Source: Planctomycetota bacterium
GTDB lineage: Bacteria > Planctomycetota > Phycisphaerae > Phycisphaerales > SM1A02
Direction of reading: 5' to 3'
Assembly: GCA_003671055.1 (NCBI GenBank)
Contig: QWPV01000021.1
Coordinates: forward strand, 1-40,243
Length of the DNA stretch: 40,243 bases
The notes under the pieces were generated by a model. It was given only the letters and a program-made list of their open reading frames with translations. It was not told the origin of the DNA and made no database searches. Of the stretch, positions 1 through 40,243 are shown piece by piece. A program made the translations under genes and the position numbers. The first letter of the stretch is position 1, and each line of letters starts with the position of its first letter.

Positions 1-1579
1 GATTGAAGCGCAATCGCGCGAGTGCGAACTCGGCCTCCGCAAGTTCTACGCCCGTGACCTCGCCGCGCGCGTACGCATGGAATCGAATCTGATGCGCACG
101 CTCGATCGCTTCCCTCGCTCCCTCCGCTTTGTCGAAGCCGAGATGTACGAGGCCGAGCGTGACGAGGATGCCTGAGAGTAATTCAGGATCATCGCCTAAC
201 TCTACATTCACCTGCTCGGTGACGAGCGTGAGGAAATCGTTCACGCCAAGTTCACTCGATCCGCGACCAAGTTCTGGATCGACACTTGTCATCGAATTCT
301 TCAGCGAGTTGAGTGATCGTTGCGCCTTCCCGAGCGCAGTCTCGGTGTTCGCGTACGCAATCGAGAGCGCGATGGATGCGCCAACGATTGTCGCCAAAAG
401 AATTCCCGCGCCGCTTGAAACAACCTTGTGTCGCCGCACATTCTTCCACACCACGTACGCAACGCTGTCTTCGCGCGCGATGATCGGCTTTCCTTGCAAG
501 TAGCGATCCAACTCATCGCGCAATTCATCTGCCGTGCCGTAACGGCGATCAGGATCAGGATCGAGCAACTTGAGCGTAATCACATCAAGGTCTCGGTCGA
601 TACTTGCACGAATCTCCGAGGGGCGCTTGGGCTTTGCTTCAAGTCGTTGCAGTAAGAGTTCCGCCACATTCGCCGCAGAAACGAAGGGCTTACAACCGCA
701 GAGCGATTCATAGAGCATCACGCCGAGCGCGTACACATCGATGCGCGAGTCGATGAGGTCAGGATCACCGCGAAGTTGTTCGGGCGCGGCGTAGGCAAAC
801 GTGCCGAGAAACTCACCCGCGACCGTTTCACCGCCAGCGCCGCCAAAGCCTTCGAGCATGCCTGCTGCGGAATTTTCCATCGGTCGCGCAAGTCCGAAGT
901 CGAGCACGCGCGGATTTCCATCGGTGTCCACGAGCACATTGCCTGGCTTGAGGTCACGGTGAATGACGCCGCGTCGATGCGCGTATGCAACGGCATCCAC
1001 GACGCTTCGGAAGAGTTCAATGAGTTGCCGATCCGACAACATGCTCATGCGCACATACGTGTCGAATCGCTCGCCCGCGACGAGTTCCATTGCGAAGAAC
1101 GGTTCGCCATCACGTGCGATGCCGCTCTCGTAGAGCGTGACGACGCCAGGATGTCGCATCTTGGCGACGAGTTCCACTTCGCGTTCGAATCGTCGGCGCG
1201 CGCGACCAGTTGCAAGTCCGCCGCCAAGCATTTGCTTCACCGCGCAACTTCGTCGCGTCGCAAGTTGTTCCGCGCGATACACCACGCCTTGTCCGCCGCG
1301 ATGCAATTCGCCGAGCAACTTGTAGCCAGGCACGGGTCCATCATCGATCGCGTCGGCTGGAACGAGTGAACGACGAATAGGCGCAGCGCCCTTCACTTCT
1401 GCGAGAAATTCGTTGTCGCCCTTGATCGCGTGCAGGAGTTCGGTGCAGGTCGAACACAGCGAAAAGTGGGCTGTTTCGAAGTCACTTGCCACGATTCCGT
1501 CGGCAATGCCCGAGATTCTCTCCAACGGAATGCAGCCGCTCTTCGATCCGGAGTCGACCGTCACTTCCGGCGTCGTCAC
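1..1579 (-). CDS. Membrane Ser/Thr protein kinase, partial (C-terminus off the window)
   Basis: I read this frame directly on the minus strand; it is open for 526 residues and runs off the left edge. It starts at a GTG whose bases overlap the stop of the sigma factor upstream (GTGA), so the two are translationally coupled. The kinase domain spans about residues 86-360: glycine-rich loop GELHRGGQGVVY (from 90), the ATP-binding lysine in CAVK (115), the catalytic loop HRDLKPGN (208-214) and DFG (227-229), then APEQ. Residues 38-45 contain H-x3-C-x2-C, like the zinc-binding motif of anti-sigma factors, a known theme in planctomycete kinases. A hydrophobic helix (about 386-408) would anchor it in the inner membrane, leaving a C-terminal, probably TPR-like, helical region outside. 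The pairing with an ECF sigma factor suggests phosphorylation-controlled transcription. The kinase call is secure; its target is inferred. Confidence 0.93.
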   Translation of the reverse strand, partial: MTTPEVTVDSGSKSGCIPLERISGIADGIVASDFETAHFSLCSTCTELLHAIKGDNEFLAEVKGAAPIRRSLVPADAIDDGPVPGYKLLGELHRGGQGVVYRAEQLATRRSCAVKQMLGGGLATGRARRRFEREVELVAKMRHPGVVTLYESGIARDGEPFFAMELVAGERFDTYVRMSMLSDRQLIELFRSVVDAVAYAHRRGVIHRDLKPGNVLVDTDGNPRVLDFGLARPMENSAAGMLEGFGGAGGETVAGEFLGTFAYAAPEQLRGDPDLIDSRIDVYALGVMLYESLCGCKPFVSAANVAELLLQRLEAKPKRPSEIRASIDRDLDVITLKLLDPDPDRRYGTADELRDELDRYLQGKPIIAREDSVAYVVWKNVRRHKVVSSGAGILLATIVGASIALSIAYANTETALGKAQRSLNSLKNSMTSVDPELGRGSSELGVNDFLTLVTEQVNVELGDDPELLSGILVTLGLVHLGFDKAEGAREAIERAHQIRFHAYARGEVTGVELAEAEFALARLRFN

Positions 1580-2190
1580 GCAGCTTCCTCTTGGTACGCC
1601 TTCTCGAGGCGCGCGACGATTTCTCGAAGCTTCGCAGCGACGCGACTCTTCGCGAGATACACATCGTGCAAACTCATGCCGAGTTCATCCGCGACAACTT
1701 TCGGCGCGAGTGTGTGATAGACCAACATCTCAAACGCCTTTACCGTCTTTGGATCTGATCGACTCGTGCGGCGTAACTCTTCGAGACTCTCGCGCAGCAC
1801 GGACTCGCGCCGTTCGCGTTCCCACACCACTGAAAGCGACGCGTCATCATCCATGTCAACCATCGCGCTCTCGCCACGACCAATGTTGGCAGTCGCGCGC
1901 TGCCGTCGCTGATCGAGCAATCGATAGCGCATGATCCCGACGAGCCATGCACCAAGTCGTCCACGCGTCTTGTCGTACTTGCCCGCGCGCCACTCGGTGA
2001 GGAATCGAACCACCGTTTCTTGCGCGGCTTCAGCAGCGTCGTCTTCGTTGTAGCCGAGGTTGCGCGCGAACCCGATCAAGATTGGGCGATAGCGCTGATC
2101 GAACAAACCCCACGCCTCTGCGTTTTGCGGATCCGCAAGTCCTGCGAGCATCGCTGACGTTGTTCGAGATGTGTCGAGTGCGTCCGCCAC
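1576..2190 (-). CDS. ECF-type RNA polymerase sigma factor, kinase-linked
   Basis: A 204-residue sigma factor of the extracytoplasmic function type. Region 2 covers about residues 25-95 (LFDQRYRPILIGFARNLG, then DAAEAAQETVVRFL), and region 4 with its helix-turn-helix lies near residues 150-195 (VYHTLAPKVVADELGMSLHDVY). It starts at GTG; an AGGA seven bases upstream, overlapping the stop of the Hsp70 gene, serves as ribosome binding site. It lies 9 bases downstream of the Hsp70 gene and overlaps the kinase gene by four bases, so the three form one operon. ECF factors linked to Ser/Thr kinases are a known planctomycete arrangement in which kinase activity replaces an anti-sigma factor. The regulon is unknown. 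Confidence 0.9.
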   Translation of the reverse strand: MADALDTSRTTSAMLAGLADPQNAEAWGLFDQRYRPILIGFARNLGYNEDDAAEAAQETVVRFLTEWRAGKYDKTRGRLGAWLVGIMRYRLLDQRRQRATANIGRGESAMVDMDDDASLSVVWERERRESVLRESLEELRRTSRSDPKTVKAFEMLVYHTLAPKVVADELGMSLHDVYLAKSRVAAKLREIVARLEKAYQEEAA

Positions 2191-2199
2191 AAATGCATC

Positions 2200-4047
2200 C
2201 TACAAGATCGAGCCACCGCGAATCGAGTGCGCAATGGCGACTTCGTGGACCCGCACGCTTGAAACGTCCAACGCTTGCTTGAGTTTCGAGAATTCTTCGG
2301 GATCCACAGTGTCTGGGGTATGTTCCGCCTCGACACACAGCGCCGTTAATCGCACCATTTGTTGCTCCAGATCGGCAACGTACGCGCCGTCAAGCGCGTC
2401 CCGAACCCGTGCGAGTGCCTCGGCGATCCACTTGATATCAAGCGTGGAATGCACGCGAAGATCGGTGAGCCGATGGCGCCTCATGTCACTCCGCGCGTGC
2501 GTGATGCTGTCCGCATCCATCTTCGCTGCCTCCTCTTCTGTGAGACCGAAGGATGGCATGATCTGGATCGATGCGGCAACTCCACTGCGGCGCTCAAGTG
2601 CGCGCACCGAGAGCACGCCATTCTGATCGACGAGGAACTCAACCTCAAGTTGCGGAATCCCTGCAGGCATCGGCGGAATGCCTGTGAGATGGAACGTGCC
2701 GAGCGATCGGCAATGCTCGATGAACTCGCGCTCACCTTGCACGACATGCACCTTTACACTGGTTTGTCCATCCTTTGATGTCGAGAATTTCTCGGACGCG
2801 CGCGAGGGAATCGGCGTGTTGCGCATGAGCAGTTTCGCCGTCGCGCCGCCGACCGTTTCGATGCCGAGGGACAACGGCAAGACATCGAGCAGCAGCAAAT
2901 CGCGTCGATCGCCTGCGAGGATTGCGCCTTGGATTGCAGCGCCGAGCGCGACCACGCGATCAGGATCAAGCGCGAGATACGGCTCTCGACCAAAGAATTT
3001 CGCGACTTCACTTCGCACGCGCACGAGCCGCGTCGATCCGCCCACGAGCACCACGCGAGCAATGTCCTTCGGCGCAATCGATGCGTCCGCAAGCACGCGC
3101 CGACAGCACACGAGCGTTCGTTCAATGAACGGCGCGACGATCGAGTCAAGTTCCGCACGAGTCAACGAGAGCGCTTTCGCAATCGCATTGCACACGACTA
3201 CCTCGTCGACACGCACTTCCGTTGCCAGCGCACATTTCGCACGCTGCGCGAACTCAAGCAGTTGCATGCGTTCGCTGATCGAACCCACTGTGCTTCCCGC
3301 GAGCCAATGCTCGACAATCGCACGATCAATATCGTCGCCGCCGAGCGCGGTGTCGCCAGACGTTGCGAGCACTTGGAAGCAGTCCGACTCAACCTCCGTA
3401 TCCTTTGGAACGATCTCGAGCAGCGTGCAGTCAAACGTGCCGCCACCGAGGTCGTAAATCACCACGCGCTCGCCCGCTTGCGTGCCGCGACCGATGCCAT
3501 ATGCAAGGCTCGCAGCGGTTGGTTCGTTCACGAGACGCGCGACGGAAAGCCCTGCGTTTCTCGCTGCATCTCGCGTCGCTTGCCGTTGTGCGTCGTCAAA
3601 GTACGCAGGCACAGTGATCACCGCGCGTGTGATGGGCACTCCGAGTTCTGCTTCCGCGCGCAGCCTCAACTCGCGAAGAATCGCGCCAGAAACATCTTGT
3701 GGAAGAACACACTTGCCGTCGATTGCAAACCCCGCAAGCCCACGGGGTCCTTCGCAGATCGGCACGCTCTGCGCGCTCGAAAATGCGCGCATCTCCTCAG
3801 CGCGACGGCCGAGAAATCGCTTCGAACTAAAGATCGTGCGCTCTGGAAATACCGCGGCTTCAAGTTTCGCTCGCGCGCCCACACACACTTCGCCATCGCT
3901 GCCATAGCGCACTGCTGAAGGCATCAGCGCGCTTGCGACGCCACCGAGGACTCGCGGACCGCGAGCATCACATACGGCGATCAGCGAGTTCGTGGTCCCG
4001 AGGTCGATCCCTACGATCGGTGCGGCTGCGGTGGAATCCTCACTCAT
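2200..4047 (-). CDS. Hsp70 chaperone, HscA-like
   Basis: A 615-residue Hsp70 ATPase. It shows the phosphate-1 motif GIDLGTTNS (about residues 13-21), ITVPAYFDDAQRQAT, DLGGGTFD, the GGSTR motif and the interdomain linker LLLLDVLPLSLG. The substrate-binding part (KDGQTSVKVHVVQGERE, SLGTFHLTGIPPMPAG, SGVAASIQIMPSFGLTEEE) resembles HscA more closely than DnaK in my memory of those families, and the length matches HscA (about 616). It lacks the charged EEVD-like tail of DnaK. HscA normally works with HscB, IscU and ferredoxin in iron-sulfur cluster assembly, but none of those genes is nearby; instead it heads a sigma factor-kinase operon. The Hsp70 identity is certain. Whether it acts in Fe-S assembly or as a regulatory chaperone is open. 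Confidence 0.92.
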   Translation of the reverse strand: MSEDSTAAAPIVGIDLGTTNSLIAVCDARGPRVLGGVASALMPSAVRYGSDGEVCVGARAKLEAAVFPERTIFSSKRFLGRRAEEMRAFSSAQSVPICEGPRGLAGFAIDGKCVLPQDVSGAILRELRLRAEAELGVPITRAVITVPAYFDDAQRQATRDAARNAGLSVARLVNEPTAASLAYGIGRGTQAGERVVIYDLGGGTFDCTLLEIVPKDTEVESDCFQVLATSGDTALGGDDIDRAIVEHWLAGSTVGSISERMQLLEFAQRAKCALATEVRVDEVVVCNAIAKALSLTRAELDSIVAPFIERTLVCCRRVLADASIAPKDIARVVLVGGSTRLVRVRSEVAKFFGREPYLALDPDRVVALGAAIQGAILAGDRRDLLLLDVLPLSLGIETVGGATAKLLMRNTPIPSRASEKFSTSKDGQTSVKVHVVQGEREFIEHCRSLGTFHLTGIPPMPAGIPQLEVEFLVDQNGVLSVRALERRSGVAASIQIMPSFGLTEEEAAKMDADSITHARSDMRRHRLTDLRVHSTLDIKWIAEALARVRDALDGAYVADLEQQMVRLTALCVEAEHTPDTVDPEEFSKLKQALDVSSVRVHEVAIAHSIRGGSIL

Positions 4048-4090
4048 GAAGAATGGATCCTACGCGCTCACACAGTTGCGTGGCATGAAT

Positions 4091-4122
4091 AAAAAGGCGC
4101 TCGGTGTTCGCACCGAGCGCCT
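4091..4122 (-). terminator. Rho-independent terminator, minus strand
   Basis: A perfect 12-base-pair stem (4095-4106 with 4111-4122) closes a four-base loop. On the minus strand it is followed by a run of T (the A run at 4091-4095 on the plus strand). It lies just after the stop at 4143 of the frame downstream of the sigma factor and before the Hsp70 gene. It therefore ends the upstream sigma-factor transcript and separates it from the Hsp70-sigma-kinase operon. Confidence 0.9.
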
Positions 4123-4142
4123 ACATTGAAGTTTGAATGTCG

Positions 4143-4376
4143 TCAGACTGATTTGAGGGTCGAGGCTTCCGCGATCATCGCACGTTCAGCCCGCGCAACT
4201 TTGATTGCAGCCGCATGAGAAATCACTGCTTCGAATCGCTGCAAGAGTTCGCCCCGAACCCGCGCTTTGGAAGTTGCGGCTTCGTCGAGAAACGATTGAT
4301 GCTCGGGAGAAATCTCGGTTGGGGTTGGTGAGTCGAAGATCGCCTGGTGCGAGGGGTGTAGTCGATTCTTGATCAT
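4143..4376 (-). CDS. Short frame overlapping the sigma factor tail: small gene or shifted sigma C-terminus
   Basis: This frame starts at an ATG inside the 3' part of the sigma factor gene, directly after its region 4, and encodes 77 residues ending ...ASTLKSV. Its composition (Ala, Glu, Lys, Leu, helix-like) looks more like protein than the competing sigma-frame tail, which is rich in Ser, Arg and Cys. It stops just before the terminator at 4091-4122. Either it is a small overlapping gene, or the sigma factor really ends in this frame through a programmed or accidental frameshift. No known family recognised. Confidence 0.45.
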   Translation of the reverse strand: MIKNRLHPSHQAIFDSPTPTEISPEHQSFLDEAATSKARVRGELLQRFEAVISHAAAIKVARAERAMIAEASTLKSV

Positions 4377-5139
4377 CCGAAGTCTCGATGAGCTGCCGAA
4401 GTCGTTGAAGTCCACGGTGTTTCCAGTTGTTAACAGTTGATGCGGGAACGGCGAGCGCATTACCGGCGGCCTCATACGAGAGACCGTCGCAGACAATCAT
4501 GCGGACCGCTGAACTCTCATGGACTGGAAGAAGCGCGAGCACTCGTCCTAACTCCTCAGCATCGATCGAACGCGTCCCTTGGTGTGCGTTCGCGGCTGCC
4601 TCTCGACCAACCCAGAGCTCGGCGCCCCGTCCTCGATCTTTCGCTTCTGTCGCGTGTGAGCCCACTCGCCCAGACTGCAGAAGTACTTCTTGAAATCGAG
4701 ATTTCTGACTGGCGCGTCGCTTGAGAAGGTTCTCAGCGATACGTAGGAGATAACCCACTTCTAAGGTCATCTTTTCGAGATTCTGTAACTTCATTAACCG
4801 AAAGAAAACTTCCTGAGTGACATCATCCGCAACTTCGATGCATTCGCGCTTCCGAACGAACGCGTGAACCCTCAAGTAGTACAGCGAGACCAGTGCGGCA
4901 ACGAGCTCTTCCTTTGCTCGGGGAAGTTCCCCCTTCTCGGCGTCGGTGGCAGCGATGCTCGGCGCAAGCGCGGGGATCGATTCGATCGGCCGTTCAGCGC
5001 ACGGTCGGACCCGCGACACGCGTAGGCTGCTTCGAGGCTCAACTGATATTTCCAGTACTGACTTCACACGCGGTTCCATGCGCTGGGTCTCCGTAGCAGA
5101 CGGGGAGGAAAGTGTATGTCCCACATTGAAGAACGCCAT
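4186..5139 (-). CDS. ECF-type sigma factor with long N-terminus and doubtful C-terminal tail
   Basis: The start is set at the ATG with GAGG seven bases upstream, giving 317 residues; an in-frame GTG at 5247 would add 36 residues but has no good binding site. About 80 residues of low-complexity N-terminus precede region 2 (LVSLYYLRVHAFVRKRE, then VADDVTQEVFFRLMKLQ). Region 4 contains AVRMIVCDGLSYEAAGNALAV followed by a recognition helix PASTVNNWKHRGLQRL. After region 4 the frame continues for about 63 residues that look non-coding, and another frame (4143-4376) seems better there. It is monocistronic: it has its own terminator downstream and a long upstream region. The sigma-factor identity is good; the C-terminal end and the start are uncertain. 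Confidence 0.75.
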   Translation of the reverse strand: MAFFNVGHTLSSPSATETQRMEPRVKSVLEISVEPRSSLRVSRVRPCAERPIESIPALAPSIAATDAEKGELPRAKEELVAALVSLYYLRVHAFVRKRECIEVADDVTQEVFFRLMKLQNLEKMTLEVGYLLRIAENLLKRRASQKSRFQEVLLQSGRVGSHATEAKDRGRGAELWVGREAAANAHQGTRSIDAEELGRVLALLPVHESSAVRMIVCDGLSYEAAGNALAVPASTVNNWKHRGLQRLRQLIETSDDQESTTPLAPGDLRLTNPNRDFSRASIVSRRSRNFQSAGSGRTLAAIRSSDFSCGCNQSCAG

Positions 5140-5301
5140 GCTGCACCCTCGGGTTCGTGGAAAAGACTCCTGTCGGCGGCACACAGGGAAGTTGCCCCGA
5201 AGTTCAGACGTTTCATGGAAACTCTTGAAAGAAGATTGCTCTGACACCCGCTCGCAGGAAGCGTGATTCTGTAAACCACGACTCCAGCTCAGGTTGACAA
5301 A

Positions 5302-5323
5302 TGCGCGTTCATTGAAACGCGCA
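5302..5323. promoter_or_regulatory. Inverted repeat upstream of the sigma factor gene
   Basis: A perfect 8-base inverted repeat (TGCGCGTT / AACGCGCA) with a six-base centre lies about 160 bases upstream of the chosen sigma-factor start. It could be an operator or an RNA hairpin in the leader. No regulator can be named. Confidence 0.35.
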
Positions 5324-5352
5324 CTTATTGCGCGTAGGAGATTTCCCGAAGA

Positions 5353-5367
5353 TGTTGAAATTCAACA
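5353..5367. promoter_or_regulatory. 15-base palindrome, candidate operator
   Basis: The sequence is TGTTGAA-A-TTCAACA, a perfect 7-base inverted repeat around a single base. It is AT-rich relative to its surroundings, which is typical of binding sites for dimeric regulators. It lies upstream of the minus-strand sigma factor. Function inferred from symmetry only. Confidence 0.4.
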
Positions 5368-5705
5368 GCTCTCGAAACATTGATGTACCCGCGATACTTC
5401 TCTATGCGTGGTGACTGCAGGGATCGCAAACACCACCGCCTCACCGGCAAGGACGCCGTGGGCACGTCTTGAAGCACGCCAAGGAACCCCTAAGACCTTG
5501 AGCGACCGACTTTCTGGCTCGGAACTGCCTTAGACAGTTTCGATGGCCGGACGCGTTCGTCACGGATGATTTGTCACCGCCACGGACGGCGGGCGCGACC
5601 ATCGGAAAGATGGCGTGACGAACTGTCCGCCAATTCTGCGCTCTACGCCAGAACTCGATTTTCCTTTGCCCTCGCATACTTTTCTAACTGAATGACCACT
5701 CTCCG

Positions 5706-5743
5706 GGGAGCCCGTGCACTGCCTCAGCACCGGCTCCCTTTTT
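5706..5743 (+). terminator. Plus-strand Rho-independent terminator without an obvious upstream gene
   Basis: Bases 5706-5717 pair with 5727-5738 (12 positions, one C-C mismatch) around a nine-base loop. Five T follow on the plus strand at 5739-5743. The T run is absent on the minus side, so this is not the terminator of the minus-strand lipoprotein gene. It points to a plus-strand transcript in 5140-5705. Confidence 0.7.
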
Positions 5744-5748
5744 CATTC

Positions 5749-5784
5749 ACTTCGACTTTCACTTCGACTTTCACTTCAACTTTC
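5749..5784. repeat. Three 12-base tandem repeats at a gene's stop codon
   Basis: Three consecutive 12-base units (ACTTCGACTTTC, the third with one change). Read on the minus strand, in frame with the lipoprotein gene, each unit reads TGA-AAG-TCG-AAG or nearly so. The stop codon is therefore repeated every four codons after the true stop at 5783-5785, and the last coding codons (AAG AAG) resemble part of the same unit. Confidence 0.85.
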
Positions 5785-6289
5785 ACTTCTTGGGCGCGCC
5801 ACCCTTGGGGAGCGCGTCGATCGTTTCTGCGAAGCGGATCATCGACAACTCAACGATGTACTTGCGCAGATCAACGAGTGCTGGCGTTTCGCCCTCGCCG
5901 CGCAGCGTGCCTTTCGATTCGCCGTCGCGGAAAGTGAATTCAATCTTGCACGCGCCGTCGCCGAGGCGACCGCTCTCGGCATGCAGCAAACCGCTCGCGG
6001 AGATCTTGTCGCGCAACGCTGTGATTTGCGCGTCGCTCAACGAAGTCGTCCAGTTGACTGCTTCGAAGGTCGCGGCGGTTCCGCCGGCGAATCCAAAAAT
6101 GCCTGCTTTCGTAAGCGTTCCGCGCAGTGAGCGCTGCTCGGTCGGATCGTTCCAGTAGAAATCGAAGGACATGCCTTGCGTGCGATCAACCGTCGCAACT
6201 CGTTCAGTGAACGCACAACCGAACACGGTCGCGCACATCAATGCGCCGCATGAAAGTCGAGCGCACAGAAGCATCGCTCTCGCACTCAC
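5783..6289 (-). CDS. Predicted lipoprotein, unknown function
   Basis: A 168-residue protein with a signal peptide and lipobox (residues about 5-25, ending VFGC), so it is probably exported and lipid-anchored at the cysteine. The mature part has no motif I recognise; it contains GKAGIF-like loops and an LSDAQITALRDKI helix. It starts at GTG and overlaps the stop of the upstream gene by four bases (GTGA), so the two are co-translated. Both members of the pair seem to carry a domain with FTFRDGESKGT-like or LVKVRISANGKRW-like strands, so they may be distant relatives or partners. That is inference. Confidence 0.75.
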   Translation of the reverse strand: MSARAMLLCARLSCGALMCATVFGCAFTERVATVDRTQGMSFDFYWNDPTEQRSLRGTLTKAGIFGFAGGTAATFEAVNWTTSLSDAQITALRDKISASGLLHAESGRLGDGACKIEFTFRDGESKGTLRGEGETPALVDLRKYIVELSMIRFAETIDALPKGGAPKK

Positions 6290-6951
6290 GATGCGCCACC
6301 GACTCCCGCTCGCGCTGGTGCAGCCGACTTCAACGTTGCGTAGGGATCCGGTCCCAAGTCGTAACGCACTGGAAACTCTGCTGTTTCAGCGAGTGGTTCA
6401 TCACTTGCCCACGCGAGGCTTGCCAATGCGCGCGTCAATCGACGCACGCCGCGCTCTTCTTCTGTTGACGGCGCGTACTGGCGCAAGAAGCACCAGCGCT
6501 TGCCGTTGGCGCTGATGCGCACCTTCACAAGAATCGTTCCAGCCGAGGGCGTTTCCATCCACACGTTGCCGAGCGAATCACTCTGGGTGTGCGAACCGAA
6601 TCCGCCATCCATCACGATGCGCCAAAGATCACTCTCTTGCTCCTGCGAAAGTCGGCGCACACGCGCGGGGCGTTTGCCTTTCGGAGGCGCGACCTCGGTT
6701 TCGGCATGGAGCGAACCATCGGCGAGCAAGACATACACGCCTGGACGTTCTTCAACGCGACCTGAGACTTCCACGCCGCGACCGATCTCAACTTCAAGCT
6801 CCATCGAGAAATCTCGTGGAAGTGCGCCGAGTGGATCGGCGGAGAGTGCAGTGTTCGCGCTTTCGACTGCTGACGGGCTCGACGCGCAACCGCTTGCAAA
6901 CCCGACGCCTGCGAGAAGGAGGACCAAGAGCAACGACGCGCTACGCAACAT
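6286..6951 (-). CDS. Predicted lipoprotein, unknown function, coupled to the next gene
   Basis: I take the ATG at 6951, which begins a clear signal peptide (MLRSASLLLVLLLAGVGFASGC) with a lipobox cysteine, giving 221 residues. The longer open frame would run into the pheT start. After the cysteine comes a Ser/Ala-rich linker, then a domain with LRR-like spacing absent and strands such as GVYVLLADGSLH and GTILVKVRISANGKRWCFLRQY. No family recognised. It is the first gene of a two-gene unit and is divergent from pheT across only 64 bases, which must hold both promoters. Confidence 0.75.
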   Translation of the reverse strand: MLRSASLLLVLLLAGVGFASGCASSPSAVESANTALSADPLGALPRDFSMELEVEIGRGVEVSGRVEERPGVYVLLADGSLHAETEVAPPKGKRPARVRRLSQEQESDLWRIVMDGGFGSHTQSDSLGNVWMETPSAGTILVKVRISANGKRWCFLRQYAPSTEEERGVRRLTRALASLAWASDEPLAETAEFPVRYDLGPDPYATLKSAAPARAGVGGAS

Positions 6952-7015
6952 GCGGGTCACAGTAGCACTTCCACTCGCGAAGTGTGCTCGCACCGTTTTC
7001 GCTACCTTTCCACCC

Positions 7016-9067
7016 ATGCGCACGAGTGTCTTGTGGATCAATGATTACCTCCTCCCCACCGCTGATGCTTCTGAGCAAGCGAAGGTGCTGACGGCGCTCG
7101 GGCTTCCGCTCGACGGCGAGGGCACCGCGGAGAATGGCGAAGCCTGGCAGGAGATTGAAACGACTTCCAATCGCGGCGACTGCTTGTCGCACGTTGGCAT
7201 GGCGCGCGAGATTGCGGCATCCACTGGTCGAACATTGAAGCTGCCTTCGCACGCGCTTCCGACACTCACGAATGCTGCGGCATGCCCGATCAAAGTCACG
7301 AACGCCGAGCATGCGTTTTGTCCGCGCTACACCGCGCGCGTCATCACTGGTGTGAAGGTTGGACCGAGCCCCGAGTGGCTGCAACGCCGGCTCATCGCCA
7401 TCGGACAAGTTCCGCGAAACAACATTGTCGACGCAACAAACTTCGTGCTCTTCGAACTCGGTCAGCCCACTCATGTGTTCGACATGGCAACGCTTGCGGG
7501 CGCAGAGATTCGAATCCGACGCGCAACTGCTGGCGAGAAATTCCTTCCGCTCGGCGCAGACGCGAAAGCGATCACGCTCACGAGCGATGACTTTGTGATT
7601 GCCGACGCGGCGCAACCGATCGCACTCGCGGGCATCAAGGGCGGCGCACTCGCGAGCGTGACTGCGACGACGACAGACATCGTGCTTGAGGCGGCGACGT
7701 TCGATCCTGCACGCGTGCGCGCCTCAAGCCGACGACACGGGATTTCCAGTGATTCTTCGTATCGCTTCGAACGCACGGTGCATCCCGCGGACATTGACCT
7801 CGCGGCAGCGCGCCTTGCTGCGCTCATCCTTGAGATCGCGGGCGGCACGCTCGTGGGTGCGGTGGCTGACGTTGGCGCCGTGATACCCGCGTCATTGCGC
7901 GTTTCCCTACGACCTGCGCGTTGCCGCGCGCTGTTGGGCACGGCAGTCAGCGACGCACGCATGGTCGAACTGCTCAACAAACTCGACTTTCAACCGTCGC
8001 TGCGTGCGGACGGCAGCGCCATTGATTGCATCGTTCCGCCGCGCCGCGTGGATGTCACGCGAGAAGTCGATCTCATCGAAGAGATCTGCCGACTCGCAGG
8101 CATCGAGAGCATTCCTGTCACCGACACGATTGCGGTGCGACTTCCTGCGCCTTCGCCGATTGAACGCGGCACGCGCGCGGTGAAGGCAACACTCGCGAGC
8201 CTCGGGTTCGTTGAAACAATCACGCACTCGCTCGTGAGCGATAAGGCGGCCGCGGTGTTCTTACCCCAAGGCGCGAGTGCACTTCGCGTGGATGATGCGA
8301 CAGCAGGCGAGCCAGCGTTGCGGACGAGTGTGCTTTCTTCTTTGATGCATGTGAAGAGTCACAATCAATCCAACGGCACGCCGAGCCTCGCGCTGTTTGA
8401 GATCGCGAGTGCATTTCATTGGGAAGGAAAATCGCACCGCGAGCGACCGACGCTCGCGATGCTGAGTGATGCATGCGACGGATCACGCGATGCACAAAGC
8501 GCGTATCGATTTATCCGCGCAAGTGTGGAACGCGCGCTTCGCGTCGTCGCTGGTCGCGCGTGCGCGATAGAGTTTCAGCCACTCACTGCAGATTGTCCTA
8601 CCTGGCTACTCGCTGGCGCGCGTGTTGTGGTCGATGGTGTTTCAGTGGGCGTCGCAGGCGTTGTCGCAGCGGCGTTGCAGAAAACACACGGCCTTGATCG
8701 CCCTGTCGCGTGCGCTGAACTCACGCTGCGCGGGCTGCTCCTGAACTTTCCACCCGAGTCAAGCGCAACAGAATTGCCTGCGTTTCCTGCAACAGATCGC
8801 GATGTCAGTGCGATCGTGGCGGAGAGCGTTGCGTGGGGCGCGATTGAGCAATCGATCCTCGCGTCGACGCTTGCAGATCTTGAGTCCGTGCAATTCGTCG
8901 GCGTGTTCCGCGGCAAACAGATTGGCGAAGGGAAGAAGTCCGTCACCGCGCGACTTCGATTTCGTCGCACGGATGGCACGCTGCGCGCAGAGGATGTTGA
9001 ACCACGAATCGCGAGCATGCTTGAACGACTCAAGCACGAGACGAACGCGGAGATCCGTTCCGTATGA
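7016..9067 (+). CDS. pheT: Phenylalanine-tRNA ligase beta subunit, short form
   Basis: 683 residues from the ATG at 7016; the open frame extends further upstream but only antisense to the lipoprotein gene. It begins with the B1 module (SVLWINDYLLPTAD) and passes directly into WQEIETTSNRGDCLSHVGMAREIAA. In the usual 790-residue form an EMAP/OB-type tRNA-binding domain sits between these two, so that domain is absent. The B3/B4 module (VPRNNIVDATNFVLFELGQPTH), the B5 module (IDLIEEICRLAGIESIP) and the C-terminal anticodon-binding domain (DVSAIVAESVAWGAIE...GEGKKSVTARLRFR) are all present. It forms the alpha2-beta2 enzyme that charges tRNA-Phe. The pheS gene is not adjacent. The stop overlaps the next gene's ATG (ATGA). 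Confidence 0.95.
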   Translation: MRTSVLWINDYLLPTADASEQAKVLTALGLPLDGEGTAENGEAWQEIETTSNRGDCLSHVGMAREIAASTGRTLKLPSHALPTLTNAAACPIKVTNAEHAFCPRYTARVITGVKVGPSPEWLQRRLIAIGQVPRNNIVDATNFVLFELGQPTHVFDMATLAGAEIRIRRATAGEKFLPLGADAKAITLTSDDFVIADAAQPIALAGIKGGALASVTATTTDIVLEAATFDPARVRASSRRHGISSDSSYRFERTVHPADIDLAAARLAALILEIAGGTLVGAVADVGAVIPASLRVSLRPARCRALLGTAVSDARMVELLNKLDFQPSLRADGSAIDCIVPPRRVDVTREVDLIEEICRLAGIESIPVTDTIAVRLPAPSPIERGTRAVKATLASLGFVETITHSLVSDKAAAVFLPQGASALRVDDATAGEPALRTSVLSSLMHVKSHNQSNGTPSLALFEIASAFHWEGKSHRERPTLAMLSDACDGSRDAQSAYRFIRASVERALRVVAGRACAIEFQPLTADCPTWLLAGARVVVDGVSVGVAGVVAAALQKTHGLDRPVACAELTLRGLLLNFPPESSATELPAFPATDRDVSAIVAESVAWGAIEQSILASTLADLESVQFVGVFRGKQIGEGKKSVTARLRFRRTDGTLRAEDVEPRIASMLERLKHETNAEIRSV

Positions 9068-9708
9068 GCAACCAAGCAACATCGCGCGTCACTGACGGCA
9101 CGCAAGAAACACTCGCGACGCAAACAGTTGGCGCCTTTCTTGATGCACTCGCTGCGCCTGTGCCTGTTCCTGGCGGCGGCGCGGTTGCGGGCTTGCTGCT
9201 CGCGCAGTCGGCCGCACTCGGCGAAATGGTGGTGTCGTTCGCGTTGACGAAGGAAAAGTTCGCCGCATTCGCGCCTGCCCATCGCGCCGCGCTCACTGCA
9301 CTCACCGCGCTTCGACACGAGTCGCTGCGCTTGGCTGACCTTGATGCGAAGGCGTATCGCACGCTGAATGCACTCTGGCGCCTCCCCGCATCCGATCCAC
9401 GACGTACGCAAGATTGGGCGACGGCTGTCGAAGAAGCGATTCAAGCGCCCAACGCCGTGATCGATGCAACTTCGCTCGTGCTGCGCCATCTTGATCCACT
9501 CATCGGAACCACCGCCGAGAGTTTGAAGAGCGACCTTGCGATTGCCGTCGATCTCGCTGCTGCTGCTGCGCGTGCTGCGGCGTGGAATGTTCGCGCGAAT
9601 CTTCCGCTGCTGAGCGAAGAAGCAGATCGCACTGCGCGCCACGCGACGCTTGAGGGATCACTACGCGAGATTGCACTGCGCGCGGATTCACTCCACGCAC
9701 GAGTGTGA
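9064..9708 (+). CDS. Cyclodeaminase/cyclohydrolase family protein
   Basis: 214 residues. The signature PVPGGGAVAGLLLAQSAALGEMVV near residues 31-55 and the all-helical remainder match the formimidoyltetrahydrofolate cyclodeaminase family (FTCD C-terminal domain / FchA). These enzymes convert formimino-tetrahydrofolate to methenyl-tetrahydrofolate with release of ammonia, or act as methenyl-THF cyclohydrolase. It overlaps pheT by four bases, so it is co-translated with it; no other folate gene is nearby. The family call is firm, the exact substrate is not. Confidence 0.85.
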   Translation: MSNQATSRVTDGTQETLATQTVGAFLDALAAPVPVPGGGAVAGLLLAQSAALGEMVVSFALTKEKFAAFAPAHRAALTALTALRHESLRLADLDAKAYRTLNALWRLPASDPRRTQDWATAVEEAIQAPNAVIDATSLVLRHLDPLIGTTAESLKSDLAIAVDLAAAAARAAAWNVRANLPLLSEEADRTARHATLEGSLREIALRADSLHARV

Positions 9709-9750
9709 GGCTTTGTGAGGCCTATCTTTGGAGCATGATTGGATCATGGC

Positions 9751-9987
9751 ATGAGTGCACCCGCTGAAAACGCATCATCATCGAGTCCGCGCGACGACGA
9801 AACACCTGCAGGGACACCACCGCGATCGTTCCTCATGATTTGGTTTCGCTGCTGCAATGCGTACGGTCGACTGACGAAGACGCCAGATGGATTGTTCTAC
9901 AAAGGTCGATGCCCGAAGTGCCGACGCGAAGCGCAAGCGAGAGTCGGCGAAGGTGGATCCAACCGCCGCATATTTGAAGCGGAATAG
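9751..9987 (+). CDS. Small zinc-ribbon-like protein
   Basis: 78 residues from the ATG at 9751 (an in-frame TTG lies 12 bases earlier). After a disordered Ser/Pro/Thr-rich head, the segment IWFRCCNAYGRLTK...GRCPKCRREA carries cysteine pairs that would bind a metal, probably zinc, as in a rubredoxin-like ribbon. No specific family function is recognised. It lies 42 bases after the cyclodeaminase gene and just before the hydrolase gene, so it may be part of the same transcript. Confidence 0.65.
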   Translation: MSAPAENASSSSPRDDETPAGTPPRSFLMIWFRCCNAYGRLTKTPDGLFYKGRCPKCRREAQARVGEGGSNRRIFEAE

Positions 9988-10003
9988 GCGTTACATTTCT
10001 CGC

Positions 10004-10879
10004 GTGGATCCCTCGCTCGGTGGCGCAATATTTTTATCAACAAGCGCGCTGCTCACGCTCGGTGGCACTGTCGCAGCAACCGTCTACGAAACGCTGCATC
10101 CGCCGCGACGAAGTGTGGGATGGGCGCTCGCGCGAGGATTCGCCTGCGATCCTGAATCCATGGGACTCACTGCGCGAGCGTTCACTGAAGAGATCGACGG
10201 TTCAAGCATCGACGGCTGGCAGATCGACGTGCAGCCGACCGGCATTGATGTGCTGCTCCTCCACGGCTACGCGCGCAGTCGCATAGATTCACTTCGACGC
10301 ATACACCCATGGCTGCAAGTCGCGCGCAGCATCACGCTCGTTGATCTTCCAGGTCACGGCGAAGCGCGTGGTCGTGGCACGTCACTCGGCACGCATGAAC
10401 CGCGACTCATTGCGGAACTCGCGCAGCGGCTTGATCTCCGCAACGTGGTGTTGGTTGGACATTCGCTCGGTGCTGTGGTCGCGATTCGCGCGGCGCTTGA
10501 ACCATTGATGCAATCTCGCATCGCTGGCATTGTCGCGATCGCACCGTATGAACGACTCGCGACTCCCATTGGAGCGCGCCTTGATCTGCGTGGCATGCCC
10601 CGTCGATTCGTCCTCAATCCTTCGCTCATGATGCTGCGTGCGTTCGGTGTGCGTGAAACATGCACGAGCGCATCCGCTGCGAACATCAAGGTGCCGCTAG
10701 CAATTCTCGCTGGGAGTCTCGACCCAACGAGTCCTGTTGTTGAAGCACGCTTGATCGCGGCGCGGACTCCGTACGCGACGGTCTATGAAATCGAAGGAGG
10801 CCGCCACGATGACCTGTGGATCATCGGGGCGGCCCAATATGCTTCGATTGCGCAGACATTCGCGCAATTGCGTTCGTAG
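10004..10879 (+). CDS. Alpha/beta hydrolase, membrane-anchored
   Basis: I take the GTG at 10004 (291 residues), because the longer frame overlaps the preceding gene and reads unnaturally there. A hydrophobic N-terminal helix (GGAIFLSTSALLTLGGTVAA) is probably a membrane anchor. The fold shows VLLLHGYARSR (oxyanion loop HGY), VDLPGHGEA, the nucleophile elbow GHSLGA, a likely acid in GSLDPTSP and a His in GGRHDDLW, in the right order for the Ser-Asp-His triad. Substrate unknown. It ends with TAG immediately abutting the stop of the convergent gene, with no bases between. Confidence 0.8.
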   Translation: MDPSLGGAIFLSTSALLTLGGTVAATVYETLHPPRRSVGWALARGFACDPESMGLTARAFTEEIDGSSIDGWQIDVQPTGIDVLLLHGYARSRIDSLRRIHPWLQVARSITLVDLPGHGEARGRGTSLGTHEPRLIAELAQRLDLRNVVLVGHSLGAVVAIRAALEPLMQSRIAGIVAIAPYERLATPIGARLDLRGMPRRFVLNPSLMMLRAFGVRETCTSASAANIKVPLAILAGSLDPTSPVVEARLIAARTPYATVYEIEGGRHDDLWIIGAAQYASIAQTFAQLRS

Positions 10880-12700
10880 TTACTTCGCTGCGGTTGCGAC
10901 TGGTGGGAGAAGCAGGAAGCGTGCGCGGTAGCCCTTCTCGGTCGAGCGCACATCCCACACTTGCTGTCCGAGAAATTGCTTCATGACTGCAGGATCCATG
11001 AATGTTTCGAGGCCTGGCAGTGCGTCGCGATCGATGCCGAGCATCGGCACTTCGCCGCCATCCTCATCACCTGAGTCGACCTCCCCGCCGCCTGCCATGG
11101 CATCAACTTGTTCTTGCAACGCCGTCATCATCGCTGCGGTGCCTTCGAATTGCTTGGGAAGATTGATCCAGCCCGCTGCAACGAAGTCGCCACCACCGAG
11201 CGCTTCCATCGCGGTCGAATAGGTTTCATCAGCCGAGAGATTCGACGCGTCATCCTTCGCATCCACGGATCGAAGTGCTTGCTCAACACTTGCACCTCCA
11301 CCCATTGCGAGCCAACCGCCACCCATACCGATCGCGAAATCTGAGAACTCATCCGAGAGAATCGACATGCCGTTGAAGTCGCGACTCTCAAGGCCCATCG
11401 GGAAGAGATTGAGCATGTCGCCCACCGCTTGCTCGGATTCCTTGCCGCTCTTCATTCGAATCGCAGTCACTCCCTTGGCTGGCAAGTCGCTGCCTGCTTC
11501 GACGGCTGATCCATACATGTGAATGTCTGGTCCGATTGCGCCAAAAGAAGCGGTCATCGCCGGGCGAAACGAATCGAGCTGCATCTTGATCATGTCGCCA
11601 AACTCAGGCGGAAGTCCTGCGGCGATCTCATCAAGTGTCGGAAGAATCGCATCGAAGCGCACATTGAAGCGCGCGTAGCTGATGGCATCGGCGGGCACAA
11701 CGCTCGGCGAACTTGCAAGCGACGTGGAAAGATCGAACAGCGCGGGAAGCCCCGTCTTCTTGCTTGGAATGAAGAGCGCTGCAGCAAGTTCCATCGTCCC
11801 TTCGTTTGCGGAGACTCGCGTCGCAAAGGCTTGCACATCACCGAAGATCTGCTTCATGAACGGCTGCGCCATCGCAAACTCAGGCGAACCTGATGCGATG
11901 GAACTGAGATTGTCAAACAACATGACGGCGTATCCATCGCCTGTTCCGCCCGCAAGTTCAAGTGCGCCTGTGAAGGCTGGGTTACTTGAGATCGCGTCAG
12001 TCGCAGTGTTCTGCGCGTCAATCTTCCCGAGCAAATCACCCATCGCCGCGGCAGTGGTTGCGAAGAGCACGCGTCCCTTGTCGACTGCGTAATGACTCGA
12101 CGTGAAATCGAACGCTGCACCACCGAATACTGGCGGTACAAACTCCTCACCCTCTCCCATCATCTCATCCGCAGCGTCCTCGTCCGCTGCTTCATTGACG
12201 ACGAGCACACGACGACCGCGCATGTCTTCGAAAGCCACGGTTTTTCCTTCTTCTTTCGCGGTCTTCTCAAGATCCGCGAGCGCAGCTTCCAGCCACTTGT
12301 TGCTCTTCTCGCCGCCATCTGCCCAATCGACGAAGAACATCGTCGCAGGAATTTCGAGGCCAGTCTCTTCATCAAGCTCGCCCGCAGTGCAAAGTCCTGC
12401 AGACTTCGGCCATGTGACATCCGCTGCGTCAAAGCCGCCGCCGGCTGCGCGCTCTTTCACCGCTTTGTCCCACGCGCCCATGAGTTCATCGACATTTGTC
12501 TTGAACTCGGGAGCGTTCCACATTTTTCCCATGGATGTCGCGGCAAATCGATCGATGGTTGCAGGGAGGTCCGCCATGCCGACCACCAAGAAACTGTTCT
12601 TCGGTGCGAGGTCGCGGATGTCGAGAGCGTCACCTGCAGTCAGCGTGGAAGCGCATGCAGTAGAGGCGAGAAGTGCTGCGAGAGAGACTCGTGTGGTCAT
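10880..12700 (-). CDS. Large secreted protein of unknown function
   Basis: 606 residues from the second in-frame ATG (12700), which has GGATG upstream; the first (12709) is only three codons earlier. An N-terminal signal peptide (SLAALLASTACASTLTAG) is followed by a long acidic region with repeated alternation of strands and Gly-rich turns (FLVVGMADLPATIDRF, ISYARFNVRFDAILPTL, GGDFVAAGWINLPKQ). It resembles the general plan of planctomycete DUF3352-like exported proteins, but I cannot assign it to a family with confidence. It is downstream of and parallel to the HtrA-like protease gene, with a 51-base gap, so protease and exported protein may share a transcript. Confidence 0.75.
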   Translation of the reverse strand: MTTRVSLAALLASTACASTLTAGDALDIRDLAPKNSFLVVGMADLPATIDRFAATSMGKMWNAPEFKTNVDELMGAWDKAVKERAAGGGFDAADVTWPKSAGLCTAGELDEETGLEIPATMFFVDWADGGEKSNKWLEAALADLEKTAKEEGKTVAFEDMRGRRVLVVNEAADEDAADEMMGEGEEFVPPVFGGAAFDFTSSHYAVDKGRVLFATTAAAMGDLLGKIDAQNTATDAISSNPAFTGALELAGGTGDGYAVMLFDNLSSIASGSPEFAMAQPFMKQIFGDVQAFATRVSANEGTMELAAALFIPSKKTGLPALFDLSTSLASSPSVVPADAISYARFNVRFDAILPTLDEIAAGLPPEFGDMIKMQLDSFRPAMTASFGAIGPDIHMYGSAVEAGSDLPAKGVTAIRMKSGKESEQAVGDMLNLFPMGLESRDFNGMSILSDEFSDFAIGMGGGWLAMGGGASVEQALRSVDAKDDASNLSADETYSTAMEALGGGDFVAAGWINLPKQFEGTAAMMTALQEQVDAMAGGGEVDSGDEDGGEVPMLGIDRDALPGLETFMDPAVMKQFLGQQVWDVRSTEKGYRARFLLLPPVATAAK

Positions 12701-12751
12701 GATGAACATCCAATGCGAAAAAGTCGAAACGAGTGAAAGTCAAACAGACAA

Positions 12752-13819
12752 TCAGGACTTGGAGATAGGCGCGCTGCCGGATGCATCCTTGAGCACTGGC
12801 GGCGCTTCAAAGTTCGAACGCGTCGGAGGCTTGAGGTAGTTGTGTCCGGAATTTGGATTGTTGCGGTCGTACGCGAAGGCTTCACGGTTACGAATGAAGT
12901 CCTTTACGTAGCGTGTGGGGATTGCGAACCCAAGCGCTTCGCCGCCTCGAAGGCCCATGTTGGTGATGCCGATGATCTCGCCCTTCGTGTTGAAGAGTGG
13001 ACCACCGGAATTGCCTGGATTGATAGGCGTATCCGTTTGAATGTAGGTGAGCCCATCGAAGTTTCGCTGCGTCGTGGAGATGACGCCTTGGGTCAGCGAA
13101 CGCTCAAGCCCGAGCGGATTGCCGATCGCGAACACCGATTGCCCCGCTTCAAGTTTCTCCGCGTCCTGCACAGGCGCGAACTCGAACGTCCCGCCGGTTG
13201 GATGCTTGAGTCGGATGAGCGCGAGATCGACTTGGCCATTCACGGCGATGAGTTCAATGTCATCAATGTCCGTGCGCTTCAGAGTTCCATCCGCTTGCGC
13301 AAACCAAACTGTCGCGCGAATGTTGGTTTCGCCTTGCACAACGTGCGCATTCGTGACGGCGTAACCATCAGCCGAAAGAATGACGCCGGAGCCAAGCCCA
13401 CCAGGCGTCGACACCTTGATGACTGCTGGACCGATGAGCTTCGTTTGTTCGCGAGGCGGAAGGTCACTCAGACCGGTGGCTGTTGAGAAGATGTCGACAG
13501 CGACGCGGTTCTCGCCCGCGTTGGCTGTGTCGCTCTTGATGTCTGCGACATCGTCCATCGAAAACTCGAGCACGCCAGGACCGACATCAATCCAGACCTT
13601 GCGATCAGTGCGCTTGAGAATCGTGCCTTGGACGGAACCACCGAGTCGGAGTCGCACCGTGTCGCGCGCGAGATTTGTTAGCGCAACCGTTGGGGGAGCC
13701 GATGCGTCAGTTTGCGCGAGCGTTGCACTGCCTCCGCAGATCAACATTCCACACATCAGTGCGCACCGCGTCATCGGAGAAACTAGAGCAACGTTAGAGC
13801 GAGGTGAAATCTGTCGCAT
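12752..13819 (-). CDS. HtrA/DegP-type trypsin-like serine protease without PDZ domain
   Basis: 355 residues with an N-terminal signal peptide (about residues 16-36). A small N-terminal beta domain (GSVQGTILKRTDRKVWIDVG) precedes the protease. The catalytic triad is visible: His159 in TNAHVV, Asp198 in VDLALIRL and Ser271 in GNSGGPL. HtrA proteins normally carry one or two PDZ domains after the protease; here only about 30 mostly polar residues follow, so the PDZ is missing. It probably acts in the periplasm in protein quality control. Two 16-base tandem repeats lie immediately before the start codon. Confidence 0.88.
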   Translation of the reverse strand: MRQISPRSNVALVSPMTRCALMCGMLICGGSATLAQTDASAPPTVALTNLARDTVRLRLGGSVQGTILKRTDRKVWIDVGPGVLEFSMDDVADIKSDTANAGENRVAVDIFSTATGLSDLPPREQTKLIGPAVIKVSTPGGLGSGVILSADGYAVTNAHVVQGETNIRATVWFAQADGTLKRTDIDDIELIAVNGQVDLALIRLKHPTGGTFEFAPVQDAEKLEAGQSVFAIGNPLGLERSLTQGVISTTQRNFDGLTYIQTDTPINPGNSGGPLFNTKGEIIGITNMGLRGGEALGFAIPTRYVKDFIRNREAFAYDRNNPNSGHNYLKPPTRSNFEAPPVLKDASGSAPISKS

Positions 13820-13820
13820 A

Positions 13821-13852
13821 GTGCATCTCAGGCGGGGTGCATCTCAGGCAGG
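13821..13852. repeat. Two 16-base tandem repeats in the protease leader
   Basis: Bases 13821-13836 and 13837-13852 are identical except for one base. On the minus strand the repeat pair ends just before the ATG of the HtrA-like gene, so it covers the place of its ribosome binding site; each copy contains GAGATG. A change in copy number would move the upstream sequences relative to the start. Confidence 0.85.
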
Positions 13853-13944
13853 CGTCGATCCGGAAAACGACCGTTACTATACCGAGCCCATTCCCTGCCG
13901 TTGACTCTATTCACGGAGTCCACGGCGCAAGAGACTACCTTCCT

Positions 13945-16251
13945 ATGCCGCTGTTTAACACTCTCGGTGCACCTTGTCGGCTCATTGCCGCGCTCGCATT
14001 CTGCCTCGCATGCTCTGCACATGCAGATGATCAAGAGACTGCCGCGCACTACGGATTTGACGGGCTTGATGTTGTGAAGATTGATCGCGGCGCGGGACCG
14101 ATCACCTCAGCCGACATGAACGCGGATGGACTCATCGATCTCATCGCCGTGAACAATGCGAAGAGTCGCATCGAACTGCACGAGCAGAAGCGCAACGCGA
14201 CGCCGGATGATCCGATGGAATCCGCCATCGGTGTAAACGAGCCGCCGCCACTCTGGCGCTTTAACCGTGTTGAAGTTCCTGTGTCTCATCAAGTGACCGC
14301 CGTCATTCCGCACGACTTCGATGCGGATGGATTGATGGATCTCGTCTACGCAGGACAACCTGGCACGATCGTGTTTTTGCGACAAACCAAGCCCGGAACC
14401 TTTGAAGTTGCGCGACGCGTTCCTGTGAAGGGACTCTCGCAGGGGCGTGATGGTTTCCTCATCGCGGATCTCGTGGACGATGCGAAGCCAGAGCTCGCAG
14501 CACTCGTGAACGGCAAGCCAACAATCTGGCCACTCGATGGTTCGAAACTCGGTGAAGCAACAGAACTCGCGAGTGGCGATCCGCTTGTTGCGCTGCTGGT
14601 TGGCGATTTCGACGGCGATGGATCCAACGATCTCGCTGGCGTTTCACCTGACAACGCTGCGCCGATTCGACTCTGGCTTGCAAGTGATGAGGACGGCAAG
14701 CATCGACTCGGCTCGCAGCGCCGCTTCGAACTTCCACCGCTTCGCGAAGCAGCCGCGATCAAACTTCCTGGTGCAAAGAAGTCGCTCCTTGCGTTGATCG
14801 AGCGACCGAGTAAGCGCATCGTGATTGAAGAAGTTGTCGCGGGAACTTCCACCGGCGGCGAGGCATCGCTCGAAGTTTTCGGCGCAGGTGAGTCGGGCAA
14901 GAAGCGTGCGTACGCAACTGCTGACCTCGATGGCGACGGGCTCATGGATGTACTCGCAACGGATCCGACGAGCAGCGCAGTACTTGTGTTTCGACAGGCG
15001 AAAGATCGCGGGCTTCAACCTTCGCGCACGCAACCATCGTTTGCAGAACTCACTGGCATTGATGCAGGTGCGACGAATGGCCCTGCCGGCACGGAAGTAT
15101 TCGTGCTCAGTGAGAAAGAAGGCGTTGTCGGTCGCAGTCACTGGGAAAACGGCGCACTTTCATTCCCCACCGCGATGCCTCTCTCTGCAGGCAGCACGCC
15201 GTTGGTCATCGCACTCGTGCGTCTTGAAACCGGTCCACGGCTCGCGGTTGTGACGAAGGATGGAAAGAACTACCAACTCGAACTGCTCCCACTTGATGGA
15301 TCTGCTGATGCGAAAACCGAAGTCGTAAAACTCGGCGCGCTCGTGAAAGCGCCAGAATCCATCATGGGTTGCGATGCCGATCAAGACGGCTTGGTCGACC
15401 TCCTGCTCTTCACGCAAGACAAACCAATGACGATGCTGCGTGCAAGTGCGACAGGATTTACTGCACTTGAATCCAAGGACATGGCGCAATTTGGATTGGT
15501 CCAAGCAGCGAACGGTTCGAACAGTGCTGCGTTTGATGTCAATGGTGACGGCAAGCAGGAACTCGTCGTCGCGGATCGAAATTTCATTCGTGCTCTGCGA
15601 TTCGATTCCGCTGCAACCCCCGCAGGTTGGCAAGTCGTGACGCAAGTGAACGCCGCGCGAAGTGATGCGAAACTTGTGTCCATTGCTGCACTCGACAATC
15701 AACTCATCGCTGGCGACAAGGAAAATTCACAACTCGTGCTCTTCGCGCAAACCGCTGGTAAATGGGCGCAAGCAGACGCGCTCACCGTGAGCGGATTCAA
15801 GTTCGGTCCGATTCGAACGGGTGCGTTTTCCGGAACCCCCACCACGGATGTGATGCTCATCGGCGACGATGGATTCGCCATCGCGCAACTCTCAGGCAAT
15901 CGCATCACGCTCGAAGAGCGCGGCAGCCGCCGAGGCGATCGACCCAATCAGCTTGATCACGAACTTGCGACGGGCGATGTGAACAGCGACGGCTTCCTCG
16001 ATCTGCTCGCGCTCGACGCAGGCGAACAAGCACTCAGCATCCTCAGCTTCAGCGAGAACGGCACGCTCGTCCCTGGCACAAGCTTCAAAGTCTTCGAGAC
16101 GCGGCTCTTCCAAGGCGGCGAGCCACGCGAGTTCGAACCAAGCGCATGCGTGATCGCAGACTTCACAGGCGACGGCCGTGATGACGTGGCGTTACTCGCA
16201 CACGATCGCGTGCTGCTCTATCCGCAGGCAGCGCCAGCGAAAGCTCCGTGA
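13945..16251 (+). CDS. Secreted FG-GAP/VCBS repeat protein
   Basis: 768 residues from the ATG at 13945, which opens a signal peptide (CRLIAALAFCLACSAHA). At least eight calcium-binding repeat motifs are visible: DMNADGLIDL, DFDADGLMDL, DFDGDGSNDL, DLDGDGLMDV, DADQDGLVDL, DVNGDGKQEL, DVNSDGFLDL and DFTGDGRDDV. Such motifs form the blades of an integrin-like beta propeller. It is probably exported and binds calcium or a surface ligand. It is divergent from the HtrA-like gene and ends 21 bases before the convergent citrate synthase gene. Confidence 0.88.
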   Translation: MPLFNTLGAPCRLIAALAFCLACSAHADDQETAAHYGFDGLDVVKIDRGAGPITSADMNADGLIDLIAVNNAKSRIELHEQKRNATPDDPMESAIGVNEPPPLWRFNRVEVPVSHQVTAVIPHDFDADGLMDLVYAGQPGTIVFLRQTKPGTFEVARRVPVKGLSQGRDGFLIADLVDDAKPELAALVNGKPTIWPLDGSKLGEATELASGDPLVALLVGDFDGDGSNDLAGVSPDNAAPIRLWLASDEDGKHRLGSQRRFELPPLREAAAIKLPGAKKSLLALIERPSKRIVIEEVVAGTSTGGEASLEVFGAGESGKKRAYATADLDGDGLMDVLATDPTSSAVLVFRQAKDRGLQPSRTQPSFAELTGIDAGATNGPAGTEVFVLSEKEGVVGRSHWENGALSFPTAMPLSAGSTPLVIALVRLETGPRLAVVTKDGKNYQLELLPLDGSADAKTEVVKLGALVKAPESIMGCDADQDGLVDLLLFTQDKPMTMLRASATGFTALESKDMAQFGLVQAANGSNSAAFDVNGDGKQELVVADRNFIRALRFDSAATPAGWQVVTQVNAARSDAKLVSIAALDNQLIAGDKENSQLVLFAQTAGKWAQADALTVSGFKFGPIRTGAFSGTPTTDVMLIGDDGFAIAQLSGNRITLEERGSRRGDRPNQLDHELATGDVNSDGFLDLLALDAGEQALSILSFSENGTLVPGTSFKVFETRLFQGGEPREFEPSACVIADFTGDGRDDVALLAHDRVLLYPQAAPAKAP

Positions 16252-16272
16252 CTCTGTTGTGTTTGAAAAAAG

Positions 16273-17451
16273 TCAGCGCGACGCGAGCGGCGTGTAGGTT
16301 GCCGCGTGCGGACCTGTGTAGCGCGCTTGTGGGCGGATGAGGCGATTGTCTTGGAGTTGCTCGATGCAGTGGCCGCACCAGCCGCTCATGCGGCTCATTG
16401 CGAACATGCAGGTGAACAAGTCGGTCTTGATGCCAAGGCAGTGGTAGGTCGTTGCGCTGTAGAAGTCCACATTGGGGAAGATCCCCTTCGCTGCCTTCTC
16501 TGCGAGAACGATGCTCTCGATGCGCTGGCTCATCTCGAACAAGCGAAGATTGCCTGTGTCTGTCGCGATCTGCTGCGCAAATGTCTTGAGATAAGTCGCG
16601 CGCGGATCGTAGGCCTTGTAGACACGGTGCCCGAAACCCATGATGAGTTCCTTGCGTTCCATCTTGCCGGTGATGTACGCGTCGACGCGCTCCATCGAGC
16701 CGATTTCGTCGAGCATCACCATGACTTCTTCGTTCGCGCCGCCGTGCAATGGTCCCTTGAGCGTGCCCACTGCTGTTGTCATCGCGCTGTAGAGATCGGA
16801 AAGTGTCGCGATCGTGACGCGTCCAGCAAAGGTCGATGCGTTGAGTCCGTGATCTGCGTGCAGAATCAAGCAGATGTCGAGGCCGCGTGCCATCGCATCG
16901 GTGGGCTTCTCGCCGTTGAGCATCCAAAGGAAGTTCGTTGCGATATCGAATGATGCGTTCGGACGCACGAACTCTTTGCCCGATCGATAACGATCGAAGT
17001 TTGCGATAAGCGTTGGCGTCTTCGCCACGAGTCGGAGCGCTTTTCGCTTGATCGCATCAATGCCATCGAGATCCGCTTCAGGATCATGCAGCGCGAGCGC
17101 GGAGACAAGCGTTCGCAGCGCGTGCATTGGCACTGCGTCCTTTGGCATTCCGCGAATCATCTCATAGAGGCCTTGAGGAATCTCGTACTCGGCTTGCAGC
17201 GCGGACTTCAATGCTTGGAGTTCGGCATTGTTCGGAAGCTTCGTGTTCCACAACAGATAGACGGTCTCTTCATACGTCGAGTTGCGCGCGAGTGTGTCGA
17301 TGTCGATGCCGACATATTCGAGCACGCCTTTCGCGCCATCAATGAACGACATCTGTGTGTCCGCAACGATCGTGTTCGCGAGACCCTTGTCGTACACCGC
17401 AACTGGAGCGGATGGTGCGGAGGCTGGTGCTGAAGGTGTAGCGGTCGACAT
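16273..17451 (-). CDS. gltA: Citrate synthase
   Basis: 392 residues from the ATG at 17451, which follows an ORF extension that reads like non-coding sequence. Recognised motifs in order are NHASTF-like ADHGLNASTFAGRV, LKGPLHGGANEEVMVML (first catalytic His), MGFGHRVYKAYDPRA (second catalytic His) and NVDFYSATTYHCLGI (catalytic Asp). It condenses oxaloacetate and acetyl-CoA in the tricarboxylic acid cycle. A Pro/Ala/Ser-rich head of about 15 residues precedes the fold. Methylcitrate synthase is the main alternative; nothing in the context suggests propionate metabolism. Confidence 0.95.
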   Translation of the reverse strand: MSTATPSAPASAPSAPVAVYDKGLANTIVADTQMSFIDGAKGVLEYVGIDIDTLARNSTYEETVYLLWNTKLPNNAELQALKSALQAEYEIPQGLYEMIRGMPKDAVPMHALRTLVSALALHDPEADLDGIDAIKRKALRLVAKTPTLIANFDRYRSGKEFVRPNASFDIATNFLWMLNGEKPTDAMARGLDICLILHADHGLNASTFAGRVTIATLSDLYSAMTTAVGTLKGPLHGGANEEVMVMLDEIGSMERVDAYITGKMERKELIMGFGHRVYKAYDPRATYLKTFAQQIATDTGNLRLFEMSQRIESIVLAEKAAKGIFPNVDFYSATTYHCLGIKTDLFTCMFAMSRMSGWCGHCIEQLQDNRLIRPQARYTGPHAATYTPLASR

Positions 17452-17644
17452 GGAATCAATCTCGAAACAGTGTGCGGGAACGAACACGCTTGAACAGCAA
17501 GTCACACGCCGCATAGGCAGTCTTGAACGCTGTTCTGAAGAGTGACGATCCTAGCAAACGCGCGTGCGCGGCGCATGTACTTTTCCACGAAACATCCTTG
17601 GCACACCTTCACACTCAGCATCGCGATTGCGTACGCTTCATCTC

Positions 17645-18826
17645 GTGTTTCTCCCCCTCGGCACCGACCATCTTTCCTCCGCGCATCGCCGCCGAATCAT
17701 CGTCGTTCCGGTGCTCCTCGCACTCAATGTTCTCACCTACGCAACAGCGTTTTGGGGAGCAGGACGGGGATTCTGGAGCGTAGGAGGCTTCTATCAGAAG
17801 CTCGCGCTCGATTGGGATGGGTTCGTGTGGTGGAACATGTTCTCGTATCAGTTCCTCCACGACCCCAACGGGATTTGGCATCTCCTCGGAAACATGTTCT
17901 TTCTCTGGACCTTCGGACTCGCCGCCGAAGCTCGCGTTGGACGCGTGCGATTTCTTCTCGCGTATCTCTTGGGTGGTGCACTTGCAGGCGTTGCGCAGAT
18001 CGCCGTCTCGCAGGGTTCAGTCATCGGTGCATCCGGAAGTGTTTCGACTGTGGCAGGACTCTTCATCGCACTTTTTCCAGGCGCGCGAATCTATGGGTTG
18101 AGTTTGATCGGTCTCGGGATGGTTGCGATTCCTGCGTCGTTCTTCATCATCCTTTACGTTGCGATTGATCTCGTCGATGCGTTGCTTGATCTCACTGGCA
18201 TACGACGATCGTCGATTGGGAACTTCGCGCACCTCGCGGGCATGGCGTTTGGCATCGGCATCGGACTCACGCTGCTTTGGCTGAAGCAACTTCCGCGCAC
18301 TGAGACGGATCTCTTGCATGCAATCTCGCAGTGGCAACGGCGGCGTACCTTTCGCGCAGCGATGCGTGAAGGCAATGCGTGGAGCGCGTCGAGTGCGAGC
18401 AGTACCCCTCCGAGTCGTCTTGCTGCCAATGCTGCGGACACGCACAGCGAACTTGAACGCGCACTTCGCGCGGAAATCGCGACGTTTTACGCGCAGCGCG
18501 ATTTCCCGAAGGCTGCGGATCGATACCGACGATTGCTCGCGGATCGCAGCGATGCGGTGTTGAGTGCAGAACTACAAATTGATCTTGCGACGCAACTGAT
18601 TTCGGCAGGCGATCCGACAACGGGCGCACACGCGTTGAGCCTTTTCGTCGTGCGATTCCCCAACGATCACCGCAGTGAAGAAGTGAAACTGCTGCTTGCA
18701 ACCGTGCTCGCACGCACACTCGGCCAGAGCGATCGCGCGCGCGGCGTGCTTGCAGATATTCGCGAGGGAATGCTGCCTACCGACAAGCGCACGTACTACC
18801 ACGCACTCATGGATGAGGTTGGCTGA
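17645..18826 (+). CDS. Rhomboid family intramembrane serine protease with TPR-like tail
   Basis: I take the GTG at 17645, giving MFLPLGTD..., a start common in this family; 393 residues. Catalytic features: HLLGN (79-83), the Ser in GASGS (130) and the His in FAHLAGMAFG (196), spread over about six membrane helices. The cytoplasmic tail (about residues 220-393) has a pattern of paired helices (ATFYAQRDFPKAADRYRRLLADR, ELQIDLATQLISAGDPTTGAHAL) like tetratricopeptide repeats and may bind a partner. Rhomboids cut transmembrane segments of other proteins. It overlaps trpF by one base (TGATG). Confidence 0.9.
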   Translation: MFLPLGTDHLSSAHRRRIIVVPVLLALNVLTYATAFWGAGRGFWSVGGFYQKLALDWDGFVWWNMFSYQFLHDPNGIWHLLGNMFFLWTFGLAAEARVGRVRFLLAYLLGGALAGVAQIAVSQGSVIGASGSVSTVAGLFIALFPGARIYGLSLIGLGMVAIPASFFIILYVAIDLVDALLDLTGIRRSSIGNFAHLAGMAFGIGIGLTLLWLKQLPRTETDLLHAISQWQRRRTFRAAMREGNAWSASSASSTPPSRLAANAADTHSELERALRAEIATFYAQRDFPKAADRYRRLLADRSDAVLSAELQIDLATQLISAGDPTTGAHALSLFVVRFPNDHRSEEVKLLLATVLARTLGQSDRARGVLADIREGMLPTDKRTYYHALMDEVG

Positions 18827-19443
18827 TGCACCACGCGCTGCTTATCAAAGTCTGCGGCGTGACGACGGTTGCAATGGCGCTTGACGCAGTGGATGCGGGC
18901 GCGAATCTCGTGGGCGTTGTGCTTCTCCAATCGAGCCCGCGCTGCGTGAGTCTGTCGATGGCACAAGCGATTCGCGAGGCACTCGCTGGCAAGGCGGAGT
19001 CCGTCGCGCTTGTCGCGCGTGGCGTCGACGATGCATCTCTGTGCATCGCGAGCACATTCGATTGCGTGCAGTTTCACGGCGAAGAAACTCCTGAGGAGCT
19101 TCGCGAGATCTGCGCGACCTTTCACATCAAGCGCGCGATGAAGGGGTTCGCATGGAGTCCTGAGGCGGCGCACATGTGGGATCAATGCAATCTCGCACGG
19201 CTCGTTGTTGATAGTGCCACTGGCGGAAGCGGACAACGCTTTGATCACGCAGCCTTCGCAGAGTCGCGACGAAACTTGAAGACTCCGATCTTGCTCGCGG
19301 GCGGGCTCACGCCAATGAATGTCGCGGATGCGGTGCGCACACTCCGCCCAGAAGGCGTCGATGTGAGCAGCGGCGTCGAGTCGAGCAAAGGCGTGAAAGA
19401 CCCGCGCCTCGTTCGCGAATTCATCGCCATCGCGCGGCGTTGA
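18826..19443 (+). CDS. trpF: Phosphoribosylanthranilate isomerase
   Basis: 205 residues. Motifs in order: KVCGVTT (catalytic Cys), VGVVLLQSSPRCVS, FDCVQFHGEE, VVDSATGGSGQRFD (catalytic Asp and phosphate loop), ILLAGGLTPMNV and GVDVSSGVESSKGVKD. This is the TIM-barrel isomerase of tryptophan synthesis. No other trp gene is present; it is translationally coupled to the rhomboid gene, so it is an orphan from any trp operon. Start ATG shares a base with the preceding stop. Confidence 0.95.
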   Translation: MHHALLIKVCGVTTVAMALDAVDAGANLVGVVLLQSSPRCVSLSMAQAIREALAGKAESVALVARGVDDASLCIASTFDCVQFHGEETPEELREICATFHIKRAMKGFAWSPEAAHMWDQCNLARLVVDSATGGSGQRFDHAAFAESRRNLKTPILLAGGLTPMNVADAVRTLRPEGVDVSSGVESSKGVKDPRLVREFIAIARR

Positions 19444-19538
19444 GTCGGCTGCGCTCGACCGTCGCGACATATGAAGCAACTGTCATGGGCTTGCACTCCT
19501 CGCGCGCGCCGTCACCCCCACATCGCAGCGAGCGCGGC

Positions 19539-20813
19539 TCAAGGTTTCATGGCAACCGCAGCATTCAACGTCGCGCGCGCTCGTTCCATCGACGCTTCAA
19601 GGTCCACGTCCCCCGCGCGCACCCAGAGAAATCCGCTGCGCTCGGTTGTCAGATTGAGGTCGTCAATGACGCGATGGAGGGTTGCGTCGAGCGCATCGCT
19701 CCACTCTTGCGCAGCGCGCGCGCCCTCACCGCTGCCCGCGGTCTCCCGCGACGCCGTGAGGAGCATCGCGACCTCGCGCAGCGTGGGCGCAATCTCGGGA
19801 TACACCGCTCCCGTCGCGAGCAGAAAGAGTTCATCGGCTGCAGGCTGATTGAGCACACTCTGCAGCACGCTGATTGTCGCGCGAGTCTCGCGGCGAATGT
19901 GTCGCTCGAGCGATTCGACGCGATGCCACGCGGCACCTCGGTCAAGACTATCCCGGCCGAGAGCACTCCATTCGGCGCGAAATCTCGCGAGCGTGAGCGA
20001 GGATCGCGAAGCCTCGAACGCCGCGAGATCCTCGTCGACCTGCAGCCACTCGGTATCTGAGAGCGCACACCGCAGGAGTAGCGCGCGCGGATCGACGGAC
20101 ATCCAACGCGGGGATCTTCCAAGGATCGACGCTTGTGCACCGCGGGACTTTGCGCGCTGAATGAGCGGCGCGAGGACACGCATCGGACTGCACGACTCGC
20201 TCGTTGCTATCGACGGCCCGTCACCGCTAGGGGCTACCGCAATCGCGTCGCTCGCACAGTCCGCGAGTCCGAGGAGAAAACGCGCTTCGACGGTCGAGCG
20301 TTCAGATTGGATCCGCACAACCAGTGCCGAATGCCGCGATATGAGCCTCGCGTCGGGCACCTCGTCGCGGTCGAGTTGCTTGCCCCATTCATGTGATGAA
20401 CGGATCATCGCGTCCCGCATTGGGACGCGCCGACTCCCGAGCGAATCGACGAAGGTGGGCCATTCACGAATCGCGCACTCCCAAATCGCCCTCCGTAATG
20501 GCTGTGTTGCGCGGCTATTGTTGAGGAATTCAGCGAGTTCCGACCGGTGGAGGACATCCGCAAACTCCTCGAAGTTGACAAGTCCAACGCCCGCGCAGAG
20601 CGCGCAGTCTTCTTCAAGCGAGTAATCAACGACCGCGAGTGGGTCGGCTGGGCCGAGTTGATGCACGCTGAATGAACTTGGTTGAGTAGGCGGCTCGACT
20701 GCGCTCGCGCATAGAGAGACGAAAGAGAGCACGAGCGGGATGAGCACGCGTGGATATGCAGTTCGATGGAACGCGAACCAGTCGGATGGGCAAACCTTTG
20801 ATGCACATGCCAT
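19539..20813 (-). CDS. Secreted protein of unknown function
   Basis: I take the ATG at 20813, giving 424 residues and a signal peptide (RVLIPLVLSFVSLCASA). The mature protein is helical, with a CALCAG motif after the signal, long Arg/Glu/Ala stretches and ALDATLHRVIDDLNLTTERSGFLWVRAGDVD near the C-terminus. No family recognised. It lies downstream of the RdgC-like gene on the same strand but 326 bases away, and is convergent with trpF. Confidence 0.7.
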   Translation of the reverse strand: MACASKVCPSDWFAFHRTAYPRVLIPLVLSFVSLCASAVEPPTQPSSFSVHQLGPADPLAVVDYSLEEDCALCAGVGLVNFEEFADVLHRSELAEFLNNSRATQPLRRAIWECAIREWPTFVDSLGSRRVPMRDAMIRSSHEWGKQLDRDEVPDARLISRHSALVVRIQSERSTVEARFLLGLADCASDAIAVAPSGDGPSIATSESCSPMRVLAPLIQRAKSRGAQASILGRSPRWMSVDPRALLLRCALSDTEWLQVDEDLAAFEASRSSLTLARFRAEWSALGRDSLDRGAAWHRVESLERHIRRETRATISVLQSVLNQPAADELFLLATGAVYPEIAPTLREVAMLLTASRETAGSGEGARAAQEWSDALDATLHRVIDDLNLTTERSGFLWVRAGDVDLEASMERARATLNAAVAMKP

Positions 20814-21139
20814 TTTCGGATTCCTTCGACGATCATGCCTCCACGCCAAGCGTGGCAGCACCGCGACAGCATCACTCTCGAATTGAGGCGATGTCAAGGG
20901 CAGGTCGATCCATCTGGGATCGCCCTTTGGATGGAATAGTTGCGAAATCCCGTTACCGAAGTGAGTCTACCTCTCGTTGCGGTTGCATCAAAGGGTGCTT
21001 CAGAAAATCTTTGAAGATTGCCTCGGTCCGGCGATTCCGCCGCTATGACCTCGCACGCACCTCCCGTCCATCACCCTGGCAAGATTGCGTTGCATGCGGC
21101 GCAATTGATCGTGCATCGCAGCGCGAACTTGATCGTGCG
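20814..21139. other. Intergenic region, no convincing gene
   Basis: About 326 bases between two minus-strand genes. It holds a 6-base-pair AT-rich hairpin (21006-21011 with 21014-21019), which on the minus strand is followed by TTCTG and might be a weak terminator for the RdgC-like gene. A short 10-base direct repeat (TTGATCGTGC) occurs twice near 21105-21140. The plus-strand open frame beginning near 21045 is not convincing. Confidence 0.5.
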
Positions 21140-22384
21140 TTACGCCATCTCTGCGAGCGCGACGATCTTCCGCACGGATCCAAGTTCAGTCACCCACTGA
21201 TCAATCTGTCCGCGACGCGTTGGCCACGCGGGGCTGAATCGATCGCGCACGAACATTGCGAAGAGCGAACTGAACGCGCGATCGAAACTAGCGAACTGAT
21301 CGAGGCGCATCTCGATCGCTTGACGAAGGCTCTGCGGTTTCTCCTCTGGCTTCGGGAGTTTCAACGCGCTCACTTCCATGCGATCACCTTGCAGGACGAA
21401 CTCGAAGTTCTGCCCGAACGCGTGCAGCATGAGCCCGACTTTGCGCGGCCACTTGCCGCCCTTGAATGCTTGCACCGTCTCCATGCGTCGCAGTGGACCA
21501 CTGCCGCGCACGCTGGTTTTCCCGCTCAATCCCCACGCGCATTCGAGATCGATCATGCGATCCACGATGAGTGCGATCTCCCCTGCTTCGGTTTCGAAGA
21601 GCCCTTCGTTTGTTTCTGCCTGCCAACACAGCCAGAACAAAAACGTGTTGCCGAGGAAGTCTTTCGACTCGCCCGCGGTGTTTGCCCACGGCACTTCCGG
21701 TCGCGTGCGGCTCATCTTTTGTCCTTGATCTACCGCACCCTCGATGTCCGCGGGCGGCGCTGAGAATGCTTCCGCGTGCGCATCGTCAAACGCGCCACTG
21801 AGTCCGCGTTCGCCGAGAAGGTCATACGCGAGCGTTCCACTCGCGCGAGGCGCAATGCGCACACCGAATGTGTCATCGACGAGCGTCTTCAGCATCTCCA
21901 CATCCTTCTCGCTCGAGACGGGCGCGAGAATTGTGTTCGTCGCGAAGTCCCACCAGATCGCGGCGTGCTTTGGCGCGCGATAGCGACCGTTGGCAACTTC
22001 CTCATCAATGCGGCGGAGCGCTTCTTCGCGTGCGTCTTTGCGCGCGGCGCGCGGGAGATACGAACTTCCATCCTTTCCAACCACGAGGTGCGATTCCTCG
22101 GCCATCGCGATGTACGCCTTCTTGATTTCCGGCGGAACGCGCACGCTGTCGATTCTGAAACCGAGCAGCAGACCGCTGCCGAAGAGAATCGACTCGGGGG
22201 TAAAGGAGATGTCGAAGAGGTGACGACCTCCTGTCCAACCACACGCGGACTCGCCTGGCTTGATGCCATCGACATCGCTCAGGATGTGCTTGCGGATCTT
22301 CGCGAGCAACGCACTGTCAAGTGTCGGTGGATCGGAAAGGACCGAGAAACGGCTGTACGCGATAGAACCTGCTCGAAAACCCAT
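21140..22384 (-). CDS. RdgC-like recombination-associated protein
   Basis: 414 residues from the ATG at 22384 (MGFRAGSIAYSRFSVLSD). An upstream in-frame ATG adds a Cys-rich head that I think is spurious. The order of segments resembles RdgC: a GW/GF segment near the N-terminus (ACGWTGGRHLFDISF), a charged helix block (LPRAARKDAREEALRRID), an AAIWWDFATNTILAPVSSEKDVEMLKTLVDDTFG block comparable with the 'WID...[24 protein letters not shown]' block of RdgC, and a C-terminal domain. RdgC forms a DNA-encircling ring and modulates RecA. It is longer than E. coli RdgC (about 303), with an extra region (FSAPPADIEGAVDQGQKMSRTR...). Recognition is from memory and moderate. Confidence 0.5.
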   Translation of the reverse strand: MGFRAGSIAYSRFSVLSDPPTLDSALLAKIRKHILSDVDGIKPGESACGWTGGRHLFDISFTPESILFGSGLLLGFRIDSVRVPPEIKKAYIAMAEESHLVVGKDGSSYLPRAARKDAREEALRRIDEEVANGRYRAPKHAAIWWDFATNTILAPVSSEKDVEMLKTLVDDTFGVRIAPRASGTLAYDLLGERGLSGAFDDAHAEAFSAPPADIEGAVDQGQKMSRTRPEVPWANTAGESKDFLGNTFLFWLCWQAETNEGLFETEAGEIALIVDRMIDLECAWGLSGKTSVRGSGPLRRMETVQAFKGGKWPRKVGLMLHAFGQNFEFVLQGDRMEVSALKLPKPEEKPQSLRQAIEMRLDQFASFDRAFSSLFAMFVRDRFSPAWPTRRGQIDQWVTELGSVRKIVALAEMA

Positions 22385-22595
22385 TCGAGCACAATCGCCG
22401 CAATTGCACAGTTCCGCTTCGACGCGACAACTTGTACACATCGCGTCAAAGCCGACAGTTGCAGGGATTCATCGCGAACTTCGATGCCTATCGATGCGTA
22501 CCTCGAAGGTGACCGTCATTCCGATTCTGCAATATGTTCTGCACGAACGAGTGCATCGGTGGTGCTTCTGCCAAAGCGTTATTCTGCGCCTCTTC

Positions 22596-23213
22596 ATGCC
22601 GCCGCAGAACACCACGACTGAAAGCGACCGCAGCGACGAGGATCTCGTTGTTGCCTATCGCAATGGTGATGCGACCTGCTTCAAGACCCTGCTCGAGCGT
22701 TATCGAAATGATCTCTGGCATTTCCTCGCTCGACTGACTGGTTCGCGCGCGGCAGCCGACGATGTTTTCCAAGAGGCATTTCTTCAAGTGCATCTCTCCG
22801 CAGATAGTTTCGATGCGGAACGCCGATTCAAACCCTGGCTTTACACGATTGCTGCGAACAAGGGACGGGATTTTCTTCGCCGACAAAATCGCAGAGCCGC
22901 AACGAGCCTCTCGTCTCCGCTTTCGAAAGATGGCGACGGAACCTTCGGCGACCTCATCGCGGGTGACTCTCCAATGCCCTCCGCGCCGCTTGAAGGCCAG
23001 GATGAGCGCAACACCGTGTCGCGTGTGGTGGATTCACTCAGCGCGCACTACCGTGAGATTCTTGTCCTCGCATACTTTCAAAAAATGAGCTACGAGCAGA
23101 TCGCAAAAACGCTTGAAATCCCGCTCGGAACGGTGAAGAGTCGCTTGCATGCGGCAGTCGCGAGTTTCTCGGATGCCTACAAGCGCGCGGATACAAAGGC
23201 GGTGACGAAGTGA
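22596..23213 (+). CDS. ECF-type sigma factor (second)
   Basis: 205 residues from the ATG at 22596 (MPPQNTTTESDRSDED); the longer open frame upstream has no coding character. Region 2: CFKTLLERYRNDLWHFLARLTG...ADDVFQEAFLQVHLS. Region 4: AHYREILVLAYFQKMSYEQIAKTLEIPLGTVKSRLHAA, a typical SigE-like helix-turn-helix. Its stop overlaps the GTG of the next gene, which encodes a membrane protein likely to hold it inactive. Divergent from the RdgC-like gene across 211 bases. Confidence 0.92.
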   Translation: MPPQNTTTESDRSDEDLVVAYRNGDATCFKTLLERYRNDLWHFLARLTGSRAAADDVFQEAFLQVHLSADSFDAERRFKPWLYTIAANKGRDFLRRQNRRAATSLSSPLSKDGDGTFGDLIAGDSPMPSAPLEGQDERNTVSRVVDSLSAHYREILVLAYFQKMSYEQIAKTLEIPLGTVKSRLHAAVASFSDAYKRADTKAVTK

Positions 23214-24169
23214 GCGATTCTCTGCAACCACCGCATGCCCCCACGCCATTGACGGCGAATGAAATACTCGCGCTTGATGTGCTCGTCGAACACGGCTTTG
23301 ATCTCACGCGTGCACTGCATGCGCGTCCAGATCTCGCCTTTGAAATTCAATCGATGCACTCCACGATGAGCACGCTCGATGCGTATTCCGCGGAGGGCGC
23401 AACTGGAGACGCAGATCCCGACCTCGTGGCGCTCACGCTTGCACGCGTCGATCGGACTGCACGCGAAGAATCCGATCGTCTGCAGATCGGCGCTGCGCGT
23501 AACACCGCTGGAAGCGGCCAGTGGCGAGACATCGTTGCGATTGCTGCCGTTGCATTGCTCGTGGTGAGTGTTGCAGTGCCGGTGCTTTCGTATGTGAAAT
23601 CAAAGCAAGCGATTTCGGGTTGTGCTGCGAATCTCCATCAGATTGCGGGCGGCCTCGAGGGCTTCGTCAACGATCACGGATCGCTTCCGATGTCCGCAGG
23701 ATTCATGTTGCCAAGCGGTCAACTTCCGAACGGTCCAGCGCACGCGTTTTCTGCTGCCGACAGCCTCAACGCACTTGTGACCGAGGGCTATTGCAAGGCC
23801 GGCTGCCTCGCCTGCTCTTCGGATGTCGAGTCGAATCCTCGTTACGCCGTCCAAATGGCGAGCCCGAACCACCCAATGCAGTGGCGTAGTGGCGTTCGAC
23901 GACCACTCGTTGCTGACCGAAATCCGCTCATTGACGCCCTCCGCGCGGGTGGCTCGATCACGGTGCTTTCGATCAACAGCCCATGCCACGGTTTTAGCGG
24001 CCAGAATGTGCTTTTTACCGACGGCACCGTCGAGTTTCTCACGACGCCAAACTTCGTGATCGCTGGCGAGATTGACTATCTTTACGTTCCGCGCGACCTC
24101 GGTGGTCTCGAAGATGACCTCGGGTCCTTCGCGGAATGGTCGGGAACCGACAGTTTCCTGGCGCAATGA
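23210..24169 (+). CDS. Putative membrane anti-sigma protein with DUF1559-like outer domain
   Basis: 319 residues, starting at a GTG that overlaps the sigma-factor stop (GTGA). Residues 1-100 are a cytoplasmic helical region without the usual HxxxCxxC zinc motif. A transmembrane helix (about 108-130, IVAIAAVALLVVSVAVPVLSYV) is followed by CAANLHQIAGGLEGFVNDHGSLP and NVLFTDGTVEFLTTP. These resemble the 'C-x-N-N-L-K-Q-I ... HGSFP' and 'DGSV-F' motifs of the planctomycete DUF1559 / pseudopilin-like exported family. Its position next to the sigma gene points to a regulatory role. Anti-sigma function is inferred. Confidence 0.65.
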   Translation: MSDSLQPPHAPTPLTANEILALDVLVEHGFDLTRALHARPDLAFEIQSMHSTMSTLDAYSAEGATGDADPDLVALTLARVDRTAREESDRLQIGAARNTAGSGQWRDIVAIAAVALLVVSVAVPVLSYVKSKQAISGCAANLHQIAGGLEGFVNDHGSLPMSAGFMLPSGQLPNGPAHAFSAADSLNALVTEGYCKAGCLACSSDVESNPRYAVQMASPNHPMQWRSGVRRPLVADRNPLIDALRAGGSITVLSINSPCHGFSGQNVLFTDGTVEFLTTPNFVIAGEIDYLYVPRDLGGLEDDLGSFAEWSGTDSFLAQ

Positions 24170-24209
24170 TCGGTCCTCCGAACTCGTGCCGAGATTTCTT
24201 CAGAATGGG

Positions 24210-24238
24210 TTGCAGGAGATGGCAGAGCCTGCTAATCT
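24210..24238 (+). promoter_or_regulatory. Sigma-70 promoter for rpmI-rplT
   Basis: TTGCAG (24210-24215), a 17-base spacer and TAATCT (24233-24238). It lies about 85 bases upstream of the rpmI start, right after the end of the anti-sigma-like gene. It is the best-matched vegetative promoter I see in the window and gives the ribosomal protein pair its own transcript. Confidence 0.65.
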
Positions 24239-24301
24239 TCTCGATCCCCTTCAGTTCAGGAGAGGGTTGTCTGTGCCCCACTTTACGTCTGCTTTTCACT
24301 C

Positions 24302-24319
24302 ATTCCCCACTTTGGGAAT
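24302..24319 (+). promoter_or_regulatory. Leader hairpin sequestering the rpmI ribosome binding site
   Basis: ATTCCC (24302-24307) pairs with GGGAAT (24314-24319) around a six-base loop, ending six bases before the rpmI ATG. The GGGAA in the stem is the only candidate Shine-Dalgarno sequence, so the hairpin could shut translation. The 9-base sequence CCCCACTTT occurs here and again about 29 bases upstream, so an alternative pairing is possible. Control by L20 or another ligand is inference. Confidence 0.5.
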
Positions 24320-24325
24320 CTTCCA

Positions 24326-24586
24326 ATGCCAAAGAACAAATCCCACAAGGGTCTCGCCAAGAGAATCAAGCTCACAAAGACCGGCAAGGTGCGCGTGAAG
24401 CGTCCCAACGGTCGTCACTTGAAGAGCAATAAGACTGGCGCAGCGATCCAGTCGTTCCGCGGCAACAACTACGCCAGCTCGGGCAATCTCAAGGCTCTCG
24501 CCAAGATGCTCTTCCGCGGCCTTCGTTCGCAGGAGCAATCCAAGCTCGACAAGGCTGCAGCGCTTGTTGAAGTCGCAGCGGCGTAA
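24326..24586 (+). CDS. rpmI: 50S ribosomal protein L35
   Basis: 86 residues: MPKNKSHKGLAKRIKLTKTGKVRVKRP with the basic, Lys-rich character of L35, then KALAKMLFRGLRSQEQ. The family is usually about 65 residues; the extra part is an Ala/Glu-rich C-terminal tail (LDKAAALVEVAAA). It is a structural protein of the large ribosomal subunit. It precedes rplT, as in most bacteria, but infC, which usually comes before, is absent; a promoter and leader hairpin stand in its place. Confidence 0.95.
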   Translation: MPKNKSHKGLAKRIKLTKTGKVRVKRPNGRHLKSNKTGAAIQSFRGNNYASSGNLKALAKMLFRGLRSQEQSKLDKAAALVEVAAA

Positions 24587-24621
24587 GTTTTCCACTCACC
24601 ACACGATTCTGTTTTCACACT

Positions 24622-24670
24622 TGTCCGTCGGGACCGAAGTGCGCCGACCGTAACGCGCCTCCGCCGGACA
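24622..24670 (+). promoter_or_regulatory. Inverted repeat between rpmI and rplT, candidate L20 site
   Basis: TGTCCGTCGG (24622-24631) pairs with CCGCCGGACA (24661-24670) with one mismatch, closing a loop of about 29 bases. It ends eight bases before the rplT Shine-Dalgarno site (AGGAG at 24678-24682). In other bacteria L20 represses its own operon by binding a structured mRNA site; this is a plausible equivalent, but unproven. Confidence 0.45.
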
Positions 24671-24688
24671 CATGCCTAGGAGTTCACT

Positions 24689-25063
24689 ATGCCTCGCGCA
24701 CGCAAGGGTGCAGCCCGTACCCAAGCCAGACGAAAGCTTCTTCGAGAAGCTCGTGGTTTCTTCGGAACAAAGAGTCGCCTCAAGCAACAGGCCAAGGTCG
24801 CGCTCATGCGCGCCGGTCGCTACGCATGGAGAGATCGACGCGCGCGAAAGCGAGACTTCCGAGCGCTCTGGATCACCCGCATCACGGCAGCCTGCCGCAT
24901 GCGTGGCGTTCGCTACTCACTCTTCATCAACGGCATCCAGCGCGCTGGCTGCCTCTTGAATCGCAAGATGCTCAGCGAAGTCGCGATCCATGACCCAATC
25001 ACCTTCGATGCACTCGTGAACCTTGCGAAAGCAAAGACCACCGCTTCCGCAGCAGCCGCGTAA
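24689..25063 (+). CDS. rplT: 50S ribosomal protein L20
   Basis: 124 residues with a typical L20 start (MPRARKGAARTQARRKLLREARGFFG, basic helix), ALMRAGRYAWRDRRARKRDFRALWITRI and the C-terminal globular part NRKMLSEVAIHDPITFDALVNLAK. L20 is an early-binding protein needed for assembly of the large ribosomal subunit, and in many bacteria a translational repressor of its own operon. A good AGGAG lies six bases before the ATG. A terminator follows. Confidence 0.97.
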   Translation: MPRARKGAARTQARRKLLREARGFFGTKSRLKQQAKVALMRAGRYAWRDRRARKRDFRALWITRITAACRMRGVRYSLFINGIQRAGCLLNRKMLSEVAIHDPITFDALVNLAKAKTTASAAAA

Positions 25064-25089
25064 GTCAACGCATCGAACCAAGCATTCAC

Positions 25090-25125
25090 AACGGCGTCGC
25101 GCTCAAGCGCGACGCCGTTGTCGTT
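25090..25125 (+). terminator. Rho-independent terminator of rpmI-rplT
   Basis: A perfect 13-base-pair stem (25090-25102 with 25107-25119) with loop TCAA, followed by a weak T-rich stretch (GTCGTTTGTT). It begins 26 bases after the rplT stop. Confidence 0.8.
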
Positions 25126-25146
25126 TGTTCCACAGTGACATCGGCG

Positions 25147-25323
25147 TCATTCGCCGGACCGACCCATCATGCGCTTTACGACTTCCGCAGCCTGCTCTGC
25201 TTGCGTCCACTCTGGGTACTGGTGTCGGACGCCTGCGCGCACGAACTCTTGCGCGCTGAGCCAGATGTTGTCGAGCGCTTCCATTTTTTGCGCGGGGGTC
25301 ATGCGGCGCAGCACTTCGATCAT
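25147..25323 (-). CDS. Small helical protein, unknown
   Basis: Read by hand; the frame gives 58 residues from the ATG at 25323: MIEVLRRMTPAQKMEALDN, then IWLSAQEFVRAGVRHQYPEWT and ending EVVKRMMGRSGE. The pattern MTPAQ...RAGVRHQYPEWTQ...EVVKRMMG resembles small conserved proteins of unknown function I recall from planctomycetes and proteobacteria. The frame stays open upstream through RCDPC (a C-x2-C pair), but no ATG, GTG or TTG start is available there, so the true start is uncertain. It faces rplT convergently beyond the terminator. Confidence 0.6.
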   Translation of the reverse strand: MIEVLRRMTPAQKMEALDNIWLSAQEFVRAGVRHQYPEWTQAEQAAEVVKRMMGRSGE

Positions 25324-25496
25324 GCACGGATCGCATCGGTCGATCGCATGAGGATGTGGCGCGTTTGGATCTATGCGTGAAAGGATAGCGAACGCGCATC
25401 GTTCGATTTCAGGCGTCGGCGATTCACTCGCCGCGACTGAGTCGAAAGCGAATGCAATGATTTGCCTGCTTGGAGGCAGAATCTTGCATGAGCGCT
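25324..25496. other. Intergenic region with a dispersed repeat copy
   Basis: Between the small gene and the flagellin terminator. It contains one copy of the 27-base hairpin-containing repeat described separately. Short frames here are not convincing, though the frame of the small gene remains open through part of it. Confidence 0.5.
25409..25435. repeat. Dispersed 27-base repeat, copy 1 (REP-like)
   Basis: It matches 39688-39714 at 26 of 27 positions. The core CGGCGA-TTCAC-TCGCCG is a 6-base-pair hairpin. Both copies are intergenic. The size and palindromic core recall repetitive extragenic palindromes. No transposase of the type that mobilises such elements is seen in the window. Confidence 0.75.
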
Positions 25497-25532
25497 CAAA
25501 AACAGAACCGGCGCCCTTGCAGGCGCCGGTTC
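25497..25532 (-). terminator. Rho-independent terminator of flagellin 1
   Basis: A perfect 11-base-pair stem (25505-25515 with 25522-25532), followed on the minus strand by CTGTTTTTG (the A run at 25497-25501 on the plus strand). A second, 7-base-pair hairpin (25560-25566 with 25570-25576) lies between it and the stop codon. Confidence 0.88.
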
Positions 25533-25600
25533 ATCACTCTCCGATTTCATTGGTGTTGAGTGAGCCTCCGGCTCACCCAACACTTCACGAGGATTCTTAC

Positions 25601-27064
25601 TTAGCCGATGAGCGAAAGGACCTGCTGCGGAGCAGTGTTCGCCAAGGACAGTGACTGGGTTGCAGCCTGCGAGAGGATCTGCGCACGAGTCATGTTGGCG
25701 GTTTCCGCTGCGAAGTCCGTGTCGCGGATCGCACTCTCTGCTGCTGTGGTGTTCTCGAGGGCAATGCCGAGGCTTGAGATCGTCGAGCCAACGACGTTCT
25801 TCTGGAATGCACCGAGACGACCGCGCAAGCTTGAGACCTGCTTGATGGCCGAGTCAATGACTTCCTGTGCCTGCGAGAGGTTTCCGTTCTGGACATTTCC
25901 TGAACCGCCCGACTTGAGCGAGGAAAGGAAGCCAGCTGCGGAAGCACCGAGGTTACCTGTGGTCACGGTTTCGATACCGAGCGAAACCTTACCTGCGAGA
26001 TTCACGGATGGAGCGAGATTGAAGTTCGCACCGCCACCAGTGATGAAGAAGGTAGAAGTTCCACCAGCGGTGTTGATCGCGTTCGTGCCGTTGATTTGCA
26101 CGCTCACGTCAAAGCCGTCGGTCGAGACGCGGGCAGTCAGGCCGTCCGTAGTGGCCTGAGTACCGTTGATGAGGACAGTGGCATCGCGGCCGAAGTCCTT
26201 GAGATCATCCACGCCTGCGCCTGCAGCGGCTGCGCTGAAGACAAAGTTCGTGGAATTCTCGTTGGAGAGTTCCTTCATGCGCACGAAACTATCCGCTCCG
26301 TATTCGCTGGAGTAGAGCACAACGCGGTTCGCGTTCGCTGCGGAAGCCGTCACGCCGAGTGCATCGCTGAAGCTATTGACTGCTGCAACGATTGCTGACT
26401 GCGCGGTACCCGAAGCGAAGGTGAACTGTTGAACGCCCTTCGAACCGGTGACTTCAAACGTCACCTGACCCGAACCACCGTTTGCGAACGATGCGCCAGT
26501 CGAGAGGTAGACCTTGGCGGTCTGCGCTGACTGAAGCACCGAGATCGTGACGGAGCGAGCCGCGTCATCATCAGAAAGCTTCGCAGCATTCACGGTGATG
26601 TCGGTGAGACCAACGCCCTGACCCGAAACGGTGTAATCGAAGTTGCCGTTGAGCAACTTCGTACCCTGGAAGCTCGTCGCGTTTGCGATGCGATCAATCG
26701 TCTGCAGAATCGAGTCGACCTGCAGCTGATTTGCATCGCGCTCTTCTTGCGAAACACCGGCTTCGTTGGCAGTTGCGCCCACGATGCCCTGGAGTTCAAC
26801 AAGCATGTTGGAGATCTCTTGGAGACCACCTTCTGCGACGTTCACAACCTGATCAGCACGCTGGCTGTTCGAGATTGCTGAGTTGATTGCGGTCTTCTCT
26901 GCACGGAGGTTCTCCGATGCAATGAGACCTGCCGGATCATCAGCACCACGATTGATGCGAAGACCGGTCGACAAGCGCTGCAAGCTTCCTGCGAGCGACT
27001 TGTTCTGCCCGTTCAGCACGCGCTGAGCAACGAGCGATGGAATATTTTGATTGATACGACTCAC
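25601..27064 (-). CDS. fliC: Flagellin 1
   Basis: 487 residues. The conserved N-terminal D0/D1 part (MSRINQNIPSLVAQRVLN, LQRLSTGLRINRGADDPAGLI) and C-terminal part (AESAIRDTDFAAETANMTRAQILSQAATQSLSLANTAPQQVLSLIG) fold together as the coiled-coil filament core. The middle 150-400 is the variable surface domain. It starts at GTG with a strong GGAGGA site. It lies downstream of flagellin 2 but beyond that gene's terminator, so it has its own promoter. A leader hairpin and GGA in the binding site suggest control by CsrA, encoded two genes upstream. Confidence 0.96.
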   Translation of the reverse strand: MSRINQNIPSLVAQRVLNGQNKSLAGSLQRLSTGLRINRGADDPAGLIASENLRAEKTAINSAISNSQRADQVVNVAEGGLQEISNMLVELQGIVGATANEAGVSQEERDANQLQVDSILQTIDRIANATSFQGTKLLNGNFDYTVSGQGVGLTDITVNAAKLSDDDAARSVTISVLQSAQTAKVYLSTGASFANGGSGQVTFEVTGSKGVQQFTFASGTAQSAIVAAVNSFSDALGVTASAANANRVVLYSSEYGADSFVRMKELSNENSTNFVFSAAAAGAGVDDLKDFGRDATVLINGTQATTDGLTARVSTDGFDVSVQINGTNAINTAGGTSTFFITGGGANFNLAPSVNLAGKVSLGIETVTTGNLGASAAGFLSSLKSGGSGNVQNGNLSQAQEVIDSAIKQVSSLRGRLGAFQKNVVGSTISSLGIALENTTAAESAIRDTDFAAETANMTRAQILSQAATQSLSLANTAPQQVLSLIG

Positions 27065-27070
27065 TGTAGA

Positions 27071-27101
27071 TCCTCCGTGAACATGCCTGGGTTATCCAGG
27101 C
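27071..27101 (-). promoter_or_regulatory. Candidate CsrA control site in the flagellin 1 leader
   Basis: A hairpin with stem GCCTGG/CCAGGC (27085-27090 with 27096-27101) and loop ATAAC has GGA at the stem-loop junction on the mRNA. It is followed nine bases later by the Shine-Dalgarno GGAGGA, which holds a second GGA. In Bacillus subtilis CsrA represses flagellin by binding two such sites. Here the arrangement is similar, and csrA and fliW are adjacent. Confidence 0.55.
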
Positions 27102-27163
27102 GCCTACTCCCAACCGCCCCGGTATTGGGGATGGTCTTACGAATCGCAACGCGCGACTCACAC

Positions 27164-27170
27164 CGTGCCA
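27164..27170 (-). promoter_or_regulatory. Possible -24 element of a sigma-54 promoter for flagellin 1
   Basis: TGGCACG matches the -24 consensus fully. Ten bases after GG the sequence is GT, not GC, so the -12 element is degenerate. A transcript would start about 80 bases before the gene and include the leader hairpin. Confidence 0.3.
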
Positions 27171-27330
27171 CCGTTCGGAATCCACCGAAGGTTGCTGTCC
27201 TAATGCTTGGTTCACTCCGTAAACCTGTTTGTCGCTGTCCATCCAACGCGACAACAACCGAATCGGGCAGAAACCGCGAGCACTTCATGCTTGGACTGCA
27301 ATTCGCGCGTCTTTTCGTAAGTCGACATAA

Positions 27331-27359
27331 GAAAACCGCTCGGCGCGGGGCCGAGCGGT
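27331..27359 (-). terminator. Rho-independent terminator of flagellin 2
   Basis: A perfect 10-base-pair stem (27335-27344 with 27350-27359) with a five-base loop, followed on the minus strand by TTTTC. It ends the fliW-csrA-flagellin 2 transcript before flagellin 1. Confidence 0.88.
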
Positions 27360-27404
27360 CTGGTTTGTGGAGTGAATTCCTACTGGCTTGGGTCGCGAGT
27401 CCCG

Positions 27405-28874
27405 TTACCGGAGTAGTGCGAGCACATTCTGCGCGGTGGAGTTCGCAGTCGCGAGAACCGAGGTGCCTGCCTGCTGGAGGATCTGCGCACGACTGAGCAT
27501 CGCGCTCTCTTCAGCAAAGTCCGTATCGCGAATCTTTGACTCGCTTGCGGTGATGTTCTCGAAACCAATCTGCAAACTGCGTGAGTTCGTCTGCAATGTG
27601 TTGCGTTCGAATGCGCCGAGTCGACCGCGCATAACGGAGATCTCGGTCACTGCAGCATCAAGAATGCTGTTGGACTCTGCAGCTCGACCCTTTGTAAGCG
27701 CGTTCGTTTGACCGCTCTTGAGGCTGTCGAGGAAGTAGCGCGCATTCGAGATTGTCGTACCACCGATGCGGCTGGCTGCGACAGAGGTGATGCCAACACC
27801 AACTTGCTGCGTCGTCGTGATCGATGGCCCGAGCTGGAATGTTGCACCACCACCGACGAGATCGAAGGTGCTTGGATTGCCACTCACGGTCGTCGCGAAC
27901 GCTTGCGTGAGATCGAGGTCGAGGCTCAGAGCAGGCGTATTGAGACTGATACTCGTGCCGTTGCCGGTTGCGAGTGCACCGTTGATGATTGCCGTGACAT
28001 CGCGACCTGCGTCGCGTTGCGTGGCGTTTCCACCAGGAGTGGCATAGGTCTGCCAGAACGCGCCGCCCTGGCCGATACGACGCACCGAGACAAACTCGTC
28101 GCTACCGAAACTTGTGGAATTGAAGAAGAAGCCTGACGCTTGGTTGGCGCCGTTGGCGAGTTCCGCAGAAACGCCGGTCGTGTCCTTCACAGTGTTCACC
28201 GCAGCAACAACCGCGCTGAGTGCAGTGCCAGAAACGAACGAGAGGGTCTGCACGCCGAGGCTGCCTGCGATTTCAAGCGTGATGCTCGAAGCAAGTGTGC
28301 CGACGCCGCCGCTGAAGAAGAGCGCGCCAGTCTGTGCAGACTGCGTCACTTCCACGGCAACGCCGATGCTCGAATTGCCGCCGAACTGCACGCCGTGAAT
28401 ATTCGCGCCAGCGATTGCCGAAGGCGCAACACCGCTGGTGAGATATTCAAGCGAGCCGTTGAGCAATTGAAGTCCCGCGAAACTCGCGGTGTTCGAAATG
28501 CGTGTGATAGATTCGATCGCGCTATCAACCTGAAGTTGATTGGCGTCGATTTCCTCTTGCGAGATACCACCTGTGTTGGCAGTGGCGACGACGAGACTCT
28601 TGATGGAATTCAAGAGGTCTGCGACTTCGGCCAAGTAGCCTTCAGTGGTTGCGATCACTGAGCTTGCGCGTTCGGAGTTGTTGATGGCCTGCTGGATCCC
28701 CTTCATCTCGGAGCGCAAACGCTCAGAGACAATGAGACCTGCAGGATCATCAGCACCACGATTGATGCGAAGCCCAGTCGAGAGGCGCTGCAAACGAAGA
28801 CCGAGGTCTCCAGCGCTCTTGTTCAGGTTGCTGCGTGCGATGAGTGAGGGAACGTTGGTATTAATGCGAGCCAT
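27405..28874 (-). CDS. Flagellin 2
   Basis: 489 residues. N-terminal core MARINTNVPSLIARSNLNKS...LQRLSTGLRINRGADDPAGLIVSERLRSEMKG and C-terminal core SESKIRDTDFAEESAMLSRAQILQQAGTSVLATANSTAQNVLALLR are typical flagellin. It is a paralogue of flagellin 1, sharing most of the D0/D1 residues but with a different variable middle. It lies 33 bases after csrA in the same operon, with a strong AAGGAGG six bases before the ATG. The two flagellins may build different filament sections or be used under different conditions. Confidence 0.96.
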   Translation of the reverse strand: MARINTNVPSLIARSNLNKSAGDLGLRLQRLSTGLRINRGADDPAGLIVSERLRSEMKGIQQAINNSERASSVIATTEGYLAEVADLLNSIKSLVVATANTGGISQEEIDANQLQVDSAIESITRISNTASFAGLQLLNGSLEYLTSGVAPSAIAGANIHGVQFGGNSSIGVAVEVTQSAQTGALFFSGGVGTLASSITLEIAGSLGVQTLSFVSGTALSAVVAAVNTVKDTTGVSAELANGANQASGFFFNSTSFGSDEFVSVRRIGQGGAFWQTYATPGGNATQRDAGRDVTAIINGALATGNGTSISLNTPALSLDLDLTQAFATTVSGNPSTFDLVGGGATFQLGPSITTTQQVGVGITSVAASRIGGTTISNARYFLDSLKSGQTNALTKGRAAESNSILDAAVTEISVMRGRLGAFERNTLQTNSRSLQIGFENITASESKIRDTDFAEESAMLSRAQILQQAGTSVLATANSTAQNVLALLR

Positions 28875-28880
28875 GGCAAT

Positions 28881-28887
28881 CCTCCTT
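28881..28887 (-). promoter_or_regulatory. Strong Shine-Dalgarno site of flagellin 2
   Basis: AAGGAGG, six bases before the ATG, the best ribosome site in the window and containing GGA. CCTC four bases into the preceding linker could pair with GAGG here. CsrA, made from the gene just before, could compete with ribosomes at this site. Confidence 0.55.
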
Positions 28888-28907
28888 GACTGAGAGGCCC
28901 AGTGGAG

Positions 28908-29219
28908 TTACGCGATTTCGCGACGCTCCGGAGTTTTCGCCGCGAGCTTCGCGGCTGCAGGGAGGACCGTCCCACCTGCATTTTGATGCAAACCCTTACC
29001 TGCAAGACGCGGCCGAAGTGCGCCCAACTCACCGCGAAATGCTGCGGCTTGCTGATTCTCATTTCGAATCGCGTCGTAAACTTCTTTGCGATGCACCGCC
29101 ACATGCGCTGGTGCTTTGATTCCAATTCTGACCTTGTCACCACGAATGTCGACGATGGTCAGTTCGACGTCGTCTCCAATCATGATCGTCTCGTCACGCT
29201 GCCGTGAAAGTACTAACAT
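28908..29219 (-). CDS. csrA: Carbon storage regulator / flagellin translational repressor CsrA, extended
   Basis: 103 residues. The first 55 ([51 protein letters not shown]) are classic CsrA, with LSR near the start and GIKAP...VHR[K]E, which form the RNA-binding edges of the domain-swapped dimer. The remaining 48 residues (a Gln/Ala-rich helix and basic tail) are absent from E. coli CsrA (61). The gene is followed after 33 bases by flagellin 2 and preceded by fliW, the arrangement in which FliW binds and inhibits CsrA. AAGGAG precedes the start. Confidence 0.95.
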
Positions 29220-29334
29220 CGGCTGCGCTCCTTCCTAGTTCCGCACCGGTCAAGCCGTGCGGCGGGCGTCCGTGCCCAAGATCCATCCAAACCAACCTCC
29301 GGCGTCCGTGCCAAGAGGTAATGCATTCCAGTCC
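29220..29334 (-). promoter_or_regulatory. GGA-rich csrA leader with a direct repeat
   Basis: The 115 bases between fliW and csrA hold about eight GGA trinucleotides on the mRNA strand. A 16-17-base direct repeat (29265-29281 and 29301-29316) reads CTTGG[G]CACGGACGCC on the minus strand. Each copy carries GGA, and the second also contains TGGCACG (29307-29313), but without a proper -12 element. This is consistent with autoregulation by CsrA. It is inference from motif density. Confidence 0.45.
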
Positions 29335-29781
29335 TTACGCGGTCTGTGCCTGCACGCTCTCGTTGATCTTCACCAACTCGTAGCGGGTCGTCCAGCGCTT
29401 CTCCGCGAGCACGAGCTGCATCGAATTTCGATTGCGCGTGTTCACGATGATTGGCCCTTGAAGATTCGCAGTGAGCGAACCATCACGCTTGTTCACGATG
29501 ACGAGCACCTGCGCGTCATCGACTTCGTTCATAGAGAGTTCTGCCATCTGCTCTTTGCGGATCTGTGCCTGGTAGTCAGGGACCCACAGTGCAGGGTCGG
29601 TCACGACGAATGCGAGATCGGGTGATTCCGTCGACTGCAGCCAGAAGAACACGCCGTGCTCGTCAGGTTGCAAGAGTGCGAAGACGTGGTAGCTGCTAAA
29701 GCCTAAGAGGCCGGACTCAAAGTTCAAGAGTCGAGTCTCATCAACGTCTACTGTTCCGAATCGAGTCGTGTTGATCTGCAT
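29335..29781 (-). CDS. fliW: Flagellar assembly factor FliW
   Basis: I take the ATG at 29781, with GGAG eight bases before it; 148 residues from MQINTTRFGTVDVDETRLLNFESGLLGF. Typical FliW features: FGTV...LLNFESGLLGFSSYHVFALLQPDE, FFWLQSTESPDLAFVVTDP, ELVNEVD..AQVLVIVNKRD, LTANLQGPIIVNTRNRNSMQLVL. FliW binds either unassembled flagellin or CsrA; when flagellin is in excess it is released from CsrA control. It lies between flgL and csrA in one operon. The longer open frame (to 29871) has no coding signal. Confidence 0.93.
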   Translation of the reverse strand: MQINTTRFGTVDVDETRLLNFESGLLGFSSYHVFALLQPDEHGVFFWLQSTESPDLAFVVTDPALWVPDYQAQIRKEQMAELSMNEVDDAQVLVIVNKRDGSLTANLQGPIIVNTRNRNSMQLVLAEKRWTTRYELVKINESVQAQTA

Positions 29782-29818
29782 GTCAGTCGCTCCGGTCGGC
29801 CTAACCATTCCTTGGAGT

Positions 29819-29846
29819 CCGGCATCCTGCCGGCGGACCTCCGTCC
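29819..29846 (-). promoter_or_regulatory. Two tandem hairpins presenting GGA in the fliW leader
   Basis: On the mRNA strand the first to be read (29835-29846) is GGAC-GGAG-GTCC, a 4-base-pair stem with GGA in a four-base loop. The second (29819-29833) is CCGGCA-GGA-TGCCGG, a 6-base-pair stem closing exactly a GGA loop. CsrA recognises GGA in a hairpin loop. They lie 38-65 bases upstream of the fliW start, where the Shine-Dalgarno site again contains GGA. This strongly suggests that CsrA binds the leader of its own antagonist. Confidence 0.6.
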
Positions 29847-29886
29847 GAAAGATGCGCGTCGGGCCGTGCACCGCGCATCGCTAACA

Positions 29887-29905
29887 CTTGTGGACACCCC
29901 ACAAG
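29887..29905. promoter_or_regulatory. Perfect 7-base-pair hairpin between flgL and fliW
   Basis: CTTGTGG (29887-29893) pairs with CCACAAG (29899-29905). No T run follows on either strand, so it is not a typical terminator. It lies 19 bases after the flgL stop and may stabilise the flgL mRNA end or regulate read-through to fliW. Confidence 0.45.
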
Positions 29906-29923
29906 GAAAATCTGTATTCAGGT

Positions 29924-31906
29924 CTATCTCAGAAAGTCCAACAAACTCATACTCACTGCGCGGGAGGCACCAGCAAGACCGGCTTGCAACTGCTGCTGGA
30001 GCGACGCGAGTTGTGTCGCGGCGTCTGCGTAGTCAAGGTCTTGGATGCTCGAGCGAAGGCTCATGTCTTGAATCGAAAGTTCGGACTCTCTGCTCGCTGC
30101 GTCTACAACGCGTCGAGCTCGAACTCCGACGGACGCGCGCGCTTCTGCAGAACGCGTGAGGTCGGCTTCGAGCCGTTGAGTTGCAAAGGAGATGCCAGCC
30201 TCGTCATTGGCCAAAAGTGCATCTCGAAGGGTCATCAAGTGTGCAAATGCGCCGTCAACGGCAACGGTTGCGCGGTCGGTTCCCGCAAGAATCGCCGTAC
30301 TTGTGTCGCCCGCAATCCCCAACGCCTCGGCGGTGCCGGAGTTGTTGATCGAGGCCACGAAGGTCTTCGCACCTGGCGTGTTGTCGGTGAAGGAGATGCC
30401 GTTGCCATCGGCATTGAGGCTCGCGGAGAAGTCTGCGATGGAGACTCCAGCAGCGCTGGCGGCAGCCATCGTTAGAGAGAGGACATCCTCGACGGTGCTT
30501 GAAGTCCCGATGTCGACTTCAATTGTGCGACCATCTTTCAACGTGATGCGGAAGTCGCGATCTGCCGCGGGATCAGGCAGACCCGTGATGGCATCGACTG
30601 AACCACTCGACTGCTTCACGCCGCGACCATCCGCGAAGTCCGCGAGTTTCGTCGAGAGCGCGAAGGATCGAATACCAAGCTCGGTCGCAATCGTTCCACC
30701 GCCGACCTCTTCGATCGACATGTGGCCGCCAGACAGTTCGTTCTTCACATTGAGACGGCGACCATCTGGATCGATCTCGACACGCGCGCCAATATTCAGC
30801 GCTGCGACCGCGTTCTGAAATTCTTGCACGGTGTCGTACTGCGAGAGATTGAGTTCGCGTACCTGTCCGCCGTTGCGAATGCGAAGCGTGCCGCGCGGAC
30901 TCGTGAGACCGCTGAGCGAATCGAGGCTCGTGAGCGTCGTAAGGCGTGGGTCAAGATCTGCGCCAGTCGTGGTTGCGCCACCGACATATGTGCCGACGAG
31001 ACCGAGGTCCCCCGCTGCGCTCGCTTGGTTCGAGTCGCGGATTATCACGGTGTTTCCAGCACTTGGCGTGATAGCGAAGCGATCGCCAGTGGCTGGATCA
31101 ATCGTGGCGGTGGCGAGCGGATCGACGGTCTGCATCGCAGTCTGAATCGCGGCGCGAACATCTTCGACGCTGTCTGCATCGCCGAGATTGACAAGTACAG
31201 GCGTGCCGTTCACTTCAACTTCGATGGAACCCACGCGAATGCCAACGCCTGTTGCGCCACGCAAATCCGATAGACGCGTCGTCGCGGTCATCGATGGATC
31301 AAGATCGCGATCGCCGCGCACACGAGCGCTCAACGCGCCAAAGGCTTGTTCACCGGAGATCGTGAGACGAACATCCGACGCCAGCCCGAGGTCCGCGCGC
31401 ATGCCGAGACCTTCAGCGCGATATTGCAGTCCATTGAGGAGTGATCCGAAAGGTTCAGCACCGTGCGAATCGCCGCCGAAATAGTGGATGCCGCGCTGCT
31501 CACGATTCGCAATCTGCGAGAGCGACTGGATGAGCGAGTCGATCACCGCGGATTGATTCCGTCGCGTTGCCGCATCGCTACCGATGCCGATTTGTGAAAG
31601 CCCGATCCCTCGCGCTTCTTGAAGGATGTCGGTGACGTCACCGAGCGATGCATCAAGCGAGTTGAGGACGGCGTCGGCTTGCGCGAGATTGACTCCGCGC
31701 TGCGAACGGCGTTCGATCAAGTCATCGAGGACCGTGACACTGGATGCGCCAATGGCATTATCTGAAGGGCGCGTGAACTGCATGCCCGACGCGAGTTGCA
31801 CTTGCACCGCGAGGAGCCCGCGGTTGGAGCGTTGAATACCCCCAAGCGCAATTTGCGACGCCAAGAGGTTCGGTACACGCGCAAGATTTGCCGGATTTGG
31901 TCCCAT
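29924..31906 (-). CDS. flgL: Flagellar hook-filament junction protein FlgL, enlarged
   Basis: 660 residues, about twice the usual length. The N-terminus (VPNLLASQIALGGIQRSNRGLLAVQVQLASGMQFTRPSDNAIGASSV) and the C-terminus (DLTRSAEARASVGVRARRVVDAASRESELSIQDMSLRSSIQDLDYADAATQLASLQQQLQAGL) match FlgL. The middle carries inserted repeats with LTISGEQAFGALSARV and TLRIRNGGQVRELNLSQYDTVQEFQNAVAAL, of the flagellin hook-IN type also seen in other flagellar proteins. FlgL joins the hook to the filament. The start codon lies about 24 bases after a predicted sigma-54 transcription start. Confidence 0.9.
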   Translation of the reverse strand: MGPNPANLARVPNLLASQIALGGIQRSNRGLLAVQVQLASGMQFTRPSDNAIGASSVTVLDDLIERRSQRGVNLAQADAVLNSLDASLGDVTDILQEARGIGLSQIGIGSDAATRRNQSAVIDSLIQSLSQIANREQRGIHYFGGDSHGAEPFGSLLNGLQYRAEGLGMRADLGLASDVRLTISGEQAFGALSARVRGDRDLDPSMTATTRLSDLRGATGVGIRVGSIEVEVNGTPVLVNLGDADSVEDVRAAIQTAMQTVDPLATATIDPATGDRFAITPSAGNTVIIRDSNQASAAGDLGLVGTYVGGATTTGADLDPRLTTLTSLDSLSGLTSPRGTLRIRNGGQVRELNLSQYDTVQEFQNAVAALNIGARVEIDPDGRRLNVKNELSGGHMSIEEVGGGTIATELGIRSFALSTKLADFADGRGVKQSSGSVDAITGLPDPAADRDFRITLKDGRTIEVDIGTSSTVEDVLSLTMAAASAAGVSIADFSASLNADGNGISFTDNTPGAKTFVASINNSGTAEALGIAGDTSTAILAGTDRATVAVDGAFAHLMTLRDALLANDEAGISFATQRLEADLTRSAEARASVGVRARRVVDAASRESELSIQDMSLRSSIQDLDYADAATQLASLQQQLQAGLAGASRAVSMSLLDFLR

Positions 31907-31938
31907 GGCAGTTGATCCAAAGAGGTCAACTGCACTTC

Positions 31939-31955
31939 ATGCGATTCGCGTGCCA
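31939..31955 (-). promoter_or_regulatory. Sigma-54 (RpoN) promoter of the flgL operon
   Basis: TGGCACG at the -24 position, then CGAA, then TCGCAT at -12. GG and GC are separated by exactly ten bases. It differs from the consensus TGGCACG-N4-TTGCA in one base. It lies in the 63-base gap upstream of flgL and downstream of kbl, so the flagellar filament genes appear to be under RpoN control, which requires an activator protein encoded elsewhere. Confidence 0.75.
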
Positions 31956-31969
31956 AACGATTACCAATC

Positions 31970-33205
31970 TCAGCCTTGCTCAGACTTCAGTCGTCGGAGC
32001 GCTTCGCAGAGTGCGGCAATGTCTGCGGCTGTATGCGCCGCGCTGATCTGGATGCGAAGCCGCGCATGACCCTCAGCCACAACTGGGAAGCCGAAGCCGA
32101 TGACGAACACGCCGAAGTCGAGCAGACGCTTCGACATCGCGATGGCCTTGGCGGTGTCGTGCACGATCACCGGGCAGATCGCGGTGGAACTGTCGAGCAC
32201 TGTGAAGCCTGTGCCGAGAATGCCTTCGCGCGCTGCGGCGACATTTGTGCGCAATCGTTGCACGCGCTCTGGTTCACGCATGAGCACTTCAATAGCTTTC
32301 TCGGCGCTGCATGCGATGGTGCAAGGCAGTGCGTTAGAGAAGAGCGTCGGTCGACCGCGCTGAATCAGCAGATCGATCGCCTTTCGACTACCAACGATGT
32401 ACCCACCTGCACCGCCACCGAGTGCTTTGCCGAGTGTTCCTGTGAAGTAATCAATCGCGGTGCCTGGCATGCCCCAATGCTCGTGCGTGCCGCGTCCGGT
32501 CTTGCCCATCACACCGGTGCCGTGTGAATCATCGACCACCAGCATCGCGCCGAATTCGTCGCAGAGTGCGCGCATCGCAGGCAGATCCGCGATGTCGCCT
32601 TCCATCGAGAACACGCCGTCGGTCACGACCCAGGTTGTGCCTGTGACAAGCGGATTCGCGCGCGCTTCTTCGAGTTTCACGCGAAGTGCAGCAACATCGT
32701 TGTGCTTGTAAACGGTGCGCAGCAGACCCTTCTTGATCACGCCCGCGAGTCGGATGCCGTCGATGATCGACGCGTGATTGAATTCATCGGAGATGATGAT
32801 GTCGCCGACTTCACACAGCGTTGGGAAGATCGCTTCATTCGCGTTCCAGCAACTCGTGAAGGTGTACGCGGCTTCGCAGCCGTAAAACTCGGCGATGCGT
32901 GCTTCGAGCGCAGTGTGACAATCGAAAGTACCGCAGATGAATCGCACACTCGCGGTGCCCGCGCCGTACTTGCGAAGACCCGCAACGCCCGCTTCGACGA
33001 CTTCGGGATGATTCGCGAGACCGAGATAGTTGTTCGAGCAGAAACACAGCACTTCGCCGCGATCCGCAAGGCGCACCGTACGATCCATCGGACCTTCGAT
33101 CGTCTGCAATCGCTTCATCTGACCGTTGTCGCGCAACGTGTCAAGGATGGTCTGCGTGCGCGAGGGAAACGTGCTGGTGTGAAGCGTCGTCATTGCAGTG
33201 AGCAT
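31970..33205 (-). CDS. kbl: 2-amino-3-ketobutyrate CoA ligase
   Basis: 411 residues (an in-frame ATG at 33193 is equally possible; neither has a clear ribosome site). It is a PLP enzyme of the alpha-oxoamine synthase family: CSNNYLGLANHPEVVEA, GAGTASVRFICGTFDCH, ISDEFNHASIIDGIRLA, VTDGVFSMEGDIA, VDDSHGTGVMG and the PLP-lysine segment TGTLGKALGGGAGGY. The segment SVRFICGT favours Kbl over BioF. It splits 2-amino-3-ketobutyrate with CoA into glycine and acetyl-CoA. Its neighbour is the threonine dehydrogenase, giving the two-step threonine-to-glycine pathway. Confidence 0.9.
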   Translation of the reverse strand: MLTAMTTLHTSTFPSRTQTILDTLRDNGQMKRLQTIEGPMDRTVRLADRGEVLCFCSNNYLGLANHPEVVEAGVAGLRKYGAGTASVRFICGTFDCHTALEARIAEFYGCEAAYTFTSCWNANEAIFPTLCEVGDIIISDEFNHASIIDGIRLAGVIKKGLLRTVYKHNDVAALRVKLEEARANPLVTGTTWVVTDGVFSMEGDIADLPAMRALCDEFGAMLVVDDSHGTGVMGKTGRGTHEHWGMPGTAIDYFTGTLGKALGGGAGGYIVGSRKAIDLLIQRGRPTLFSNALPCTIACSAEKAIEVLMREPERVQRLRTNVAAAREGILGTGFTVLDSSTAICPVIVHDTAKAIAMSKRLLDFGVFVIGFGFPVVAEGHARLRIQISAAHTAADIAALCEALRRLKSEQG

Positions 33206-33226
33206 TCGAAAGAGTGATGGCTGAAG

Positions 33227-34321
33227 TCAAGCGCCATAGCGTGCGCGGATACTTGGAATGAGATACGTCGCAAACGCTGCGGAAAAATCATGCGCAGGCT
33301 TCCAACCCCAATCACGACGCGCAGCCGAATCATCGAGATCTTCCGGCCAACTATCGACGATCTGCTGACGCTCAGGCGTCGGCACGTACGTGATCGCGGC
33401 GTTGGGGAAATGCTCACGCACTTTCGCGGCAATCTCTTCTGCACTCGGCGCAAACGCAGTCACGTTGTAGACAAGTTGCGTCAGTGATTCACGCGGTGCC
33501 GCAGCGAGTTCTATCAAGGATCGCACCGCGTCAGGCATCGTCATGAATGGAATGCGCGCATCGGAACGCACGAAGCACTCATACGCTTTGCCTTGCGCAG
33601 CAGCGTGCAACATCTCCGGTCCGTAGTCACTCGTGCCACCAGTGGGAACTGTGTCAGCCGAGATAATGCCTGGGAAACGAATCGCGCGGAAGTCGACGGT
33701 GCAATCCATGCGATCAGCTGCGAGCAATCGATAGTGGCGCGAGTAGTAGCGACCGAGTTCTTCGACAGCGCGCTTGTTCACGCCATACATCGTGATGGGC
33801 TGCAGGCACTCGTCTTCGGTCACGACTCCCGCAGCGCGCTTCGCCTCAAGCGATGGAACACCGTAGATTGCAACTGTCGAGGGGAAGAGAAACTTCACCG
33901 GCGATTGACGACGGGTGGCGCTGTCGGCTGCAAGGCGCAGCATGTTCGCGCTGCCCATCACATTTACTTGCATGGCAAGTTCAGGCGATCGCTCGCCGCG
34001 CGTCGAAAGTAGCGCCGCGAGGTGCCAGATTTCTGAGATGTCGTGATTGGCTGCAATCGCTTCCACTAACCGCGGATCGCTGATGTCACCGATGTAACTC
34101 GTCTGCAAATGCGCCTTGCGATCGGCCGAGAGTTCTTTGAGATCCATCGCGACGATCTCGCGCTTGCCACCGTGCAGGGCTGCGAGTTGCGCAAGGAGCG
34201 CGTGACCCATTTCGCCACCCGCGCCAGTCACGAGAATCGAGCCAAGACCAATGCCCGAAGGCGTACGCGACTTTGGTTCAATCATGATGTTGGTGTCAAC
34301 GAGTTCGGCGAGAGGTTGCAT
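33227..34321 (-). CDS. tdh: L-threonine 3-dehydrogenase, short-chain (SDR) type
   Basis: 364 residues from the ATG at 34321, with GGAG nine bases upstream. The Rossmann motif ILVTGAGGEMGHALLAQLA, FLFPSTVAIYG, the active-site YGVNK and FPGIISADTVPTGGTSDYGPEMLHAAAQGKAYECFVRSDARIPFMTMPDAVRSL match the SDR-type threonine dehydrogenase, which is unrelated to the zinc-dependent E. coli Tdh. It oxidises threonine to 2-amino-3-ketobutyrate with NAD. It is followed by kbl after 21 bases, which supports the function. Confidence rests on the motif block plus context. Confidence 0.85.
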   Translation of the reverse strand: MQPLAELVDTNIMIEPKSRTPSGIGLGSILVTGAGGEMGHALLAQLAALHGGKREIVAMDLKELSADRKAHLQTSYIGDISDPRLVEAIAANHDISEIWHLAALLSTRGERSPELAMQVNVMGSANMLRLAADSATRRQSPVKFLFPSTVAIYGVPSLEAKRAAGVVTEDECLQPITMYGVNKRAVEELGRYYSRHYRLLAADRMDCTVDFRAIRFPGIISADTVPTGGTSDYGPEMLHAAAQGKAYECFVRSDARIPFMTMPDAVRSLIELAAAPRESLTQLVYNVTAFAPSAEEIAAKVREHFPNAAITYVPTPERQQIVDSWPEDLDDSAARRDWGWKPAHDFSAAFATYLIPSIRARYGA

Positions 34322-34361
34322 GGAAAATCACTCCAGGAGAAGCCGCAAGGAGGGCATCAGG

Positions 34362-34398
34362 AACGCTCAGTATAGACGCCGCACGAAGCCATTTTACG
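34362..34398 (-). promoter_or_regulatory. Possible promoter of tdh-kbl
   Basis: TATACT at 34369-34374 on the minus strand is a good -10 element, with a poor -35 (GTAAAA at 17 bases). It lies 48 bases upstream of the tdh start and overlaps the 3' end of the isomerase-like gene. Confidence 0.4.
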
Positions 34399-35335
34399 CC
34401 ATGCAACCAAGGCGCAACAGCAACTTCTTGGTCGCGAGAATGCCCTCAGATTCAGAGAGCCGCTTCCCTTCGTACTCGATGCCAACTGGACCCGTGTACG
34501 CACTCGTGCGAACGATCTCAAGGAGCTTGGGATAATTGAGAAGCGTCTCGTTGCCCTCCGCATCGAAGTCGTAACTCTTCGCGGAACATCCCTTCGCGTA
34601 CGGCATCACGAGGCGCGTGTTCACCACGGGATCGTGCAACACGCCCTGCTCATCACGCCAATTGCCAAAGTCTGGAAGCGTGCCGCAGTTTGGATCGCGC
34701 ACAGTCTCCATGAGTTTTACAACCCACGCGCCATCGGAACTCAAGCCGCCATGATTCTCGACAATCACCTTCAATCCAAAGGGCTTCGCGATCGCGAGCA
34801 ATTGCGTGAGTCCATCCGCGCAGCGATCAATCTGTTCTTCCGCGCTGCCTTCGCCTCGCGCGTTCACACGAATCGCCGTGCATCCGAGTGCTGCAGCAAG
34901 CGCACACCACTTCGAGTGATTCGCGGCAAACTCTTTGCGCGCGCTCGCTTCAGCCGCGCCAGAGAGTCCTTCTCCGTCGCACATGATCAGCACGCTTGCA
35001 ACGCCCACATCATCCGCACGCTTGCGAAGTTCGCTCGCGAGCGTCGCATCATCCGCACGCGCTCGATAAAACTGATTCACATATTCAATGCGCGAAATCC
35101 CGTACTGCTCTTTCGAAATCTTCGCGAAGTCCATCGCATCAAGCACAACGCTCGGCTTCTCTTCAGGCTTGCACAATCCAAATGTGCGGTGGAGCGACCA
35201 CTGCGCAAGAGAGATCGGATTCGCGGGCTTTGCTGACGGCACGGCTTGCATCGCATGCACTTCTGTCGAAGGCAGCAGCACCGAAGCACCCACAACACTC
35301 AACGCCGCAAGCATCTCGCGACGCGAATGCATCAT
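34394..35335 (-). CDS. Tat-exported sugar phosphate isomerase/epimerase-like protein
   Basis: 313 residues. The N-terminus has a twin-arginine signal (SRREMLAALSVVGASVLL), so the folded protein is probably exported. The rest is a TIM barrel of the xylose-isomerase-like family: ISLAQWSLHRTFG, VIVENHGGLSSDGAWVVKLM, DFGNWRDEQG, YAKGCSAKSYDFDAEGN and GYTGPVGIEYEG-like segments, with acidic and His residues that would bind a metal. The substrate is unknown. Its start overlaps the stop of the upstream membrane protein (ATGA). Confidence 0.82.
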   Translation of the reverse strand: MMHSRREMLAALSVVGASVLLPSTEVHAMQAVPSAKPANPISLAQWSLHRTFGLCKPEEKPSVVLDAMDFAKISKEQYGISRIEYVNQFYRARADDATLASELRKRADDVGVASVLIMCDGEGLSGAAEASARKEFAANHSKWCALAAALGCTAIRVNARGEGSAEEQIDRCADGLTQLLAIAKPFGLKVIVENHGGLSSDGAWVVKLMETVRDPNCGTLPDFGNWRDEQGVLHDPVVNTRLVMPYAKGCSAKSYDFDAEGNETLLNYPKLLEIVRTSAYTGPVGIEYEGKRLSESEGILATKKLLLRLGCMA

Positions 35336-35598
35336 GGCTTTCCGCCCGTCATGCGCTCAGCCATGTCATCCGTCGAATCCCATTTCCCATCCTTCGCATG
35401 ACGCGCAGTCACAAACGCAGCAACAACAGCGCAGCTCGCAAGCAAGACCCCAACGAACACAAAATGATCGCCCTCAAGCGAAACTTGCGTCACCAACATC
35501 GCGAACGCAGCAAGGGTGACGAAGAGCACCGCATACAGCGCAAAGAGTTTGACGAGATGAAGAGGCGAACGCGGATTGTGTCGTTTCGTGTAGGACAT
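35332..35598 (-). CDS. Small membrane protein, unknown
   Basis: 88 residues from the ATG at 35598. Two hydrophobic segments (LVKLFALYAVLFVTLAAFAMLV and FVFVGVLLASCAVVAAFVTA) suggest two transmembrane helices with short charged ends. The longer open frame adds an Arg-rich head that is unlikely. It is coupled by ATGA to the Tat-exported isomerase-like gene. No family recognised. Confidence 0.7.
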   Translation of the reverse strand: MSYTKRHNPRSPLHLVKLFALYAVLFVTLAAFAMLVTQVSLEGDHFVFVGVLLASCAVVAAFVTARHAKDGKWDSTDDMAERMTGGKP

Positions 35599-35642
35599 GC
35601 GGAAACCGTATCCCGAAAGACAGCAGCACGCATTCTGCAAAG

Positions 35643-35807
35643 ATGGACCCCCGCGACCACCGCGTCGATGGCGACTACTCAGTCTGGAGCCTCCATTCGT
35701 TCCTCGACGGAGACACCACGAAGGAGCGCCGAAAGGCTGCGATTCCCGAGCGAACAGAGCCACGGCGCCCAAGTGCTTCCCCTAGACCAGCCAAGACCCG
35801 AGTCTGA
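35643..35807 (+). CDS. Candidate small gene, basic protein
   Basis: A 54-residue frame (MDPRDHRVDGDYSVWSLHSF, then LDGDTTKERRKAAIPERTEP and a Pro/Arg/Ser-rich end). Its third codon positions are strongly GC-biased like the neighbours, which supports coding. It overlaps the 3' part of a minus-strand candidate gene (35675-36031). No binding site is seen. No family recognised. Confidence 0.4.
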   Translation: MDPRDHRVDGDYSVWSLHSFLDGDTTKERRKAAIPERTEPRRPSASPRPAKTRV

Positions 35808-36031
35808 GGACTGCTCCTCACAGGCGCACTGTGCGTGTCAGCGCGAAATCTCTCCGCTTTCCACTCTTCTCTGCGCGGTCGCGTCCATACACGATTGGTC
35901 TGCGACGCATCAGCCTCTTCTTGCGTCGTAGGAGGAACATATCGTTCGCCACGCGGAAACTTTTCCCGACTCGCTCGAATGTCCTCTGCAATCATCGCTT
36001 CACTCGGATCGCGAGCCCAGAGATCCATCAT
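35675..36031 (-). CDS. Candidate small gene, hypothetical
   Basis: A 118-residue frame starting MMDLWARDPSEAMIAEDIRA, with AAGGAA just before the ATG pair, so the start looks real. The first 70 residues (KFPRGERYVPPTTQEEADAS) are protein-like, the last 40 look like antisense of the small plus-strand gene. The true 3' end may differ, or one of the two overlapping frames is not a gene. No function recognised. Confidence 0.5.
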   Translation of the reverse strand: MMDLWARDPSEAMIAEDIRASREKFPRGERYVPPTTQEEADASQTNRVWTRPRREEWKAERFRADTHSAPVRSSPQTRVLAGLGEALGRRGSVRSGIAAFRRSFVVSPSRNEWRLQTE

Positions 36032-36178
36032 TTCCTTAATTGCCTGGGGTTGGCTGCATTCCGCTCGAAGCGACGAGCAGTATCGAACATGCGATTACGT
36101 TTACGATCATGTGCTCTCCCGTATTGACTGCACTGCTTTACCGAATCTCTACAATGAGGGGCGAACTCAAAATATACC

Positions 36179-37270
36179 ATGGCATACACCTTCAACAACA
36201 TCCGCGTCGTCGTTGCGAGCTTTGCGCTTCTCCTCTGCTCGCAGGGTCACGCGGGGCAGGAAGTGAAGGAGCATCACAAACACCAGAAGGACAAAGACGC
36301 CGCCGCGACTCCAGCGACTCCAGCAACTGCCGCCGCGCCGACTACAACAGGCGCTTGCGCGTGTTGGTACATGACGCTGCACGGCGGCGACACGGACACG
36401 ATCTTGCAGTTTGATGCGAGTGGAAAGCCGCTCGGCACGGTGCTCGGTCCGACACCTGATTCCATCGGCAAGGTGCATGGATTGCGCGGCATGCTGCGAC
36501 TCGCTGATGGAACGCTCTTGGTGATTGCTGCGTGGAATCAGAACACGCAGGTGCTTCACTTTGGCGCACGAGCGAGTGATGGGTCGCGACCGTTTCTTTC
36601 TGTCTTCGCGAAGCAGGATGCGACCAACCCACTCATGATTCATCCGTACTGCCTCGCGCAAGCGGCGGATGGATCGATCTATGCGTCCAATCAAGACTCG
36701 AACACCATCACGCGTTACGCAGCGCCTGGCAGTGCGAACGCTGGCGCACCGATCGATTGCGCGGGTAATCCAAGTAGTGGTGAACACGCGGGCATGATTG
36801 TCCCGAGTAACAAGATCGATGCGAATGGGCTCAATCAAGTGCGTGGCATCGCGTTCGGTCCTGATGGTTTGCTCTATGTTGCGGATCGCGGCAACGGGCA
36901 AGTCTCGCGTTGGAACATGCAGACCTGCGCAAAGGTCGACACGCTGCTTCGCAAGAAGGATGCGGACAAGACGCCGATTCAATTGCTCTTCACGCCTGAT
37001 GGAAAGTCGCTGCTTGTGAGCGACAACAAACTCAATTGCGTGGTGCGCGTGACGCTTGCAGATCGCTCGTGGAAGATTCTCATCCCTGAAAGCGCTGGGA
37101 TCGACGCGGCAAGTGCGCTCGCGATCAGCGGCGATCAACTCTACGTTGGAAGCCGTAAGGGCAAAGAGATTCTGCGCTTCAACCTCACCGACGGCAGCGC
37201 GGCTGACGCGCCGTTCTTACAGAATCTGCCAGACAATCCAGAGTTCTTCATCCCAGGACACATCGACTGA
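36179..37270 (+). CDS. Secreted NHL-type beta-propeller protein
   Basis: 363 residues. A signal peptide (VVVASFALLLCSQGHA) is followed by a His/Lys-rich and Ala/Thr/Pro-rich linker, then repeats typical of NHL/SMP-30-like propellers: ILQFDASGKPLGTVLG, GLRGMLRLADGTLLVIA, YCLAQAADGSIYASNQDSNTITRY, VRGIAFGPDGLLYVADRGNGQVSRW, QLLFTPDGKSLLVSDN and ALAISGDQLYVGSRKGKEILRF. These often bind ligands or act as lactonases; no catalytic site is evident. Its stop overlaps the ATG of the acylase (TGATG). Cysteines near CACWY and NCVV may form disulfides. Confidence 0.85.
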   Translation: MAYTFNNIRVVVASFALLLCSQGHAGQEVKEHHKHQKDKDAAATPATPATAAAPTTTGACACWYMTLHGGDTDTILQFDASGKPLGTVLGPTPDSIGKVHGLRGMLRLADGTLLVIAAWNQNTQVLHFGARASDGSRPFLSVFAKQDATNPLMIHPYCLAQAADGSIYASNQDSNTITRYAAPGSANAGAPIDCAGNPSSGEHAGMIVPSNKIDANGLNQVRGIAFGPDGLLYVADRGNGQVSRWNMQTCAKVDTLLRKKDADKTPIQLLFTPDGKSLLVSDNKLNCVVRVTLADRSWKILIPESAGIDAASALAISGDQLYVGSRKGKEILRFNLTDGSAADAPFLQNLPDNPEFFIPGHID

Positions 37271-39675
37271 TGCGCATGCTCGCGCAACTTTGCATCGCGT
37301 TGCTTGTGGGTGCTTCGGTTGCGGCGCACGCGCAAGATGCAGCACCTGCGCCGCCGCGGACCATCAAGCCGTCGATCCGCGGCCTCCACGCGCCAACCAC
37401 CGCGACTTTCGATGCATTCGGCGTTCCTCGCATCGAAGCGGAATCCCTGCGCGATGCGGCGTGCCTTCAGGGATGGGTTCATGCGCGCGATCGATTCTTG
37501 CAGATGGATGCATTGCGACGCACATCTGGTGGCGACCTTGCGGCGCTAGCGGGCGAGATGGCGATTTCAAGCGACATCATTCACCGCACGAAGCGACTTC
37601 GTGAGTGTGCTGATGCAGTGCTTCTCACGCTTCCTGCCGCGCATCGCGAACTGCTTGATGCGTACACCGCCGGCGTAAACGCGCGCATTGCTGCAGTGCC
37701 GCCCGCGGAGTATCAATTGCTTGGCGTAAAGCCGAGAGCTTGGCGCGCGGTCGATTGCATGCTCGTGACGCTCGTCATGGTGGACATGCTCGTCGCGAGT
37801 GAAGGAACGGAACGCATGCAGTCGGTGTTTCGGCAGTGCTACTCCGATCGACTCGCGACGTTCCTGTTCGATGTGCGAGGTCCGTTCGAAGCGCTGCTGC
37901 TGCCCGATGCACCAATCACGACTGATTGCACTCCCGCTGCGCTCCCGAGTGCTGACGAGATTGATCTTCGGCTCGCGAAAGAGCCTGTGAAACCAGACGT
38001 TTCACAAGGCGCAACGCCAGACAAGGCTCCAACGCCCGGCTCGAATGCATTCGCTGTTGCAGCCACGCGCACGAAAGATGGTCGCGCGATTCTTGGCAAC
38101 GACATGCACTTGATGCTGACCGCTCCGGGCATCTGGTACCGCATCGAAATGCGCTGTCCGGAATGCATGCTTGTTGGCGTCTCGCTTCCTGGTGTTCCTG
38201 GAATTGTCGCAGGCACAAACGGAAAGATTGCGTGGGGGTTTACAAATCTCACCGCTGACCTTGCGGATCTCACGCGGCTTGAGCCCGTCGCGGGTGATGC
38301 GAACGCGTTTGCGACGCCAATGGGAATTGAAACGATCATTGAAGAAGAAACAACGATCGAAGTCGGTCGAGGTGGAAAACCGTTCACGTTCACTGCGCGG
38401 CATACAAGCCTCGGACCAATCGTCGGCGACGACTCCGACGCGCGCACGCAATTCATCGGGAAAGATGCGGACGGCGTGCGCCTCGCACTGCAATCGATTG
38501 CGACTGATCCTCGCTGCATCGACATGCGACTCTTCGATCTCTACACCGCGTCAACTGTGCAAGAAGCGATTCCGATTGCCGCTGACTGGGGCGGCGCACC
38601 ACAAAACTTTCTCGTCGCGGATGCTGATGGCTCCATCGGTTGGACTGTCACGGGACGCATTCCACTCCGCGAAGGTGGAGCGCGCTCGAAGTCGTCGCTA
38701 GACGCGAATGCGCGTTGGCAGCACTTCATGCCGAGTGCGACGAAGCCCTTCATCATCAATCCGCCATCAGGCATTCTGACAAGCGCGAACAATCTCCCCT
38801 GCTCCCACGAGTTGCTCCCGCTCGGCTGCGAATTTGACCAAGGCGATCGCGCGTATCGAATCCGCGAGCTCTTGCGCGCGCGATCTGATTGGACGGAACC
38901 CGAACTTCTCCGTGTGCAGTTTGACGCGCGCTCTCGTCGCCTTGAACGCTGGCGCGACGCTATTCTCGCAACGCTCGCGACAGGCGACTTCGATGCGAAG
39001 ACGATCGGGTTACTCAAAGCGTGGGACGGCACCGCGTCGAAAGACTCCGAAGCGATCTCTATTCTCGACGAGTTTCGTCGAGCATTCGCGCGTCGACTTG
39101 ATCGACCGATCCGCCAAGTTGTTGCTGCGAAACTGCGGCAAAATGGCGACAGCGCGCTCGCGCAACGACTGCAGCAAGCCCCCGGCATCGCCATCGACGA
39201 TGAGGCCGCACTTCGCGTGTGTGAAGCGCGCGAGCCGCATTGGATGATTCCAGAGTTTGATTCATGGCAATCGTTCGTCGTAGCAATGCTTCAAGAAGCA
39301 ATCGTGCACTCCACCAAAGGGGATGGCACACTCTGGCGTCACGGCGAATTGAATCAAGCGGAGATCTCGCATCCACTCGCAGCAGGTCTCGGACCCGCAG
39401 CAGCACTTGCATCGATGCCCAAAGACGAGTTCGCAGGCCACCCCACTGCGCCATTGGTGCTCACGCCAAGTTTCGGCGCGAGCGAGCGCATGATCGTGAG
39501 CCCAAAGCATCTCCACGATGCAATCCTCCAAACCCCAGCAGGACAAACTGGATTGCCAGGCTCGCCGCACTTCCGTGATCTCCATCACGCATGGCTCACA
39601 GGCGAAGCATTCCCACTCTTGCCCCAACTCGACGGCAAGCCAGCAGAAGAGATCGTGCAAGCAAAGCCAAAGTAA
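37270..39675 (+). CDS. Penicillin acylase family N-terminal nucleophile hydrolase
   Basis: 801 residues with a signal peptide (LAQLCIALLVGASVAAHA). The alpha-chain part has GVPRIEAESLRDAACLQGWVHARDRFLQMDALRRTSGG. The self-cleavage site is at Gly257-Ser258 in PTPGSNAFAVAATRTKDGRAILGNDMHLML, Ser258 becoming the N-terminal nucleophile of the beta chain. Further motifs are GIVAGTNGKIAWGFTNLTADLADL, ADADGSIGWTVTGRIPLR and LTSANNLP (oxyanion Asn). The family cleaves amide bonds of penicillins, N-acyl homoserine lactones or other acyl amides; substrate unknown. It is coupled to the propeller gene, so the two are probably exported together. Confidence 0.92.
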   Translation: MRMLAQLCIALLVGASVAAHAQDAAPAPPRTIKPSIRGLHAPTTATFDAFGVPRIEAESLRDAACLQGWVHARDRFLQMDALRRTSGGDLAALAGEMAISSDIIHRTKRLRECADAVLLTLPAAHRELLDAYTAGVNARIAAVPPAEYQLLGVKPRAWRAVDCMLVTLVMVDMLVASEGTERMQSVFRQCYSDRLATFLFDVRGPFEALLLPDAPITTDCTPAALPSADEIDLRLAKEPVKPDVSQGATPDKAPTPGSNAFAVAATRTKDGRAILGNDMHLMLTAPGIWYRIEMRCPECMLVGVSLPGVPGIVAGTNGKIAWGFTNLTADLADLTRLEPVAGDANAFATPMGIETIIEEETTIEVGRGGKPFTFTARHTSLGPIVGDDSDARTQFIGKDADGVRLALQSIATDPRCIDMRLFDLYTASTVQEAIPIAADWGGAPQNFLVADADGSIGWTVTGRIPLREGGARSKSSLDANARWQHFMPSATKPFIINPPSGILTSANNLPCSHELLPLGCEFDQGDRAYRIRELLRARSDWTEPELLRVQFDARSRRLERWRDAILATLATGDFDAKTIGLLKAWDGTASKDSEAISILDEFRRAFARRLDRPIRQVVAAKLRQNGDSALAQRLQQAPGIAIDDEAALRVCEAREPHWMIPEFDSWQSFVVAMLQEAIVHSTKGDGTLWRHGELNQAEISHPLAAGLGPAAALASMPKDEFAGHPTAPLVLTPSFGASERMIVSPKHLHDAILQTPAGQTGLPGSPHFRDLHHAWLTGEAFPLLPQLDGKPAEEIVQAKPK

Positions 39676-39687
39676 ACAGGCGCTTAA

Positions 39688-39714
39688 TCAGGCGTCGGCG
39701 ATTCATTCGCCGCG
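39688..39714. repeat. Dispersed 27-base repeat, copy 2 (REP-like)
   Basis: 26 of 27 bases match the copy at 25409-25435 (T replaces C in the hairpin loop). It lies 13 bases after the acylase stop, in the convergent gap before the dockerin-like gene. Confidence 0.75.
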
Positions 39715-39790
39715 CCGTACCAAAGCGAGCGAAACCGCGCGGCTACATCGCAATCAGCAAGTTGGAGGTAACGCGCGGTCAGTCGCGAGC

Positions 39791-39816
39791 GCTCAAACAC
39801 GCCGCTCAAACACGCC
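39791..39816. repeat. Two 13-base tandem repeats at a gene's stop codon
   Basis: GCTCAAACACGCC occurs twice in tandem (39791-39803, 39804-39816), with a partial third unit GCTCAA that contains the stop codon of the dockerin-like gene (39819-39821). It resembles the 12-base array at 5749-5784 in starting at a stop codon. Confidence 0.85.
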
Positions 39817-39818
39817 GC

Positions 39819-40243
39819 TCAACCAGTCCAGCCGTTGAGGATGATTGTGAGATCACCGGAGTCGACGCGGCCGCTGTTGTTGAGGTCGAAGGTTGCGTTG
39901 ACTTCGCCCCAGTGACTGAGAAGGATCGTGAGATCGCCTGCGTTGATTTGGCCGTCGTTGTTGAAGTCTGCGGGATCGTCTTCGCCGCCGCGCACGAATG
40001 CACTTGCGGGGATCGGTGCTGCGAGTCCTGACGGTGGCGCCCACGAGAGCACACAGCCGCCGATGCCTGTGTTGTCGAAGTACTCGAGCCGGAACGCGTG
40101 CGTGCCTGCTTGCAATCCGATCACTGCGTTTTGCGTGGTCATCGTATGCACGCCGTCATTGTTGATGACGACAGTTGCGCCGAGATACATCTTGGAACCA
40201 TCGTCGCTCTCGAGTGAGAACGTCCATGCGCCTGACACGGGGA
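39819..40243 (-). CDS. PA14-domain protein with C-terminal dockerin-like repeats, partial
   Basis: Only the last 140 or so residues lie in the window; the frame is open past the right edge. The GTG at 40238 is probably not the real start. The visible part begins WTFSLESDDGSKMYLGATVVINND, a PA14-type beta-sandwich (sugar-binding in many exported proteins). It ends with two calcium-binding repeats, DFNNDGQINAGDLTILLSHWG and DLNNSGRVDSGDLTIILNGW, as in dockerin type I domains, common at the C-terminus of large planctomycete surface proteins. It is probably secreted. Its partner cohesin, if any, is not here. Confidence 0.85.
   Translation of the reverse strand, partial: PVSGAWTFSLESDDGSKMYLGATVVINNDGVHTMTTQNAVIGLQAGTHAFRLEYFDNTGIGGCVLSWAPPSGLAAPIPASAFVRGGEDDPADFNNDGQINAGDLTILLSHWGEVNATFDLNNSGRVDSGDLTIILNGWTG

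Follow-up and report, generated by a model that had tools for sequence, protein, structure and literature searches.

Analysis of the window, a stretch of 40,243 nucleotides that is one contig of a 2.85 Mb draft genome, revealed that fliW, csrA and flagellin genes are clustered on the minus strand, downstream of flgL. The nearest named relatives of its FliW belong to Phycisphaerales MAGs (Planctomycetota), with FliW identities of 96-97%. The genes of the locus are as follows.

31906-29924, minus strand: flgL
29335..29781, minus strand: fliW coding sequence, 148 aa, ATG at 29781-29779; PF02623 at 29374-29727 (E 9e-36); start aligned across relatives
28908..29219, minus strand: csrA coding sequence, 103 aa; PF02599 (E 5e-24)
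27405..28874, minus strand: flagellin gene 1, 3' of csrA; Flagellin_N (E 1.4e-30)
27064-25601, minus strand: flagellin gene 2

The order fliW followed by csrA was found in 54 of 55 loci from genomes of the order, and the gap between the two genes, 115 nt in the window, ranged from 28 to 211 nt in the relatives. The RNA-binding residues L4, R6, V42, R44 and E46 could be read off the CsrA sequence of the window, together with N55, the residue required for CsrA to be antagonised by FliW. A second, divergent csrA-like gene was noted near a MraZ-like gene (G000:C36:15157-15321; L065:2595-3032); its protein has a short internal insertion, N55 is absent at the position of FliW antagonism, and the product may be insensitive to FliW. 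In a genome of the same genus with an estimated completeness of 100% (G002), FliP was found and a FliW match was absent, either because the gene was lost or because the assembly has a gap there.

The region upstream of fliW carries a structured leader of about 100 nt, running from a 5' hairpin, P1, to the start codon.

29851..29879, minus strand: P1 hairpin GATGCGCG-(13-nt loop)-CGCGCATC, 5' end of the structured leader; RNAfold, covariation
29862..29866, minus strand: pseudoknot 5' strand CGGCC, inside the P1 loop, pairing with 29797-29801; covariation, permutation test (0/2000)
29834..29847, minus strand: H1, CGGAC-GGAG-GTCCG, the first stem of the earlier note; loop GGA in relatives, covariation
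29819..29833, minus strand: H2, CCGGCA-GGA-TGCCGG, the second stem of the earlier note; compensatory changes in sister lineages
29805..29815, minus strand: H3, CCA-AGGAA-TGG, a third GGA hairpin; loop GGA in relatives, covariation
29797..29801, minus strand: pseudoknot 3' strand GGCCG, following H3 and preceding the Shine-Dalgarno; covariation, permutation test
29789..29794, minus strand: Shine-Dalgarno CGGAGC, holding a fourth GGA (-12; 29793-29791)

An earlier note on this DNA, made from the sequence alone, had described two stems displaying GGA on the fliW mRNA and a GGA in the ribosome site. The sequence confirms both on the minus strand, H1 and H2 lying 38-65 nt 5' of the ATG (29781), and the minimum-energy fold calculated with RNAfold contains both stems. 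P1, the pseudoknot, H3 and the GGA hairpins of the csrA and flagellin leaders described below are additional to that note. The distance from the GGA of H3 to that of the Shine-Dalgarno is 18 nt in the window, with a median of 17 nt among relatives. RNAfold prefers, in the lineage of the window, a pairing of CUCC with the GGAG of the Shine-Dalgarno over H3; this alternative fold (29790-29817, minus strand), in which the CUCC lies just 5' of H3, would preclude both H3 and the pseudoknot.

CsrA is known to recognise GGA displayed in hairpin loops. The window leader contains two GGA hairpins with stems of at least 4 bp against 0.245 expected from shuffled sequences (P 0.02), and three with stems of at least 3 bp against 0.735 expected (P 0.04). 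The folding energy of the window leader alone was not significant (z-scores from +0.4 to -1.4), and two GGA hairpins within 60 nt occur at nine places, on either strand, in 425 kb of the genome, the fliW leader among them. By itself, the window leader is thus weak evidence, marginally above chance; what makes it convincing is that it is kept in relatives.

Leaders of fliW were gathered from 55 genomes of the order, and in most of these a common architecture was observed, consisting of P1, H1, a variable H2, H3, the motif GGCCGA and a GGAG Shine-Dalgarno. H1 is typically GGAC-AGGAN-GTCC and H3 is ACCA-AGGAN-TGGT or CC-AGGAN-GG. The structured leader was found in at least 111 relatives, and a GGA in the Shine-Dalgarno, between positions -17 and -7, in 107 of 113 leaders. 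Loop GGA was retained in H1 of 106 and in H3 of 96 of the 111 relatives. The earlier note had named lack of conservation as one finding that would undo its reading; this objection fails because the stems change compensatorily with GGA kept. In near relatives the second stem has the compensatory variants CCGGC-ATGGAT-GCCGG, CTGGC-ATGGAT-GCCAG and CCGAC-ATGGAT-GTCGG, all of which retain GGA. Of the three sites H2 is nevertheless the least universal: at least 51 of the 111 relatives have GGA in its loop. The MAFFT register, which matched the second stem of the window to H1 of the relatives, was rejected on the basis of the covariance model and the order of the elements; the register adopted takes GGAC-GGAG-GTCC as H1 and CCGGCA-GGA-TGCCGG as H2.

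A covariance model trained on nine leaders recovered most of the remaining ones, each match ending at the fliW start codon. With a second model, trained on 40 leaders, the window leader was the top match in its own genome (E 1.2e-8), and an annotation-blind search of whole genomes matched 43 of 397 sampled genomes of the class, 42 of them from the same order. All 23 inspected matches found by RNA only terminated at the fliW start (in one, L089, FliW begins MLQVQTTRFG and is one residue longer), and 72 of 80 FliW loci from named genomes gave a match at the fliW start with E < 0.1. Three other matches were set aside: one in the genome of the window (C17:11509-11629), antisense inside a glycosyltransferase gene and taken as chance; the sole match in another order (G290), within a hisF-like gene and likewise taken as chance; and one that sits inside another coding sequence (G028 C50). 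Comparison with Rfam 15 yielded no family at gathering score in the window and none at E <= 1 in the interval 29000-30000. Within the same order, the structured leader was absent from six loci that keep fliW-csrA (L016, L017, L021, L034, L056 and L057); the first four of these belong to one genus (g35), in which fliW, csrA and flagellin are all present.

Covariation was evident in both sets of leaders. In the 40-leader alignment 91.2% of the cells were paired and 203 cells carried changes in both partners, where shuffles gave 64 +- 6; in 71 leaders outside the training set 89.7% were paired and 450 had changed on both sides, against 151 +- 9, counts that lean to the model because P1, H1, H2 and H3 were fitted by it. 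All seven modelled pairs of P1 are altered on both sides among relatives. The pseudoknot lies outside the covariance model, and the test of its pairing runs is independent of column alignment. In 103 of 111 leaders the P1 loop region and the stretch that follows H3 have an uninterrupted run of five or more Watson-Crick pairs, the strand pairs including CGGCC/GGCCG, CGGTC/GACCG, CGATC/GATCG, TGGCC/GGCCA, CGGTT/AACCG, GGGCC/GGCCC and CGCCC/GGGCG. Among the 39 leaders without a GGCCG 3' strand, the mean run of a leader with its own partner was 5.92, against 3.94 +- 0.20 when partners were permuted, and none of 2000 permutations gave a value as high. The fliW leader is a conserved pseudoknotted RNA, and the comparison with relatives settles the reality of the observation.

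The leaders of csrA and flagellin also carry GGA hairpins in the window.

29301..29312, minus strand: csrA leader hairpin GGC-ACGGAC-GCC
29264..29277, minus strand: csrA leader hairpin GGGC-ACGGAC-GCCC
28877..28892, minus strand: flagellin leader hairpin CAGTC-AAGGAG-GATTG, whose loop contains the Shine-Dalgarno; one G-U pair

Related leaders covary, as in GACAAAC-AAGGAG-GTTTGTC of L048. Strict GGA hairpins, defined as NGGAN or NNGGAN loops closed by at least four Watson-Crick pairs, were counted per leader and compared with shuffled sequences. They numbered 1.10 per leader against 0.043 for fliW (n=113), 0.64 against 0.031 for csrA (n=112) and 0.54 against 0.024 for flagellin (n=74); for flgL, used as control, the values were 0.00 and 0.016 (n=79). 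The action of CsrA on fliW proposed in the earlier note is well supported by this comparison, in that the GGA stems covary, CsrA is encoded nearby, and similar hairpins precede csrA and flagellin and not flgL; flagellin is likewise a predicted CsrA target in the window.

The loops differ in class between the three genes. Those of fliW are mostly AGGAN pentaloops (66 with stems of at least 3 bp, against 0.77 expected), and those of csrA and flagellin are mostly ANGGAN, typically ACGGAY in csrA and, in flagellin, an AAGGAG loop that contains the Shine-Dalgarno; the ranking of these classes is borrowed from RsmE. Structures of RsmE showed that the recognised motif is A(N)GGAX, with loop classes ranked by affinity; omission of N from ANGGAX lowers the affinity 10-1000 fold, and a single AGGAN pentaloop belongs to the weaker class (PMC4005645). 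The SELEX consensus of E. coli CsrA is RUACARGGAUGU (PMC7652899), from which the H1 core ACAGGAUGU, found in many relatives, lacks only the R. The GGA hairpins of the csrA leader have loops of the higher-affinity class, and csrA is probably autorepressed.

We consider it probable that CsrA represses fliW, csrA and flagellin through the GGA sites of their leaders and that FliW relieves all three. This proposal builds on the observed structure and its conservation, the covariation, the GGA positions, the gene order and the CsrA residues, from which we infer CsrA binding, the order of affinities and the behaviour of the circuit. P1 and the pseudoknot would fold the fliW leader so that the loops of H1, H2 and H3 display GGA, the final pseudoknot strand being placed just 5' of the Shine-Dalgarno GGA. 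The spacing of about 17 nt between H3 and the Shine-Dalgarno is one that a CsrA dimer could bridge, as in glgC; a dimer bridging H3 (or H1 or H2) and the Shine-Dalgarno GGA would block ribosome loading and so repress fliW. We infer the sign of this regulation, repression, solely from anatomy, namely the distance to the Shine-Dalgarno. CsrA would likewise repress csrA and flagellin through the GGA hairpins of their leaders, and export of flagellin would free FliW, which would bind CsrA and relieve the three targets. Since the fliW loops are of the weaker class and those of csrA and flagellin of the stronger, fliW would be the last of the three genes to be shut off; repression of csrA itself would make the levels of FliW and CsrA move in step, and their proportion would be kept without a switch.

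The earlier note had gone further and proposed a double-negative loop, in which CsrA represses fliW, FliW inhibits CsrA and two stable states could result. Both arms are plausible, given the conserved CsrA-type sites 5' of fliW and N55 in CsrA, but csrA too is preceded by GGA hairpins, and their loops belong to the stronger class. In a toy model, 21% of the parameter sets gave three steady states when the fliW site was strong and csrA was not autorepressed, and 0.9% did so when csrA was autorepressed and fliW was the weaker target; the model omits the binding of FliW by flagellin and is a plausibility argument only. Because csrA is a predicted and apparently stronger CsrA target, stoichiometric homeostasis is favoured, and the simple bistable switch now appears quite unlikely. 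Another reading is that the leader mainly titrates CsrA, as a sponge, in the manner of the C. jejuni flaA leader. Each fliW transcript carries several GGA hairpins, and flaA mRNA is described as titrating CsrA (PMC4894983); the leader is, however, always placed at the fliW start with a fixed Shine-Dalgarno spacing, a constraint that would be superfluous for a sponge. Titration could occur as a side effect of the leader, and we give it little credence as the main function.

Activation of fliW by CsrA, through stabilisation of the mRNA or exposure of the ribosome site, is the opposite sign of regulation. CsrA can act positively on some mRNAs (PMC3856055), and the CUCC-GGAG pairing in the lineage of the window could mask the Shine-Dalgarno, in which case CsrA bound at H3 would unmask it. 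That pairing is not conserved, however, being only partly present in sister lineages, and a Shine-Dalgarno GGA about 17 nt from H3 suits bridging repression of the glgC type (PMC7652899), so that activation is unlikely. Alternatively, the leader might sense another protein, a metabolite or temperature, the GGA loops being incidental. The pseudoknot exceeds in elaboration the CsrA leaders known from the accessible literature, and no Rfam family accounts for the leader; against this, the loop GGA is almost invariant while the stems vary freely, and A(N)GGAN loops also stand 5' of csrA and flagellin, which encode the partners of FliW, and not 5' of flgL. A ligand other than CsrA is therefore very unlikely. 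Repression of all three genes by CsrA, with relief by FliW, is the reading we retain.

Compared with known systems, the locus resembles the Hag-FliW-CsrA switch of B. subtilis in the adjacency of fliW and csrA, in N55 of CsrA and in the flagellin-leader GGA at the Shine-Dalgarno, as in hag (PMC6529632, PMC7652899). In B. subtilis, however, fliW overlaps csrA and the translation of the two is coupled, which sets the FliW:CsrA ratio, and the described CsrA target is hag (PMC6529632, PMC7652899); in the window the two genes do not overlap, and each has its own leader with GGA hairpins. As they are 115 nt apart, shared control by CsrA could take the place of overlap and coupling in setting the ratio. 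Leaders of the E. coli glgC type are alike in combining an upstream hairpin-loop GGA with a Shine-Dalgarno GGA at bridging distance (PMC7652899), and differ from the fliW leader in its conserved pseudoknot, its three hairpins and a target gene that is CsrA's antagonist. Of the features of glgC- and hag-type targets, the fliW leader has at least two putative hairpin-loop GGA sites and a putative Shine-Dalgarno site within bridging distance, and the genome encodes a CsrA that has the RNA-binding residues; as to the high-affinity ANGGAX hexaloop, the fliW loops are mainly AGGAN pentaloops. The RsmZ/CsrB sponges likewise carry a series of A(N)GGAX stem-loops that differ in affinity by degrees (PMC4005645), but they are separate small RNAs, and the leader is part of the fliW mRNA and ends at its ribosome site. 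The CsrA-FliW system of C. jejuni is similar in its A-N-GGA loops, in the antagonism of CsrA by FliW and in flagellin as the main target, and differs in that the accessible parts of the sources do not name fliW among the targets of CsrA (PMC4894983, PMC6692469).

In the open-access literature searched, the FliW-CsrA system is one of CsrA acting on flagellin, and neither control of fliW by CsrA nor such a leader RNA was found described there, which does not in itself prove novelty. A leader controlled by CsrA is of a known kind; the pseudoknotted architecture and fliW as target appear to be new. What the comparison suggests is that, across an order of Planctomycetota, CsrA targets the gene of its own antagonist, fliW, by way of a structured RNA that Rfam lacks. 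If confirmed, this would close a feedback loop around CsrA activity, suggest how non-overlapping fliW and csrA keep their products proportionate, and provide a CsrA leader with a conserved pseudoknot. More tentatively, and with less than even confidence, we propose that the pseudoknotted leaders of Phycisphaerales form a new family of CsrA-binding RNAs, which would place FliW, CsrA and flagellin under CsrA via graded sites and keep the antagonist proportionate, much as in toxin-antitoxin autoregulation, the pseudoknot being integral to CsrA recognition or to the effect on the ribosome.

Several fliW leaders of another order of the class (L193, L195, L196 and L199) have neither P1 nor the pseudoknot and keep ACCAGGATGGT, and GGA hairpins are retained in several csrA leaders of that order; this suggests that CsrA control predates the pseudoknot. 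A hairpin GCC-A(N)GGAN-GGC was also observed at the start of fliO, the first gene of the fliOPQR export-apparatus set (L223 ~548-560, G000:C20; L233 and others), in the genome of the window and, among 30 relatives, in roughly every second one; some add GGGACAGGATGTCCC or a similar element, and fliO may be a further CsrA target.
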